The notes beneath the pieces were generated by a model. The model saw only the letters and a list, made by a program, of their open reading frames with translations, was not told the origin of the DNA and did not search any database. Both the position numbers and the translations under genes were made by a program. Of a stretch of 64,000 bases of DNA, positions 1-64,000 are shown in pieces. The stretch is from Glaciozyma antarctica PI12 (Eukaryota > Basidiomycota > Microbotryomycetes > Kriegeriales > Camptobasidiaceae). The first letter of the stretch is position 1; the number at the start of each line of letters is the position of its first letter. Location of the stretch: assembly GCA_002917775.1 (NCBI GenBank), contig KZ627161.1, forward strand, positions 4,890-68,889, written 5' to 3'.

Positions 1-18
1 CTTCCCCTTCCCCTTCCC
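1..18. repeat. (CTTCCC)3 hexamer repeat
   Basis: Three perfect CTTCCC units at the window edge. Read on the minus strand inside the chromatin-protein gene they encode alternating Gly-Lys, so this is a coding microsatellite in a basic tail. Confidence 0.8.
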
Positions 19-1569
19 CTCCGGTTCCTCCCACTCCTGCAACAGTTCCTCCGGAATCTCCTCCCACACCTCATCCCTCTCCCTCCTCCCCCTCTTCCGC
101 GGGCTCTCAACGACCTCCTCAGCCACGCGCTTCGACGTCCGTTCCTTGGGCGGTGCACGACTCGTCGATGCCAGTGCGGCCTTCTTCGGTGCGCTACGAG
201 ATTTGGGCGCCGCCTTGGACTTTGATGCAGAGGGTTTCGAGGTGGAGGGAAGGGAGATTTTGATCTTGAGCGGGGCGCGAGGACCGGGAGGAGGGGCGCG
301 CTTGATCCAGAGACGGTTGTCGAGCGTGTGGTAGTACTCGTTCTTCTTGGCGTCGCGGCCGATGGGGTCGAGTCGCTGCGAGGGAGCGGGGAAGTTAGCT
401 TGATGTCGGCGATGGGGTGGAGATGAGATGAGTGACGAGAGTGCAAAGTGGCGCTGGTGAGGAGCAGGGGTGTAGGAAAGTGTAGGGAGAGAGCAGGAGA
501 CTGGACTCACCCAGGCGAGCTCGTCGTCAAACTTGAGGTGGCGACGGAAGCGTTCGGGGTCGGCCATGTGCCACTCGACGACGTCGTAGATGGCGTCGAC
601 CTGCGCAATCTGTTAGCTCCCATCGCTCTCAGTTCTTCCATGTAACTAACGCACCTTGGTCTCGAGAGAAACCGCCGACCAGTCAATCTCCCTCGGCTCG
701 AGATAGTAGTCCAACTCCTCCTCGACCACGGGAACGGGTTCCCCCTTGACCTCCTCCTTGAGCGCTCCATCCACCTCCATCTCGACCGGCTTCTCAAGCT
801 CCGATGTCGACGGCACCGACGCGACCTCGGAAGAGACGACAGGTTCTGCAGCAGTCGGCTTCACGTCAACCTTCTTCTCCTCGTCCATAGCTCGTTCGCC
901 TTGCTCGACGACAAGCTTCTGCTCCTCCTTGATGGGCGCACGAGGGATAGGGATCCTGACGAGTTCGGAGAAGGGGTTCGCGTCGCGTCGACGGCGGTTG
1001 TACTGGCGACGGAGGGCGGACATCCAATTTGAGGCGCTTTGATTCGGAAAGGAGGAAAAGCGCGAAGGGGAAGGAAAGAGGGCACACGAAGGTCAGCTCG
1101 CCGCTCCTCCCGCACAACAACAAGCGCCGAGAGAAAGGACTAACTTGACGTTCCGGTCGTTGGCGAGAGTGTTGAGGAGTTTGCCTAGGAGAGTGGGGAC
1201 GCAAGAGTTTGGTCGACGGCCTTCAAGGTCTGCTTCCAGGTCCTGCAAAAGAGTACGAGAGCGCCGTCAGCTGGCTGAGTCGTGCGCGACGCGTGTTTGG
1301 AAGAAGAGAGGTGTGATGTAGCTCGGGGGTTTGTACAGACGCGCGAGAGGTCGGACTAGGGCGGAGAGTAGTCGATGGGGAATACATAGGGCTAGGGAAC
1401 GAGTGCTCACTTCGATGGTAAACTCGAGGCCGACGTGCTGCTTGAACAGCTGGACGAACTGAGAGATGGCGGCCAGCTTGTAGTTCTTGCGCAATTGAAG
1501 GACCGTCTCTGAAGGGGGAGGGGGAGGGCCTTCTACCTCGATAGGAGAGTGCTGCCTTGATGGCGGCAT
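1..1569 (-). CDS. DDT/WHIM-domain chromatin-associated protein (3' end beyond window)
   Basis: Likely a nuclear chromatin-remodelling-associated protein of the CECR2/RSF1/Itc1 type. Exons read on the minus strand: 1569-1411, 1242-1145, 1036-655, 600-511, 375-1, running off the left edge. The first two exons give a DDT-like helical region (FVQLFKQHVGLEFTIE, then a Leu-rich GKLLNTLANDRN stretch). Exon 3 holds NPFSEL and an acidic linker, exon 4 the helix VVEWHMADPERFRRHL, and exon 5 the WHIM-like signature RLDPIGRDAKKNEYY followed by LDDNRLWIQR. A basic Ser/Pro/Lys tail with GKGKGKG encoded at the very edge follows. All junctions keep phase and the introns have CTGAC/CTAAC branch sites. The start at 1569 (MPPSRQ) was chosen over an upstream in-frame Met at 1668 because the divergent BTB gene starts at 1740. 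No enzymatic domain is visible; the complex it joins is inference. Confidence 0.72.
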
Positions 1570-1739
1570 GTTGTTGCTGAGAAGAGAGGTCCTCGGGAGG
1601 AAGAGCGACTCGGGAGGAGGGAAGTCCCACAGTCGAGTTCGCTTCTCGCCCACGCGCCGTTGTGACAACTACAAGAGGCCCCTCTCTCATCACTCCCCGC
1701 TCGTTTCTCTCCTTGTTCCTGATATCGCCTGCTCTCGAG
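1570..1739. promoter_or_regulatory. Short divergent intergenic region
   Basis: Only 170 bp separate the start codons of the DDT/WHIM gene (-) and the BTB gene (+), so any promoter elements must be shared or overlapping. No TATA box is evident; the strand is pyrimidine-rich near the BTB start. Confidence 0.4.
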
Positions 1740-2872
1740 ATGACCTCAGAACGAAATCGCTCGAAACGGAGAGCGAGCCAGCCAGCCGAGGACGCTCGCG
1801 AGACTCACAAGGGCTTCAACGCGAGCGACGCTGACCTTGTCCTCGTTTCGTCGGAGTGAGCACGCCGTCCTCAGCCACTCTTCGTGCTAACGTAGGCTGG
1901 CGCAGCGGTATCCGATTCGAGGTCCATCGAGCCAATCTTCAAGCCGCGAGCGCCGTCTTCGCAGACATGTTTGAGCTGGCCTCGAGCGACTCGTCCGGCG
2001 AGACGCCCTGCTTGGAGCTCGAGGAGACGGCCGCGACACTCGAATTACTCCTCCCCTACATCTACCCCCGTCCCGTTCCGGACGCTCAGCTCTAATTTCC
2101 TCGAGACTGGACCTTGGTGCGAGCTTGCGACAAGTAGTCGGTCTCGCGGGCTATCGAGGCGCTCCGAAGCTCATTAATGTGTGCCTCGTTCTTTCGGCCT
2201 AATCGCGGTGGCTGATGATGTGCAGCAGGAGTTTTGTTTCCGCTGGGAAGCATTTCATGGTCACCTACATCTTCGCGTGCCACTTTGTCTTCGACAAGCT
2301 CGCTAGCCAGGCAGCCGAGGAGATCGCTGTTCGTTCCTCGTTCACTCAGACCTGCGCCTCCCTATCGCGCAATCAGCCGGAACTTCTCAATTCTCCTGCT
2401 GATGCGACGAACCTCGTACGCTCGTCCTTCGCTCTGGGAGACAGAGCGTCTGATCTGATCCCACTTCTGCCTTCAGCTTTCATGGCTGGGCACTCGGATG
2501 GAGTAGCTTCAGCGCGCAAGGCACTTGGCGCATTTGGCTCTTTCCCAAGTCGATCTCGCGCAAAACCCGACGGACGACGACCACGAAGAGGAGCCTTGCA
2601 ACGTTATCCACCCGCTGGCTGGGGTTTGGCGGGGCGTTGGGCTTTACGACAAACACGGACGCCATTAGGGAGTACGGGACAAGCTGAGACTTCCCGAGTT
2701 GCGAGGTGCACGTTCACGCAGCGAAGCGAGAGCTTCTGAACGGTCTTTCGGATCTGCCGAGTTTCAAAAATTTCGTACGTTCGTATCGTTCCAGCATTCG
2801 AGTAGCCAGCTAATACGTATCCTTTCGCAGCTGCTGGAGGAAGAGAAGAAGAAGAAGAAGAAGAAGGCGTAG
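1740..2872 (+). pseudogene. Decayed BTB/POZ-family gene
   Basis: Exon 1 (1740-1855) ends in ASDADLVLVSS, nearly the same as ASDADVVLISS in the gene at 33353. Exon 2 (from 1906) continues GIRFEVHRANLQAASAVFAD and LLLPYIYPRPVP, the BTB fold core. In the same frame two nonsense codons follow, at 2093-2095 (TAA before FPRDW, where the paralogue has Glu) and 2132-2134 (TAG in DKYE, Tyr in relatives). The frame stays recognisable through AIEALRSSL, an intron to about 2229, then a segment with FVFDKLASQAAEE. The 3' end is well kept: ELLNGLSDLPSFKNF, an intron with CTAATAC branch, and a Lys-rich tail coded by an AAG repeat ending at TAG 2870. More stops lie between 2500 and 2700. These are substitutions rather than homopolymer indels, so real decay is more likely than sequencing error. 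It is one of three BTB relatives in the window. Confidence 0.6.
2842..2866 (+). repeat. AAG/GAA microsatellite
   Basis: Run of AAG triplets in the last exon of the decayed BTB gene, encoding poly-Lys before the terminal Ala and stop. Confidence 0.8.
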
Positions 2873-2995
2873 CACCAATCATTTTCGGGCGACGAGATTC
2901 TCAGCGACGACTGCTCCCTTTCTCTCGCTCTCACGTCGCACCGCTCGAATGGATAAATAGTGCCGGTGGCTATCGATAAACAGTCTACATCAAGG

Positions 2996-5614
2996 CTACA
3001 CGTCGTTCCTCCCACCCTTCATCGCGCTCTTCAACCCCGCCTCCCCCGCCGGAATCGACCTCCTCACCATCGCATCCATCCCCCTCACTTTCGACCCGCT
3101 CGCCCTCTCCTTCCCCACCACGCCAAAGTTCTCCACCCTCCTCCTCTCCTCCTCAACCTGCACCGCACTGCTCAACCCCGCTCCCTCTGAAAGCGGCCTG
3201 CGCTTCTTGATGACGGGTTCCTGCTCCTCCTCGGGCGACTGTCTGACGATCCGACTGAGCGTCTTACTCCTCTGCAAGAGCAACCTCCCTATACTCCTCT
3301 GCTCCTCCTCCTCCTTCTGCCTCTCCAACAGCGTCGCGCTCCTCGCCAATTTCGTCACAGGCGCGCTCCCTCGAGTGGGCATGATGCCGCCTACGGGTAC
3401 GGAGGTATGAGGTACGGGGCGTGCGGGGGAGGTGGTGGTGAAGACGGTGGAAGGGCGGGAGGGGCTCGGAGGAGGGCTGGCGGCGTGGGCGAGTTCGAGC
3501 GCGTCGACTTGGTTCCTGACGCGCGAGGGGGTGGTACGCTGAGCGGGGATGGTGACGCTCTGAGGGCGAGGGAGGGGGCCACGTCCTGCTGGGGTGGAGG
3601 AGCGTTGAGGAGGGGGGAGGGAGGAGCGATGGGAAGGAGGGGCGGGGGCGTGTTGCGGTGCGGTGCGGGAGGGTTGATGGGCGGGGAGGAGGTTGGTGAA
3701 TGGTGCGCCGGCGACGGCGGGGATTGAGACTCGGTGGGCCTTGTGTGACTGCGCAGCGGGCTCCTCGACGGGAACGACCATCTCTGCGCGCGACCTCCTC
3801 TTGGCCTCCTTCCTCTCCGCGCGCTCCTGCTTCCTCGCCGCTCGCTCCTCCTTCGTCTCGACCAGGACCTCCTTCTTCTCCTCCTCCTCGTCGTCGTCGC
3901 CGAAAATAAGTCCTCGCACGCCGGTGAGCGAGTAGGCGCTCTCGCTCGCCCTCATCGCATCGCTCTTGAACGCTGGCATCGGAGCTCCGACGTTTCCAGG
4001 GCTTGTCAGGTTGAAGAATAGGTCGGGGTGAGGTTCGGGGGAGAGAGGTGCGGGAACGTTGCGGCGAGGCGGAGGGACAGGGAGGGGGGAGCGAGGGGGG
4101 CGACTTGCCGAGGCGGGTGAGTCGTAGGAGAAGAGGAGGTTGGCGGCCTTGGTAGGTGTGATGGGTGGGGGAGGGCGAACGAGGGGGATGACGGCGGATT
4201 TGGTGGGCGAGTTGTGTGTCGGAGGGAGGTTCGCAGGGAGCTCGACTTCGATCCTGAATCCGTCGTTCGCATGGCGTCCTTTCCGCGCGTTCTTCGACGG
4301 CGAAACGAAAGACCGCTGCCGCACTTGCGCGTAGCCGAGCTCCGACGTTGCGGGTTCGTCCTTGTACCCTCGCGAGGTCGTCGTCGCAAAGTCGTCCTCG
4401 CGCTCCGTCCCGCTCATGAACCTCCTCGCTCGCTCGTTCCCGTGTCCCGTCCTCGACTCGGCGAGCATCTCGTCGACCTCGACCTCGTCATCATCGTCCC
4501 GATCCCTAAAGCCTTGGTACCCGCCTTGGCCATTCTCCGGCGTCGGCGAGTAGAGCGAAGGCGAGGTGACGTTCTCCAGTCCCGCCCGCGACCTCCACCT
4601 CCCCATCGTCGAATCCTCGCGCTCCCTTCCGCCGAAACTGCTCCCCGTGCTCCTCTTGCTACTCGCGCTCTTCGCTCGGTACTTCTTCGTCGGCCACTGC
4701 CACCCCGCTCCCAACCCCTTTGATCCTCTCCGCTCGTCCGGCGAGACCGGCTTGGTTCCCCACGTCCATCCTCGCTCCGATGTCAAATGATCCTCCGCCG
4801 ACGGGGTGAGGTAGTTCTTGCCCTGCGCGTTGTAACTGCCAGGAGCGAGGAAGGGTTCCTCGAGCGACGCGTACGGGACCGCATGGAACTGCGACTCCCT
4901 CTCGTCGTTCCTCGATCGCCGGCTCAACGACCCGACCGCGAATCCCCTCCATCCCGATCCCCTCCTCTCGACGTACTTCTCATCCTCGTCGTCCCCAACC
5001 CATTTTCCCTCGACGAGACCTCCCTCCTCCTCGGGACTGAGGATCCCTCGCTCGCCCCTCATCGATCCTCCTCCGAACCATCCTCCTCCAGATCCATCCT
5101 GCTCGCGTCTGCGATCCCGATGGCCCCAGCAGCGACCGTACAAGCATCCTGCGACGGCGAAGGCGATGATGATGGGGAGGAGGACGAAGACGGGGGTGAG
5201 CCAGACGATCTTGAACGACTGCTGGGACGAGGAATCAGGGAGGCCGGTGGAGTTGAGGGCGGGGCGGGAGAGGGTGGTACTGAGGTTGGTGGGGCGCGAG
5301 ATGGACAGGGAGGAGGAGGACGAGGTGCGGGTCGAGGATTGGGAGGAGGAAGTGGTTGGGAGGGCGGTCGAAGTTTCGGCTGGAGGAGTCCACGAGCTGG
5401 TGGGCTCTACCCAGACGTACGAAGACGTGGGCTCGACGTAGACGTAGCTCGAGGTCGGCTCAGGCTCGACATAGGCGTAGGTTGAGGGCGGCGCTTCGTA
5501 AGGTGCTTCTAACGTAGGCTCGACGGCGGCAGCGGTGGTGGCTTCGGCGACTGGTGCGACTGGGGTTTCGGCCTCGCCCCAGGGAGTGTACAGTCCGTCG
5601 TCGTACGTCGCCAT
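2996..5614 (-). CDS. Single-pass membrane protein with Ser/Thr-rich ectodomain and long cytoplasmic tail
   Basis: Uninterrupted 872-codon reading frame. Residues 1-130 are Ser/Thr/Pro-rich and include three near-tandem copies of YVxVEPTSS (about residues 46-75). A single hydrophobic span at about 137-159 (TPVFVLLPIIIAFAVAGCL) is followed by a long basic, Ser/Pro-rich, low-complexity cytoplasmic region with an acidic patch near the GLIFGDDDEEE motif. No cleavable signal peptide is apparent; the N-terminus starts MATYDDGLYTPWG. The architecture resembles fungal cell-wall stress sensors or polarity proteins of the Mid2/Axl2 sort, and plasma-membrane location is inferred from that alone. Sequence conservation with those families was not seen, so no symbol is given. 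The start is the first Met of the frame, and the next gene diverges about 720 bp upstream. Confidence 0.75.
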   Translation of the reverse strand: MATYDDGLYTPWGEAETPVAPVAEATTAAAVEPTLEAPYEAPPSTYAYVEPEPTSSYVYVEPTSSYVWVEPTSSWTPPAETSTALPTTSSSQSSTRTSSSSSLSISRPTNLSTTLSRPALNSTGLPDSSSQQSFKIVWLTPVFVLLPIIIAFAVAGCLYGRCWGHRDRRREQDGSGGGWFGGGSMRGERGILSPEEEGGLVEGKWVGDDEDEKYVERRGSGWRGFAVGSLSRRSRNDERESQFHAVPYASLEEPFLAPGSYNAQGKNYLTPSAEDHLTSERGWTWGTKPVSPDERRGSKGLGAGWQWPTKKYRAKSASSKRSTGSSFGGREREDSTMGRWRSRAGLENVTSPSLYSPTPENGQGGYQGFRDRDDDDEVEVDEMLAESRTGHGNERARRFMSGTEREDDFATTTSRGYKDEPATSELGYAQVRQRSFVSPSKNARKGRHANDGFRIEVELPANLPPTHNSPTKSAVIPLVRPPPPITPTKAANLLFSYDSPASASRPPRSPLPVPPPRRNVPAPLSPEPHPDLFFNLTSPGNVGAPMPAFKSDAMRASESAYSLTGVRGLIFGDDDEEEEKKEVLVETKEERAARKQERAERKEAKRRSRAEMVVPVEEPAAQSHKAHRVSIPAVAGAPFTNLLPAHQPSRTAPQHAPAPPSHRSSLPPPQRSSTPAGRGPLPRPQSVTIPAQRTTPSRVRNQVDALELAHAASPPPSPSRPSTVFTTTSPARPVPHTSVPVGGIMPTRGSAPVTKLARSATLLERQKEEEEQRSIGRLLLQRSKTLSRIVRQSPEEEQEPVIKKRRPLSEGAGLSSAVQVEEERRRVENFGVVGKERASGSKVRGMDAMVRRSIPAGEAGLKSAMKGGRNDV
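5390..5479 (-). repeat. Tandem VEPTSS-coding repeat
   Basis: Three adjacent copies encoding YAYVEPEPTSS, YVYVEPTSS and YVWVEPTSS within the ectodomain of the membrane protein, an O-glycosylation-prone stalk by composition. Confidence 0.7.
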
Positions 5615-6337
5615 TCGAGCTGGTTCGGGGAGACAAGGGGTTAGCTCAGCTGCCGAGGACGCGGCGGATTATGCGACCTACTGGGGGCGCTGAGGAGTGC
5701 TCGGAGGGTTGAAAGGAGAGAGTAGGTGTGTGCTGTGGGAGCGTGGTGCGGAGTGGGTGTTGGCAGGAAGACAAGAGCGTCGGCGAGGTCGATGAATCGT
5801 TCAACATTTTTAGGTCGGCCGAGTACTTTGGGTAGGCGCGATCTGTAGCGCGACGTTCCTCTCCCCTCACTCTCTCCCCCAACTAAGTGGAAGGCGCGAG
5901 AGTGACCGGAACGAGAAGCAGAGGAACAGTGGGGAGAATGAGTGGCAGCTGCCGCCAGTGGGGGAGCTGTCGCCCTGCAAAGCAGGACCGCTGGTGCACG
6001 GAAGGTCAAAGCAGAGCTGCAAGCCACGCCACGACGCCTTGCTAGTACGCCCTCGTTGCTCTGGAGAGCAGCGGAGACGTGGCGAACGCGTTGGAGCGCG
6101 AGAGAGCGGCGCGTGAGCGGAGTCCTGGAGTCCGACCTCAGAGAGTCGCTGATCGACCCAGTCGTGAGCTTCCAAAGCAGGTTCGAAGCGTAGAATGGCG
6201 GGCGTTGACCTGGAAGCAGTAGGAGCAGCTAGGCGAGGACGAACCATCGCGAGCCTCGTGCGAACTCGTCGCGACCTCCCTTGACCCTCCTCCCCTCCCT
6301 CAGTGCCCGCACCAAGCTCTTCTACGCCTTCTTTACG
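5615..6337. promoter_or_regulatory. Divergent intergenic region, 723 bp
   Basis: Lies between the membrane-protein gene (-) and the ankyrin gene (+). Open frames on the minus strand here lack family resemblance and consistent splice sites. I see no gene in it. Confidence 0.5.
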
Positions 6338-7746
6338 ATGTCTACAGCAAGCAAGAAGCCAGACATTCACCGCCTAGCTCGTGAAGGTCAGCCTCTCCTC
6401 CCTCAAGAAAGACGCGTCAGCTCACTCCCACTCAGGTCAAGCGAACCTCGTCCGCGTAGCCCTCCAAGAGTTCCCCGAGCTTCTCCTAGCCCTCGATACG
6501 GTTAGGCTCTTGCCCCACCTGGTACGGCGCCGATCTAACGCTCCGAGCAGGACTCGCGCACCCCGCTTCAGAACGCCGTCTCGGCGGTTCCTCCTTCGCC
6601 CACCACCGTCTCTGCTATCCTCGACTTCCTACCGCAGCTGGAGCCGAACGAGCGGATAAAGGCGTTGGAGAATCCGGACGAGGTGGGAGGAACAGCGTTG
6701 CTGAGTGCTGGTGAGTTGGCGGGAGGAGAGTTGCGGCTTTGGTGGCGGGGTACGGTAGGCCGAGGGAGCTGTGGGTTCACACGGGATGGGAAGCGTGTAG
6801 AAGGCTGTTGGGCAAGCTGGGGACGAGTGGATGGCAGCTAATGAGCTCTTGCCTGTCGCAGCTTCGTCTGGCAATCTCGAGGTCCTCACGCTGCTTGTCG
6901 GCGCAGGAGCAGACGTGAACGCTGTCAACAGCAAGGGCCTGACTGCACTGTACGTCGCTTCTCCGGCAGCGCTCTGCAACACCTTCTAAACTGACCTCGC
7001 GCGCAGCCATTACGCCGCTTCCAAGGGCCACGTCTCCGTGAGTTCTGCCGCTCCCTCCCTCCGATACGCCAGAACGCGCGCTAAACCCCCTCCCAGGTTG
7101 GCCGTCTCGTCATCTCCAAGGGTGCCGACATCAACACCAAAGACCGCGCGAACCAGCTTCCCTTGTGCGCCCTCCCCTCGGTTCCTCTGAGCTTCACTAA
7201 CAATCTCGAACAGGCATCGCGCAGCTACGACTGGCGCACTTCCTTTCGTCCACTTGATTCTTGCCTCAACAAGTCCCACGAAGCCGAACAAGCCGCGATT
7301 GAACATGCAGGTACGCTCCGTTCTACGCTCTCTCCTTCCCGTCCCTCAACTCTCTCTCTCGCTCCTCGCACTACAACTCTCACAAGTCGTTACTCTCGCT
7401 AACAAACTCATCCTCAGGATCGCGCCGGCAACACTCCTCTTCATCTCGCGATCGAGAGCGGCTTCGCAGAAGTGGCGGTCGCGCTAATCGAGGCTGGAGC
7501 GGATCGTGAGCGAGGAGATCAGGACGGGTACGTTTCCTCCTCCTCTCGCATTCACTCAGCGCGCTGATCATCTGGCCTCGCTCGCAGGAAGCGAGCCGAG
7601 GAGATTGACGGCGTCGGAGGACAGGAGGCGAAGAAGGTTCGCGATTACAGTGAGTTCGCCTTTCGTTCTCTCTTCCTTGCGCCCCGCTGACCTGGACTGT
7701 TCTGACGCCAGTTGTGCAGAGGTGCGGGCCACTGGATCCTGCATGA
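6338..7746 (+). CDS. NAS6: Ankyrin-repeat protein, gankyrin/Nas6-like proteasome chaperone
   Basis: Ten exons: 6338-6386, 6436-6500, 6551-6710, 6862-6949, 7007-7037, 7097-7164, 7214-7310, 7418-7527, 7588-7649, 7712-7746. They sum to 765 nt, a 254-residue protein close to gankyrin size. Successive ankyrin repeats are visible: SGNLEVLTLLVGAGADVNAV, GLTALHYAASKGH, ISKGADINTKD, LPLHRAATTGALP and DRAGNTPLHLAIESGFAEVA with LIEAGAD. The tail reads KKVRDYIVQRCG. Nas6/PSMD10 binds the Rpt3 C-terminal region and helps assemble the 26S regulatory particle; that role is family knowledge. Other short all-ankyrin proteins cannot be excluded. The many introns interrupt nearly every repeat, and all junctions hold phase. 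Confidence 0.72.
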
Positions 7747-7931
7747 GGAGCGACGGAGTGGGCGTGGGGGGATTGCTGGAATGCGAGGCTCTTCCTTCGG
7801 CCGCCCGGTTCGACGCGCTTTCGTAGCAAGGAGCAGTAGCAAGGAGCAGAGTAACATTGAACGCACGATCAACATGAACCTGGTATCAAAGCGAACTGCA
7901 CCACACACACAAACTCCCGCCCCGGCCTCTC

Positions 7932-8359
7932 CTACCATCCTCCTCCCTGCTGCGAGATGTGAACCTCGACAACGTCGTCCTCCTCCAGCTCCAGCTGCAC
8001 CAACACGTCAGCTCTTCCCACTGCTCCATCGCACGACACCGAGGACGCACCGACAGCGGCGTATCAGCCAGGTCGACGTTGTGGCCATTCACAATGAACC
8101 GGAACGACTTGCGATCTTGTTCAGTTCGCGCTGCGTAAGCGTCCATTATCTTGCCGAACTTGGTGGTGGGCTTGATTAGAACTGCGTCTCGGTGCCCTTC
8201 TGGTCCTGGACCACGATCTGCGAGAGAAGGAGGGGAGGTGAGCGAGCAGTGTCGGACGGAGGGAGGGAGGCGCGCGTCTTGACGTGCCGGAGCTGGGAGC
8301 TTGGAAGGAGAGCTTACGGTGATGTGTTCCTGTCCTGGCTTTCCCCCGTCTTCTGCCAT
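7932..8359 (-). CDS. SMT3: SUMO-family ubiquitin-like modifier, copy 1 (frame break near 8178-8181)
   Basis: Three exons on the minus strand: 8359-8318, 8217-8051, 7994-7932. The protein of about 90 residues starts MAEDGGKPGQEHIT, continues IVVQDQKGTETQ, then KPTTKFGKIMDAY, FRFIVNGHNV, DTPLSLELEEDDVVEVHIS and ends QQGGGW. That is the SUMO beta-grasp layout with an FRF-x-x-x-G core, a DTP turn and a C-terminal Gly-Gly followed by a two-residue tail for a SUMO protease to remove. One base appears missing between ETQF and IKPTT at 8178-8181, which throws the conserved halves into different frames. A sequencing error in a C run is the likely cause, though a genuine break cannot be excluded. SUMO is conjugated to lysines by the E1/Ubc9 pathway. 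A second copy lies 2.1 kb away on the same strand. Confidence 0.78.
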
Positions 8360-8480
8360 CGTTCTCGAGCTCGTTGAAGGTGGTTGAGTGGTCGAGCGGG
8401 AGGAGGGAGAGGAGCAACCTCGCCGACTCGCCTCTTGTCCTCCTCCCGCCTCCCTCCCAGGCTTGCACCTCTACTCCAGC
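8360..8480. promoter_or_regulatory. 121-bp divergent promoter region
   Basis: Start codons of SUMO copy 1 (-) and the dehydrogenase (+) are 121 bp apart. The stretch is purine-rich on the plus strand, then pyrimidine-rich. No clear TATA motif. Confidence 0.4.
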
Positions 8481-10000
8481 ATGCTTTCACTCGCCGTCTC
8501 CTCCCTCTTCGACGTTGCAGGCAAGGTAGCTCTCGTGACCGGCGGAGGAACCGGTAAGCTCTCCCCCACCCCGCACTCGCTCCGCACTCATCCAACCCGC
8601 AGGACTCGGGTACATGATGGCTTCGGCGCTCGCAGAGAACGGAGCAAAGGTATATGTCGTAGGAAGGAGGCAGGAGAAGCTGGACGAGGCCGTCGCGCGG
8701 TTCGGTGAGCTGGTGGGGGAGGAGTGCGGGCCGGGGAGCTGATGGGAAGGGTGCAGCTGCGACCAAGCGTGGAACTGGCAAGCTGGTGGCGTGAGTGGCC
8801 TCTCTCTATCGTTTGGAAGGATGGAGCTGATCGTCAGGTCGACAGGCTGCAGGGGGACGTCTCGGAGAAGAGCTCCATCACGGCGCTCGTCGAGGTGCGT
8901 GAGGCGCGAGTGCTCTCCCCACGTATACTGATTCCCTTCGTGCAGCACTTTAGCGAGATCGAACTCGCGCTCGACATCCTCATCAACGCCGCGGGGATCC
9001 TCCGACCCGACCCTGTTCGCTGCCACCCCGACGACAGTGCGTCGGCCCGCTCCCCTGTTCTCTCTAGCGACTAGCTGACCTGGACCACAGCGGAGCACCT
9101 CGTTGCGAGCCTCTATTCATCAGATTGGGTGGACTGGCAGCAGACGATGGACCTGAACGTCTCCTCCCTCTACTTCACCTCTGGTCCGTCCCTCGCCACG
9201 CTCTCCCCTCCCCTGCTGACGTCGCGTTTGCAGTTGGATTCGCTCCTCTTCTCCACGCAGCGGCTCTCGCAAAGCCTTCGACTGCTGCTGTGCCTCGCGA
9301 ATCTCCCTGCGTGATCAACATTGGTTCGCTCGCAGGTCTCCACAATTCTCGCACCGCTGGACCCGTCTCGTACCAGGTGCGTTGATCTCGCTACGGTTTC
9401 TCTGGCGGCAGAACAGCTGAACTCGTTACTCGCAGGTTTCGAAAGCCGCCGTCGTTCACCTCACCAAAGTCCTCGCGACTCGATTCCTCCCTCTTCACAT
9501 CCGCGTTAACGCTCTCGCACCAGGGTTCGCAGCGCCACTCTTGCACTCCATGTGTATGTGCTGACGAAGCCGACCTCGCAGGCTCTTCCCGAGCGAGATG
9601 ACCAACACCGATCCCGTCGCATTGCGAGAGACTCACAAGGAGCACTTCAAAGCGATGCCCGAGGGTTCGTCCGCGCTGCTCCTCCCTCGCACTTCCACTA
9701 ACTCGCTCTTCCACTTCTCCCACACCTCTCACTCGACCTCTCCGACGCTCTGCGACCTGTCCATCTCCCCGACCCTTCCTCGCTCCTACTTCGATCCCAC
9801 CTCGTAGGTCGCGCCGGTTCTCCAGCCGATATCGCTGGTCCAGCGCTTTTCCTCGCTTCGCGTGCGGGGGCTTACATCAACGGAACGACGCTGGACGTCG
9901 GTGGCGGTCGGTCCTTGGTGAGCTTTCGCTACAGAATGAGAGAGGAGCGCGACCTGATGGTGCGGGTTGGCAGGTGCTGAGTGGAGCTGTAGTGCCGTAG
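8481..10000 (+). CDS. Short-chain dehydrogenase/reductase (classical SDR)
   Basis: Eleven exons: 8481-8553, 8603-8704, 8757-8790, 8846-8894, 8946-9036, 9091-9183, 9234-9376, 9436-9524, 9582-9664, 9808-9917, 9974-10000, giving 894 nt (297 residues) in one frame. Classical SDR motifs in order: KVALVTGGGTGLGYMMA (cofactor-binding TGxxxGxG), VGRRQEKL after beta-2 suggesting NADP preference, QGDVS, the DILINAAG NAG motif, CVINIGSLAG with the catalytic Ser, and the YQVSK catalytic Tyr-Lys pair. The end reads YINGTTLDVGGG, typical of 3-oxoacyl-ACP reductase-like or RhlG/VmuA-type members. Substrate cannot be told from sequence. The gene sits between the two SUMO-like genes, but nothing links it to them in function. 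Confidence 0.88.
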
Positions 10001-10466
10001 CGAGGTCGTGGCTGGACGAAAGCGTTAGTTGAAACGATGCTTCGGAGGACTGCGTCGGGGTTTCTCATTTGGGAGGGGAGGAAGACGGGATTGGTCTGCG
10101 AGATGAGCTGCTGAGAGACGAAGTGCCTTGCGATGCTGGCCAAGGGGCTGTGTGAACCCGAGAAGAGCTGCTTCGGACGCGTGCCGAACAAGCGCTCTGT
10201 AGAGAGAAGCTGAGTGGCGGAACGACAAGCAGGAGTGCGAAAGATGGGGCGGATCGTGAGAGGGAGAGCTGCGGTCGCCCGAGTTACTTCGCCAACGCTG
10301 TAGCTTTCGCCCGCAGCTTTCGCCCGCACGATAGCCCGGAAGCAGTGATTCACCAGAAAGGTCTCCCCTCGTGTGGACCGCGGCGCCATGCAATTTCGAA
10401 GACCTCCTCACGTCCTCTCGCCTCCCGAATGATACAAACAACTCCCCCTCACTCCCCGTCTCCACT
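10001..10466. other. Convergent 3' region, 466 bp
   Basis: Space between the stop codons of the dehydrogenase (+) and SUMO copy 2 (-). No gene is supported here; it should hold both 3' untranslated regions and terminators. Confidence 0.45.
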
Positions 10467-11110
10467 TCAGCAGCTCCCACCGCCAATCTGCTCTGCGAAG
10501 AAGTCGAGTCTGCGGAAGAAAGTCGTAGTCAGAGAGGTCCCGGAGAACCGAAGGGAGAGGGGAGACGGACTGCTCTTCCTGCAAATGAAAGCGAGTTCAG
10601 CAGCGTACAATAATGCTGGTAGCGGTACGTACCTCTTCGAACTCGTGCTGTGGGAAAGGGAGCAAGGAGGTCAGTCTGGGAGTGGAGGAACAGACTCGAC
10701 GCGCGCGCACCATCTTCGGAGCTGCAGCAGAGCAACGCGTTAGCTCCCACTCTGCTCCCAAGCAATAAACTGCACTCACTCTCTCCCGGGCCCAATCGCA
10801 CCTCGTCCCACACCCTGCGAAAGTCGAGTCAGAGCCGCGCGCGTCGGGGGGAAGAACGCCGGGACCCACAGCTTGAACGAGTCGGCCGCGACACCACGCT
10901 GCGCCGCCACCGCAGCGTACACCTTGGAGAAGGGAGTAGTAGGCTTGCACTGGATGCTCATATCTGTTCCACCGCCACAAGTCAGCTCCTTCCTTCGCCG
11001 AGCCCAGTTGTGGCGCAGAGGGACTCGCCTTCGCTTCCTCCTCCTGGAAAGCGGATCGTGATCTTGATCTTGCCGGGGGCGACGGGTTCCTGATCTTCTT
11101 CTGCTGCCAT
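10467..11110 (-). CDS. SUMO-family ubiquitin-like modifier, copy 2 (divergent paralogue)
   Basis: Seven exons on the minus strand: 11110-11029, 10963-10870, 10814-10780, 10721-10711, 10647-10633, 10578-10571, 10509-10467, giving 288 nt and 95 residues in frame. Visible order: PGKIKITIRFPGGG, SIQCKPTTPFSKVYAAVAAQ, SFKLVWDEVRLGPGETPKM, EEEEQLDFFAEQIGGGSC. The final Gly-Gly before a short tail matches unprocessed SUMO (yeast Smt3 ends REQIGG plus tail). The first intron begins GC rather than GT (GCGAGT). Three exons are only 8, 11 and 15 nt, but every junction keeps phase and the joined protein fits SUMO. The core Phe-Asp-Gly turn is altered to WDEV, so this copy is more divergent than the one at 7932. 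It may be a specialised SUMO; function beyond conjugation is unknown. Confidence 0.75.
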
Positions 11111-11408
11111 TGTGATCTGGGAGAGGTGGGAGGATGGGTGAGGAAGACGAGGAGGACGCGTGGTGGACGCGACGGGGGAGAAGGGAGAAGGAGGTTGGGT
11201 CAGCACTTCCTCTGCCTGTGGCGGTCGTAAGCTGAAGGCCAACTCGCGCCTTCAGTGAGTCTGTGTGGGAGAGAGTGTCGCGTCGGAGTCGTGGCAGAGG
11301 GTCAAGAGGCGAAACGACGACGGAGCTCTTCTTCTTCCGCCGCTTCCCTCACACTCAGCTCCCCCGCCCAGTCACCACCCTCACAAGCTTCCTGAGAAGC
11401 ATCCAAGG
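11111..11408. promoter_or_regulatory. Divergent promoter region between SUMO copy 2 and STE24
   Basis: 298 bp between divergent start codons. A pyrimidine-rich block precedes the STE24 start. No gene seen. Confidence 0.4.
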
Positions 11409-13476
11409 ATGGCATCGCTACTACGAGACGTGCAGGAACGACTTCAGGATCCGAGCATCCCTTGGCAGGTAGTCGTGCTGACCATCGGAGTCGGAGTCGG
11501 AGCTTTCGAAGGATGGATTGGGTGAGTGGGAACGTATCCAGGTGCAGGGAGCTGCTTGGTACTCGCTGGGGACAAGCGAGCGCGGGGGAGAGAGGCGCAC
11601 GGCGACGTGGAGGACACGAGGTCGCGCTCCTGAGGGAGAGTCTTGGGATCCACGATGCTGTACAAGCGAGGGTTGCCCGAGTCGAGCACCCCTACGCCGT
11701 TTGAGAAGCTTTGCTGACGTGCTCCACCGCGTCCACAGCTCCCGGCAGAAGCCCTACCTCTCCCCCATCCTTCACCCTTCGATCCCCTCCTCTCTCCTTC
11801 CCTACCTCTCCTCCTCGACCTCCCACGACACCTACCTCAAGTCGCAGTCGTACGCGCGCGACAAGCTCTCCACCGGCTCCGTGTTGGCGCTCCTCGATCA
11901 GCTCGAGACGGTCATCCTCCTCACCTCCGTCGCCGCACCTCTCTACTCCGCGTTAGGATTCGGACAAGTTAGCGCAGTGGGATGGCCGTTCGTCGGAAGG
12001 AACGGATGGACGCTGTTGAAGGGATTCTGGGACGTCGCTGGTCGGTTCCCTGGGACGACGACGGAGATTAAGCAGAGCATGGCGTTCGTCGCCTTGCTAA
12101 CGACGATCGGGACAGTGCTGGGAGCACCGAAGGCGTACTACAAGACTTTCGTACTGGAGGAGAAGCACGGGTTCAACAAGACTACGCGCGGGACGTTTGT
12201 TGCGGACCAGATCAAGGGTACGTTGGGGCGTTCGCTTTTGCGGAGAGGGAAGCTGACGGTGAGGACTCTTGCAGGATACTTCCTTAGCATTGTACTCGAG
12301 CTTCCGATTCTCGCTGGTATTCTCTGGATTATCAAGTGGGTCGGCGCAGCTGGAATGCTGCGCGTCGTCGCGTGGATCATGGCCTTCATGTGCGTCCCCT
12401 TCCTCGTTCTCTACGCCCCTCAGACTGACACCCTCACGCTACGTAGCTTCGGTATCCAGATCATCATGATCCCGCTCTACCCCTACGTTATCGCACCCCT
12501 CTTCAACACCTTTACGCCCCTCCCGGAGGAGTCGCCTGTCTTCCCCCTCGTCAAGAGCCTGTCAGAGAAGCTTGACTTCCCGCTCGGACGCGTTTGGGTT
12601 ATGGATGGATCGAAGCGCTCTGCGTGAGCTCGTTTCGCTGCTCCCCCGAATAACTGCGACTGATCGACCTGCGCAGGCACTCGAATGCGTTCTTTTTCGG
12701 ACTCCCCTACCTCACCAAGCACAGTGCGTTCCCCTCACAGCGAGAACGAATGTGCACATGCTCACGCTGCTTTCCGTGCAGTCGTTATCTATGATACACT
12801 CCTCGAGAAGTCGACTCCCCAGGAAGTCGAAGCGATCCTCGGTACGTCCTCGCTACTCCATTTTGCCTCCCCCCACTGCCTCTCGCCCATCCCGCATTCT
12901 CCCTCCCCTTAGGTCATATCCACGAACGAACTCTCATTAACGTCTTGCGCAGCTCACGAGCTTGGCCACTGGAAGGGCCGACACGTCCTCGTACTCCTCC
13001 TCCAGACCTCCTTCATCCTCGCCGCTTTCACCCTCGCCACTTTCACCCTCTTCCTACTCCAACTCCTCCCTCCTCTCCGCCTTTGGATTCCCCGCCTCCA
13101 CCAGCAGCGGACCGACCATCATCTCCCTCCTCCTCGCCGCGAACCTCTTCACGCCCATGAGCGCTCTCCTCAGCTTTTCCACGAACGGGATCACCCGGGC
13201 TCTGGAGTACAACGCCGACGCTTTCGCCGTCAAGCTTGGCGCCGAGTACGCACGGAACCTCAAGGGCGCCCTGGTGCGGATTCACGAGGACAACCTGGTG
13301 AGTTTGTCGTTCTCGCTGCCGAGGTTGAGGGACTGATGGGTGTGCAGGCGGTGTATGGCGTCGATTGGATCTACTCGGCGTACAACAATAACCACCCGAC
13401 GTTGATTGAGAGGCTTGAGGCGCTTGATAAGCAGCTGGAGAAGGGGGAGGTCAAGGAGGGGAAGAAAGAGCTTTGA
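11409..13476 (+). CDS. STE24: CAAX prenyl protease 1 (Ste24-type zinc metalloprotease)
   Basis: Eight exons: 11409-11521, 11739-12217, 12275-12389, 12447-12623, 12677-12723, 12782-12841, 12953-13297, 13348-13476. This ER multi-pass M48 protease trims the AAX residues of prenylated proteins and, in yeast, the a-factor precursor. Features: N-terminal span, EEKHGFNKTT conserved loop, RVWVMDGSKRSAHSNAFFFG, and AHELGHW holding the HExxH zinc motif. Downstream TRALEYNADAFA supplies the third zinc-ligand Glu. The end reads VYGVDWIYSAYNNNHPTLIERLEALD, as in the family. Exon 7 changes frame near 13051-13060, between the transmembrane segment and LLSAFGFPA; summed exons are one base over a multiple of three. 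The flanking sequence is so conserved that an assembly indel is the simplest reading. About 487 residues. Confidence 0.9.
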
Positions 13477-13730
13477 GAGATGCGACGAAATAGACGCTCT
13501 AACTCTCCCTTTGACGTGCTTGCTCCTTTGAACAGCATGAGGAAGAGCTGAGGGATTCTCGAGCTTCTCCGTTTCCGGCCTACGTGCAAACGAAGAAAAG
13601 CTGCAGCCTCCTCGGGTTGGGTTGTCGCGCGAGGAGTCGACCTCTTTTCGTTAAGTTCCGCCAGCCGCTCCGTCAAGCAAGCGCCAGGTTGGACTCCTCG
13701 TCGAAACGACCAGCGTTCCAGCTACCCCCT

Positions 13731-14884
13731 CTACGGAAAGACTACAACTCCCTCCCTCGCCTCCCTCCGCTTGCGAGCCCACTCGCGCGCCTTCTCCGCC
13801 TTGGCCTCCTTCTTCGCTCGCTCTTCCTCCGCGTCCAACGGCGGTACCAGAATGGCCTCCTCAGCAGGTTGATCGACGTCTACTGGAACCTCCATCGGCG
13901 CCTCCTCCGCCGTTCCCTCCTCCTCGCTCTCCGAATCACTCCCGTACGCCACCAGTCCCAAGCCGCCGGCTCCAGGTGCTACGACCAACTTCTCCACCTT
14001 CCCCTCCTTCCTAATTGCCTCCCAAACCTCCCTCCACTTGCCGCCTTTCCGCAGGAACCCAAAGCGAGCGTCGTTCCCGTGATTCGCGAGGATCCGAATT
14101 TCGAGGAGGGAGGGGTCGGCGGCGGCGGAGAGGGTGGCGGAGAGCTTTCGCATAAGAGCTAGTTGGGTGTCTGAGGGCTGCAGAGAGAGGCGTCAGCTGG
14201 GTTCAAGGAGGGAGCGAGGCTGTAGTCGTACGCGCTGTTACGACCGTCGCAGATAGCTCGATAGCACCGCCATGGGCTCAGAACATCCTTGGACGTCTTC
14301 TAGATCCCCAAAACAAGCAGAAGGAGAGGAACCGCACAGCACTCGCACACCAACTGCACTCACCTCGACCTCCTCCTCCTCCAGCACTCCTCGCTCCGCC
14401 TCCATCGCCCTTATCCTCGCCTCCCTCCCCTCCTCCATCGCTCTTCGCTTCTTCCTCCGACTGATCTCCGCCCGCTCGCCCTCGTCAAAGTAGAAGTGCT
14501 CCTCCGAGTCGGAGGGGAGGTCTGAGAATCCACTGTCGAAGCGGGGAGAGGCGGCGCGCGGAGATGGGAGAGTGGTGAGGAGGTTCAGGGCGTCGTATCT
14601 GCGCGCTAGGGTCAGCTCAAACGCGGTACTGAGAGAGTGAAGAGGACCTGCCGGTCGATCCAGACCTCATCTCCCCCTGGTGGCTCCCCGCCCCAGCGGA
14701 GCATGCGCCCGCCTGCTACGACTCCCTCGTGACCCTCTACTTGAGCAGCAAGGTCGTCGTGGCCGTAGATGAGATCGGCTTCTTGTGCTTGGAGGTAGAG
14801 GTCCGAGTTGGGCGGAGGAGAGGGAAGGCGCGTGTGAGCTGGTGGAGAGTCTCGCCGAGGACGCTTGTTCCTGGGCTGATCCAT
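13731..14884 (-). CDS. Conserved-looking protein of unknown function
   Basis: Exons on the minus strand: 14884-14652, 14598-14364, 14299-14245, 14170-13731, summing to 963 nt (320 residues). The N-terminus is basic (MDQPRNKRPRRDSPP), followed by DEVWIDRYDALNLL, an acidic HFYFDEGERAE motif, a charged helix EEGREARIRAMEAE, then LEIRILANHGNDARFGFLRK and KWREVWEAIRK, and a Glu/Lys-rich end. The first intron must start with GC (GCAGGT) for RYDALNLL to join in frame. Exon 3 boundaries are the least sure. The basic N-terminus suggests a nuclear protein, but I recognise no family. The gene is convergent with STE24 (254 bp gap) and divergent from the membrane protein at 15119. Confidence 0.6.
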
Positions 14885-15118
14885 CCGCGTTCAGCGTTCT
14901 GCTGGCTGCCTTGCGTTCTGCTGTAGGACGGCGAAGGCAGAGTCATCTCGCCCCCAGGCCTCTTCTCCTCCTCGGCCTTCGGCGGCGACATCTCTCTTGT
15001 CTTCTCCCAACTCAGCCAGGACTGCTCTTCGTTCTGCTGCATCACTTGTGCATCACTCGCAGACTTTACAACCGCCCGACCGCCTCCAGCTCGACAGCTC
15101 GAAGTCACAACACTGAGA
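14885..15118. promoter_or_regulatory. Divergent promoter region, 234 bp
   Basis: Between the unknown gene (-) and the membrane-protein gene (+). No further gene or clear element seen. Confidence 0.35.
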
Positions 15119-16164
15119 ATGCCAGCCGGATCCTCTCTCCTCTTCGTCGGCGTAGCTGCCGTAGGGTTCTACCTGCTCTGGGGAATAGGCTACCAAAACC
15201 ACTTTGACGTCCACGCCCAAGGAGCGTGCGCGGCGGGCGTGGTCCGTACCGTCTACACCGGCTTCGCTCCCGTCGACGCCTTCGTGCGTCCTCTCTCCCT
15301 CCGCTCGCACAAACCTAGCTGACTCTGCGCAGCTCTGCACCCTCGTATCCTTCTTCAACGCCGCCGGCTCAGTTCCTCAAACCAAGCCCTTCCTTACCTC
15401 GTTCGGCGGCATCCTCCTCGCCCCTCTCGGAATCCTCCATCTCGAAGCGAACCGACCCTCCGCACCCCTCCCCATCGCCTTTTCTCCCCTCCTCGTCGGC
15501 ACCCTCTTTCAATGCGTTGGGGCAGCAGTCGCCTGCCCACTCTTCTTCGCCGCATACCTCCTTCTCGCCCCTCCACGCACTCCAGCCCTCCCCTCCGTCC
15601 GACTTCGCACGATCTTCCCCTCCCTCTTCCTCGCCTACCTCCTCTACGCCGCGCTCATGGGTGAAACAATTCACCTCTTCACTCCCTCGACGCAGCAAGG
15701 TATAAGCGCCTTCTGGCAAGCGTTTCCCCCTCTGGCTCGCCCTCCTCCAACCTCTCCTTCGACCCCTCCTCCCCTCCTTCCTCCCTTCCTCCCCTCGCGC
15801 CGTCCTCTCCTCCCTCGCCGTACTCGCCGCCATCACGCACTGGGCCTCTATCTGCGACCTATACGAACTCGCCCTGGCCACCAACACGCCGATCCTTGAC
15901 GTCGCGCGCAGCATCGTCGATGTCCCCCTCCACTCAACGACGTACAGCGGGACGGCGCACCTCTTCCTCCTATTTGACGCGGTGGTCACGGTGGCTGCGA
16001 CGGGACTGTTCGTTGTACTAGCGCCAGGGAGGAAGATGGGAGTTGGGAAGCTGCTGGGAGGAATGGTGGGGATGACGGTCGTCGGAGGTCCGGGTGCGGC
16101 GTTCTTGTGGGCGTCGGGGAGCTCGGAGCTCGAGGTGGAGTTGAAAGGGAAGAAGAGGGCGTAG
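15119..16164 (+). CDS. Multi-pass membrane protein of unknown function
   Basis: Exons 15119-15283 and 15333-16164. Hydrophobic segments: LLFVGVAAVGFYLLWGIGY at the N-terminus, FGGILLAPLGILHLEA, LLVGTLFQCVGAAVACPLFF, LFLAYLLYAALMG, LAVLAAITHWASICDLY, HLFLLFDAVVTVAATGLFVV, and VGGPGAAFLWA near the end. About seven spans, with a short basic C-terminus (KGKKRA). The frame changes at a five-C run (15726-15730): four Cs would give FPLWLALLQP and join both halves. Summed exons are one base over a multiple of three, matching that reading. The fungal seven-span layout is reminiscent of small membrane cyclases or transporters, but no motif allows assignment. Confidence 0.65.
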
Positions 16165-16476
16165 TGGATGGCGGGCTCAGCGAAATGCAAAAGGCGATTG
16201 AAAAGTGCGTTTGGGCTCGGTCTCCTTGCTCGCTCGCGCAGTCCTCTTTCTTTCGACTTTCGATGGCCATTCGTCCTGAGGCTCTGCTCTATCTGTCGCG
16301 CTTGTCTCTTAGTCTTGCCTCTGCGCCTCCCTCCTGCTGTCACTCGCAGCCGCTCTCGTCGCGCGTTCGCAAGCCCTATTTTTCTCACTCTCGTCTCCCT
16401 CGCTCGGTCAATAACCAAACACATCCGTAGTTCCAAGTTATCCAAGGTATATCCCAGCCGTATCCAACACAACATC
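16165..16476. other. Convergent 3' region, 312 bp
   Basis: Between the stop codons of the membrane protein (+) and RAD21 (-). No gene seen. Confidence 0.45.
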
Positions 16477-18575
16477 TCAAGCCTCAACCTCGACTCCCTC
16501 CCAAAGGGCCCTCTCGGCGCCAACCTCGATCTCGCCGTACGCCTCCTGCTGCTGAACGTTGACGCACCCTCTCGTCGACAGCACGAGGAGTTCAAAGAAG
16601 AACGCCGCTGCAGCCTTCTTGGTCGCCTTCTCGATTCTCATTAGCTGCGATCCACGCGCACAAATTAGCGAAGACTCACCTTCTCCGCGACGGCGCTGAA
16701 CTCCATCTTGGTTCCCTCGGCCTCGGGATCAAGCTCCTCCCTCAGTACTCCAAGCGCCTTGACCGTATTCTTGCTCCACTTGGTATCGACGACCGCGTCC
16801 TCCTCCTCCGCTCCCAAACTCTGCGTCTGCGTCTGCGTCGCCGCGCTCCTCACATCATCAAACACGGCCAACGGGCCCTCCGAGACCGTCCCCTCTCCTC
16901 CCTCCTCCTCCTCCTCGACCTCGCGCTTCCTCTTCTCCTTCTTCTGACTCTGACTAGCCTTGACGACCACTTCCTCCTCTCCCTCCGCGCCGAGATCGAA
17001 TTGGAACCCCGCGTCATCTCCCATAGGCTCGTACCCATACCCTCCCATATCCTCCTCTCCTCCCCCTCCAAAGTCCTGATGAACATCCCACGCCCTTTCC
17101 TCAACCTCTCCGCCCTGTTCCGGCATCGCAGACGCAGCGCGCAAGGCCTTCTCGGGCGTAGCAGCTTCCTCGACGCGCTTGACGAGACGGGAACGACGAG
17201 TGGGAAACTTGTAGAGCTCTGCGAGCTCGGGAGCGAGGCCGGAGGGAGGGGCGAGGAAGAAGTCGGCTGAATCGGTGGGCTGGGGGAGGCCGAGAGTCGG
17301 GTGAGCGGCGAGTTCGAGGAGACGGAAATGGAGGCGAGAGCGGGGGAGGTAGTTGGGCTGCGAGAGGGATGAGTTAGTGGTGCGAGATGAGGAGAGAGGG
17401 AGGAACGGACCTCGATGAAGAGGTTCTCCTTCTCTTGCTTGCCCTTGGCTTCCCAGTCGAGCTCCGTGACGCGGTCGACGACTTGCTTCCTCAGCTTGGG
17501 CTTCTTCGGGGAGCGTTCCTTCTGCGCGACTTCGGCGGCGGTCTTGGGCGTCAATCCGAGGGACTCCTGCTCGACGGCCTTGGGAGCTGCAACCCTCGTC
17601 AGTTCCTGCACGACGCCCAACAGACGATCGGACTCACTCGTCTCCCGTTGATCCATCATCTCCTCCTCTCCTCCTCCGCCAAAGTCGCCAAAGTCGAATC
17701 CCATATCCCCCATTCCGCCCATATCAACGTCCATCTCCACCGGCACGACGCTCGCCCTCCCCTCTCCCTCCTTCTCAAATGCGTCCAAATCCGGTGCCGC
17801 ACTACTCCCGCGCGCACTAGCATGCGCCTCGGACCCCATCGCGTCCCTCCCCCTCTCAACGCTCTCCTCATCCTCCTCCCTCGCGCGCTTCTTCCCCTTC
17901 CCCTCCTCCCCAAGTCCCATCTCCACCTCGAGCCCAAGGTCAAGGAGGTCGTCCAAGCCGAGATCGAAATCGTCCCCGCCGATAGGCCCTGCGTCGCCGT
18001 AGTCGAACCCGAGTGATTCGTCGGCGTAGTCTCCGAAATGGTGTTCGGGGAGCGTGATGTCGGCGAGGGCGGAGACGTTCTTGGCGTTCTGGGCACGGGC
18101 TTTAGAAGGCCCTGCGACGGGGGCGTTGAAGTCCATATCCCTGCGTCCGCATATGTGAGCGGGGGAGGGAAGAGGAGAGGGGAGGAACGCACCAGTAGTT
18201 CCCTGCGTCGTAGTTGAGGATATCGTCCAGTCCACCCGCCTCGGCACGAAGCGTGACGGCGTCCCTACTCCTCTCTCCTTCCTCCATATCGACCGCTCCA
18301 GGCCTGAACGCTCGCTTGACCCTAACGAGCGTCTCGTTGCAGTCATCGAGGAGGTACTTGGTCTTGCGCGAGTAGATGCGCGCGACACCAAGGAGGAGTT
18401 GTCCGGAGAGTCGGAGCGCCATGGGGAGGAGTTCCTGGCCTAGGATCGAGTTGATCGACTCGGGAATGGAGGTTTGGAGGAGGTTGGATTTCGTGAGCTT
18501 GGTTGAGAGGTGGGAGGCCATCCAGACGCGCGCGAGCGGGCCACGCTTAGTGAGCATCTCGGTGTTGTAGAACAT
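16477..18575 (-). CDS. RAD21: Cohesin kleisin subunit Rad21/Scc1
   Basis: Five exons on the minus strand: 18575-18193, 18140-17638, 17586-17411, 17357-16680, 16644-16477, totalling 1908 nt (635 residues) in frame. The N-terminal kleisin domain begins MFYNTEMLTKRGPLARVWMA and includes LTKSNLLQTSIPESINSI, LRLSGQLLLGVARIYSRK and YLLDDCNETLVRVKRAF. The middle is acidic and rich in Gly/Asp. The C-terminal winged helix reads KKAAAAFFFELLVLSTRGCV and VQQQEAYGEI, where kleisins bind the Smc1 head. The protein closes the cohesin ring around sister chromatids and is cut by separase in anaphase; no single separase site was assigned. The last intron, 16679-16645, is only 35 nt. Rec8 is an alternative paralogue, but the mitotic form fits better. 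Confidence 0.9.
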
Positions 18576-19624
18576 GGTGGCGGCGGTGGTGTTGGGGAGA
18601 GAGGGGGAGGGAGAAGTGACTGGGGGGAGAAGAGGAAGTCAGTTCTCGCTTCGACGCGTGGTGGTTGAGATTGGCAAGCGCCGAGGGCCGCCAGCAAGTG
18701 CGCCGTGATAGCACCACGAAGGGGGGGAGAGGTTCCGAGCTGGCGCTGTCCCTTAGATGACCTTGCCGCTCGGGCACGCTCCTCGTCGCGCTCCCCCTGC
18801 ACGTTGCCATCCCCATCACGTCCTCCCCCTCTCAGTCCCCTCTCCCCCGCCTCGCCGTGATGCCCCAACACTCTCAGACCCATTCACCTTCTTCTCCAAC
18901 GACTCCTGAGGCGAGCAAAGGGAGCTAGATGGACGCGACGAAAGGGGGCGGGTCGAGTGAATGCAGGACTGGGGAGGGGCGAAGATGGCGAGCGCGGTGG
19001 TCCTGTCGCGGCTGGCGAGAGTTGGGGAGTTGGGAAGAGTAGCCTGAGTCGGCTGGGGGGAGGTTGGAGGGCGGAGGGTTGAGTGAAGGAGGGGGAGGGT
19101 GGAAGACCTTAGGGCGCCAAACAAAAGTGAACTTGAGTTCGATTACAAAATTCGCTAACCGAGTTAGTAGTAAGCTAATTGACCAGCGACCGCCCGCTCT
19201 CTTTCTCGTTGGGTGGGACCTCCTGCTGCTCTACCAATTGGAGAAGGTCACAAAGGTTGACGAGATGGCGGAAGGAAGCTTTGAAAATCGGAGAGACGAC
19301 ATCGAGGACGGGACTCGCTGAGCGAAGAGGGTCAGGAGCGGTGCGAAGGGAGAGCGGAGGCGAACGGCTACTCCGACACGAGCGAGGTGGGCAGAAGAAC
19401 AGAGCGAAGGAAGGGACGAGCAGTGCGAATCGTAACCAGCGAAGACGACCGCTCGCAAGCAGAGAAACGAAAAGGGTATACATTCCTTGGGGCGAAGGGT
19501 GGGGGGGTGCGAGGTACACGATAGAAAGGAGCTATTGAGGGGGTAGAATGCAGGACGGACGAAGGGACGAAAGGAGAAAGTATTAAGAGAGGAGAGGACG
19601 ACAAAAGGTCGGACGTGACTGCGT
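18576..19624. other. Intergenic region, about 1.05 kb
   Basis: Contains the RAD21 upstream region and the 3' flank of the kinase gene, both on the minus strand. Short open frames on both strands lack splice-site support or family resemblance. I see no gene. Confidence 0.5.
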
Positions 19625-22600
19625 TCAGAGCTTGAGCCCCTGGAGGACCCTCCTCGCTGCGTCCAACACGTCGTCAGCTAACGCCCACACGATGGAAGAG
19701 GAAAGGACGCACCGAGCATTTGGTACTGCCACCCGTTCCCGCCGATCCGGCGGAACTGAAGGCCATGAATCCCAGGAAGCAACGGCATCTTGACGATAAA
19801 GATTTCGAACCGAACGATCAAGTCGCTCGTGACCGTCGATCCCTCCGCCGTCGACGAGTTGAACTTTGCTGCGGTCCTCGTCGTCGTCGGCGACATGGGT
19901 GGCGCGTTCGTATCGGACTGAAGGACGGTGAACGACGTGGAAGAAGTCATCGTCGTGCGATCCCTCGCGTCGTTCGCAACGCCCAACGACGTCTGCGAGT
20001 CGTCCGGCGCCGAAGGGAGGTCCTTGCCGAGTAGTTTCGACGCCTTCCTCCGCAACGTGGCCTTTCCGCTCGGCGACGACGACAGCGACAGCGTCTCCTT
20101 CTCGCCTTGAGGATCCTTGCCGCCGCCGATGGAGGAGAGGTCGATAGAGGGTACGTGAGCGCACTCGTACCCTCCCTTGACCTCGCGGTACTGGACGCCG
20201 AGTCGGTCCAAAACGGCGACGAGGTCGTTCCTGAGCGCCGCGATCGGCTTCGTCGTCGTCGTCGAGACGCTGAACAATCCCTTGAGCCAAACCGGCTTCG
20301 CCTGCTCGGATCCCAACGCCGTACGTCCTACGAACCCGACCTCCTGCTGCCGCGGCGCCACTTCCTCTGCCCGCTCGTCGAACGCCGCTGCTCCAGCCGT
20401 GTGCGGTCTCCCGCCGTTCTCGCCAGGACCCGAGAGAGATCTGCCTTTTCCGCTCAGAGCCCGACCCCGTCGCCCGACCGACCGATCCAGAAAAGAGGGC
20501 GCCGGCTCCCATCGACGCGCCGCGCTGATGCCGGTTCGGGGAAAGTTCGCCGACCGTGCTCGCGCGATGAACGCCTTGTCCCTCGGACGGCGAAGGGAGA
20601 GGGACGTCGGAGCCTCCGCTCCCGAGCGTCTCGCTAACTTGAGGGAGCGCCGAGACGGCCGTCTTGTTGCTAGCCTTGTGCGCCGTTCCACCGATGCTCG
20701 CGCGCTGGCGATGTCCCTTGACGTACGATCCATCGGGAGAAGGAGCCGAACGACCGAGGAGGGAGCCGAACCGTCTTGCGAACGAGCTCTGCGACGGCGA
20801 CCCGAGCGGAACGTCTTCTGAGCCCGACTGCTCTCCGCGATCCTGTCCCGTCGAGGACATGATGTGAACGCTCCTGCGGTCGCGAACAGTGGGAGCGCTC
20901 GTCTCGTACGTCGACGTCGGGCGGAACTGCTGCTGGAGGGGAGAGGCGGGAGCCGAGGCGGAAGGGTGGAAGCTCGAGCGCTTGGTAGGCGTGTAAGGCG
21001 GTTCGCGAATCGCAGACGGAGTCGTAGGCGGGAACCCTTCGCCTGTGGCGCGTTGACGAGGTTGAGGAGTGAGAGGTAGTCGTGGCGAGCCGATGGGTTG
21101 ACGAGTAGAGGCGGGGGCGTCGGCGGAGGCGGAGGGGACGGGAGATTTGGGGAGGGGTTCGCCGAGGAGGGGAGAGACGAGTCCGGTGCCGGATTGGTAG
21201 GCTTGTGCGGGAGCTGGAGGAGGAGGAGGGCCGTTGAGGGAGAGAGTCGACGACGCAAAGACGCCTGGTCCCCAGATCTTCTCGCGCTCCATCTTCTCCT
21301 TGACGAGGTAGTAGATCGACAAGAGGGGATGGAACCCCTTCGTCGGATCGAGGCTCTCGACCTTGCCTCCGCCGACGAGCGTCCCCGCGCCATTCGAGAG
21401 CCCGTCGCCGTCCTCCTTCGAGCTCGTCGCCGACCCCGCAAACGCAGCGTTGAAGCCTCCCGCGAGCTTCTTGCCATAGAACCCGAGGCCCGAAAACCGC
21501 TTGTTCGTCGGACTCCTCCCGAGGCCCTTCATATCCTTCCCGTCGACGCGCGTCGAAGGTCGTTCCCGCTTCTCGTCCTCGTCCATTCCTCCGCCCATCT
21601 TGGCCTCCCACGATCGCACCGCCGTGCGGTACAAATCGCTCGTAAAAACTTCGACAAGGTTCGCCTCGATCGACTCCTCTGTCCCGAATTCGAACCCGAT
21701 CATGCCCTTGATAACTTCTCGGTCGAGCTCTTCGAGGCGGAGGGGAACGCGGGGAGGGAGGTGGGCGGAGGGAGGGCCGGTGAAGCCTTTTAGCATCCAA
21801 GGGTGGTTGGCGACTTCGTGGAGGGTGGCGCGTTGGGCGGGGTTGGTGACGAGCATTCGCGCGAGGAGGCTCTTGCATTCTGCGTTCGGTAAATCGTCAG
21901 CGGAGCTCGCTCGACGCGATAGAACGGACGTACCAGCGCTCAGCCATGTCGGGTACTCGACCTGACCTCGCTTGATCTTGGCGTGGAGCGCAGGCATGCT
22001 CTGGTCGTCAAAGGGAACCTTGCCGCAGACGAGGACGTAGAGGACGATTCCAAAGCTCCAGACGTCGACCTCGGGTCCCGTGTAGAGCTTGGCGTTAAGG
22101 AGTTCGGGGGCGGCAAAGTAGAGGGAGCCACAGAAGGTGCTGAGCTGAGAGACGGGAGAGTAGAGGTTCGATAGGCCGAAATCGATAATCTTGATGTTGC
22201 CGGTCTTGGAGATAAGAATGTTTTCGATCTTGAGATCTGCGCATTGCTTTGGTGTGAGTGAGTGTCTAGGGGGAGAGGCGGAAGGACGCACCTCGGTGAA
22301 CGATTGAGTTGGCGTGGCAGTACTCGAGTGCGCTGCCAATCTGCCGTGCGAACTTGCGCGCGCTCCGCTCTCGTAACCGCCCATGCGAGATGATGTAGTC
22401 GAGCATCTGCCCGCCGTTGACATACTCAAACACCATGTAGTAGTGATTCTGCGATTCACTCGTCAGCTGCCTTCGAGAACTCTGCGCGACGAGGACTCAC
22501 CGGATACACGAACATGGTCTTCATCCCGCAAACGTACGGGTGATGCAGCAGCAAGCAGATGCTCCCCTCGCGCGTCGTGCGAATGCTCCTTGCTCGCGTC

Positions 22601-23579
22601 CTTGGCCGCCGCTTTGGCGAGGAAGCTCGCGCTCGGTCTCCCGACGTCCTTCTCCTTGTCCCTCCCCTCCTTTCTCGGCGAGTCGGTCTTGCCGTTCGAC
22701 GAAGAGGGAGCGCGGTTCGCTGCTGCGGTCGAAGTGAACCGAGGGATGATCTTGATCGCGACCTGCGCGTCGTCGTCGCCGTCGTTAGCTCCTGGTCCTT
22801 CGAGCAGCTGGAAAGGGCGCACCTTCTCGCCCGTGATACTGCTGATGCCCAGCTTAACCTTGCCCATACTCCCGGCTCCGAGCGTCTTGCTCATCGACCA
22901 CTCCCCCACGCAACTACTCCTATTCCTCGTACTCTCCCTCTCCCTCCCATTCTCCCTCTCCTTCTCGCGCTCCCTATCCCTCCTCTCCCCCTTCCTCCCC
23001 GCCCTCTTCTCCACCGTCTTCTCCCCCTCCACGAGCGGCACCTGTGCGGGCCCCTCGACAACCTTGGCTCTAACGAGCTTCTCTACCTCCTCCCTCTCTC
23101 CCTCCTCACCTCCCACTCCACTCTCCTCACTCCCATGCCCAATATTCACCCCATTCTCACTCCTCTCCCCCTCGCCAAACCGATCTACGTCGGAATCGTT
23201 GACGGAATCGACGGGAGAGGCGAGGCGGTCCAAGTCGGGGGTAGGGGGTGGAGAGCGGTGAGGATCTCGGTTGGAGAGAGTCGCAAGGTCGGCTGGATGG
23301 GGCTTGGGACTTCTGTGTGGGTGCGAGTAGGGATCTTGGTGCTGCTGGTCTGGCGATTGAGCGGGAGTCGTGTCGGCGGACGAAGGGGCTTCGAGAGGGG
23401 ACAGAGGAGGCGGGGAAGGGAAAGGGGAGGGAGAGGGCGGGGAAGGAGGGGGAGATAGGGGAGAGGGACGAGGGAGAGAAGGCAGCGTGTGGCTGTGGGG
23501 GAGAGCGCGAGAGCTGGTCGACGTGGGAGGTCGCCAGTGCTGTTATGGGGATCGGACGAACGCGCGGTTCGGAGTCCAT
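19625..23579 (-). CDS. KIN1: Kin1/Kin2-type serine/threonine protein kinase with KA1 domain
   Basis: Exons on the minus strand: about 23579-22823, 22762-22501, 22448-22292, 22236-21934, 21879-19713, 19656-19625. N-terminal low-complexity region, then kinase domain: [20 protein letters not shown] (Gly loop), VAIKIIPRF (Lys), [55 protein letters not shown] (catalytic loop), [11 protein letters not shown] (DFG) and [20 protein letters not shown] long linker leads to the C-terminal KA1 domain, [20 protein letters not shown], which binds acidic membrane lipids. Kin1/Kin2 act in polarity, exocytosis and ER-stress signalling in other fungi. Frame breaks: near 22580-22588 (before IRTTREG), in a GGG at 20429-20431 (LGPGENGG), and somewhere between 23233 and 23579. 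The start at 23579 (MDSEPRV) is therefore provisional. Confidence 0.85.
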
Positions 23580-24300
23580 TCCTGTGCTTCTGGGCTGGTC
23601 GGCGTCGATAAGGCGGGTCGATTGCTGTGGGGAGTACTCGTGCTCCTTCAGGACGACTGCGTCACACGGATGCTGAAGGGCCAGTACTCATCAGCTCCAC
23701 TCGTTCGCTCACCTACCCCGTACACTCTACTCACCTAGTACGCCTTTGTACTCGCACGAAAGAACCCTCGTGGACGACCGGCGCGGAGGCGCGACGAGAG
23801 AACCTGGGCCCGTTCGTTCGTTCTTGGTTCTGGCCGGCAGATGCGGTGTGGGTTGAGTTCACCTGCGGGGTGGGCAGAGAGGTTGAGGCCTTGAGGTGCG
23901 GCGGGGTGGATAGGGGAGATGTGAGGAGGACGAGGGAAGAGAGAGCTGTGCTGCGTCCCGGCAGTCCCGCACGCTCTTCTCGCTGTTTTCGCTTGAGTCG
24001 TCTTTCTCCCTCGTTTGCAGCGTGTGGACTCGGATTGTACGCAAGTGCTTAATAGAAAGAATTGATTGGAGCAGTCCGTCGGGATAAAATCGGCTGAATC
24101 GACGGACGACCTCCCCCAAGCTCAATGCAAGCTCTCGCCGGCAGCGACGACGACGACCGAACACCTCCAGTGTGATCCACCCCAACACGAAGCGACCGGC
24201 TGATACCAAAAGAATGAACTCCATGTTACATATCGTCAAGCGTCGCCAAGCGTCGTCAAATGGTCGTCTATCGTTCCTCGCGTGTCCTCCGTCGCAACAG
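23580..24300. promoter_or_regulatory. Region upstream of the kinase gene, 721 bp
   Basis: Lies between the stop of the tail-anchored gene and the kinase start, both on the minus strand. It should contain the kinase promoter and 5' leader. No coding frame here has support. Confidence 0.45.
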
Positions 24301-25142
24301 TCAAGGCTCCTCCCTCGCTCTCCTATACACCCACAGCGCAATCCCCAGCACCAGCACCACAAAGACAAAAATCGGCGGCAGCATATGCTGTTCCCAAAAC
24401 CACATCAGCTCCCTCCTTCGCTGAAAACGAACGAACTCACCTTCGCATAGCACTTGATCTCGGCGACCAAACACTCCCTACTAACTCTCAGCGGCTCCTC
24501 CTCCCTCCTCACTCCAAGCAGGACACTCCTCTCCCCACTCTCGGCCCTCCCCTCCCTGCCCCCCTTCCCAACCTCCCTCCACTCGACCCTCCCCCTCCTC
24601 CCCATCTCTTCGTCCTCCTCCCTGCTCCCAAACATCCTTTCCCACCATCCGGGCTCCACTTCCTGCGCCGGCGTTTCAGGTGGAACCGGGAAAGAGGTAT
24701 AGACGCCTGAGCTTGGTCGAGCGAGTTTAGGACGAGCGGGGCGGAGGGCGCGGGGGGAGGAAGAGTGCGAGGATGACGGGGTGGATGGGCCGGGACGAGG
24801 ATTGACGGGGAGGGAACGAGGGGAGGAGAGATCGGGGAAGGTATGAGAGGTTGGAGAGGTCGAGAGAGGGGGGGAACGCTGGACGGGGGTGGAGCTGTGG
24901 GAGGGATGTGGAGTGGTGCTGTGCCGAGTCGGGGGAGCGGAGCTGTGGGAAGAAATCGGGGTGGTGCTGGACTGGAGAGGGGAAGAGGTGGAGTAGCTTG
25001 AAGGGGTGGAGCCGAGGAGGGAGGGAGTGGCGGCAGACGAGCGGGGGAGGTCGTAAGGAGAGGTCGAGGAGGCTTCGGCGGTGTCGGGGAGGGATTGGGA
25101 CAGAGTCGAGCGAGGAACCTTCTTGGACTTGCGAGACGGCAT
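24301..25142 (-). CDS. Tail-anchored, Ser/Thr/Pro-rich protein of unknown function
   Basis: Exons on the minus strand: 25142-24441 and 24387-24301, 789 nt (262 residues). Starts MPSRKSKKVPRSTLSQSL, followed by a long Ser/Thr/Pro-rich region, then WWERMFGSREEDEEM and a charged helix. The second exon codes HMLPPIFVFVVLVLGIALWV and a short basic end (YRRAREEP). One hydrophobic span about eight residues from the C-terminus with no signal peptide is the layout of a tail-anchored protein, inserted after translation into the ER or outer mitochondrial membrane; that placement is inference. The intron has a CTGATG branch near its CAG acceptor. No family recognised. Confidence 0.68.
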
Positions 25143-26975
25143 CGCTTGGATGGTGACTCGTTGAGGAGGAAGGGAAGGTGGGAACAAGGCGAAGAGGGTG
25201 GAGCTGCCGAGCAACTCGCTTCAGCTGGACTCGGAGAGCGAGTAGACGGTCCCGTATACACACCTAGTCCTTGCTGCAATCGCCAAAGCGCGCTCCTCGT
25301 CGACGAAGGGGGTGCACCACCTCAGTCCCTGAACGCCGAGCGATCTCGAGCCAGTGCCGTAACTCGATCCTGGAGATGCTGTTCGTCCCTGAGAAATGCG
25401 CGGCCAGCTGAAGCGCGCGCCTGTTGCTGTTCGTTCGTGGTTGACGGGTGGGGAGAGGAGCGGCTGAGGACAAGCGCTCTAGCGGACGGCGAGGAGAATC
25501 GACATCTGTCTTCGCGTCAGAGTCGAGAGCGCGTGTCTCACTCCCGCCGTCGCCTCAGACCAGTCGCGACGCGCTCAACGCTCGAAAGTGGTCTTGGGAA
25601 GCGGTTGGACACGCTGCTGACCTCCCGCGACCGCCCCAACCGCAGTGCCGAGCTCTGACCCCGACGACCTTCGAGAAGGCAGCGAGGACGACCTTTTCTG
25701 CGTGGCCAACGAGCTGGGTAGGTGCGCAGGGAACAGAGACAGCGCAGTGTGGAGGAGGTACGAGGTCATCAACTGCTCGAAACTGCTCGCGGTCGAGAGC
25801 ACGCTCTGGGAGGGTCTCTGCTCGAGTTCTCGCCGGTACCGTCCCACCGCTGCTCTCGCTGGTTGCTTCGCTGAAGGACGCTGCTTCCCTTGATGCGTAG
25901 CTGCGAACGGAACTGCTCTTGCTTTGCGCCGACGCTCTGGCCTGGATTCCCGTCCTCCTCGGAGTGCGCCTGCCGGCTCCCCTCCAGGCCGCGCTAGTGC
26001 TCCAGCTGACATCTCCCCCGTTTCGCCGCTTGCCCTCTGCGCTTTCCCTTCGTCAGAACCGACTCAGCGAGCGTCGACGGATATACCACCACCACGTTCC
26101 TCGCCAACTCTGCCGACGCTCACGAAGGCGGTGTCAGGGGCACTTGGATCTCACGACTGAGATCCACCGTGCTCGGGCGTGATTCTACCGCCGTCCTATC
26201 TAGGCCCGCCACCTTGTCTCCTCCGACCCTCCACCAGCTTCAGACGGACCTGTTCGTGCGAAGCTGAATTGATTTGCAGGATCGCGCTGATGGGTGGTGC
26301 GGAGGCGAGTGGGGCGGGGTTGTTCGAATTGAGGAGGGGGGAATGGGATGCGGAGGCATTGAGGGGCGTTGTGGTGGAGGAGGACGGGGAGGGCGGTGAG
26401 GAGATGCTGGGAGATGTGGAGCTGGATGGCGGAAGGAGGTGCGTTCTCTGACTACCTGAAAGAGCAGATGAGTATCCAACCGCTTCCCAGCTGGTAACAA
26501 TCTCGCAGTACTTTGTGCGAGGGTGCGAGTTCGACGCAGGTGGGTGCGAGACTGCTCCCTCCCTCACCGAACTTCCCTCACAGCTGTCCTGATCGTTTGT
26601 TGCGCGCAGTGATTGGAAGATTCTTGCCGCTGGAGGTGCATGCGATGCGGGGGCTGCTATAAACTTGGTGCATACAAGCGAAGGGGATGCGGAGGAGGTC
26701 GAGCGAGAGATGTAGCGAGAGTCGTTCCGCAGGAGTGGCGTGGAGGCTGTCGCGCTCGTGATTACGCGCGCGCTCTAGCAGAGCGAAGTAGAGAACGCAC
26801 GGAAGGGTATTGCGAAGCAGTGTTGGCGATTGTGAAGCAGGAGGGAGCCAAACTTGAGCAGAGGGGTGAGAGGCGCGCGCTGCTCCGCCGACGAAACTCC
26901 AGAGTTGCGTTGCGTCCCTCCAGTCCCAGCACTAATCGCTCCTCACACTGCAGGGATTATGTCTGCAGCACATGA
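25143..26975. other. Gene-poor region, about 1.8 kb
   Basis: No intact gene can be supported. It holds a xylulokinase-like relic (about 26270-26660, listed separately) and a broken coding-looking stretch near 26700-26880 with fragments such as GVEAVALVITRAL and YCEAVLAIVKQEGAKLEQ in different frames. Upstream, 25143-26170, I see only unconvincing open frames. Confidence 0.45.
26270..26660 (+). pseudogene. Xylulokinase-like (FGGY kinase) gene fragment
   Basis: The plus strand reads EASGAGLFELRRGEWDAEAL at about 26304-26363, then EEMLGDVELDGGR, and after a probable intron TISQYFVRGCEFDA near 26500-26540. Fungal D-xylulokinases have a matching order: DASGMNL-DIRTG-W, then LG-V---G, then S-YFVE-YGF-. 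The flanking glucose/xylulose kinase sequence, including the ATP-binding core and the downstream GDNPAT block, is not found. The piece is therefore a remnant, not a gene that could work. The parent gene's location is unknown. Confidence 0.45.
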
Positions 26976-28155
26976 TCAGCAAACGAAACGCGAGAAAGGG
27001 AGACAACTCACCGCCCAAGTCGGGAATTCCCCGTCGCGTGTCCCGATTTCTTGCTCCATGTCGACCAACGCATCCTCGCAATCTCCACGGCAATCACAGT
27101 CGTCCGTTATAAAGACTGCTCTCAAGTCGTCAAATTTCCTCCTTAACCTGGCAACATACGCGTCGGCGGTGAAGCATTTGGCATGCCCCCAGACGAGCTT
27201 GTGTAAGGGATCACAGAGACTTGCGGAGTAATCAGCCGTACAATCATTGAGTATCCTCAAGATCTTGCACGTGAGGGTTCCGACCTCCTTCGTCTGGAAG
27301 AGCTGGCGTTTCAGAGCGTACATTTCCTGTGACCGAACCAAACCGAACCATCAGCTCAGGTGGATGTACACGAGTATCAAAAGCGTACCAGCTGATCGTA
27401 CGCAGATTGCGTGAAGAACGGTGACTGTTGGATGTCGATGACAGGCGACGACGCGTCGTACTCCTCGAGAAAGCGAAGCATCGCAGCTTGAAGAAGGGCC
27501 TTGAGGTTGAGATGGCGCGCGCAAAGTAATACGCGTGAAGAGAGAGTTGCGTCATCGCGAAGAAGGGCTCCTTTAGAGCCGCTCTAAGCACGTTAAAAGC
27601 AATTGGCGGCCCGCAGGGCGTCAAGAAGAGAAGAGCGAGAGGACACACGTGTACGCGGCTTCAATCGCTTCGATTCCTCGCCAGACCTGTAGCTAAAGTC
27701 AGCGACGTTCTTTCCTTTTCGTGCAGAAAAAAAGGAGCGTACCTCGTACTTGTCGAGAGCCATCTTCACCGCTGACTGGGACGGCGAGGAAAGCAGGACC
27801 CAAGGCTCGATGCGACCCGGGTTGAAGTAGGGGAGGATCGTCTCCAGGATCTCGCCAGTCTCGGAGAGCTCTACGACGGGTCGCTCGTTCCCATCTTGTG
27901 CTCCGGCCGTCGCGAAGAGGTCCTCGAACATTGTGCTGCTCGACGCGAGACGCGCTTTCAAAACGAGGAACCGAACGCCGCTGCGAGTGCCGAGCAAATG
28001 AGTGGGAGGTCAGCTTTTAGGTAAAAGGAGACGCACTCGGCTGATCGTAGCTCGAGGTCTGCATCGCTGGAGGAGAAGCGGGGAGAGAGGCGGAGTGGAG
28101 GAGCGACCCGTTCTCCGCTGCCTTCAGCTTCGGCGTCGGGGGCGACGTGCTTCAT
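26976..28155 (-). CDS. BTB/POZ-family protein (frame break near 27515-27522)
   Basis: Exons on the minus strand: 28155-28037, 27981-27743, 27686-27659, about 27584-27390, then 27324-26976. Exon 1 ends FSSSDADLELRSA, the family junction also seen at 1740 and 33353. Exon 2 holds GVRFLVLKARLASSSTMFED and LETILPYFNPGRIEPW, the BTB fold, and ends ALDKYE. After VWRGIEAIEAAY comes HAYYFAR and NLKALLQAAMLRFLEEY. The C-terminal exon is Cys-rich (CDCRGDCEDALVDME). Between FAR and LNL the frame shifts by two bases within a GC-dinucleotide run, suggesting slippage or assembly error. BTB proteins dimerise and often act as Cullin-3 adaptors; no second domain such as Kelch or BACK is evident. Substrate unknown. 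Confidence 0.62.
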
Positions 28156-28963
28156 AGAGTTCGAATAGGCTGTTGACGCGCAGAATACAAGCAGGGAGGA
28201 ACCGAAACGCGTTGAGAGAGGTGCGTAGTAGAAGAGGAAGGGCCAACGCGCTCCTCCTTGTTCTTCAACCACGTCTCTGCGCCCTCACAACACCTTCCTT
28301 GGGATCTATCGCCTTCTAGCCGTCTTTCCGAGCGCCTGGAGCCGCCCTACCCCCTCGCCTCAGCTCTACCGACCATCCTCCTCGTGAAAACGCCTCTCTC
28401 GTCTTCAGGAACTCGACCTGCGCCCACCGCCTTGAGGCCTCAAACGCTCAGCGCCGGACTGTTCACGAACGATGGAAAGCTTTCTAGGGAGGTGCGGGCA
28501 GCTGAGAAAATCGAAACAGGGCGGGGGCGCGTGCTGGTGAGCTCTGCGACTTGCCGCTGGAGAGGCGCAGGGAGGAGCAGCGGATTGCAGGCGGTCGAGG
28601 GAGCTTTGCTGGGTCGACTAGAGTCTTGGTGCTCAGTCGTGAGTGGAAAAACGCCTGCCATCCTCGAGATCGCGCCCTTACGCGTCGACAGCCCTCAGCA
28701 GCCGCCGTCCCGGAGACTGCTCCGCTCCCTCTTCTGCGTTGTTCGTTCGCACCTGAGCTTCCGGTGCTCACGAACAGGACGCCCTTTAGCGTGCGATGGC
28801 GTGCGCCCGCACGTATCCTTCCTCGCAATGCTGCTGATCAAGCCTCCGAGTCCGCCGCTCCATTCCGCCTTGCACCATCCAACACCATCTCGCTCGAAGT
28901 CTCGTTCTCCTCGCAACCCACTTCAGCCCTTTTTCGCCTCCCTTCTCTGCTTGCTCCACCGCA
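28156..28963. other. Divergent intergenic region, 808 bp
   Basis: Between a BTB gene (-) and the small gene at 28964 (+). Open frames here lack family resemblance. Probably promoter and leader sequence for both neighbours. Confidence 0.45.
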
Positions 28964-29340
28964 ATGGCTTCTCGCACCCAGACCGTTCTCAAATCCCAAT
29001 CACTCGCTGAGGCGACTGCGTCCCTCGCGCTTCGCGGCTCCACCGTTGCGCTCAAGTCCACCGGCGTACTCGACAAGTACGCTCGATTTAAGGTGACACC
29101 TTTCATTGGGAGGAAGTACGACGACGTCCAGCTTGCGGAGCTTCTGCGAAGAGGATCGTCGAGCTCAACAAGGACGAAAGCGATGTCGTGCTCGAGTACC
29201 TCTACAAGATCGGCGCGGAGAACCACGACTTGCAGGTTCGATACACCTGGTCCAAGTGGTTGGATTATCTGAACGCGCTGCTTCAGGTGTACTTTGAGAG
29301 AGCGCGCCTAACGAGCGCTGCCGAGATCTCAGAACTTGGC
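28964..29340 (+). CDS. Small protein of unknown function (gene end uncertain)
   Basis: Starts MASRTQTVLKSQSLAEATAS and continues LDKYARFKVTPFIGRKYDDV. A one-base change of frame near 29142 then gives RIVELNKDESDVVLEYLYKI and GAENHDLQ, after which a GT donor at 29236 is followed by a likely intron. Both halves look coding, which argues for an indel. The DVVLEYLYK helix faintly recalls the C-terminal helix of ARPC5, but the rest does not match, so no assignment is made. A basic, Ser/Thr-rich start would suit a mitochondrial presequence. The end of the gene was not resolved; the SPE3-LYS9 start lies less than 200 bp beyond. Confidence 0.42.
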
Positions 29341-29517
29341 CCGCCATATTCTCAGCCGAACTCTCTCTCCTCTACTTCCTTCCCCTCTCCTCCCTACCTC
29401 CCCCGTACGTACCCGCTAGCCGGACCTGGACCTACTCCGCTCCATCTACGCGCCTCGGCACCTCCCACCCGCCCTGCGCCGCCGCTGACAGACTTTTCAA
29501 GCAGTCCTCAATCTTTC

Positions 29518-32500
29518 ATGGCTGTGGAGCTCTCTCACCCCCTTATCGTCGGTACGCTCCCTCCCGCCGCTCTCCCGATCGCTCGCTAACGATCAGAACA
29601 GACGGATGGTTCCGCGAGATCAGTGACCAGTGGGCGGGTAAGCAAGGACGGTCCTACTACACCCCCTCCTCGACCGACGCCCGCAAGCTGAGATTGGAGC
29701 GGGGAGCTAAGGCGACTTCCTGACTGCAGGTCAGGCGATGACGCTCCGCGTCAAGAAGATCCTTCACATGGAGAAGAGTCTCTACCAGGACGTCCTCGTC
29801 TTCGAGTCGACCAACCACGGAAACGTGCTCGTTCTCGATGGCGCTATTCAGTGCGTTGAGCGTGATGAGTTCTCGTAAGTCGCGCCTCAGGGTTACGTGG
29901 GTGGCAGGGAGGCGCAGAAGGGTGGGCATCTGGCAGCAGGAAGAGGGGGAGAGGCGTTCGAGGAGCTCGAAGGCGAGAGGGAGAGCGCAGGGGAGGAGGA
30001 GCTACGCCGGACGAGGTCTAGCTTCTCGCACTTTCAGAGTGCTCGAAAGACCGCTTTGGCTGGTGCGCTGAGCGGGGAGGTGGTGGTCTCGCTCCGCACA
30101 AGTTTCGGCTCAGCCCTGGTTGACACGAAGCTTGACGGCCTGCGAGATCCCGCTCTGAAGTACACGCCGGCAGATTCCTTGAGGAACTAGAGCAAGCCTC
30201 TGTCATCGTAGTGGCCGGCGGGATGGAGCGCACTCGACCGCAGCAGCAGCCGGCCACACGTCTCTCTCCTCGACCACCTCCCGACCATTCTAGCCCCCGT
30301 CAAAGAGCATCACTGACTCTCCCTCTTTCCACAGTTACCGCAAGTCGTCCTTTCTTGGATTTGAAGCGCCGACGACCTCGCACTAACCCTTCTCGCACTC
30401 GCAGAGGAGATGATCGCCCACCTTCCCCTCGCCTCCCACCCCAACCCCGTCTCCGTCCTCGTTATCGGTGGTGGAGATGGAGGAGTTCTCCGCGAGGTCC
30501 TCAAGCACCCTTCCGTCAAGTCGGCCGTCCTCTGCGACATTGACGAGGCCGTCCCCCGCGTCTCCAAGGCGTTCCTCCCTCACATGGCCGCTGGCTTCAA
30601 CGACCCTCGCGTGACGGTCCACATTGGCGATGGATTCAAGTTCCTCGACGACAAGAAGGCCGAGTTCGACGTCATCATCACCGACTCCTCCGACCCCGTC
30701 GGACCCGCGTCGTCCCTCTTCGAGAAGCCCTACTTCCAGCTCCTCAAGGAGTCCCTCAAGCCCGGAGGAAGCATCTCCACCCAGGGAGAGTGCATCTGGC
30801 TCCACCTTCCCCTCATCAACGACCTCATGACGATGACCCGCACGCTCTTCCCCGTCGCCGAGTTCGCCTACACCTCAATCCCCACCTACCCCTCCGGCAC
30901 GATTGGATTCGTCGTCTGCTGCCTCGACGAGACCCGCGACCTCCGCACTCCCCTCCGCAAGGTCGAGAACGTCCGTTACTGGAACGAGGAGATCCACCGC
31001 GCCTCCTTCATCCTCCCCGACTTCGCTCAGACCGTCGTTGATGCGTCGAAGAAGGTTGCTTCCGTCGCTGCCTCTTCCGCCGCCCCCAAGAAGGTTCTCC
31101 TCCTCGGTTCGGGCTTTGTCGCCCAGCCCGCGGCCGACTACATCCTCCGCCGCGCCGAGAACAGCCTTACCGTCGGTGCGCTATTTCGCTTCGCACGGTT
31201 TTCGACCATTTCACTGACTCTCACTTCCTCTCCACCATCTTCGCGCTCGCAGGATGCCGCACCCTCTCCACCGCCCAGTCCCTCGCCTCCTCCCTCTCCC
31301 GCAACGCCTCGGCCATCTCCGTCGACGTCTCGGACGAGGCTTCCCTTGACGCCGCCGTCAAGGAGCACGACCTCATCATCTCCCTCATCCCCTACACGTT
31401 CCACGCCAACGTCATCAAGTCGGCCATTAAGTTCAAGAAGAACGTCGTTACCACCTCCTACGTTAGCGAGGCCATGCAGGCTCTCGAGCCTGCTTGCATC
31501 GAGGCTGGCATCACCGTGATGAACGAGATCGGTTTGGACCCTGGACTTGATCACCTTTAATATGCGGCGTCTCCCTTGTCGTCTTTTCGTCGCTAACTCT
31601 GTCTCCTTCTTTACCGCAGTCAAGACCATCGACGAGGTGCACCAGGCTGGTGGACAGGTGCGTTCCTCGCTCCTCTCCTGGCAGACCCGTTTGCAGATGC
31701 GTCCTTTCCGCAGGTCACTGGCTTCATCTCGTACTGCGGTGGACTCCCCGCGCCCGAGTCGGCCGACAACCCTCTGGGTGCGTCGTTCTCACCGTTCCTG
31801 GCGCGAGCTTGCTCTGATCGTCTGTGATTCCTGCAGGATACAAGTTCTCCTGGTCCGCCCGCGGTGTTCTCCTTGCTCTCGGAAACTCGGCCCGTCTCTA
31901 CTCCAAGGGCGAGCTCGTCGAGATTGACGGCAAGGACCTCATGGCTCACGCCAACCCTTACTTTATCAACCCCGCCCTCGTACGTTCTTCTGCGCCGCAC
32001 TCGCGAGCCTTGCTAAGTCGTTGGAACAGGCCTTCGTCGCCTACCCCAACCGCGACTCTACCACCTTCAAGGAGAAGTACCAGATCCCCGAGGCCGAGAC
32101 TGTCGTTCGTGGAACCCTCCGCTACCAGGGCTTCCCCGCTTTCATCAAGGCGCTCGTCGAGCTTGGATTCCTCAACGAGACCGCGCAGGCGTGGCTCGCT
32201 CCTGGCGCGTCGCTCGCATGGGTGCGTTCTTTTCAGCTCTTTTGGAGAGGAGGAATGCTGATGAGGCTTCGCAGAACGAGGTGACCGCCAAGGCTATCGG
32301 CGCCACCGACTCCTCTGAGGCGTGAGTCCTGCGTTCGCCATCGTTTCGTCTCAAATCTGACGCTCGCCCTCCTCGCAGCGCCCTCCTCGCCCGCGTCTCC
32401 GCTCTCGTCAAGTTCTCCTCTCCCGCCGAGGAGCAGCGCATCGTCTCTGGCCTCCGCTGGATCGGTCTCTTCTCCGCCGACAAGGCTACCCCTCGCGGCA

Positions 32501-32965
32501 ACCTTCTCGACACTCTTTGCGCCACGCTCGAGGCCAAGATGCAGTACGAGGATGGAGAGCGCGACATGGTCATGCTCCAGCACAAGTTCGAGATCACGAA
32601 CAAGGATGGCAGCAAGGTACGTTTCCTCCCCTCCTTCGGCGTCGTTTACTGATGCGCGTGACGAGTAGGAAGTTCGCACGTCGACTCTCCTCGACTTTGG
32701 AGCTCCCATCGGATCTGGAACCGGTCCTTCGTCGATGGCCAAGCTCGTCGGAGTCCCTTGCGGAATCGCCGTTCAGCTTCTCCTCGACGGCAAGATCAGC
32801 AAGAAGGGTGTCCTCGCGCCTTGTACGTTCCTTTTACTTCGCTCTATCGATGGAAGCTGACGCAGTGGGGCAGACACGCGTGAGATCGTTGACCCTCTCC
32901 TCGTCGAGGTTGAGAAGGAGGGAATCACGATGGTCGAGAAGGTCGTCTCGAGGACCGCGGCTTAG
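29518..32965 (+). CDS. SPE3-LYS9: Chimeric spermidine synthase-saccharopine dehydrogenase
   Basis: Fourteen exons: 29518-29551, 29602-29637, 29730-29874, 30335-30339, 30405-31175, 31253-31559, 31615-31657, 31714-31777, 31837-31979, 32030-32221, 32275-32321, 32379-32616, 32669-32822, 32874-32965; 2271 nt, 756 residues. The N-terminal half is spermidine synthase: [67 protein letters not shown]. It moves aminopropyl from decarboxylated SAM to putrescine. The C-terminal half is saccharopine dehydrogenase (glutamate-forming): [17 protein letters not shown] (Rossmann), [29 protein letters not shown], the penultimate step of alpha-aminoadipate lysine synthesis. This fusion is documented in basidiomycetes such as Cryptococcus. 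Joining requires a 5-nt exon (30335-30339) and an intron with AT...AC ends (31560-31614). Confidence 0.93.
29875..30334 (+). other. Long intron (460 nt) within the spermidine synthase half
   Basis: Bounded by GTAAGT at 29875 and a strong CTGACTCTCCCTCTTTCCACAG 3' end. Most introns in this gene are 50-100 nt. I see no ORF or RNA fold inside that I can defend. Confidence 0.7.
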
Positions 32966-33352
32966 ACGCTTGCGTTTGAGTAAAAGTGGGGAGGGGGGGG
33001 AATACAGCTTCACCCATACACACATTGCACAGGCGCGTGTTCGGGTTCGCTGTTCGTTCGTCGCTGCTCTTCTCGCTGCTCTCGTTGGCGAGGGTGGCGA
33101 CTGGAAAGGGAAGAAGTCGGTGCTGTTTTCAGCGCCAGAGCTATGGGAGCTGCTCCGGTACAATCTCTGAGCGTCGTTCTCGCAGAGGGAGTGTGAAGGA
33201 GAAGACGAGCGGGAGGCGCGTCGACGAACGGGCGCGTCGCGCATTGGACTTCGGCTCTCAGCGCGTGTTCGTTGTTTGACCTCCTCTCGCCGTCAAGCTC
33301 AGCTTCCTCAGCTCCTTCGCCAGCCCTCATTCTCCCCCCAAGGCTCACCAGC
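32966..33352. other. Intergenic region, 387 bp
   Basis: 3' flank of SPE3-LYS9 followed by the upstream region of the BTB gene at 33353. No gene seen; begins with a G-rich tract. Confidence 0.5.
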
Positions 33353-34486
33353 ATGGACAGCGCAAACGCCAAACGACCGGCTGGAGACGAAGGGAGCGTT
33401 CCTGGATCGACCTCGAAGCGCTTCAAAGCGTCGGACGCGGACGTCGTGCTGATCTCGAGCGAGTACGTGTATTACCTTTCCTCCGAGCTGCGCAAGAGCG
33501 GAGCTGGGCGCGTAGAAGAGGAGGAGAACGAGCACCTTCAACCGAACACCTCAGCTGACGACCTCCGCTCGTTCGCAGCGGCATCAAGCACCGCGTTCAC
33601 CGCGCCAACCTCCTCTCCGCTTCTAAGTTCTGGCGCGACCTGTTTGAGATCGGCTCGGCGGGGAGGACGTCCCGGAGATTACGATGGGGGAGGACAGCGC
33701 GACGCTCGAATGGCTGCTTCAGTTCATCTACCCCGAGCCCGTGGTGCTGCCTGCTCCAGAATTCCCGAGGGACTGGCCACGGGTTTGTGCGCTGGACAAG
33801 TTTGAGGTGCGTCGGCGGCTGATGAGGAGGGAGCGCGGGACTGATCTGAGTCGGTGTTGTTTGCGCAGCTGTGGCGCGGGATCGGGGCGTACAAGGCTAG
33901 CTTCAGGTACCGGGTGATGAGCTTTTGACCGGGAAGTGCTCGCTGAGCGACGTGGCCAGGCTTCGCGATGGCTCCATCCACCGTCCCGCAATCGCCTACG
34001 CCTTCGCTCGCCACTTCAACCTCGTCGACCTCGTTTACGACGCTGCACAGGCGTGTTACAAGTCACAGCACAGGAATGTTTTTTCGCGTGTCGTGAAGGA
34101 CCTCGAAGAAGCTCGCAAGCACATCGACGTTTCGACTGAATCGACCCTCCTCCTCGTACGTAGTTTGTTCCGCACGCCTTTGTGAGCGGCTTCTCATCTT
34201 TGGCCGACAGCTCGGCTGGATTGGCACCAGCTTAGAGGCGCTGTGGCCCGCGCGACTAGGTTTTGCCAGGGACGTAGCCTTGCTTAACTCAGATTGCGCT
34301 GAGGACGTCCCTTGCCGACTCGACGCCGTACAAAGTGTCCTCTACATGGAACCTTCGAGCGGTGCACTGGAATACGACACAAGCAGCTGCGAAAACTGTA
34401 CAGACAAACTGTACGAGTATCGCGGCGACTTCAGCTCGTATTGCCATCAGCACATCCCCGTGTGTCCTTTCCCGTCGGCCCCCTAG
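33353..34486 (+). CDS. BTB/POZ-family protein (frame break near 33660-33663)
   Basis: Exons 33353-33462, 33579-33806, 33869-33906, 33960-34155, 34211-34486; about 282 residues. Exon 1 is MDSANAKRPAGDEG with a nuclear-type basic patch and ends FKASDADVVLISS. Exon 2 gives GIKHRVHRANLLSASKFWRD, then EDVPEITMGEDSATLEWLLQ and FIYPEPV with EFPRDWPRVCALDKFE: the BTB fold and its following helix. Later exons read HRPAIAYAFARHFNLVDLVY and a Cys-containing end (SCENCTDKLYEYRGDF). A G is missing from a G run at 33660-33663, shifting the frame within the BTB core; summed exons are one base short of a multiple of three. Close in sequence to the decayed gene at 1740, so it serves as the best guide to that gene's original structure. 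Confidence 0.66.
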
Positions 34487-34977
34487 GAGGTTCGTCTTCC
34501 AGCGATTATTGTACGAAATCCAACGGTGCCCGAAGCAGTGGAATTCAATACAACGCTTCAGGATGGATGAGGCTGGCTTTCGTTGGTCGTGCGTCTGCGT
34601 GTTCTGCTCTTCACGGTCCTACCTGCTCCATCGCGTTCGCTCTGCTCCCTTTCGGGCTGCATGAATTGTCTTCGCTCCAGTGTTACTTGCTCCTCAGTCC
34701 GACCTGAACCAACAATCGACGAGACGCTCTTCCTCCCGTGCATTGTGCATTCTGCGTCTCGCTCTCCAGAATTTCCTCCTTTCCCGTTCCTACTCCTCTC
34801 AGTTGGGCCTGCACTGCGATGATACGGTTCCCGTTCTCGCTTCACCGTCGCTCTCGCGCGGCGCCAGCACGGAGTCCATATAGCGTGCACGCACCTCGCT
34901 TCCTTCCTTTGCTCTTCGTTCCTCCTCCCGCGCCGTTCTCCAGGCGTTGAATGTCATGAACTTCTCTCATCGTTCCA

Positions 34978-34983
34978 TATAAA
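34978..34983 (+). promoter_or_regulatory. TATA-like box
   Basis: TATAAA in otherwise GC-rich DNA, about 435 bp before the HMG-box start codon. Position fits a promoter only if the leader is long. Confidence 0.3.
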
Positions 34984-35163
34984 CAGCAACGTACCCAGTA
35001 CGAGCTAGGTCGAGGAGAGTTCTTGAGCAAAAGAGGTTCGCTGTGCACTCTCGCTCTGACCCTCTCCGCTCTCCGACCCTCCCCCGTCGAGGCACTTCCT
35101 TTGTCCCGACCTCGAGGATCGATCTGCTCTCTGCCCTCCACCATACCGACTCGCCTTCAGCCA

Positions 35164-35206
35164 CCAGCAAGCAGCAGCAACCACGGCGTCCAGCAAGCAG
35201 CAGCAA
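35164..35206 (+). repeat. 17-bp direct repeat, CAGCAAG-type
   Basis: CCAGCAAGCAGCAGCAA occurs at 35164-35180 and again at 35190-35206, in the presumed 5' leader of the HMG-box gene. Confidence 0.8.
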
Positions 35207-35417
35207 GAGCGTCCTCTCTAGCAGACGAGGTCCAGGCGGTCCAGTCACCTTTCCCCTCCCTTTCTTCCCCAGATCCCTTTCTTCTCCGTCACCGCCCCAC
35301 CACAGTCTCGATCTCCACCTCGTTCGTGCGCCTAGCCCTTGACAATCGAACGCAAGTTTACCTCTCGTCGCCCCGCGTCCAGCAGCGCGCACACGAACTG
35401 ACTCGGTCTCTCCGCAG

Positions 35418-37938
35418 ATGCCACCCGCCAAGGACAGCAACTTGGATGTACCACCGCCTACAGATGGTCCCAACACCCGCGCAAGAGCAGCACGAGGCCT
35501 CACGCCGTTCTCTGGATCGACGGCGCCGCTGCGCGACGAGGAGCCGCATCGCGGGTACCCGACGCCCTCGGACTCGTCGAAGGGGGAGGAGGGAGATGGG
35601 AATTCTGGAATGAGTGCGGAGGGGTGGGAAGAGTGGAATGAGGTGACGATGGGAGGGACGGTCGAGCGGTGGGAACAGGAGGTCGTCGTGCGCGCTTCTT
35701 TTTTTTCCGGGATGGAGGGAGGGAGCTGATGGTGAGGGTCTTGCAGCACACGTACGAGGAGTTGCCGTATTCCTACCATGCTCCTTCGACAACGACGACC
35801 ACGATCCACGAAACTTACTACGCCATCGACCCCTCGCTCGACTTTCCTTCGCACTCGGATGGCCGCTACCCCCTCGTCTACGCTCCTTCCCACGTCCCAC
35901 CTCCCATCAAGTACGACCAGGGAGATTGTAGAATTGTTTCGACAGCGAGCATGATCGACCACGGCTCGCCACCTTCGTCTCCCCTCCTTCCGGCCTCCGC
36001 AAGCCTCGAAATGTCGCGCGAGGAATGGCTTCGACTTGGAGGATTCGCCGAACCGGATCCACCTCCGACACCTCAAGCAGTAGCTTACTACTCTCACGAG
36101 CCGTTCGTAAGCGGCGACGTCGGCGCCGCAATACGGCCGACCTCACATTCCTTCCCCTCGCTAGGCGAAGCCCTCGCACCCATCTCCTCCTCGCCGTACG
36201 ACCTCCCCTCGACAACCCCTTATCCACTCCCATCCGTTTTCGAGCAACCATCTCACTCCGCCGACATTTTCGTCAACTCCCCGCCTCCTTCGACTACCCA
36301 CTCGGGACTTCCCTCCACTCGCGCCCCTCGCTCGCCTCGAAAGAAACCCACACCCTACAAGCCCTACCCTACTCCCTCCCCCGCCACGCTCGCTTCTCTC
36401 CCCATCATCCCTCTCCAGCAGGAATCCCGCCTCGGCACGCACGGTCGCAAGTTCTCCGCAGCGCACATCCCTCGCCCTCGGAACGCCTTCATCCTCTTCC
36501 GTTCGCACGCCGTTACGAGCGGTCTGATCCCTAAGAACCTCGGGATTACGGACCACAAAAACATTTCCAAGATCGTCGCGGGGATTTGGAAGAACCTGAG
36601 CATCGAGGAGCGCGCGGCGTGGGATCTCGCGGCCGAGGAGGAGAAGAGGGTGCATCGCGTGCGGTGGCCCGATTATCAGTACAAGCCCAAGACGAAGGGG
36701 GCGGATGGGAGGAGCAAAGCGGCGCCGAAGAAGAGGAGGAAAGCGGCGGTGGAGGAGGCTGAGGCGTTGTTCGTCGACGATGGGGCGTGGAGAGTGCCGA
36801 AGGGGAAGAACGCGTGGTCGTCGAAGGAGTGCGAGCTCGTCGCGCAGGCCGTGTTAGAGGGACAAGAGATTGGGATTACGGAGTACGTTGCCTGGATCGG
36901 GATCGGGATCGGAAGGAGGGCGAGCAGGGCTTCGCAGGCACGTCGACTTCGGCCGTTCCTCCTCCTCTCTTCCACCTCTCGACCCATTCTTCCCCTCTAT
37001 CTCGACCCTCGACCACGCACTCAACTCCAAGCAAAAAATCCGCCGCCATCGTCACTCCTCGCAAGACTCGATCCTCGGCTCAACAAACCCCCAAGTCGTC
37101 CTCTCCTGCCGACACCCACCGCTCCCCCTCCAGCGACACCTCCTCCTCGACCACCCTCATCGAGCACTCGCGCTTCCCCCGTCGCAACACTACCTCTTCC
37201 CCCGGCGGGATGTGGCGCGAGCGCAGCGCGCAGTCTCCCAACTCCCCGACGACGTCCCCTCACCATTCCTCGATCTCGCCTCACCCTGTCTCCCGATCCC
37301 ACCCTCCCTCCTCCGCCCCACCCATCTTCGATCCCTCGACGCGCATGCAGCGAGACCAGAGCTACGCCATGGCGCAACTCGGCGTCTCGCATTCGCACGA
37401 CCCGTTCGCCCCCTCGCCGAGTCCATTCCTCGCTGGCTTCGACAACTCGCCCCTCTTGGGCGGAGCGTACGACCGCAAGTTCTCGCTCGGGAGGTGGGAG
37501 CTGAGGAAGCCGTCTACGACGGTTAGCAGGCGGGAGATGCGGGCGCAGGAGGAGGAAGAGGCGCCGCGGGAGCAGTATCCGCAGGAAGGAGCTTTCGCAT
37601 CGCTCGATACGAGGAGATTTTTCGACGAGGCGTTCGGGTCGGAGATGGGGAGCGATAGCGCGTGGGGTTACACGCATTCGGAGCCGGTCACATCGACGTC
37701 GAACGCGAGGCAGGAGTTCGTCGCCGAACCGACGTTCGACGCGTTCCATTTCGGAGCCGTCGACCTGTTTGCACCGCCGCCGCCGCCGCTTGCGAGGCCG
37801 GTTGGGAAGAAGGGGAGTGGAGGGAGTTCGGGGAGCGCAGGGAGGAGAGCGGAGGAGGGACTGGATTTCGGGTTGAGGATGGACGAGAGGGGTTCGACGT
37901 ACTCTGGGAGCAGTGGGTACGGCGGAGTGTCGTTTTAG
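35418..37938 (+). CDS. HMG-box transcription factor (MATA-type HMG domain)
   Basis: Exons 35418-35687, 35747-36882, 36938-37938; about 800 residues. A low-complexity N-terminal third leads to the HMG box at roughly residues 330-405: HIPRPRNAFILFRSHAVTSG, DHKNISKIVAGIWKNLSIEE and AAWDLAAEEEKRVHRVRWPD with YQYKP. The PRPRNAFILFR start is typical of sequence-specific MATA/SOX-like boxes that bend DNA. A basic stretch (KAAPKKRRKA) follows as a probable nuclear signal, and the C-terminal half is Ser/Pro-rich. The frame changes at a six-A run (37033-37038); five As would join LNSKQKSAAIVTPRK. Such factors in basidiomycetes include mating and development regulators (for example Prf1/Rop1), but the target here is unknown. 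Nothing else nearby suggests a mating locus. Confidence 0.8.
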
Positions 37939-38280
37939 GAGGGAGCGGTTGAGTTCTTGAGCGCCTCGATGGTCGTCTACTTCTTGTTTTGTTTATCCTT
38001 TTCCCTCCCTCTCGCCACCGTATTAGCATTCACTTCTCTGTAGATATATCCCCAGTCGCTTAGAGCATCTTGATTGAGCAATCGAAGCACTTGTATAGCA
38101 TTTGCGGGAGTGAGAGAGCGGCGAGGGAGAGAGCGAGCCAAAGCAGATCGAGCAGACTTCCTTCCCAGCCCCGAGCAGCTCCCTCCAGTCCCGCTTCATA
38201 TCGCCCGCAAACCTCTGATTCACCAGACTCCCCATCGATCCAAAACGCCAACCTCCGCGCGCACAGCAGTCCCTCGAAGC
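37939..38280. other. Convergent 3' region, 342 bp
   Basis: Between the HMG-box gene (+) and an F-box gene (-). A stretch with TTTGTTTATCC and TAGATATATCC is AT-richer than its surroundings and suits 3' ends. No gene seen. Confidence 0.45.
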
Positions 38281-39694
38281 TCATTGCACTCTCGCACCCT
38301 CGCTCCTCGCCAACTCTGCAAACCTCCCGAAATCCTCCCGAAACGGTGCATCCTTTTGCTCCTCCTTCAGCACATCCCACTCCTCTCCTCTGCGCAACTC
38401 CACCCCTCGCACCCCGGCTGCCAGCTCGGGAGGTAGGTCCATCGGTCCCCCGTGTGCTGCGGAGAGGTAGATCGTTCGAAGGGCGGTCGGAGAGGGGAGG
38501 TAGAGCAGGAAGGGGATCCATAGGGGGGTGGAGGGATCGCAGCGGAGTCGGAGGTGGGTAACGGTGGTGGGGAGGTCGGCGGGGTCTTGTGAGGCGACCC
38601 AGGTTCCTGGGACGTCCAAGATGCGTAAGCTGGTGCATGCTTGGACGCCGGAAAAAGCGGGAGCGTATCCACCGCCAATGACGAGGTGGTGTAGTTCGAG
38701 GGCGAGGAATAGGAATGGATGGACGGGAGGTTGCGGAGTGAGGTGGATGGAGAGGTAGGCGAGGGAGGTGAGTGCTGGAAGAGCGGTGGGGGAGAGGAGA
38801 ACCTGGGCGGGGCCGGCGAGGATGACGCGGGAGAGGGAGAGGGTCGTTAGGGAGGGGAGGCAGAAGGACGTCGCGGTCGAGAGTGTGATGCGGGCTTCGA
38901 AGATATGGAGAGAGGTTAGGTCTGCAGGGGGAGGGGATGAGCTGGACCGTGCTGCAAAGTCATACGACAACGCACTGCGCCCCCACTGGAGTGCTCCCAT
39001 CCCGAGGTCGAGGTACGTGAGCAGCCATAGCTCCTTGACCCGGCTGCACGCCCTCAGCACTCGCTCCAGCTCCACCGCCTTTCCCTGCAAAGAGGAGTAC
39101 GCCTTTCCCATCCGCACGCTCTCCACGTCCTCCGCCTTAGGTGGATCCCTCGAAATAGCATCCAAGAAGGCCAGCGCGCGTGGGATGGTAGGAAGGAGGA
39201 CGTGGCGGTAGAGCTCGCGCTGGGCCAAGTCGGAGAAGGACCGGAGGCGGGCGAGCGCAGGAAGGTAATATGGCGGAGAGGCGTACGAAGGAGCGGCGAA
39301 CTGGGAGAGGATGTAGGCGAGGAGCTCGGGAGGGAGGTCGGGTTGCGTTGAGGAGGGAGCTGGGGGCGATTCGACTGGGACAGGCGACTGCTGCGAGCGC
39401 GCGTTGTTCCACTGTCGGGTTGAGAGCCCAAACAAAGATTGCTTGAGACCCCGAAGGTCTAGCGACCTGGCGGGGGGAGGGAGAGGGAGGAGAGTAAGAG
39501 CAACACCTCCGACGCTCTTGAGCTCAAACTCGTTGGCAAGTCCGAACAGCGGGTTCCCAACGCTAAGGAGCAATTAATCTCCTGAAGCTCTTGAAGGTCC
39601 TGGGCAAGTCTGCTTGATGTTACAGCACAAACGGGCAGCACCTCCTCCCGCACTCTGCTGCCAATCCCTCCTTCGTCCCTTGAGCTCCTCCCAT
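38281..39694 (-). CDS. F-box-like protein with leucine-rich segments
   Basis: Main exon on the minus strand 39562-38281; a small first exon, 39694-39642 (MGGAQGTKEGLAAE), joins it in phase through a 79-nt intron, giving 444 residues. That first exon is inference, because the main frame has no upstream ATG of its own. TQPDLPPELLAYILSQF is the F-box start, followed by LRSFSDLAQRELYRHVLLPT. Irregular Leu-rich segments follow: RVLRACSRVKELWLLTYL, LTSLHIFEARITLSTA, CLPSLTTLSLSRVIL and TSLRILDVPGTW. F-box proteins present substrates to SCF ubiquitin ligases through Skp1. The Leu-rich units suggest the F-box/LRR class common in basidiomycetes; substrate unknown. Confidence 0.68.
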
Positions 39695-39721
39695 CGAATA
39701 CCGTTCCTCCTCTCCGCTGGT

Positions 39722-40486
39722 CTAGTACTCCTCGATTTGGATGGCGAAGAAGTGAGAGTAGGTGAGGACTGTGGAGAGGGACAGAGTCAGCTCGTGCACT
39801 CGTTCTCGAGGAAGCCGCGAAGGCTCCCTCCACTCCAGCTGGTAACCCCTCCGTGGATAGGTTCACCGGGAGCATACCATACTTGCCGGGGGAGTCTCCG
39901 AGCTCCTGCCTCCATCCGAGAGCTCCCTCCCACTACCACAGTCGCCAGCTCCCTCCCGCGCCCTCCCCCCTTCCTCAACTCCGCAGAACAGGCGCGACTC
40001 ACTGGTTCCATACCCTACTGATCGCTCTCATCGCACTCATCCACCCCGCCATCTCCGCAATCACCCCCGAATGCGCCAGCACGAACGGCAACGCGACGCC
40101 GCTGACGAGGAAGATGGCGGTGACAAAGTGGCCGAAATCGACGGGAGCGGACGAGTACTCGGCGCTAAAGTCGTCGGGAGAGACGCAGCGCGAGCAGATG
40201 AAGTTGGGGAGGGGGGCGAGGGCGAAGATGGTGGCTGTGGGGAGGGCGAGGGGAGGAGGGAGTGGGGGTCAGGGAGAGGTCAGCTTGGGCAGGAGCGGAG
40301 TGGACGTGGAGCGTACCTGTTAGTAGAGGCAACCAGTTTGACCAGAGTGCACAGCTCAGGATGATGAGGAGGAAGGAGAGGGCGAGTACGAAGGAGAGGA
40401 GGATGATGGCTGGGGAGGTGGATCAGCTCCGCTCTGCCTGCTCCTACGCTCTGACTGAACTCACTCTTGAGTCCTGCTGCTGCCAT
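39722..40486 (-). CDS. VPS55: Vps55/LEPROT-family endosomal membrane protein
   Basis: Four exons on the minus strand: 40486-40465, 40409-40317, 40234-40019, 39768-39722; 378 nt, 125 residues, matching the family's small size. Sequence blocks: AGLKTIILLSFVLALSFLLI, LSCALWSNWLPLL, IFALAPLPNFIC, DFGHFVTAIFLVSGVALPFV with LAHSGVI, and ILTYSHFFAIQIEEY at the end. Four hydrophobic spans are visible. Vps55 acts with Vps68 in late endosome to vacuole sorting. Exon 1 is only 22 nt, and the last donor is an uncommon GTAGGG. All junctions hold phase. Confidence 0.9.
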
Positions 40487-41410
40487 CCTGACTGAGCGAT
40501 ATCGAGGTGCGCGGGGGAGTGTGCGGGAGGAGGGAGAGCTGCCGTCGTCGTCGTCTCCTATCTTCTCCTTCCTCCCCTCCACCCTTCTACACCGTCGTCA
40601 AGCGCAGGGGAAATGGAACTGCTCCCAGTCTGCCCTTCTAGCGTGTCGGCGCTCTGGAACCGCGCTGAACTTGTTTCTTCGTCTCGCCTCCTCCCTTCTG
40701 CGTACTGTCAGCTCTCAGTTGGCCAGGAGCGGTGCGTCCCTCTCGGACCCGACCGACCTCCGTTTCAAGAAGGCTGTCTTCGCTCTGAACCACACCTGTG
40801 TGGAGCAGGGGTTGCTGCTGGTTGACGGAAGGGCAGGTCTGCACGCGGCTCGACTCGGAGGAAGGAAGCAAGCTCGTTGGCGCGAATGCCGGAGACGAGC
40901 GCTGCTCGATAGGAAAGGGAGCGGAGGAAGTTGCTTCGACTGCGACGAAAACAGAGCAGTTGTCCTTCGCACCCACGTTTCGCCACCTCCATCTCAACCC
41001 GACCGCTAACAATCTCGAGAATCTCCGCACTCGCTGGCTACGCAACCGACCGAGGAGCGGATGGGAATTGGGGAGGCGCTTGAGGCGACGAGGAGGTTCA
41101 AGGTGATGCAGGAGTCGTAGAGGGGATGAGAAACGAATCTTGCGAATAGATTTCCGCAAGTCTGAGAAGCGTCGGCGCGCTTGCTCTGCTCCCCAGTCAG
41201 CTCAAATAGACCCTGCTCATCTTCTCCACCTTGAGCTGAAAATTTCGCGCTCATCCCACGCGCCACGAGAAGTCAAGCGAGAGCAGCTCAACTCGTCGAA
41301 TATCACATCTGTCGATTACAAGCACAGCAAAGCTCCTCCTCCTCAGCCAAATCCCTGAAAGAGGGAATCAGTGAGTCCCGAACCGACGTGAAAAGAACGG
41401 CGACTCACCA
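40487..41410. other. Gene-poor region, 924 bp
   Basis: Between the Vps55 start and the stop of the second F-box gene, both on the minus strand. Open frames run across it on both strands, but none shows a family signature or orderly splice sites. It should contain the Vps55 promoter. Confidence 0.45.
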
Positions 41411-42626
41411 TTACTCGTGGAAGTAGCGGCTCTCGAAAGTGAGCTCAACCTCCCTCCTCGCGCAAGCCGCCTCAATCTCCTCCTTCATCCCAGCGTACAT
41501 CGACCCCGTATAAACGCTCCGAAAAACGATCCTCTTGATCTCCCCGAGCGCGCACGTCTCCAGGAGCTTGACAGCCTTGCGAGTCGCCTCCTCGGTGACG
41601 ACCTCGCTCTTGGAAGCTGGTAGAGCTGGATCGTCGTAAGGGACGAGGGAGGAATGGGAGAGGACGGTGTTACTGAGCGCCGTGAAGGGGATTCCGAGGA
41701 GGCGGAGGGAGGGCGCGGCGTCGAGGATGGTGGCGAGAGCTGAGGGAGTGAGGGATTCGATGCCGAGGGAGAGTTCGTGCGTGTGCTGGACTTTGGTGGC
41801 GAGGGTGGATCGAAGGAAGGTGATGGTGATGCGAGGATGTGGGGGAGGAGGAAGCTGTGGCCCGCCGAAAAGGCGGGCGAGCCCAGAGAGGAGGGAGCTG
41901 AGTGGCTTGACGGGGATTTCGTTGTGGCGGAGGGTGGTGAGAGAGTTCCCGCTGCTCGAAAGGAGCCACCCGAGCTCGTTGTCAGTGAAGAGGGCTCCAA
42001 AGAGGTCGACCGAAGTGAGTTGAGCCTTGCAGGTCGTCGTCGTCGTCCAGTTGGCGTCTTGAAAGCCATCCCCTTGAGCTTGAGCACCGAAAAGTCCTTC
42101 CAGCATTCCATCAGGCTCGCGAGCACAGCGCCGTTGTACGAATCGATCTCTTCAGCGCTGTCGGTCCAGAGGTAGAGCGGGCGCAGGCGGATCAGGCCCG
42201 CCATCGCTTTCTCAACGCCTTCGTCCTCGCCACCGAGCTTGATCAAGTTGCCGATACTGAGGTGTTTGAGATGCGTAGTCAGGCGCAAGATGGAGACGAA
42301 ATCATTGCTTTGTACTGGTCGAGGAGGGTCGGGAGATGGCGTCGCAGGGTCCAGGTGGAGCTCGAGGGATTCGACGAGAGGCCGAAGGTGGGAGTGTCGC
42401 CTAATCGACTCCTCAAAGCGGTAGACGTGCTTGTACCATCCGAAGCTCTGGTGTAGATAGAGTTTCTTCTGAGCGAGCGGCGTCCAGCTCTTCGTAGCGA
42501 GGCAGCAGGAAGCCAGGTCGGCGCTGGCGAGCTCGGAGAAGATGAGGGGGAGAATTTCGGCGACGAGGGCTGGCACTGCACGTCGATGGTCAGCAGCGGT
42601 GCGCCGGGGTCCGGAGGTGCCGTACT
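41411..42626 (-). CDS. F-box-like protein whose start codon is split by an intron
   Basis: The minus-strand coding block 42575-41411 begins TGCCAGCC directly after a CTGACCATCGACGTGCAG acceptor. The preceding exon, ending at 42626, finishes in CAA before a GTACGG donor. Joining them makes A+TG, so translation would start MPALVAEILPLIFSELASAD, a good F-box start followed by ASCCLATKSWTPLAQKKLYL. Leu-rich segments come next: HLRPLVESLELHL, LRLTTHLKHLSIGNL, LFTDNELGWLLSSSGNSLTT and SLTPSALATILDAAPSLRLL. Near 42070-42073 (a CCCC run) the frame changes. Either a base is wrong, or a 61-nt intron with weak branch signal removes VLKLKGMAF. Probable SCF adaptor; substrate unknown. Confidence 0.6.
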
Positions 42627-42892
42627 TGAGCTAAGCGAGCAGCTGAGTGTGGATTGAGGAGACCGGAAGGAGGCAGGAGAGCTTCACTGGCGAACACCTC
42701 TGCATACATTCGTTCCTCGATTGCCCTCCTCCGCTCGTCATCAAGCCCTCCGCTCCCACCTCGACGCCGTCTGGACTCCGACACGACCAGCAAACACTCG
42801 CCCTCGAGCCCCCGATCGCCAACGCTTGCCGGCGCGCACTCGAAAAGGACCGCCCCCCACCGTCTTCGCCTCCCTTCGGCGTTCTCTCCCAA
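42627..42892. promoter_or_regulatory. Divergent region between F-box gene and Pil1-like gene
   Basis: About 266 bp that must hold the untranslated first exon of the F-box gene and the promoter of the Pil1-like gene. Open frames are present but unsupported. Confidence 0.35.
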
Positions 42893-45800
42893 ATGGCGCC
42901 CTTGCACGATACCCGCCTCCTCAGCAACCTCATCAAAACCGAGAAGGAAGCGCAGACCTCGTACGTACTCTCCACGCACAACGCCGCCTCTTCCAAGAGA
43001 GGCCGAACCGAGCTGATGTGACGCCGTTCGCAGGTTCAAGGCCTGGACGCGGGATGCAGCGAGTGCGAGTGCGGCGTTGAGTGCGTGGAGCGTGGCGGAC
43101 TCGGGGGATACGCAGGACTTGATGGTGAGTTCGGCGAAGGGTTAAAGGGCTTAGGGCGGAGCTGGATTGAGCGGGGTCGGTTGTGGGGGGGTTGTTTGGA
43201 GGTGGCGGGCTGATGGAAGGGTGTCGGGCGTGCTCGCGCCTCTAAGGAGTGGGGGGGAGGGAAAGGGGGAGGCAGGCTGCTCAGGCCGGAGCTCAGGAGA
43301 AACGGGGCACGTCGTTCGGCGGATAGCTGGGTGAGGAGACCTCACTCGGCTTGCACCGATACTGACGTATCTTGCACCTTGTGTGGTTCCTGCGAGTTGG
43401 CCGTACCCACGCAGCAAGGTGCCTGAAGGCTGGTTGGGTGCTGCTCAGCACTTCGAAAGACGCTGTGCGCGAGAGCCTCGCATGCTTCGTTCGATCTTGA
43501 GCTTGCAGTCTTCTCACCTACACCGTCGTTGAGCGTTTACCTTGTTACCGAGGCGTTAGGGAAGGACGTTGAAAGGACACGCACGCAATCGTCTTGGCGA
43601 CAGCTGGAGAGCAACGGCAAGCAGCTCGGCTCCTTCGCGTTCGGCGTGCTTGTCCCCTTGGCTTGCCCTGCGCCTTTGCGACGAGAGACGCACCTTCAGT
43701 TTACCGCGACCCTTGCTGACACCCCATTCCTCCATCAGGACATCTCAATTCGGATCTCGCAACTCCTCGCCGCCTGCGCAGGCTCTCAACGCGCCTACCT
43801 CCACGCCCTCTCAGCCTACCGCATCTCGCTCAAGGACGTTCTCGACCGCGAAATGGCGATCAAGACCGTCGTGCGCGATCGCGAGATTCTTGTCGGACGG
43901 CTCATCAAGCTCGGGAACAAGAAGCCGGCGGATTCGGCGCTCGATAGTCATCAGCAGAAGCTCGAGGATGCTCAGCGAGAGTTGACGGCTTGCGAAGGTA
44001 CGTGGTAGCTTTGTCCGAGATGCTTTTAGGAGCTGACGCAGGACATCGCAGCATATCTGCAGGACGAGGAAGCGGCGCTCACGGGAGTCAAGCGGAGGAC
44101 GTTCCGCGAAGCTTTGGCGATGCGGATGAAGAGCATGGGCGAGCTCGGCAAGGTCATGGAGGACAGCGCTCGCGAAGCCATCGAGCTGCTTTCTCAACTC
44201 GGCCAACGTGCGTTCTTCTTTTCGGCTCGGCGGACTTCGCTGATTGAGCGGCACACAGGCTACCCCGAGGATCTCCACTATCCCAGCTACCCTGACGACC
44301 TCGGCTCCGCCGCTGGAGACTCGATCACCCCTTCCCATTCGGCCTCGCAAGCGCTCTCTCGCACCTCGTCCAACTCCTCCTTCTCCGACGACGACACGCC
44401 CTACCGCGAGCTCACCATCCCCGCCCCTCACAAGCTCACGAACGGCACCCTTCCCGAACTCCCCTCCGCACCCCGCGACCGTCGCATCAGCACCATGACC
44501 TCCTCCTCCCTCCCTCGGGCGCGCTCCCCTCCCGCCGTTCGCCCCATCTTCCCCATCCCCACCGCTCCAGGCCCCGCCACAGGACCCTCTTTCGACATCC
44601 CTCGAGCTCCGGCGCACGTCAGCACTCGCGCGCCGAACGACGATTCTTCCGACGAGGAGGACGCGCGGGAGTACCTTGCGCACACGACGGTGCCGGGACC
44701 TCGAGCGTCGATGTATCGCGTTCAGTCGCCTGTGGGCCGATTGCATCGACAGACGCAGTCGGAGACGTCGTCGATTACGGAGCGTGGCGCGGGCAAGAGT
44801 CCTCGGCGAGGATCGTTCTTCGGAGGAATCGCGGCGCTGTTCAAGAAGAAAAAGAGCTTTGAGGAGCCGGCTTCGGCGAGCGCGTGGGAGACGAGGACGG
44901 ATCGGCATGTGTTTGCTACGAAGAGGGGGACGCATGTTGTGGGGAAGACGCAGGAAGACGAGTCGGATGAGGACGACATGCCGCAGAATGTCGTGCGCGT
45001 CGTCAACGATCCTCAGGCGAGGCTTAAGGCGCTTAGCGACGTCGGGACGAAGCCCAAGTTGGAGAAGAAGAGGAGGACGCACGAGAAGGCGATGAGCGAT
45101 ATTGGGGTCGCGCCGTCGGGAATGCCGGCGATGAGGGCTTTCCCTACGAGTACGTTGTTGAGTCCTGCGTCGGGCGCGCAAGAGGAGGCGGTCGTCAAGA
45201 AGCGGAAGAAGAAGGTCTCGACGGCGACGGTTCCTGCAACGGCTCCTACGACGCTCGTCCTCTCCCCCAACGGCGAACCCTACTCCTCGAAATCTCAAGC
45301 CGCCGACCTTTCTCGTTCCAACACCATCACCACGATCGGAACGACCGCAACGACGGGGACGATCAAGCGGAAGCGCAAGAAGGTCATCTCGACTCCCCCT
45401 CTCCCGATCCCCACCGCCGCCGACCTCGCTTCCTCCCTCCCCTCCGCTCGCTCCGACGCCACTCTCTACGGCAAGCTCGACGAGCCCGTCCAGGTCGAAC
45501 CGCACGTCCAAATCCCTCGCAAGGCGCCCAAGAGCCTCGCTACGGCTGTGACGCGCGAGAAGAAGGACCACGCGCTTCATGGGAATGGGAACTGGGTCGC
45601 GGTGGCGGGGACGGAGGGGAAGAAGGCTTCGGCGCCGAGGAAGGTGCCGCAGGGGGGTGAGCAGGAGGAGAGCTTGATGAGTATCGTCGAGCGTGAGGTG
45701 AATGGGGTCGCAGAGGAGACGTCGAGGAAGTACGGTCCCAAGACGCCCGCGAAGGAGGACGTGGCGATCCCCCGCCCTCAGTCGTCGTTGACGATGCCAG

Positions 45801-46141
45801 GACTCGTCAAGCGCAAGTCGGTTCGTCTCGCCGAAGGACCCTACCTCGCTCCTCCCTCCTCCCACTCCCCTCCCTCCTCCATCCGCTCCGACCCTCTCTC
45901 CGCCAATTCAGCACCTCGACACGGGATCCTCGTCAACAACGGTCGACCGCTCTCGTCGGCGACGTTGGGGAATGGGGACGCGAGTGCGTGGGAGACGAGG
46001 TTGACGACGGGGAGAGGGACGGCGGGGGCTGATAGCTCGGATGAGGATGAGGGGTACAGTGCTGCGAGGAGGCAGTTTGCGAAGGGGACGAGCAAGTTGG
46101 ACAGCTGGATTGGAGGAAAGGGGAAGGGGAGGGAGGTGTGA
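42893..46141 (+). CDS. Eisosome component, Pil1/Lsp1-like BAR-type protein
   Basis: Five exons: 42893-42960, 43034-43124, 43739-43997, 44052-44207, 44259-46141; 2457 nt, 818 residues in frame. The N-terminal helical region reads LLSNLIKTEKEAQTSFKAW, ISQLLAACAGSQRAYLHAL, DREILVGRLIKLGNKKPAD, HQQKLEDAQRELTACEAYLQ and AALTGVKRRTFREALAMRMK. That helix pattern, with the L-DAQREL and KRRTF-EAL motifs, matches the Pil1/Lsp1 family, which bends the plasma membrane into eisosome furrows. The remaining 550 or so residues are a disordered, Ser/Pro/Lys-rich tail, far longer than in yeast Pil1 (about 340 residues), so this is an extended relative rather than a strict orthologue. Intron 2 (43125-43738) is unusually long at 614 nt. 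Confidence 0.72.
43125..43738 (+). other. Long intron (614 nt) of the Pil1-like gene
   Basis: Starts GTGAGT, ends CTTGCTGACACCCCATTCCTCCATCAG in two printed parts: branch GCTGAC and acceptor CAG. It is the longest intron in the window. I see no coding frame in it that I can support, and no confident snoRNA. Confidence 0.7.
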
Positions 46142-46424
46142 TGGCTTCGGCGCCGGTTCTTTTACGTTATCCTATAGTATCCCCCGTATCGGTTCTCTTA
46201 TACTCTTCGTACTCTGTTGTAAATACGCTCAGTACGTTGGAAGAAACGAAGTCGTCGTCGTCGTCTCGCAGCCGTGAGCCAACTTGGGCGCCGTCGCGCG
46301 GATGCTTAATCACTTAACCCTCCTCCCCTCCCTCACTTCCTCCTCCCCTTCCCAGGACTCGAGTACCTCCCCACTCAGTCTCCCCCTTTTCCACCCGCTT
46401 TCAACCTAGCAGCTCTCGCCCACG

Positions 46425-48448
46425 ATGAGCTCCAACGCCGGCAGTGCGCCCGCTCCTTCTAAACGCCCATTTAGAACCCCACTAACCCTCCCTCCCTCCC
46501 TCTCTGCCAGTCGGTATCGCCAACCTCCCCAACCAGAGGCACAAGATTGGTGAGTCTCTTCGCTCCTTCAGGCGCGCGGGAGGAGGAGGACGAACGAAGC
46601 CTGCGCGAACGAGGTGCTAACGACTTGAACCCTCTCCCTCCCCTGTGCGCAGTTGCTAAGCGTGGCGGCCACTTTACGCTGATGGTGGTGGGAGAGAGTG
46701 GACTGGGAAAGACGACGCTCATGTGAGTCTCGTTGGGAGCTTCGTCGAGGGTGACCGTTGGCGCTTCGACGTGTCCGTGCGCAGCTGGCGGGGAGGGTGG
46801 AGGGCTATGGGGAGCAGGCAGGATGGAAGCTAACAAAGTGTGGTGCTGCAGCAACACTCTCTTTTCGACTGAGCTGGCAGCAGTCAAGGATTACTCGCGT
46901 CGCTTCGTCAAGCAGATGGACAAGACGACCGAGATTGGTGAGTCCCTACCTCCTCCCGTGTGCCGTTCTACAAGATTGGCGCACGTCCTATTGCTCAGTA
47001 AAGCTCCCTGGCCGATGGGGAGGACTGGAGAGCCCTGAAGCGAGGAGAGGAGCTGACGACCCCGCGCTCCCGCAGACATCATCAAGGCTGAGGCTCGAGC
47101 TGAAGCAGTTCAAGGTCAAGCTCACCGTGATCGACACGCCCGGCTTTGGAGACTACGTCAACAACCGCGACTCGTGGATGCCCATCATCGACTTCATCGT
47201 GCGCTCCCTCGCTCCCTCTCCGCGTCGCTCCTAGCTGACCCCCGCGCAGGACGACCAACACGAGTCCTTCATGCGCCAGGAGCAGCAGCCTCAGCGTGGA
47301 GAGAAGCTCGACATGCGTGTGCACGCTTGTCTCTACTTCATTCGTCCCACCGGACACACGTACGTCCCGTCTCGACCTTTGTTCGTGCGACGCAGAGCTG
47401 ATTGTCGTACGCAGGCTCAAACCTCTCGACATCGAGATCATGAAGCGCCTCGGAACGCGCGTCAACCTGATCCCCATCGTCGCCAAGGCCGACACGCTCA
47501 CTCCCTCGGATCTCGCCCAGTTCAAGCAGCGCGTACGTTCTCCTCCCCTCTCCCCCAGCCTAGCGCCTAACACTACGACTTTGCAGATCCGCGAAGTGAT
47601 TCAAGCGCAGGGAATTCGCGTCTACTCGCCTCCCGTTGAGACGGACGACGAGGCGTCGGCTGAGCACGCGCGTATCCTCAACGCCGCCATGCCGTTCTCG
47701 ATCATTGGAAGCACGCAGGACGTGCAGACGGCCGATGGGAGGACGGTCAAGGGAAGGGAGTACCTCTGGGGAGTCACCGAGGGTGCGTTCCGTTTCTGTT
47801 TTCGTGGAGGTGCGGGGGCTGACTTGGTTGCAGTCGAGAACGAGGAGCACTGCGATTTCAAGAAGTTGCGCTCGCTGCTTATTCGCACGCACATGCTCGA
47901 TTTGATCGCCACGTCGGAGGAGTCGCACTACGAGAACTACCGTCAGGCGCAGATGGAGACGCGCAAGTTCGGGTGAGTCCTCGCTTCGTTCCTTGCGCCG
48001 AGTAGGGCTGATGAAGGACGCAGAGAGCCCAAGGTCAAGAAGGTTGAGAACCCCAAGTTCAAGGAGGAGGAGGAGGCTGTGAGTACTTTTCTCTGCTTGC
48101 GAGGGCGGGACTGACGAGAGAGCGATCGCAGCTTCGCAAGCGGTTCACCGAGCAGGTCAAGATGGAGGAAGCTCGTTTCAGGCAATGGGGTCCGTCCTTC
48201 CTCTCCCTATCCTCGCCATCGCTGACCCCACCTCGCGACCAGAGCAGCACCTCATCGCCGAGCGCGATCGTCTCAACAAGGATCTCGAGCAAGCTCATGG
48301 GTGCGTTCTTCCGCCTTCTTCGCCCCGACCTCACTAACGACGCTCGCACAGATCCATCAAGAGCCTCGAAGTCGAGCTCGACTCGCTCGGCGGCGGGCAA
48401 TCCAGCTACGGCTCCACTGCGAGCAGAGGCACGGCAGGTCGTCGCTAG
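46425..48448 (+). CDS. CDC12: Septin Cdc12
   Basis: Thirteen exons: 46425-46443, 46511-46549, 46653-46722, 46852-46937, 47076-47198, 47250-47359, 47415-47532, 47587-47782, 47834-47972, 48024-48078, 48132-48189, 48243-48300, 48352-48448; about 388 residues. GTPase motifs: GESGLGKTT (P-loop), DTPGFGD (G3), AKAD (G4). Septin signatures: GIANLPNQRHKI, DFIDDQHESFMRQEQQP, HACLYFIRPTGHTLKPLDIE and YLWGVTEVENEEHCDFKKLR. The C-terminal coiled coil reads LRKRFTEQVKMEEARFRQWE and LIAERDRLNKDLEQAHG. The order and spacing match yeast Cdc12 more closely than Cdc3, Cdc10 or Cdc11. Septins form filaments at the bud neck and septum. One extra G near 47092-47093 (AEGLEL region) breaks the frame in exon 5; the exon sum is one base over. 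Confidence 0.92.
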
Positions 48449-50922
48449 TTCGATCGCTCCCTCTCTTTCGCATCCCCCTCGTCGTTTTTCGTTTAGTCGC
48501 CCTTCCTTCCATAGTCCCGAATACTCATACCCTCTTGCCCTTTTCACCTGCCGTCTTGCTCTCGATCGATTCGCAAGAGAGAGCGCGCGTCGGCGCCGTT
48601 GAGACCCGGAGCTCGGTGTCAGGAACGCTGGTTGATGAGATCCGTACGATTCTCTGAGATGCCAGATGGCCGACGCGGATGGATTCGAGCCCTTTGAGAT
48701 CGGGAGAAAGAGAGGAGAGCGAGAGTCATTTGAGGAGGTCCTTTAAGGGTTTGATTGAGCCCCTGCCGCCGCGAAATCACTCGAAAATCACTCGACGGTA
48801 CTGGAAACACTTTTGGTTCGATTTGGTGTCGACAACCTCGTTCAGTTTCGTTGGTTCTGCGTGTCGTTCCGTAGTCCAGCTATCCCACCGACCTCGCACC
48901 GGGTTGTAGAAGGAGCGCTACTTTTCTCCTCACCGAATCCCCCTCTCCTCGCACTCTCGCTCGCTCCAAGCTGCCCACCTTCGCCGACACGAAGCTCCTC
49001 CCGCTCCTCGTGCATTCCCAGCAGCTACTCCCAGCCACACCAGCTCTGGGAGCCATTCCATTCGAACACCCTCGGCGAGCGAAGGCGTATGACCAAGAAC
49101 GGGCAACTCTCCTCTTCCAGGACTCCTCGGGCGTTCTCAAGAAGAATTTCAGAGCGCACAACGTGTTTTAGAAGAGAGGTGGAGGACGTTCGGAGTGAGT
49201 TGAGGGGCTCGCCAGCCGGTTCTCTGGCGCGTCTCGCACCCGGGGCTCTCAAGTTTGGAGGACAGGGACGCGGGGCTGTGTTGGAGCTCCTAAGAGCGGA
49301 CGTGCGAGAGCAGGAGGAACTTTGATAACCTCCTTTGAGGACGGACGTGGGCAAGCGATAGTGCTGGGTACGTCACCCATTTGAGGAACAAGCGAGGGAC
49401 CACTCGAATCGCGCTCCTGCAACTCTTTTGGTGTCGAGGGAATCTATGTAGCGAGGTGGGGGGGGGGGAGGAGGACTCGCGTCCTTGGGGGCACACCGTT
49501 GGGTCTGTCGTTCAGGCCTCGGTGGGAGGGTGAGCGCGGTCGAGCGACGCTGCGAGTTCGAGAGGATGAAGGGGACGTCGCTCCTCTCGTCTTTCGCCAG
49601 ACACCCCGGGGTCTTTTGAGCCGCAAAAGACGCCTTCGCAAGGTCGTCCTCGTAGTTGTTTGCAGCAGTTGTCGCTCTTTCGCTCTCTCGCAGTTCCCGC
49701 ATAAACAAATCGTAGGCCTCCCCGACGCGCTCAATCGCTCCTCGGTCTGCTCGATTCGAAAGGGATCTCACCGCCCTCGCGACAGCTGCGAAGGCACGAA
49801 CGTGTCTCGAATCAAACACTTTCACGCGGAGAGGAGAGCGTCAGGGAGGAGGACAGGTTGCGAAGGTGGAACCAGAAGTCGTCGTATCGCTGTTTTACTC
49901 ATCGAGGACGCTCATCGCGGCTTTGCGGGGATGCAGGAGGAAGGAGAGGAAGCTCGAGTCAACTAGTGCAGGTGCTTAGCCGCCGTGGTGAGGCGGGGGG
50001 AAACGGGGGATTACGTTCTCAAAGGAGCTATCTCAGGCTATCGCGCAACTTGACGTCGAGGTCGCAAAGGATAGTCAAGATCACAGGATCGTCTTACGCT
50101 CTCTCGTTGATCGCCTTTGCGCCTGCGAAGCAATGGAGGACGGTCGACGGTCTCGGCCTGGTTCGCGCGATTCGCGGGGAGAAGGTTCGATGGCGTCCTT
50201 CCTTTGCGGCGTCTGCTTCTCAAAAGGCCTCAGCTGGACGCGCATGGTGGTTTTCGGTCTGGACCAGCGTGCGGGTCAACGGTTCAACAGGCTGAGGCGA
50301 AAGGGCGCAGGACCAAACGACGGAGCGCCTCCTCTTGAGCTCAAGGCGGCGTCGCGCTCTGAAGAAAGTTGGAGCTGGAAGCTTATACTAGTGCAGCTGG
50401 CAGCGTATACTCTCCTAGCTGGTAGAGTGCTGCTGCTGCAAGTCGAGAACTGCTTAAATTGGAGCCCAGCGAACAAAGTTCTGAAACGGGGCGAGTCGAA
50501 TCTTGTCTCGCCTGGCTGCAGTTGACCTGCTCTCTCTCTCTCCCTCTCTCGTCCCCTCCCTCCATAACTCTGGCCAGCACTCGCCAGCACTCAACAGCAT
50601 CCACCGCACTAGTAGCCACCAACTCGCCTTAGTCGAATCGCCCTCAAGCCAGCGCCACGCCCGCCACCACGGCTCCATCAGCACCGCTACACTCTCTCCC
50701 TCTCCCTCTCCCTCCGCCGCCGCCTTCAACGCACCGTCAATCCAGTCGAACGTACTCCTAAGGACTTTCCACACCATCGGCAACGCCTTCGACGCTGTCT
50801 TCGTACCGTCTCGACCCCTCGACCCCCTTTCCAGCCGCTCCGAATCCAAGCCCCCCCTCTTTCCGCCCAGGCTCGACCCATCTCTCCCGCCCTTTACGAC
50901 GTATCCCACCCTACTCTACACG
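48449..50922. other. Gene-poor region, about 2.5 kb
   Basis: No intact gene could be built. A coding-looking minus-strand block at 49373-50110 is listed separately. The rest, 48449-49370, has open frames without signatures. The last 300 bp is pyrimidine-rich and should be the leader of the zinc-finger gene. Confidence 0.45.
49373..50110 (-). pseudogene. Coding-looking block of unknown identity, gene or relic
   Basis: On the minus strand three pieces read like protein: ILTILCDLDVKLRDSL near 50090-50040, RYDDFWFHLRNL near 49890-49855, and an open frame from about 49810 giving HVRAFAAVARAVRSLSNRAD, RVGEAYDLFMRELRES and NNYEDDLAKASFAAQ, ending at 49373 after a poly-Pro run. A CAG acceptor at about 49894 precedes RYDDFW. 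Stops interrupt the space between pieces, and no ATG start could be placed. It may be an intact gene with introns I failed to place, or a decaying one. No family recognised. Confidence 0.3.
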
Positions 50923-52813
50923 ATGCCTGCACCAGTCTACATTGGCAGACGGGAGAACGGCTTTGCTGAGTGAGTCCCCATTCGGCCCCTCAAGTCTTGG
51001 GCCCACGCCATTGTACGCCAACTTCCGCCCGATCAGGGGTTACGAAGGGGGCCGTGGAGATGAAGGGAGATGAAGGGATCAGTGCTCGTGCTGTTGCTCC
51101 TCGACCCGCCACCCTCGTCGTCGTCGTCGTCGTCGCCACTCAATTATTGGGGTGACCGACCATCTTGCTGACTCCCACCCCACGCTGCAGTCCCACCCGT
51201 TCTCCACTCCTCCATCCAGCCCTCAGTACCTCCCTCTCCAGGTCGTTCGGCCTAAATTCCCCCTTCAGCCTCTCCGCCCTCTCGTCGTCCCTCACCCACC
51301 TCTCCTCCTCCCCCGGCTTCTCCAACATGGGCATGTCCCTCGGTCGTTCGTTCGAGGAACGCCCCAAGCTCGAAGCTCAGTTCTTCCGCAACTTCTCCTG
51401 CTGCGGACTCGACTTGCAGGACTTGCATGGCCTCCTCGAGCACTTTGAGGAGTGCCATGTCGCGTTCGAGGACGACGGAGCGACCGACGGCGGGATGGAG
51501 GTCGAGATGGAGATGGACGACGGAGGGAGCGAGGGAACGATCTCGGGACCGCCTAGCCCGCGCATGCTGCAGGGTGGTCCTCCTCGTTCAGTCTACGAGC
51601 TCAAGAAGAGCGCCCTCTCGTCGTTCGAGACCGGAACCTCCCCCACCTCCCCCGCCTCCGCCAACCTTCACCTCGATCAAGGCATGGAGCTAGATATGGA
51701 CATGGACGACACTCCTCCCTTCCAGCTGCACACGCCGCACCAAACTCTCTCGTCCCACGCCTCGACGTCCTCCCTCTCCTCGGCCAACTCTTCCGCCGCC
51801 TTGCCCCCTCCGATGTCGGCGTTCGACAGCCCTCTCCCCTCCCTCCAATCGAGCAAGAAGAAGTTCAGCACCGCGATGAACCCAGCGTCGATGCGCGGTA
51901 TCGGCGGCATGGGCATGGGCGGAATGATGGGACTCGACGCTCTCGCCGCCGCGCGCGCCGCTTCCGCCTACTCGACCCCCGACTCTTCCATCCCCGGTAC
52001 TCCCGTCATGGAGGAGATCCCTGGCGGAGGCGTCGATGGCCTCTTCTCGGTCCCCGCCAACTCGCTCCACAACAACCCCGTCATCAACCCTCATCTCGGC
52101 CTCGCCCCCTCCCTCCTCTTCCCCGGTACTCCCGCCGACTCTCCGCCTTCAGATAGCGGTTCGAACGCCGATGGATCGCAGTCGAATGGCAGCGGGAGGG
52201 ATTCGACGGACGGGACGCCCGTCGCGCCTCTTAGCGCTCTACCGTCGGCGCTTCATCCGCTCGGAACGGGCGTGCAGATCTCCCCGAGTGGAAGGCCGTA
52301 CACCCCTCCGAGCGAGAAGCCGTTCAAGTGCTCCGTCGCCGGGTGCGATAAGAGCTACAAGCAGCAGAACGGACTCAAGTACCATCGCCTGCATGGTCAT
52401 TGCAACCAGAACAACGTTGGGAAGGAGGGGATGGAGGCGCGCGGGGAGGGGAAGCCGTACGTTTGCCACGTTACGAGTTGCGGGAAGAGGTACAAGAAGT
52501 GAGTTGTCCTTTTCGCTCGTCGTCGTCGTCGCCGTTGCTGACCGACTTCCTCGCTCGCAGCATGAACGGCCTCCGCTACCACTACCAGCACTCGGGCGCG
52601 CACGGCGCCCTCGGTCTCCAGATGCTCGCCCAAGCCTGCCACCCTCCTCCTCAGTTCCCACCAGGCCACAAGCGCGCCACGACCGGATCGGCCTCGACGT
52701 CTCGCGCCGGATCACCGGCGCCGAGCTTGGGAACGGTCAGTCAGGCGAGTAGGCAGTCGAGCCCGGTTACAGCGTTTCCGACGAGGGGGTTGGGAGGAGT
52801 TGGGCTCGGTTGA
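50923..52813 (+). CDS. SFP1: C2H2 zinc-finger transcription factor, Sfp1-like
   Basis: Exons 50923-50969, 51191-52498, 52561-52813; 1608 nt, 535 residues in frame. Starts MPAPVYIGRRENGFAE. The second exon has a degenerate finger, FRNFSCCGLDLQDLHGLLEH with EECHVAFED. A long Ser/Gly/Met-rich middle leads to two C-terminal fingers: KPFKCSVAGCDKSYKQQNGL with KYHRLHGHC, and KPYVCHVTSCGKRYKKMNGL with RYHYQHSGAH. The paired C2H2 layout with KSYKQQNGLKYHRLHGH is that of yeast Sfp1, a nutrient-responsive activator of ribosomal-protein and ribosome-biogenesis genes. The orthologue's targets here are inferred. The first intron (221 nt) contains a (TCG)7 run. Confidence 0.82.
51115..51135 (+). repeat. 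(TCG)7 microsatellite
   Basis: Seven perfect TCG units in the first intron of the Sfp1-like gene. Confidence 0.9.
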
Positions 52814-53779
52814 GCGCGCGGCGACGATCGACGACGATACCCTTCACTGTAGCCTTCCTCCACTTTCCTATTCGCCTCTCTCTAGCCTCTCACGACTCGA
52901 CCGTAATCCGCCTCAACTCTCCTCGCCATCGTCCCCACTCTTTCCAACGGACGACCGAACCCTCGAAAAGGACGCCAACCCCTTCGTCCATGCCATCATC
53001 ACCTGTCCCACTACCCTCCCCATTCCCTACGACCACCTCCTCGTCCCATTCCCTACGACCCCCTCGTCGTTTAAGCGACGACCGCCCTCGCGACGATTTC
53101 GCCTCGCCCACCTCTCACCTGCGATTCAGCCCTAGAAGATTCCTCATGACCCCTCCCCCTTCCTCGTTCGACCTCTCCTTTTCCTCGTTCGACCTCTCGG
53201 TTTCTCCGGCGCTAGGAAGAGGGTGGGTCGTCGACGCGCGCGCGGGGGGATCGAGTTCGACGACGAAGGGACGGGCCGACGTGTTGCTTGTGCGAATGTT
53301 TTGTCTTTCCCCTCCCCCTTCTCTTTCGTACCTTTTCCCCCTACATACTCCCCTTCTCTATTCGTATTCCTCTCTCCCTCCCCTTCTCCGATAGCGACTC
53401 TTTTTTGGACCTCCTCTCCCCCTCGTCGGTTCCCCCCTCTCTCTCCCCGCTCCCACTTCCTTCCTTCGGCACTTCTGTAGCTTCTTGAAACCCCGAGTCA
53501 TTCATCGGTCTGCTGAGAGTGGTTCGAGGACGCTGTGGGTGGTTGGAGTGCGGAGGAGTCGCGAGGAGCGAGATAGTTGTGCGACGAGAGCTGAGGCTCT
53601 CCACGCAGGCGCGGAGCTCTGTGATAGTTCTTGCACGCTGTAGAGCTTTCGCTCGAGGATCCAGTTCGCGCAGAAGAGCTTCTACTCCTTTAGCTAGGAA
53701 GCACGAAGCAGGCTGTATGCTCTCGGAGTCGTCCTCCCCTCCAAGACGCGACTTCCTCCTCCTCCTCGTCGTCCTCGAA
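52814..53779. other. Intergenic region, 966 bp
   Basis: 3' flank of the zinc-finger gene and upstream region of the next plus-strand gene. Strongly pyrimidine-rich between 53300 and 53470. No gene seen. Confidence 0.5.
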
Positions 53780-55186
53780 ATGGCTACGGCGCCGTCCGAA
53801 TTCCGCAACGAAGCTCTAGCGCTCTACGACCTCTCCAGCGCTATCCAATCCGGCTCCATCCCCTCCGTCATCGCGCACCTCTCCCGCCCCATCTTCTCCC
53901 ACCTAATCGGGTCCGACTCCCTCCCACCCCACGAGCTCGACCGGCTCGACCTCGATAAACGCCTCCTCCTCTCCGTCGCCTGGTGTGCGCGCGCTGTGAA
54001 TGGGTTGCTGAGCTTGGGGTTGTTGCTGGAGAAAGCGGCGGATGTAGAGGCTTATGACTTTGTGGGTGGTTTATTTAGTGGAATGGGAGATCGCGCGGGG
54101 GCCGACGGGGGATAAGGAGGAGTTTTTGGAGGAGCTGGAGAGGGCGAAAGAGGTGCGGAGGAGTGGGGGGAGGTATTTGATGAGTGAGTGAGTTGTTGCG
54201 AGAGGAGGGGGATGAGAGCTGATGAGAGCAGGGGAGGAGGATAGGAAGTTGGTGCAGAGGCTTTGTGAGGAGGAGGAGAGGAGGAGGAGGGAGGAGGAGA
54301 GGGTGAGGGAGAGGAGTGTGGCGGCGAGGGAGCTGCTGGACTCGTTGAGGGTGGATCCGACGCCGAAAGGAGGACCTTCGTGAGTCCTTTTCTTAGGTTA
54401 TACGTGAGGAGGGATGGCTGATCGCGGGTGCAGAGCGGCAACGATGGCGAAACGACCGAGAGCGATTGACGATGGACTTGCTCCCTCGCGACGTGAGTCT
54501 CGCTCCTTCTCTCGCAGTAGCCAGATTGCTAACGCCACCTTCTCTGCAGTAGGCACCAACTCAACTACGACCTCTCGCGAAGCTTCTGCCGATCCTCTCG
54601 CCAAACGACCGCGCATCGCAGCACCCACCACGGAGGAGCTCCCAGACTTCGAGGACGTTGTCGGTCCTGCCCCAACCCCCGCACCATCGACGAGCATCTT
54701 CAGATAGCTCAAGCCCAAATCCCTCGCCGTACCCTCCCCCCTCCCACCACCCGCGTCAAAGCCAGCGAATCCTCCAGGGCCATCGCGTTCCCCTCCTTCG
54801 CAGGCCTCAAATCTCGCCGGTCCCTCACGCCTTCCTCCACCCCACGCCCCCGCCAAACCCCTCCTTTCGCGTCTCCCCGCCACTACTTCAACTTCTCGTC
54901 TCCTCATCCCAACCTCCCGCCCCGAGGTACCAGCTTCACGCCTCCCACCATCGACGACCTCCCGCCTTCCCCCTCCAACGACCTCCCGCCTCCCACCGAC
55001 GACTTCCCACCCTCTCCCACCCACCCCTTCCTGGCGAATCCCTCCTCATACCTCGACTCTCCCTCTCCAGGCGTCGTCCTCGAGGCTACCTCCTTCGACT
55101 CTCCCCGCTCCTCCGCGTCAGGCCTCGCAACCGCAAGCTGCGGCGAACACGGTCGTCCCTCTGGCGAATTCCCGCTTTCCGCCTAG
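53780..55186 (+). CDS. Unknown protein with charged coiled coil (two frame breaks)
   Basis: Exons about 53780-54193, 54232-54379, 54434-54492, 54550-55186. Starts MATAPSEFRNEALALYDLSS, then VIAHLSRPIFSHLIGSD and WCARAVNGLLSLGLLLEKAA, a helical N-terminal domain. The frame changes near 54058-54062, after which VEWEIARGPTGDKEEFLEEL and a highly charged Glu/Arg coiled coil (about 54235-54330) follow. A basic motif, MAKRPRAIDD, comes next. A second break in a C-rich run at 54670-54682 separates LPDFEDVVGPAP from IDEHLQIAQAQIPRRTLPP, and the protein ends in a Pro/Ser-rich tail (GRPSGEFPLSA). An in-frame ATG at 53717 could extend the start. I recognise no family; basic and coiled-coil parts hint at a nuclear role. 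Confidence 0.52.
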
Positions 55187-55597
55187 TACAAAGTCCTGAG
55201 CTGGTGGACGAATTTCGCGACGGGGGACGGGAGGAGGGGGACGGGACGGGAGGAGGGGGAGGACGAGTGGCGGAGGGAGCAGGGGGACGAAGGCGGACGT
55301 GCGAAATCGATCTGTTGCTTTTACTTGTACTGCTTCTCGCTCGGAGGGAGCTACGCTGGAGATGACTGGCGGTGAGTGCGTTCGACGTGCGAAGGCTGAT
55401 GCCGAGTGCAGGATCTGCGTGCGATGTTCGCTGCGTCGCTCTCCAATCCTTCTGCGGTTCGAACTGTTCCTAGATTGCGAAGCTGCTGGCGGCTCTGCTC
55501 TCGTTATCCACGTCGAAGGCCTCCCCCAACCTCGCCACCGCGAACAGCTCGAACCCCCAACTTCTGCTCTTCTTCTCGCTCAATCGCTCTTACGCCA
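55187..55597. other. Convergent 3' region, 411 bp
   Basis: Between the unknown gene (+) and the second HMG-box gene (-). A plus-strand frame reading AGGSALVIHVEGLPQPRH is open, but no start, splice set or family supports it. Confidence 0.4.
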
Positions 55598-56882
55598 CTA
55601 CCACGGATGACCTAAATACAAACCCTCCTCGCTCCTCCCCTGATCCAGCAACGCCGCCTCCTCCAACTCCCGCGTCCATCCCAAATCTCGTAGATGCTTC
55701 TGCGGCGTCCATTGCTCCTCCCTCGCTTCGCTCCAAGGCGTCCCAAATTGAGGATGATAGATCGGCGCGGGGTGATAGATCGGCGTGGGGTGGGAGAAGG
55801 TCGATTGGTGCGAGGGGTAAGGAGGAGGAGGGAGGAACCCGTTCTCAGGCGCCGGGGCGTAAGAGAAGAAGGAAGGAGATTCTTGCATCGAGGCGCGACG
55901 AGGAGTGGGGCTCCGCGAGGGGTTGACACTCTGGTACCGTGCGGCGAGGTCTGCGAAGGAGGTGATGGCGTGGGGTTGGGGAGGAAAGGGTTGAGGGTAG
56001 GGGGGGAGGAAGGAGGAAGGAGATTGGAATGCTGCGTCGTTGCGGAGCTCGGGAGTGAGGTGGTGCGGTCGAGGGGAGAGGAGAGAGCTTGTCGAGGGGG
56101 TGGGGATGTAGGCGTTCGAGTTTATGGGAGGCAGAGCGAGAGAGGTGTTGCGAGGGGAGTGGTCGGAATTCTGCTTTGCGCTTCGCACGCGTTTAAAGCG
56201 GTATTCTGCGAAGCGAAGTCAGCGTTTGATGCTCTTCTCATCAAGAATGAGAGAACGCACCTGGATGCTCGGCTTGATGCTTAGCTTTCGCCTCTTCTGC
56301 CATATCCTCCCACACCTTCCTCTCCTCCTCCTCCAGCGAGCGCCACATGTTTCCAATCACTTTCGAACTCTCCGACTGCACCATCTTTGGTCCTCCTTCC
56401 CGTTTGAAGATTCTCACTTGCTCGGAACGGTAGAGGATGAAAGCGTTCGCTGGTCGAGCGAGGTGACCTTGGACGGGTCGCTTGCAACGCTTGGTGCCTG
56501 GTGAGGCGTCGGCGGGATGTAGCGAGTTTTAAGACGAGGAGGAGGATGCGACGAAGGAAGGAGGGGCGTTGTAGTAGACTGGTTCGAGAGGGTGAGCGGC
56601 GAAGGAGGAGGAGGAGGCCCAGGCGCGCGATGCGACAGGTGAAGTGGTGTTGTAGGAGGTCGATGCCTCGTCCGGAAAGGTACTGGGGTACTCTGGGTAA
56701 ATCGAGGAGGTGGAAGAGTAGTTGGGAACTGCCTGGGGACGGTAGGGCACGTCGAGAGGTGTCCAGGCGGGGGCGAAGGGCTCTTGGACCGAGTGTCGCC
56801 TGCGAAAGCGCTCTGGGTCAGGAACGACGTCGCGGGCTCTGCAACACCCGAATTACCTGAAACCGAAAGGCGGATGCCCCAT
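55598..56882 (-). CDS. Second HMG-box protein gene, with an in-frame stop before the box
   Basis: Exons on the minus strand: 56882-56857, 56799-56261, 56205-55598; 1173 nt. Starts MGHPPFGFRRHSVQEPFAPA, followed by a Tyr/Ser/Pro-rich stretch. The HMG box reads HLARPANAFILYRSEQVRIF, MVQSESSKVIGNMWRSLEEE and VWEDMAEEAKAKHQAEHPEY with RFKRVRSAKQ, so it is well preserved across the exon 2-3 junction. The tail is Pro-rich and ends LYLGHPW. A TAA at 56529-56531 interrupts the frame about 35 codons before the box. A single C to A change of a Ser codon would explain it. Either the gene is newly inactive, or the base is wrong. It is related in type to the HMG gene at 35418, but not close in sequence. 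Confidence 0.62.
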
Positions 56883-58061
56883 CTTGGATAGGTTGGACGT
56901 CGCTGTGGAGGGAGAGCGAGACGTTGGGGATCGGAGACTGAGGAGGGCAATGCTGCGGGGGAAAGGATTCACTAATTGCGCCGCTAGCAGACTGGGCCCT
57001 TTTCGGGGGTTTACAGAACAGGAATGTGCTGCGAGAGGGACGTGTGCGGAAGATTCGAAAGGAAGTAAGTCGAGTCGAATGAGCCTGTTACTCCCACATG
57101 CTGTCTCCTCGAACTAGACCACGCGCATCAAGAGGCGGGGGAAGCAACAAAGAGCAGAACGACCGTAGCGCACTGCTCGGCTTGAAAAAAATTGGTCCAG
57201 ACTGCCCCGCGGAGTTTGACGATCGGTCTGGACTCCGGAGGTGTTCGAGTACGACCGACTCTCCGCTCTCTGCCTGGTCCTTTTCCTTCCATTTGCGACA
57301 CTTACAAGCAGCGATCTATCAAGTCGTTGTCGCTCAGGTGGCGGCGGCGATCTGCTCGTCAAACCAGGCCTCAGCCAGGACTGCTCGCTTTCTCGCTGTT
57401 GCGCTTTTTCTTTCCATAGCCAAGATTCAGCCCGTTCCCTGCTCTTTAATTACGTCTGAACTGGGTGCGAGCGTAGCCTACAAAGACTCGACCCTCTCAC
57501 CCAATCTCACCGTTCCATTCCGTACGCAAGGCTCCACCTCCCCGACGCGCTGCTCCATCTCAAGTCCTTCCTCGCTCGCACCAAGCTCATGATCTGTAAC
57601 CTTCTCTCCATAGTAGCAGATCGTTCAATGGTCGCGAGACTCGTCCTTAGTGCCGCCCTCTCTTCCGCAACAAAAGGATCTCGTCAAAGCATCCAGCCAA
57701 GCCCGGCGCGGAAGGAATGATGGCTCATGACCCCAATTCCGCAGCGTCAGGCCTAAAGAGGTTAATGAGCTCTTTGCCCGAGGAGGAGCGGGGTGGTCGA
57801 CGCTGCCTGCGGAACTCGTTCGGTCGGCGGTGGTCGCGAGGTTTTGGCGGGGAGCGACGTGGGACTGTGATGAAGGAAAGAATGCGTAGATTGGAGCTGG
57901 TAAACGACTCAGTGGAACCAGGGTAGAAGCTAGACGCGAGAGAGAAGAAGACGCCACCACCACCCTGCCAAAGCTCCTTCGCAGTCGACGCCCACCTCTA
58001 GCTCGCCCGCACAGTGGCAAGAGCAACGAGAAATGACAAGCCGAATACGTTCCTCCCACCC
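56883..58061. other. Intergenic region, about 1.2 kb
   Basis: Upstream of the second HMG gene and downstream of TRM5. A plus-strand stretch near 57760-57870 reads EVNELFARGGAGWSTLPAEL and VVARFWRGATWDCDEGKNA, which looks coding. A stop precedes it, and no gene could be assembled, so it may be a relic. Confidence 0.4.
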
Positions 58062-59388
58062 CTACGCGACCATCTCCTTCGACAGCCTGAACTCGAGGCA
58101 ATACATCTCCTTCTTTGGCGCCACATCCCTTACGAACCGCAGCTTGAAGTCCTCCGTCTCGCAATTCACCAGCGTCCCCAACGCTTTCGTCGCTCGCTGC
58201 GTCCTACTCCATCAGCCCATTCCAGTAGTAAGCGAGCGAGGGACTCACGGCGCAAATATCCTCCTCGGCATGCTCGACGTCTTTCGTGAAGCAGTAGCAG
58301 TGCACCATCGGCAGCCGACTCGCTTCAATAGCTTCCCTCGATCTTTCCAGCTCGTATAGCGGCCGGTACAGCCCTCGGAAGGCGTCGAGGAACTCAATCG
58401 CCGTCGCAGGCAAGTTCATCACGAAATGGTCGACGAGGCGGCGCGGTGGGAGCTCCTCGGCGGGTGGTGCGGCAGTGAGGGGCGAGGAGGGCGCGTCGGA
58501 AGTAGCGAGACGGGCGGCCTCGCGAGAGAGCTTGGCGCGGGCTTTGGAGGAGAGGAGAGGAGTGTAAGGTGCGAAGGGGGTGGTCCAGATGTCGAGGACG
58601 GATTGGCGAATGAAAGCGCGGGCGTCTTCGTTGGCTGTTCGTACGTTCGCCTCCACCTGCGTTCGCAAGCTATCAGAAAGTATTGGGAGCGGAGGGAGAG
58701 AAAGGCGGACGCACGCGGTTGATCTTGACGTTCTCCTCCAACGCGCTCGCGCTCGCGGGGTTGAGGTCGCTCGCCATGACTCCGCACCCCTTCTTCCCCG
58801 CCGGCACCGCAAACGATCCAACGCCAGCAAACGCGTCAACAACGACATCGTGCGGCGAGAACGACTCGACGAGTCGACCATGCTCTCCTTGAAGGCGGGA
58901 GTTCCAGTAGACGAGTGAGAAGTCGAATTTGAAGGTACAGCCTGATTCGGACTGTGGAGAAAAGTTAGGAAGAAGAGAGAGGGGAGGGGAGAGCGTACGG
59001 TTGAGACGAGGAAGTCGTTGTCGCCGGCGAGGACTTCCATGGCGAAGTTGCGGAACTAGTTATAAATCGTGTTGAGCTTGTTGACGACGGTGCGGAGGGA
59101 CTTGTTTTTCTGAGTGCGCAAGTTCGTGGTGAGCCGCGACGAGATGAGGAGAGAGGGGCAGCGAACGTCGAGGATCACCTGGCCGATTAGGTGGCGGTGA
59201 GGAAGGTACTCGTCCTTGAGGTTGAGGTGAGCTGGAGGCCTACTGGTCAGTTTCGCACAAGGCGAGTCCCGCAAGACAGCCTACCGATATGCCCGACCTG
59301 CGTAAAGGAAGTCGGGGATTCGTCGAGCAGCTCCTCCGGCAGCGTCGCTTGAAGGATCTCGTCTGCGAGAGCGGGTTAGGTAAAGGGC
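58062..59388 (-). CDS. TRM5: tRNA (guanine37-N1)-methyltransferase Trm5 (5' part lost in assembly gap)
   Basis: Exons on the minus strand: 59362-59285, 59231-59167, 59109-58999, 58951-58715, 58656-58249, 58196-58062; earlier exons fall in the N gap. Family blocks: [92 protein letters not shown] (SAM-binding), [20 protein letters not shown] and [20 protein letters not shown]. Trm5 methylates N1 of G37 in tRNAs, preventing frameshifting, in nucleus or cytosol and mitochondria. A TAG at 59056-59058 interrupts the frame between NTIYN and FRNFAMEVL, where Glu would be expected. Given the poor sequence beside the gap, error is likely, though the change is a substitution. Confidence 0.88.
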
Positions 59389-59974
59389 NNNNNNNNNNNN
59401 NNNNNNNNNNNNNNNNNNNNNNNNNNNNNNNNNNNNNNNNNNNNNNNNNNNNNNNNNNNNNNNNNNNNNNNNNNNNNNNNNNNNNNNNNNNNNNNNNNNN
59501 NNNNNNNNNNNNNNNNNNNNNNNNNNNNNNNNNNNNNNNNNNNNNNNNNNNNNNNNNNNNNNNNNNNNNNNNNNNNNNNNNNNNNNNNNNNNNNNNNNNN
59601 NNNNNNNNNNNNNNNNNNNNNNNNNNNNNNNNNNNNNNNNNNNNNNNNNNNNNNNNNNNNNNNNNNNNNNNNNNNNNNNNNNNNNNNNNNNNNNNNNNNN
59701 NNNNNNNNNNNNNNNNNNNNNNNNNNNNNNNNNNNNNNNNNNNNNNNNNNNNNNNNNNNNNNNNNNNNNNNNNNNNNNNNNNNNNNNNNNNNNNNNNNNN
59801 NNNNNNNNNNNNNNNNNNNNNNNNNNNNNNNNNNNNNNNNNNNNNNNNNNNNNNNNNNNNNNNNNNNNNNNNNNNNNNNNNNNNNNNNNNNNNNNNNNNN
59901 NNNNNNNNNNNNNNNNNNNNNNNNNNNNNNNNNNNNNNNNNNNNNNNNNNNNNNNNNNNNNNNNNNNNNNNNNN
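59389..59974. other. Assembly gap (run of N)
   Basis: 586 consecutive N. The 5' exons of TRM5 must lie in or beyond it. Confidence 0.99.
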
Positions 59975-60190
59975 CAGGGCAAAGGGAAGTAGATTTCGGG
60001 GGGATCGGCGAGAGGACTTGGNNTTNAANTTCTTTGNTTNGTTGTTTNTTNTTTTTTCTNCNACTNNTCGACGACGATNNTNCTCNTCGNTGNTNNNNTN
60101 TTNTNNTNCTNCNGCNTNTTGTGGTGGTNNANNTGGTGNCGTNGTGGCGGTTNTTTTCTCANGCCNTCTGATTTTTTTTAATTAGTTCCC
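59975..60190. other. Low-quality, N-peppered sequence
   Basis: T-rich sequence with scattered N between about 60022 and 60168, immediately after the gap. It has the look of an unreliable read end. Nothing can be annotated here. Confidence 0.9.
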
Positions 60191-61295
60191 TTTTCTCTCT
60201 CCAGCTGGTTCAAATGATGAGTAACGCACTGGTCCTCGAGGCCAGTGTCCATGTTATCCCTGGCTAAATACATCATGTCGAGAGAACAACGCACAACTTT
60301 TCAAAATCGCAACCCTGATCCGAACCAGCTCCTTCAACGTTCTTCGCGTGGTCGAGAGTCGTAGCTGACTTTGCTTCTTCTGCGTGCACAGGTTCAGGAA
60401 ACGACGAACGAAGGGATGGACGACGGTGGGGAGGGAGGGCGGTGGGAGACGTTGCGGAGGTCGATCCTTCGGATTGAGAGTGGGAGGGGAGCAAAAGCTT
60501 GGGATGAGGTCAGGTCAAGCCCGTCGGGCCTAGGAGGAGCTAATCCATGCGAATAGAACCGTGTCTGCAAGCAGAAACCGATCACACTCGCTCAACGACC
60601 CTCTGCTCACTTCGTCGAACGATTCTGGTCTCCCTCTTCACACGCCGCGTCTTGCTCACTTCGGATCTCCCCACTGCTCTCGTTTCCGAGTGCGGTCACC
60701 TTGATCCTGGCGACAACGCACCGGCTCGCGGTCCATCGAGGGATTTGCAGAAGCGCATCGCAACGGTTGATTCTGGCGACGCCGTGCCTTGAGAGCCTGC
60801 GATTCCGTCGACTCAACATTGCACGGCGCTGGCAGCTCACAGTAGCGCTCCTTCTTCCTTCTCCTTCATCTCAAGACGACGAGCTCGTCCTTGTCGAACT
60901 TGCTTGCCGAAATTCGCTCCCGCTGCGATGCCACCACCTACCGCGCTTGGCCTCTCACGAGCCACGTCGTTCTTGAACTGCTTCGTTCCTGCTTTTCAGT
61001 CTGCACAAGACAGCTGCTGGACGTTGGAGGGCGTCAAGCTGGAAAGCCACCCGAGAGAATCAAGTTTGAGAGATGCTCAAGAGGTTCGAGTTTTTCTTGC
61101 ACTCGCCGTCGCCGTTCGTACGGTTAGCCTGTCGCTGTGGCGAGGTACCACTAGACTACCCTCAGCGAGGGAGTTTGTTCAAAAAAAGGAGACCAGCGAA
61201 GGCGAGAAGAAGTAGTAACTACTACCAACCTGTCAGCTCGGCGCTCCCCTCCCCTCCGTCACTTGAGATTTTGAATCATCCCAAAACTCCAAGCG
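60191..61295. other. Region upstream of TOM70, about 1.1 kb
   Basis: Possible end of a plus-strand gene: a CTGAC branch and GTGCACAG acceptor at about 60365-60390 lead into VQETTNEGMDDGGEGGRWET and GAKAWDEVRSSPSG, stopping at 60556. Its upstream exons would lie in the gap. Beyond that, open frames to 61200 lack support. Confidence 0.4.
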
Positions 61296-64000
61296 ATGTC
61301 AATTCCTCAAGCAGCTCAGCCACTCGCTCAGCGAGCATCCTCCTTCATCCAATCTCACCGCCAGGCCATCCTCCTCACAGCAGCAGCGACCACCGCCATC
61401 GTCGGAGCTGCTTCCGCGTACTACATCCTCGCCAGCAGCAGCTCCAGCAGCAGCGCAGTCGACGAGGAGAAGAGGGAGAAAAAGAAGAAGAAGAAGAGCA
61501 AGGCCAAGAAGGGGGGTGACAAGGGGGCGGAGAAGAAGGAGGGGGAGGACACGGAGGAGAGTGAGGGTGAGTCCTGCTTCGGTCAAAGGGTCGTGGCGTC
61601 GGTGGAGCGTTGTGGTGAGCTGCAGACGAAGGAAAAGGACTGGTGGAGGGATGGCGCTTTGGAGGCGAGAGCTGGGGCGAAGGGAGCGGCTCATCGGGAG
61701 AGCTGGTTCCTGCTTCTCGGGCAGGAGCTTCTTGCCGATGACATGCTCCATCTTCCCTGCAAGCTTGAGTGCAGGCGGGTTGGCTCCGTTTGACCTGGGC
61801 TACGCCCTTCTATGCACGGCGAGCGTACGACGGACGCGGGGGCTGAGGTGTTGCTCTCCGGGTTGGCGACTCCCCTGCTGCCTCGCCTTCCACTCGCGCA
61901 GATTCGCACCACACCTCACAAGCGAGGAGGAAGTACACCCAGCCATCGGCCAAGTTGGTGCTTGCTCCTGCCTCCGCCTTTCGTCGATCGTCTGGGAGCG
62001 CACGTCTCGCTTCGCGCCGCACCTCCTCCTCCTTCTCCTGACCGCTGCTGACGAATATGCCCCCTCAGAACCCCTCCAGGCGACGGCGACCGAGATCGAA
62101 GTCATGGATCCCGACGTAAGTTCCGCCGTCTGCCGTACGCCCCGAATCAAGGCTCACGCCTCTCGTCCACAGCAACGCTCAAAACTCGCGCTCAAGCTCA
62201 AGGCTAGCGGGAACAAGGCCTACTCGGGCAAGCGATTCACCGAGGCCATCGAACACTACACCAAGGCGATCCAGTTCGAGGAGCAGGCCGTCTACTACAG
62301 CAACCGAGCTGCTTGTGCGTCCCTCGTTCTTTCGCATTCCATACGAGCTAATGGCGGTGCAAACGCAGGCTACACGAACTTGAACCAGCTCGATAAGGTT
62401 GTCGAGGACTGCACCGCTGCTCTCCGCCTCGACCCGAGCTACATCAAGGCGCTCAACCGACGAGCGACGGCGAGGGAGCAGATTGGAGGACAGGAGGCGC
62501 TCTACCTGGCTCTCTGTGGTGCGTTCTTCCCCGTCTGTGATTGTAGAGCCGGGGACTGACTGCCACTGCTCGCACAGACTTTACGGCGGCGGCGATCATC
62601 GACAACTTTGCGACGGCGGCCACGCAGGTCTCGGTTGAGCGAATCATGAAGCGATTGGCGCAGGAGAAGGCGACCGAGTTGATGAAGGTGTGTCAGCATT
62701 GTTCGTGCATTTTATACAGATGGCTAACGTCTTTGAGCAGGACCGGGAACCCAGACTTCCGTCGGCGACCTTCATCAAGGCGTACCTCGAAGCTTTCCGA
62801 CCACGTTCGTCCAGCCTTTCGTCCGCATCGCTCTCGCTAACCCACCTCCGCACTCAGACTCTGCCCCCGCTCTCCCCGCCAACCCCACTCAGGGCGACCG
62901 CACTCTCGCCCTCGCCTTCGACGCCCTCGCCGCCAAGGACTTCACGCACGCCTTCACCTTCTTCAACGAATCTCTCTCGCAAGACATCTCGACCTCTCTC
63001 GGCGAAGCCGAGGCGCTCAACATGCGCGCCACGTTCAAATTCATGATGGGCGATGCGGTGCAGGCGCTGAAGGACCTTGATCACAGTACGACGATTTGGC
63101 CGGAGGAGGTGCAGAGTTGGGTTAAGAAGGCGAGCGTGCACATGGAGCTGGGGTCGCCTGAGGAGGCGTTTACGGATTTCGATAAGGCGTTGGAGATTAA
63201 TGCTGAGGACCCGGATGTGTGAGTTCGTCTCTTCGAGGGGAGGGAGGGCTGGAACTGATGATGATGCAGGTACTACCACCGCGGACAGGTCTACTTCATC
63301 ATGGGCGAGTACGAGAAGGCTATCGCGGAGTATCGTCGTTCGTCGGAGCTCGACCCCGTCTTCATCTTCTCGCACATCCAACTCGCCGTAGCGCAGTACA
63401 AGAGCGGAGCGGTCGACAAGGCGATGCACCAATTCCGCAAGTTCCTCCGCGAGTTTCCCGATAGTCCCGAGGTACACAACTACTACGGCGAACTCCTCCT
63501 CGATCAGCAGAAGTTCGACGAGGCCGTCACCGCTTTCGACAAATCTATCGAGCTCGACCAAAACACGTTCGTCCCTCCCCCCCTCCTCTCCCCCGCATAC
63601 TAACCCCAAGCGTCCCCAAGCGTCCCCCGCAACGTCCTCCCGATGATCAACCGCGCCCTCGCCATCTTCCAATGGAAGCAAGACTTTTCTCAAGCGGAGC
63701 AGATCTGTCGCGAGGCGATCAGGATCGACCCGCAGTGCGATATCGGAATCGCTACGCTCGCTCAGCTATTGCTGCAGCAGAACAAGGTCTATGATGCTGT
63801 GGGCATGTTTGCGAGGAGCGCGGAGATGGCGAGGACGGAACCGGAGTTGGTTAATGCGCTTACGTATGAGAATGTGAGTCGCTCGCTCTCTCTTTGAGTA
63901 AACGGGAGCTGATGTAAAAGGACAGGCGACCAAGGCGCAGATTGCGTTCATCACCGAGTACCCTCAGTACGCCGAGAAGCTGGGGCTCAACCGCAGTAAC
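61296..64000 (+). CDS. TOM70: Mitochondrial import receptor Tom70 (3' end beyond window)
   Basis: Exons 61296-61566, 62069-62115, 62173-62314, 62369-62518, 62578-62687, 62740-62804, 62858-63218, 63270-63566, 63621-63873, 63926-64000 and on. The N-terminus has an outer-membrane anchor, [20 protein letters not shown], then a poly-Ser and a Lys-rich linker. TPR motifs follow: [20 protein letters not shown] with [25 protein letters not shown] with [29 protein letters not shown] and [40 protein letters not shown] is a Tom70 signature. The receptor binds Hsp70/Hsp90-delivered carrier precursors at the outer membrane. The first intron is long (502 nt). No frame break was needed. Confidence 0.93.
61567..62068 (+). 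other. Long first intron (502 nt) of TOM70
   Basis: Starts GTGAGT and ends with CTGCTGACGAATATGCCC then CCTCAG. Many times the usual intron length in this window. No supported ORF within. Confidence 0.7.

Follow-up and report, generated by a model that had tools for sequence, protein, structure and literature searches.

A predicted AT-AC intron in the LYS9 half of the SPE3-LYS9 fusion gene of Glaciozyma antarctica PI12

The SPE3-LYS9 fusion gene of Glaciozyma antarctica PI12 is predicted to contain a 55-nt spliceosomal intron with AT-AC termini at positions 31560-31614, which would be removed by the major (U2) spliceosome, a reading to which we assign a probability of roughly 0.83. The gene lies in a stretch of 64,000 nucleotides, in the following called the window, to which all positions refer unless stated otherwise; the genome from which it is taken comprises 20 Mb in 18 contigs. 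The prediction is supported by two results: no other join was found to restore a block common to 117 of 120 listed homologues, and small edits of the sequence, as far as tested, gave no GT-AG alternative.

Gene Model and Neighborhood

SPE3-LYS9 fusion genes are known from basidiomycetes, and the LYS9 enzyme catalyzes the penultimate step of lysine synthesis (PMC10051792). The same bifunctional fusion gene has been described from Flammulina filiformis, where five introns are reported, with GT and AG given for four of them, and the description of that gene makes no mention of AT-AC termini (PMC10051792). For G. antarctica, homology and splice signals were used to assemble the gene model manually (Table 1). 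The closest named LYS9 homologues among the matches listed, with 80-82% identity, come from Meredithblackwellia, Phenoliferia, Pseudohyphozyma, Leucosporidium and Microbotryomycetes sp. JL201. In addition to the AT-AC intron, the model holds 11 GT-AG introns and one GC-AG intron (30340-30404), making 13 in total. That the other exons of the gene close in frame, as stated in the initial annotation, is borne out for all 12 remaining introns of this hand-built model.

Table 1. Features of the SPE3-LYS9 gene and of the AT-AC junction, with positions in the window.
Feature	Position	Strand	Details	Basis
SPE3-LYS9 fusion gene	29518..32965	+	14 exons, 2271-nt CDS including stop, 756 aa	hand-built model; homologues
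LYS9 exon before the junction	31253..31559	+	ends CAC CTT TA (phase 2)	sequence; hand-built model
Predicted AT-AC intron	31560..31614	+	55 nt, ATATGC...GCTAAC...TTTAC	sole intron restoring DHLYA[VI]K
5' splice site (predicted)	31560..31565	+	ATATGC, +5 G; +4 T rare among local introns	sequence; local predicted introns
CGGCGT	31565..31570	+	donor place of the 5-nt-shifted 55-nt GT-AG intron (31565-31619), possibly a decayed donor	shares GCGT with commonest local donor GTGCGT
Candidate branch site	31592..31597	+	GCTAAC, branch A 31596, 18 nt before last intron base	sequence; local predicted introns
3' splice site (predicted)	31613..31614	+	AC	deletion scan
CGCAG	31615..31619	+	codes (TA)C GCA G(TC); also commonest local acceptor pentamer	deletion scan; local introns
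Next LYS9 exon	31615..31657	+	begins CGCAGTCAAGACC	hand-built model

Two further observations concern the gene and its surroundings. The GC-AG intron and an adjoining microexon were absent from the initial annotation. The microexon, TTACC (5 nt, 30335-30339), is placed between a 460-nt GT-AG intron and the 65-nt GC-AG intron, whose donor reads GCAAGT, and yields DEFSYQEM; its site is unique within 29906-30390 for the pattern AG, then NTAYC, then GT or GC. Immediately upstream of SPE3-LYS9, an open frame extends from position 28964 and starts with MASRTQTVLKSQSLAEATASLALRGS, presumably reminiscent of the ARPC5 subunit of Arp2/3.

A Single Interval Restores the DHLYAVK Block

When the interval 31560-31614 is left out, the exon join GAT CAC CTT TA / C GCA GTC AAG reads DHLYAVK. 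The block DHLYA[VI] is shared by 117 of the listed homologues, the best 120 of 3871 matches, and the exceptions, DHLSA in two sequences and DHVWA in one, were substitutions only, with no gap or insert in the block. In a deletion scan, all stretches of 30-159 nt starting anywhere from 31453 to 31617 were removed one at a time, whatever their termini, and restoration of DHLYA[VI]K without a stop was required. Exactly one solution was obtained, namely 31560-31614 with the termini AT and AC, so that the protein's need for an intron at this place and the uniqueness of the interval are directly observed. With the base composition of 29001-34000, a given pair of positions would carry AT and AC by chance with a probability of about 0.0022. 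The initial annotation had claimed that the HLYAVKT block is restored only by this intron; at the level of the sequence this observation holds, with both termini forced by the protein.

Other joins disrupt the protein. As had been proposed, the CGCAG acceptor (31619) yields the wrong frame; paired with the donor at 31560, it leads to a stop. The earlier statement that no GT donor fits was confirmed as well, since the sole GT-AG join reaching KTIDEVH stop-free (31532-31619) deletes 11 protein letters. Five GC-AG joins also reach KTIDEVH without a stop, all of them deleting or replacing more than this GT-AG join. Retention of the interval ends the protein at once after DHL, at an in-frame TAA.

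Sequence Errors and Integrity of LYS9

An assembly or sequencing error could in principle mimic such a situation, with the true sequence holding a GT-AG intron. In line with this explanation, CCGCAG at 31619 has the look of a perfect acceptor for this region, and the GCGT of GTGCGT, the donor most often seen locally, recurs in CGGCGT at 31565. The region 31540-31630 was therefore subjected to an edit scan comprising every single substitution, every 1-nt insertion and every deletion of 1-6 nt (1183 edits, some of which yield identical sequence; 1184 variants together with the unedited sequence), and to a second scan of 7280 insertions of 2-3 nt. A planted GT-AG intron, used as positive control, was recovered. 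With none of the 1183 small edits and none of the 7280 insertions in this region could DHLYA[VI]K be restored by a GT-AG or GC-AG intron, which agrees with the argument against a simple indel made in the first place. Several coordinated differences, or one larger than the edits covered, would be needed for a canonical rescue, and changing 31560 to G alone gives GT-AC, not GT-AG. An error of this kind thus appears unlikely.

The same scan bears on the idea that the interval is coding or retained, in which case it would form an 18-residue insert and the sequence would contain a 1-nt error. In 41 of the 1184 variants the frame was open to KTIDEVH without any intron, several of these also altering the upstream block. 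However, the 120 listed homologues are all without an insert in the block, and the interval has the length of an intron as well as a branch site. We consider a coding insert extremely improbable.

It was also considered that the strain carries a broken allele, with the in-frame TAA formed from the first bases of the interval, and either does without LYS9 function or makes a locally altered variant. The termination after DHL upon retention is consistent with such a lesion, and since a GT-AG or GC-AG join becomes available in 32 of the 1184 variants, leaving 2-5 residues between DHL and KTIDEVH with the block altered, a recent lesion in this one genome is conceivable. In contrast, no frameshift interrupts the downstream exons, whose identity to six homologues (76-81%) is as high as that among the homologues themselves. 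More precisely, identity to these homologues (P0001, P0003-P0007) amounted to 74.6-86.3% for the SPE3 part, and LYS9 gave 78.6-88.1% on the upstream side of the junction and 76.1-81.4% on the downstream side; when homologue P0003 was compared with the other five, the corresponding values for LYS9 were 77.8-87.3% and 76.1-84.0%. The somewhat lower conservation downstream of the junction is found in both comparisons and thus reflects the enzyme itself, not a peculiarity of this genome. As the identity pattern equals that among homologues, LYS9 bears no sign of decay and, judged by its conservation, the gene looks functional. Moreover, a 728-nt LYS9 piece gave a single DNA match in the whole genome (a diverged copy could escape such a search), and the enzyme acts in the penultimate step of lysine synthesis, as cited above (PMC10051792). 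A broken allele is accordingly a rather unlikely explanation. With the downstream part of LYS9 conserved, 31560-31614 would have to be removed in frame.

Intron Anatomy Compared to Local Introns

For comparison, 534 GT introns of up to 90 nt were predicted ab initio from about 216 kb of the contig that carries the gene; these introns are unverified, and the predictor itself favored short introns and branch motifs. The predicted AT-AC intron matches their median length of 56 nt closely, although this median reflects the length preference assumed by the predictor. Its distance from branch site to intron end falls at the upper quartile of the 289 of the 534 predicted introns that contain CTRAC, a motif favored by the predictor (quartiles 13-18 nt, 5-95% range 10-25 nt). 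These elements of the anatomy can be read from the DNA directly. The initial annotation had described the GCTAAC branch as being like that of the neighboring introns. The motif is indeed present, but the likeness is limited: among the 12 other introns of the gene only five show CTAAC or CTGAC at a usable distance, as read by eye in their 32-nt tails.

Two features speak against the use of AT-AC. Firstly, CGCAG, which is the commonest acceptor pentamer of the predicted introns (125 of 534), follows five nucleotides past the AC and contains the first AG after the branch. Secondly, the donor interior ATGC of ATATGC ranks in the lowest 6% of the 534 predicted GT introns, where GTATGC does not occur and GTATGT occurs once, the commonest predicted donors being GTGCGT (129), GTACGT (68) and GTGAGT (61).

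In addition, a census was carried out with a simple ab initio gene finder, for which about 216 kb of this contig served as training sequence. With canonical termini only, SPE3-LYS9 was split in two at 31560-31614. When AT-AC was allowed, the intron was placed exactly at 31560-31614 and the two halves of the gene were joined, with two downstream introns and the gene start still misplaced. Across the census AT-AC was used 13 times with gains of up to 11.9, the intron at 31560-31614 gaining 7.5. Of 253 other non-canonical terminal pairs, 70 were tested as decoys, and several of them gained more than 20; at or near 31560-31614, the gains of AT-AG (10.2), CG-GC (10.4) and CG-GT (10.9) exceeded that of AT-AC. 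These higher decoy scores at or near the interval probably stem from the short next exon. Since AT-AC was not favored over other terminal pairs, the case for the intron rests on homology and not on the census.

Type of Spliceosome

Actual splicing of the interval, and which spliceosome acts on it, is what we infer from these features. In the proposed mechanism, U1 and U6 would recognise ATATGC despite the mismatch at its first base, U2 would pair with GCTAAC, and the pair of first A and last C would steer the second step to the AC at 31614 instead of the CGCAG five bases further on. For the efficiency of AT-AC termini in budding yeast, Parker and Siliciano 1993 is reportedly the source. In Saccharomyces cerevisiae, which is without a U12 spliceosome, only GT-AG is spliced more efficiently than AT-AC (PMC6726248). 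As AT-AC works there without that machinery, the ordinary spliceosome could use ATATGC together with GCTAAC. The 5' splice site has a G at +5, the base expected of U2-type AT-AC introns (PMC2831892). An A at +4 or a T at +6 would improve such sites (PMC2831892); the intron described here has a T at +4 and a C at +6.

The initial annotation had left room for both types of spliceosome, pointing to a possible U2-type AT-AC intron and to a resemblance of the 5' end to ATATCC of U12 introns. What may be said for a U12-type intron removed by a minor spliceosome is that the interval begins with ATAT, ends with AC and has a CTAAC branch. Also to be considered is Cutaneotrichosporon oleaginosum, which is a basidiomycete. 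Minor-spliceosome RNA genes have been reported from this fungus (PMC7072748). However, the resemblance at the 5' end turned out to be superficial: the U12 rule is RTATCCTT, with T tolerated for no more than one of the Cs at +5/+6 (PMC2846911), and ATATGCGG with its G at +5 fails this rule. Surveys do not report convincing minor introns for Basidiomycota (PMC10639083, PMC2846911), and according to a review, minor spliceosomal components are absent from basidiomycetes (PMC8199999). Removal by a minor spliceosome is hence highly improbable, and the U2-type reading is favored by the G at +5, the CTAAC branch and the failure of the U12 rule.

The genome was also searched for spliceosomal RNAs and U12 introns. 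The strict U12-intron consensus pattern had no match in the genome. U6atac, U12, U11 and U4atac were not found there, U12 and U6atac also being sought by pattern; this counts little against a minor spliceosome, as U2, included as control, was likewise missed in the genome with RF00004, a 31-nt pattern (up to three mismatches) and a 20-nt pattern (up to two mismatches). Because U2 must exist and yet escaped the search, the negative results for the minor RNAs were set aside. A split U2 gene is one possibility to explain the missed U2, incomplete sequence another; in Rhodotorula hasegawae the U2 gene is known to carry an mRNA-type intron, according to a title cited in PMC2586383. U6 was found twice in the genome, at L001 1501-1579 (minus strand) and L002 1501-1621 (plus strand). 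Both U6 genes have an identical core, and the copy at L001 fits the U6 model only to position 77, its 3' part being off consensus.

Relation to Known AT-AC Introns

U2-type AT-AC introns are already documented in fungi, and the case in SPE3-LYS9 is uncommon, not unprecedented. One of the fungi with AT-AC introns, Ganoderma lingzhi, belongs to a different subphylum. In this basidiomycete, 13 AT-AC introns (0.014%) are reported, one of them confirmed by Sanger sequencing, GT-AC (49) and AT-AG (21) being commoner (PMC11590231). As in the present case, missing the intron broke the gene model there; the gene is a different one, and the intron is proven by transcripts, whereas here it is predicted from DNA (PMC11590231). 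Among annotated fungal introns, AT-AC accounts for 0.019% (PMC7072748). In S. cerevisiae, the SUT635 protointron and an alternative intron of RPL30 have AT-AC termini and are likewise removed without a U12 spliceosome (PMC6726248). In contrast to these cases of a protointron or of alternative use, the intron of SPE3-LYS9 is apparently constitutive in a coding gene. Intron 21 of human SCN4A and the set of sodium-channel introns of U2-type (type II) share with it the AT-AC termini, the G at +5 and a 5' end without U12 consensus (PMC2831892). Differing from those introns, the present one is 55 nt long, lies in a yeast gene, has T at +4 and C at +6 and is followed by a canonical-looking AG 5 nt past the AC. 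In the part of the literature covered, no report was found of AT-AC introns in Rhodotorula or Rhodosporidium toruloides or of a minor spliceosome or U12 in Pucciniomycotina. A scan of viral contigs yielded no DNA of relatives for comparison.

Possible History and Significance

With regard to the origin of the intron, it may be speculated that the intron once had GT-AG termini, when its 55 nt spanned 31565-31619, that it then shifted upstream by five bases with its length unchanged, and that the two 3' ends, five bases apart, now tune SPE3 against LYS9. Such an older intron would be of phase 1 and end in CCGCAG/TC, its 5' end reading CGGCGT today. A slide of 5 nt would be neutral for the protein, as the acceptor CGCAG encodes the exon bases (TA)C GCA G. 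Intron slides are regarded as very rare (PMC10639083), and we hold the combined scenario of slide and tuning to be very unlikely. If it were true, use of the AC would give the full SPE3-LYS9 protein, use of CGCAG or retention would truncate LYS9 and leave SPE3 intact, and splicing could thereby tune spermidine synthase against saccharopine reductase.

Irrespective of its history, the predicted U2-type AT-AC intron belongs to a group of rare natural tests of the rule that links the first and the last base of an intron in the spliceosome. As the gene is conserved and selectable and a strong canonical-looking acceptor lies five bases downstream, the choice between AC and AG would be measurable by growth without lysine. 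Furthermore, annotation pipelines limited to GT-AG and GC-AG would mis-model genes of this sort.
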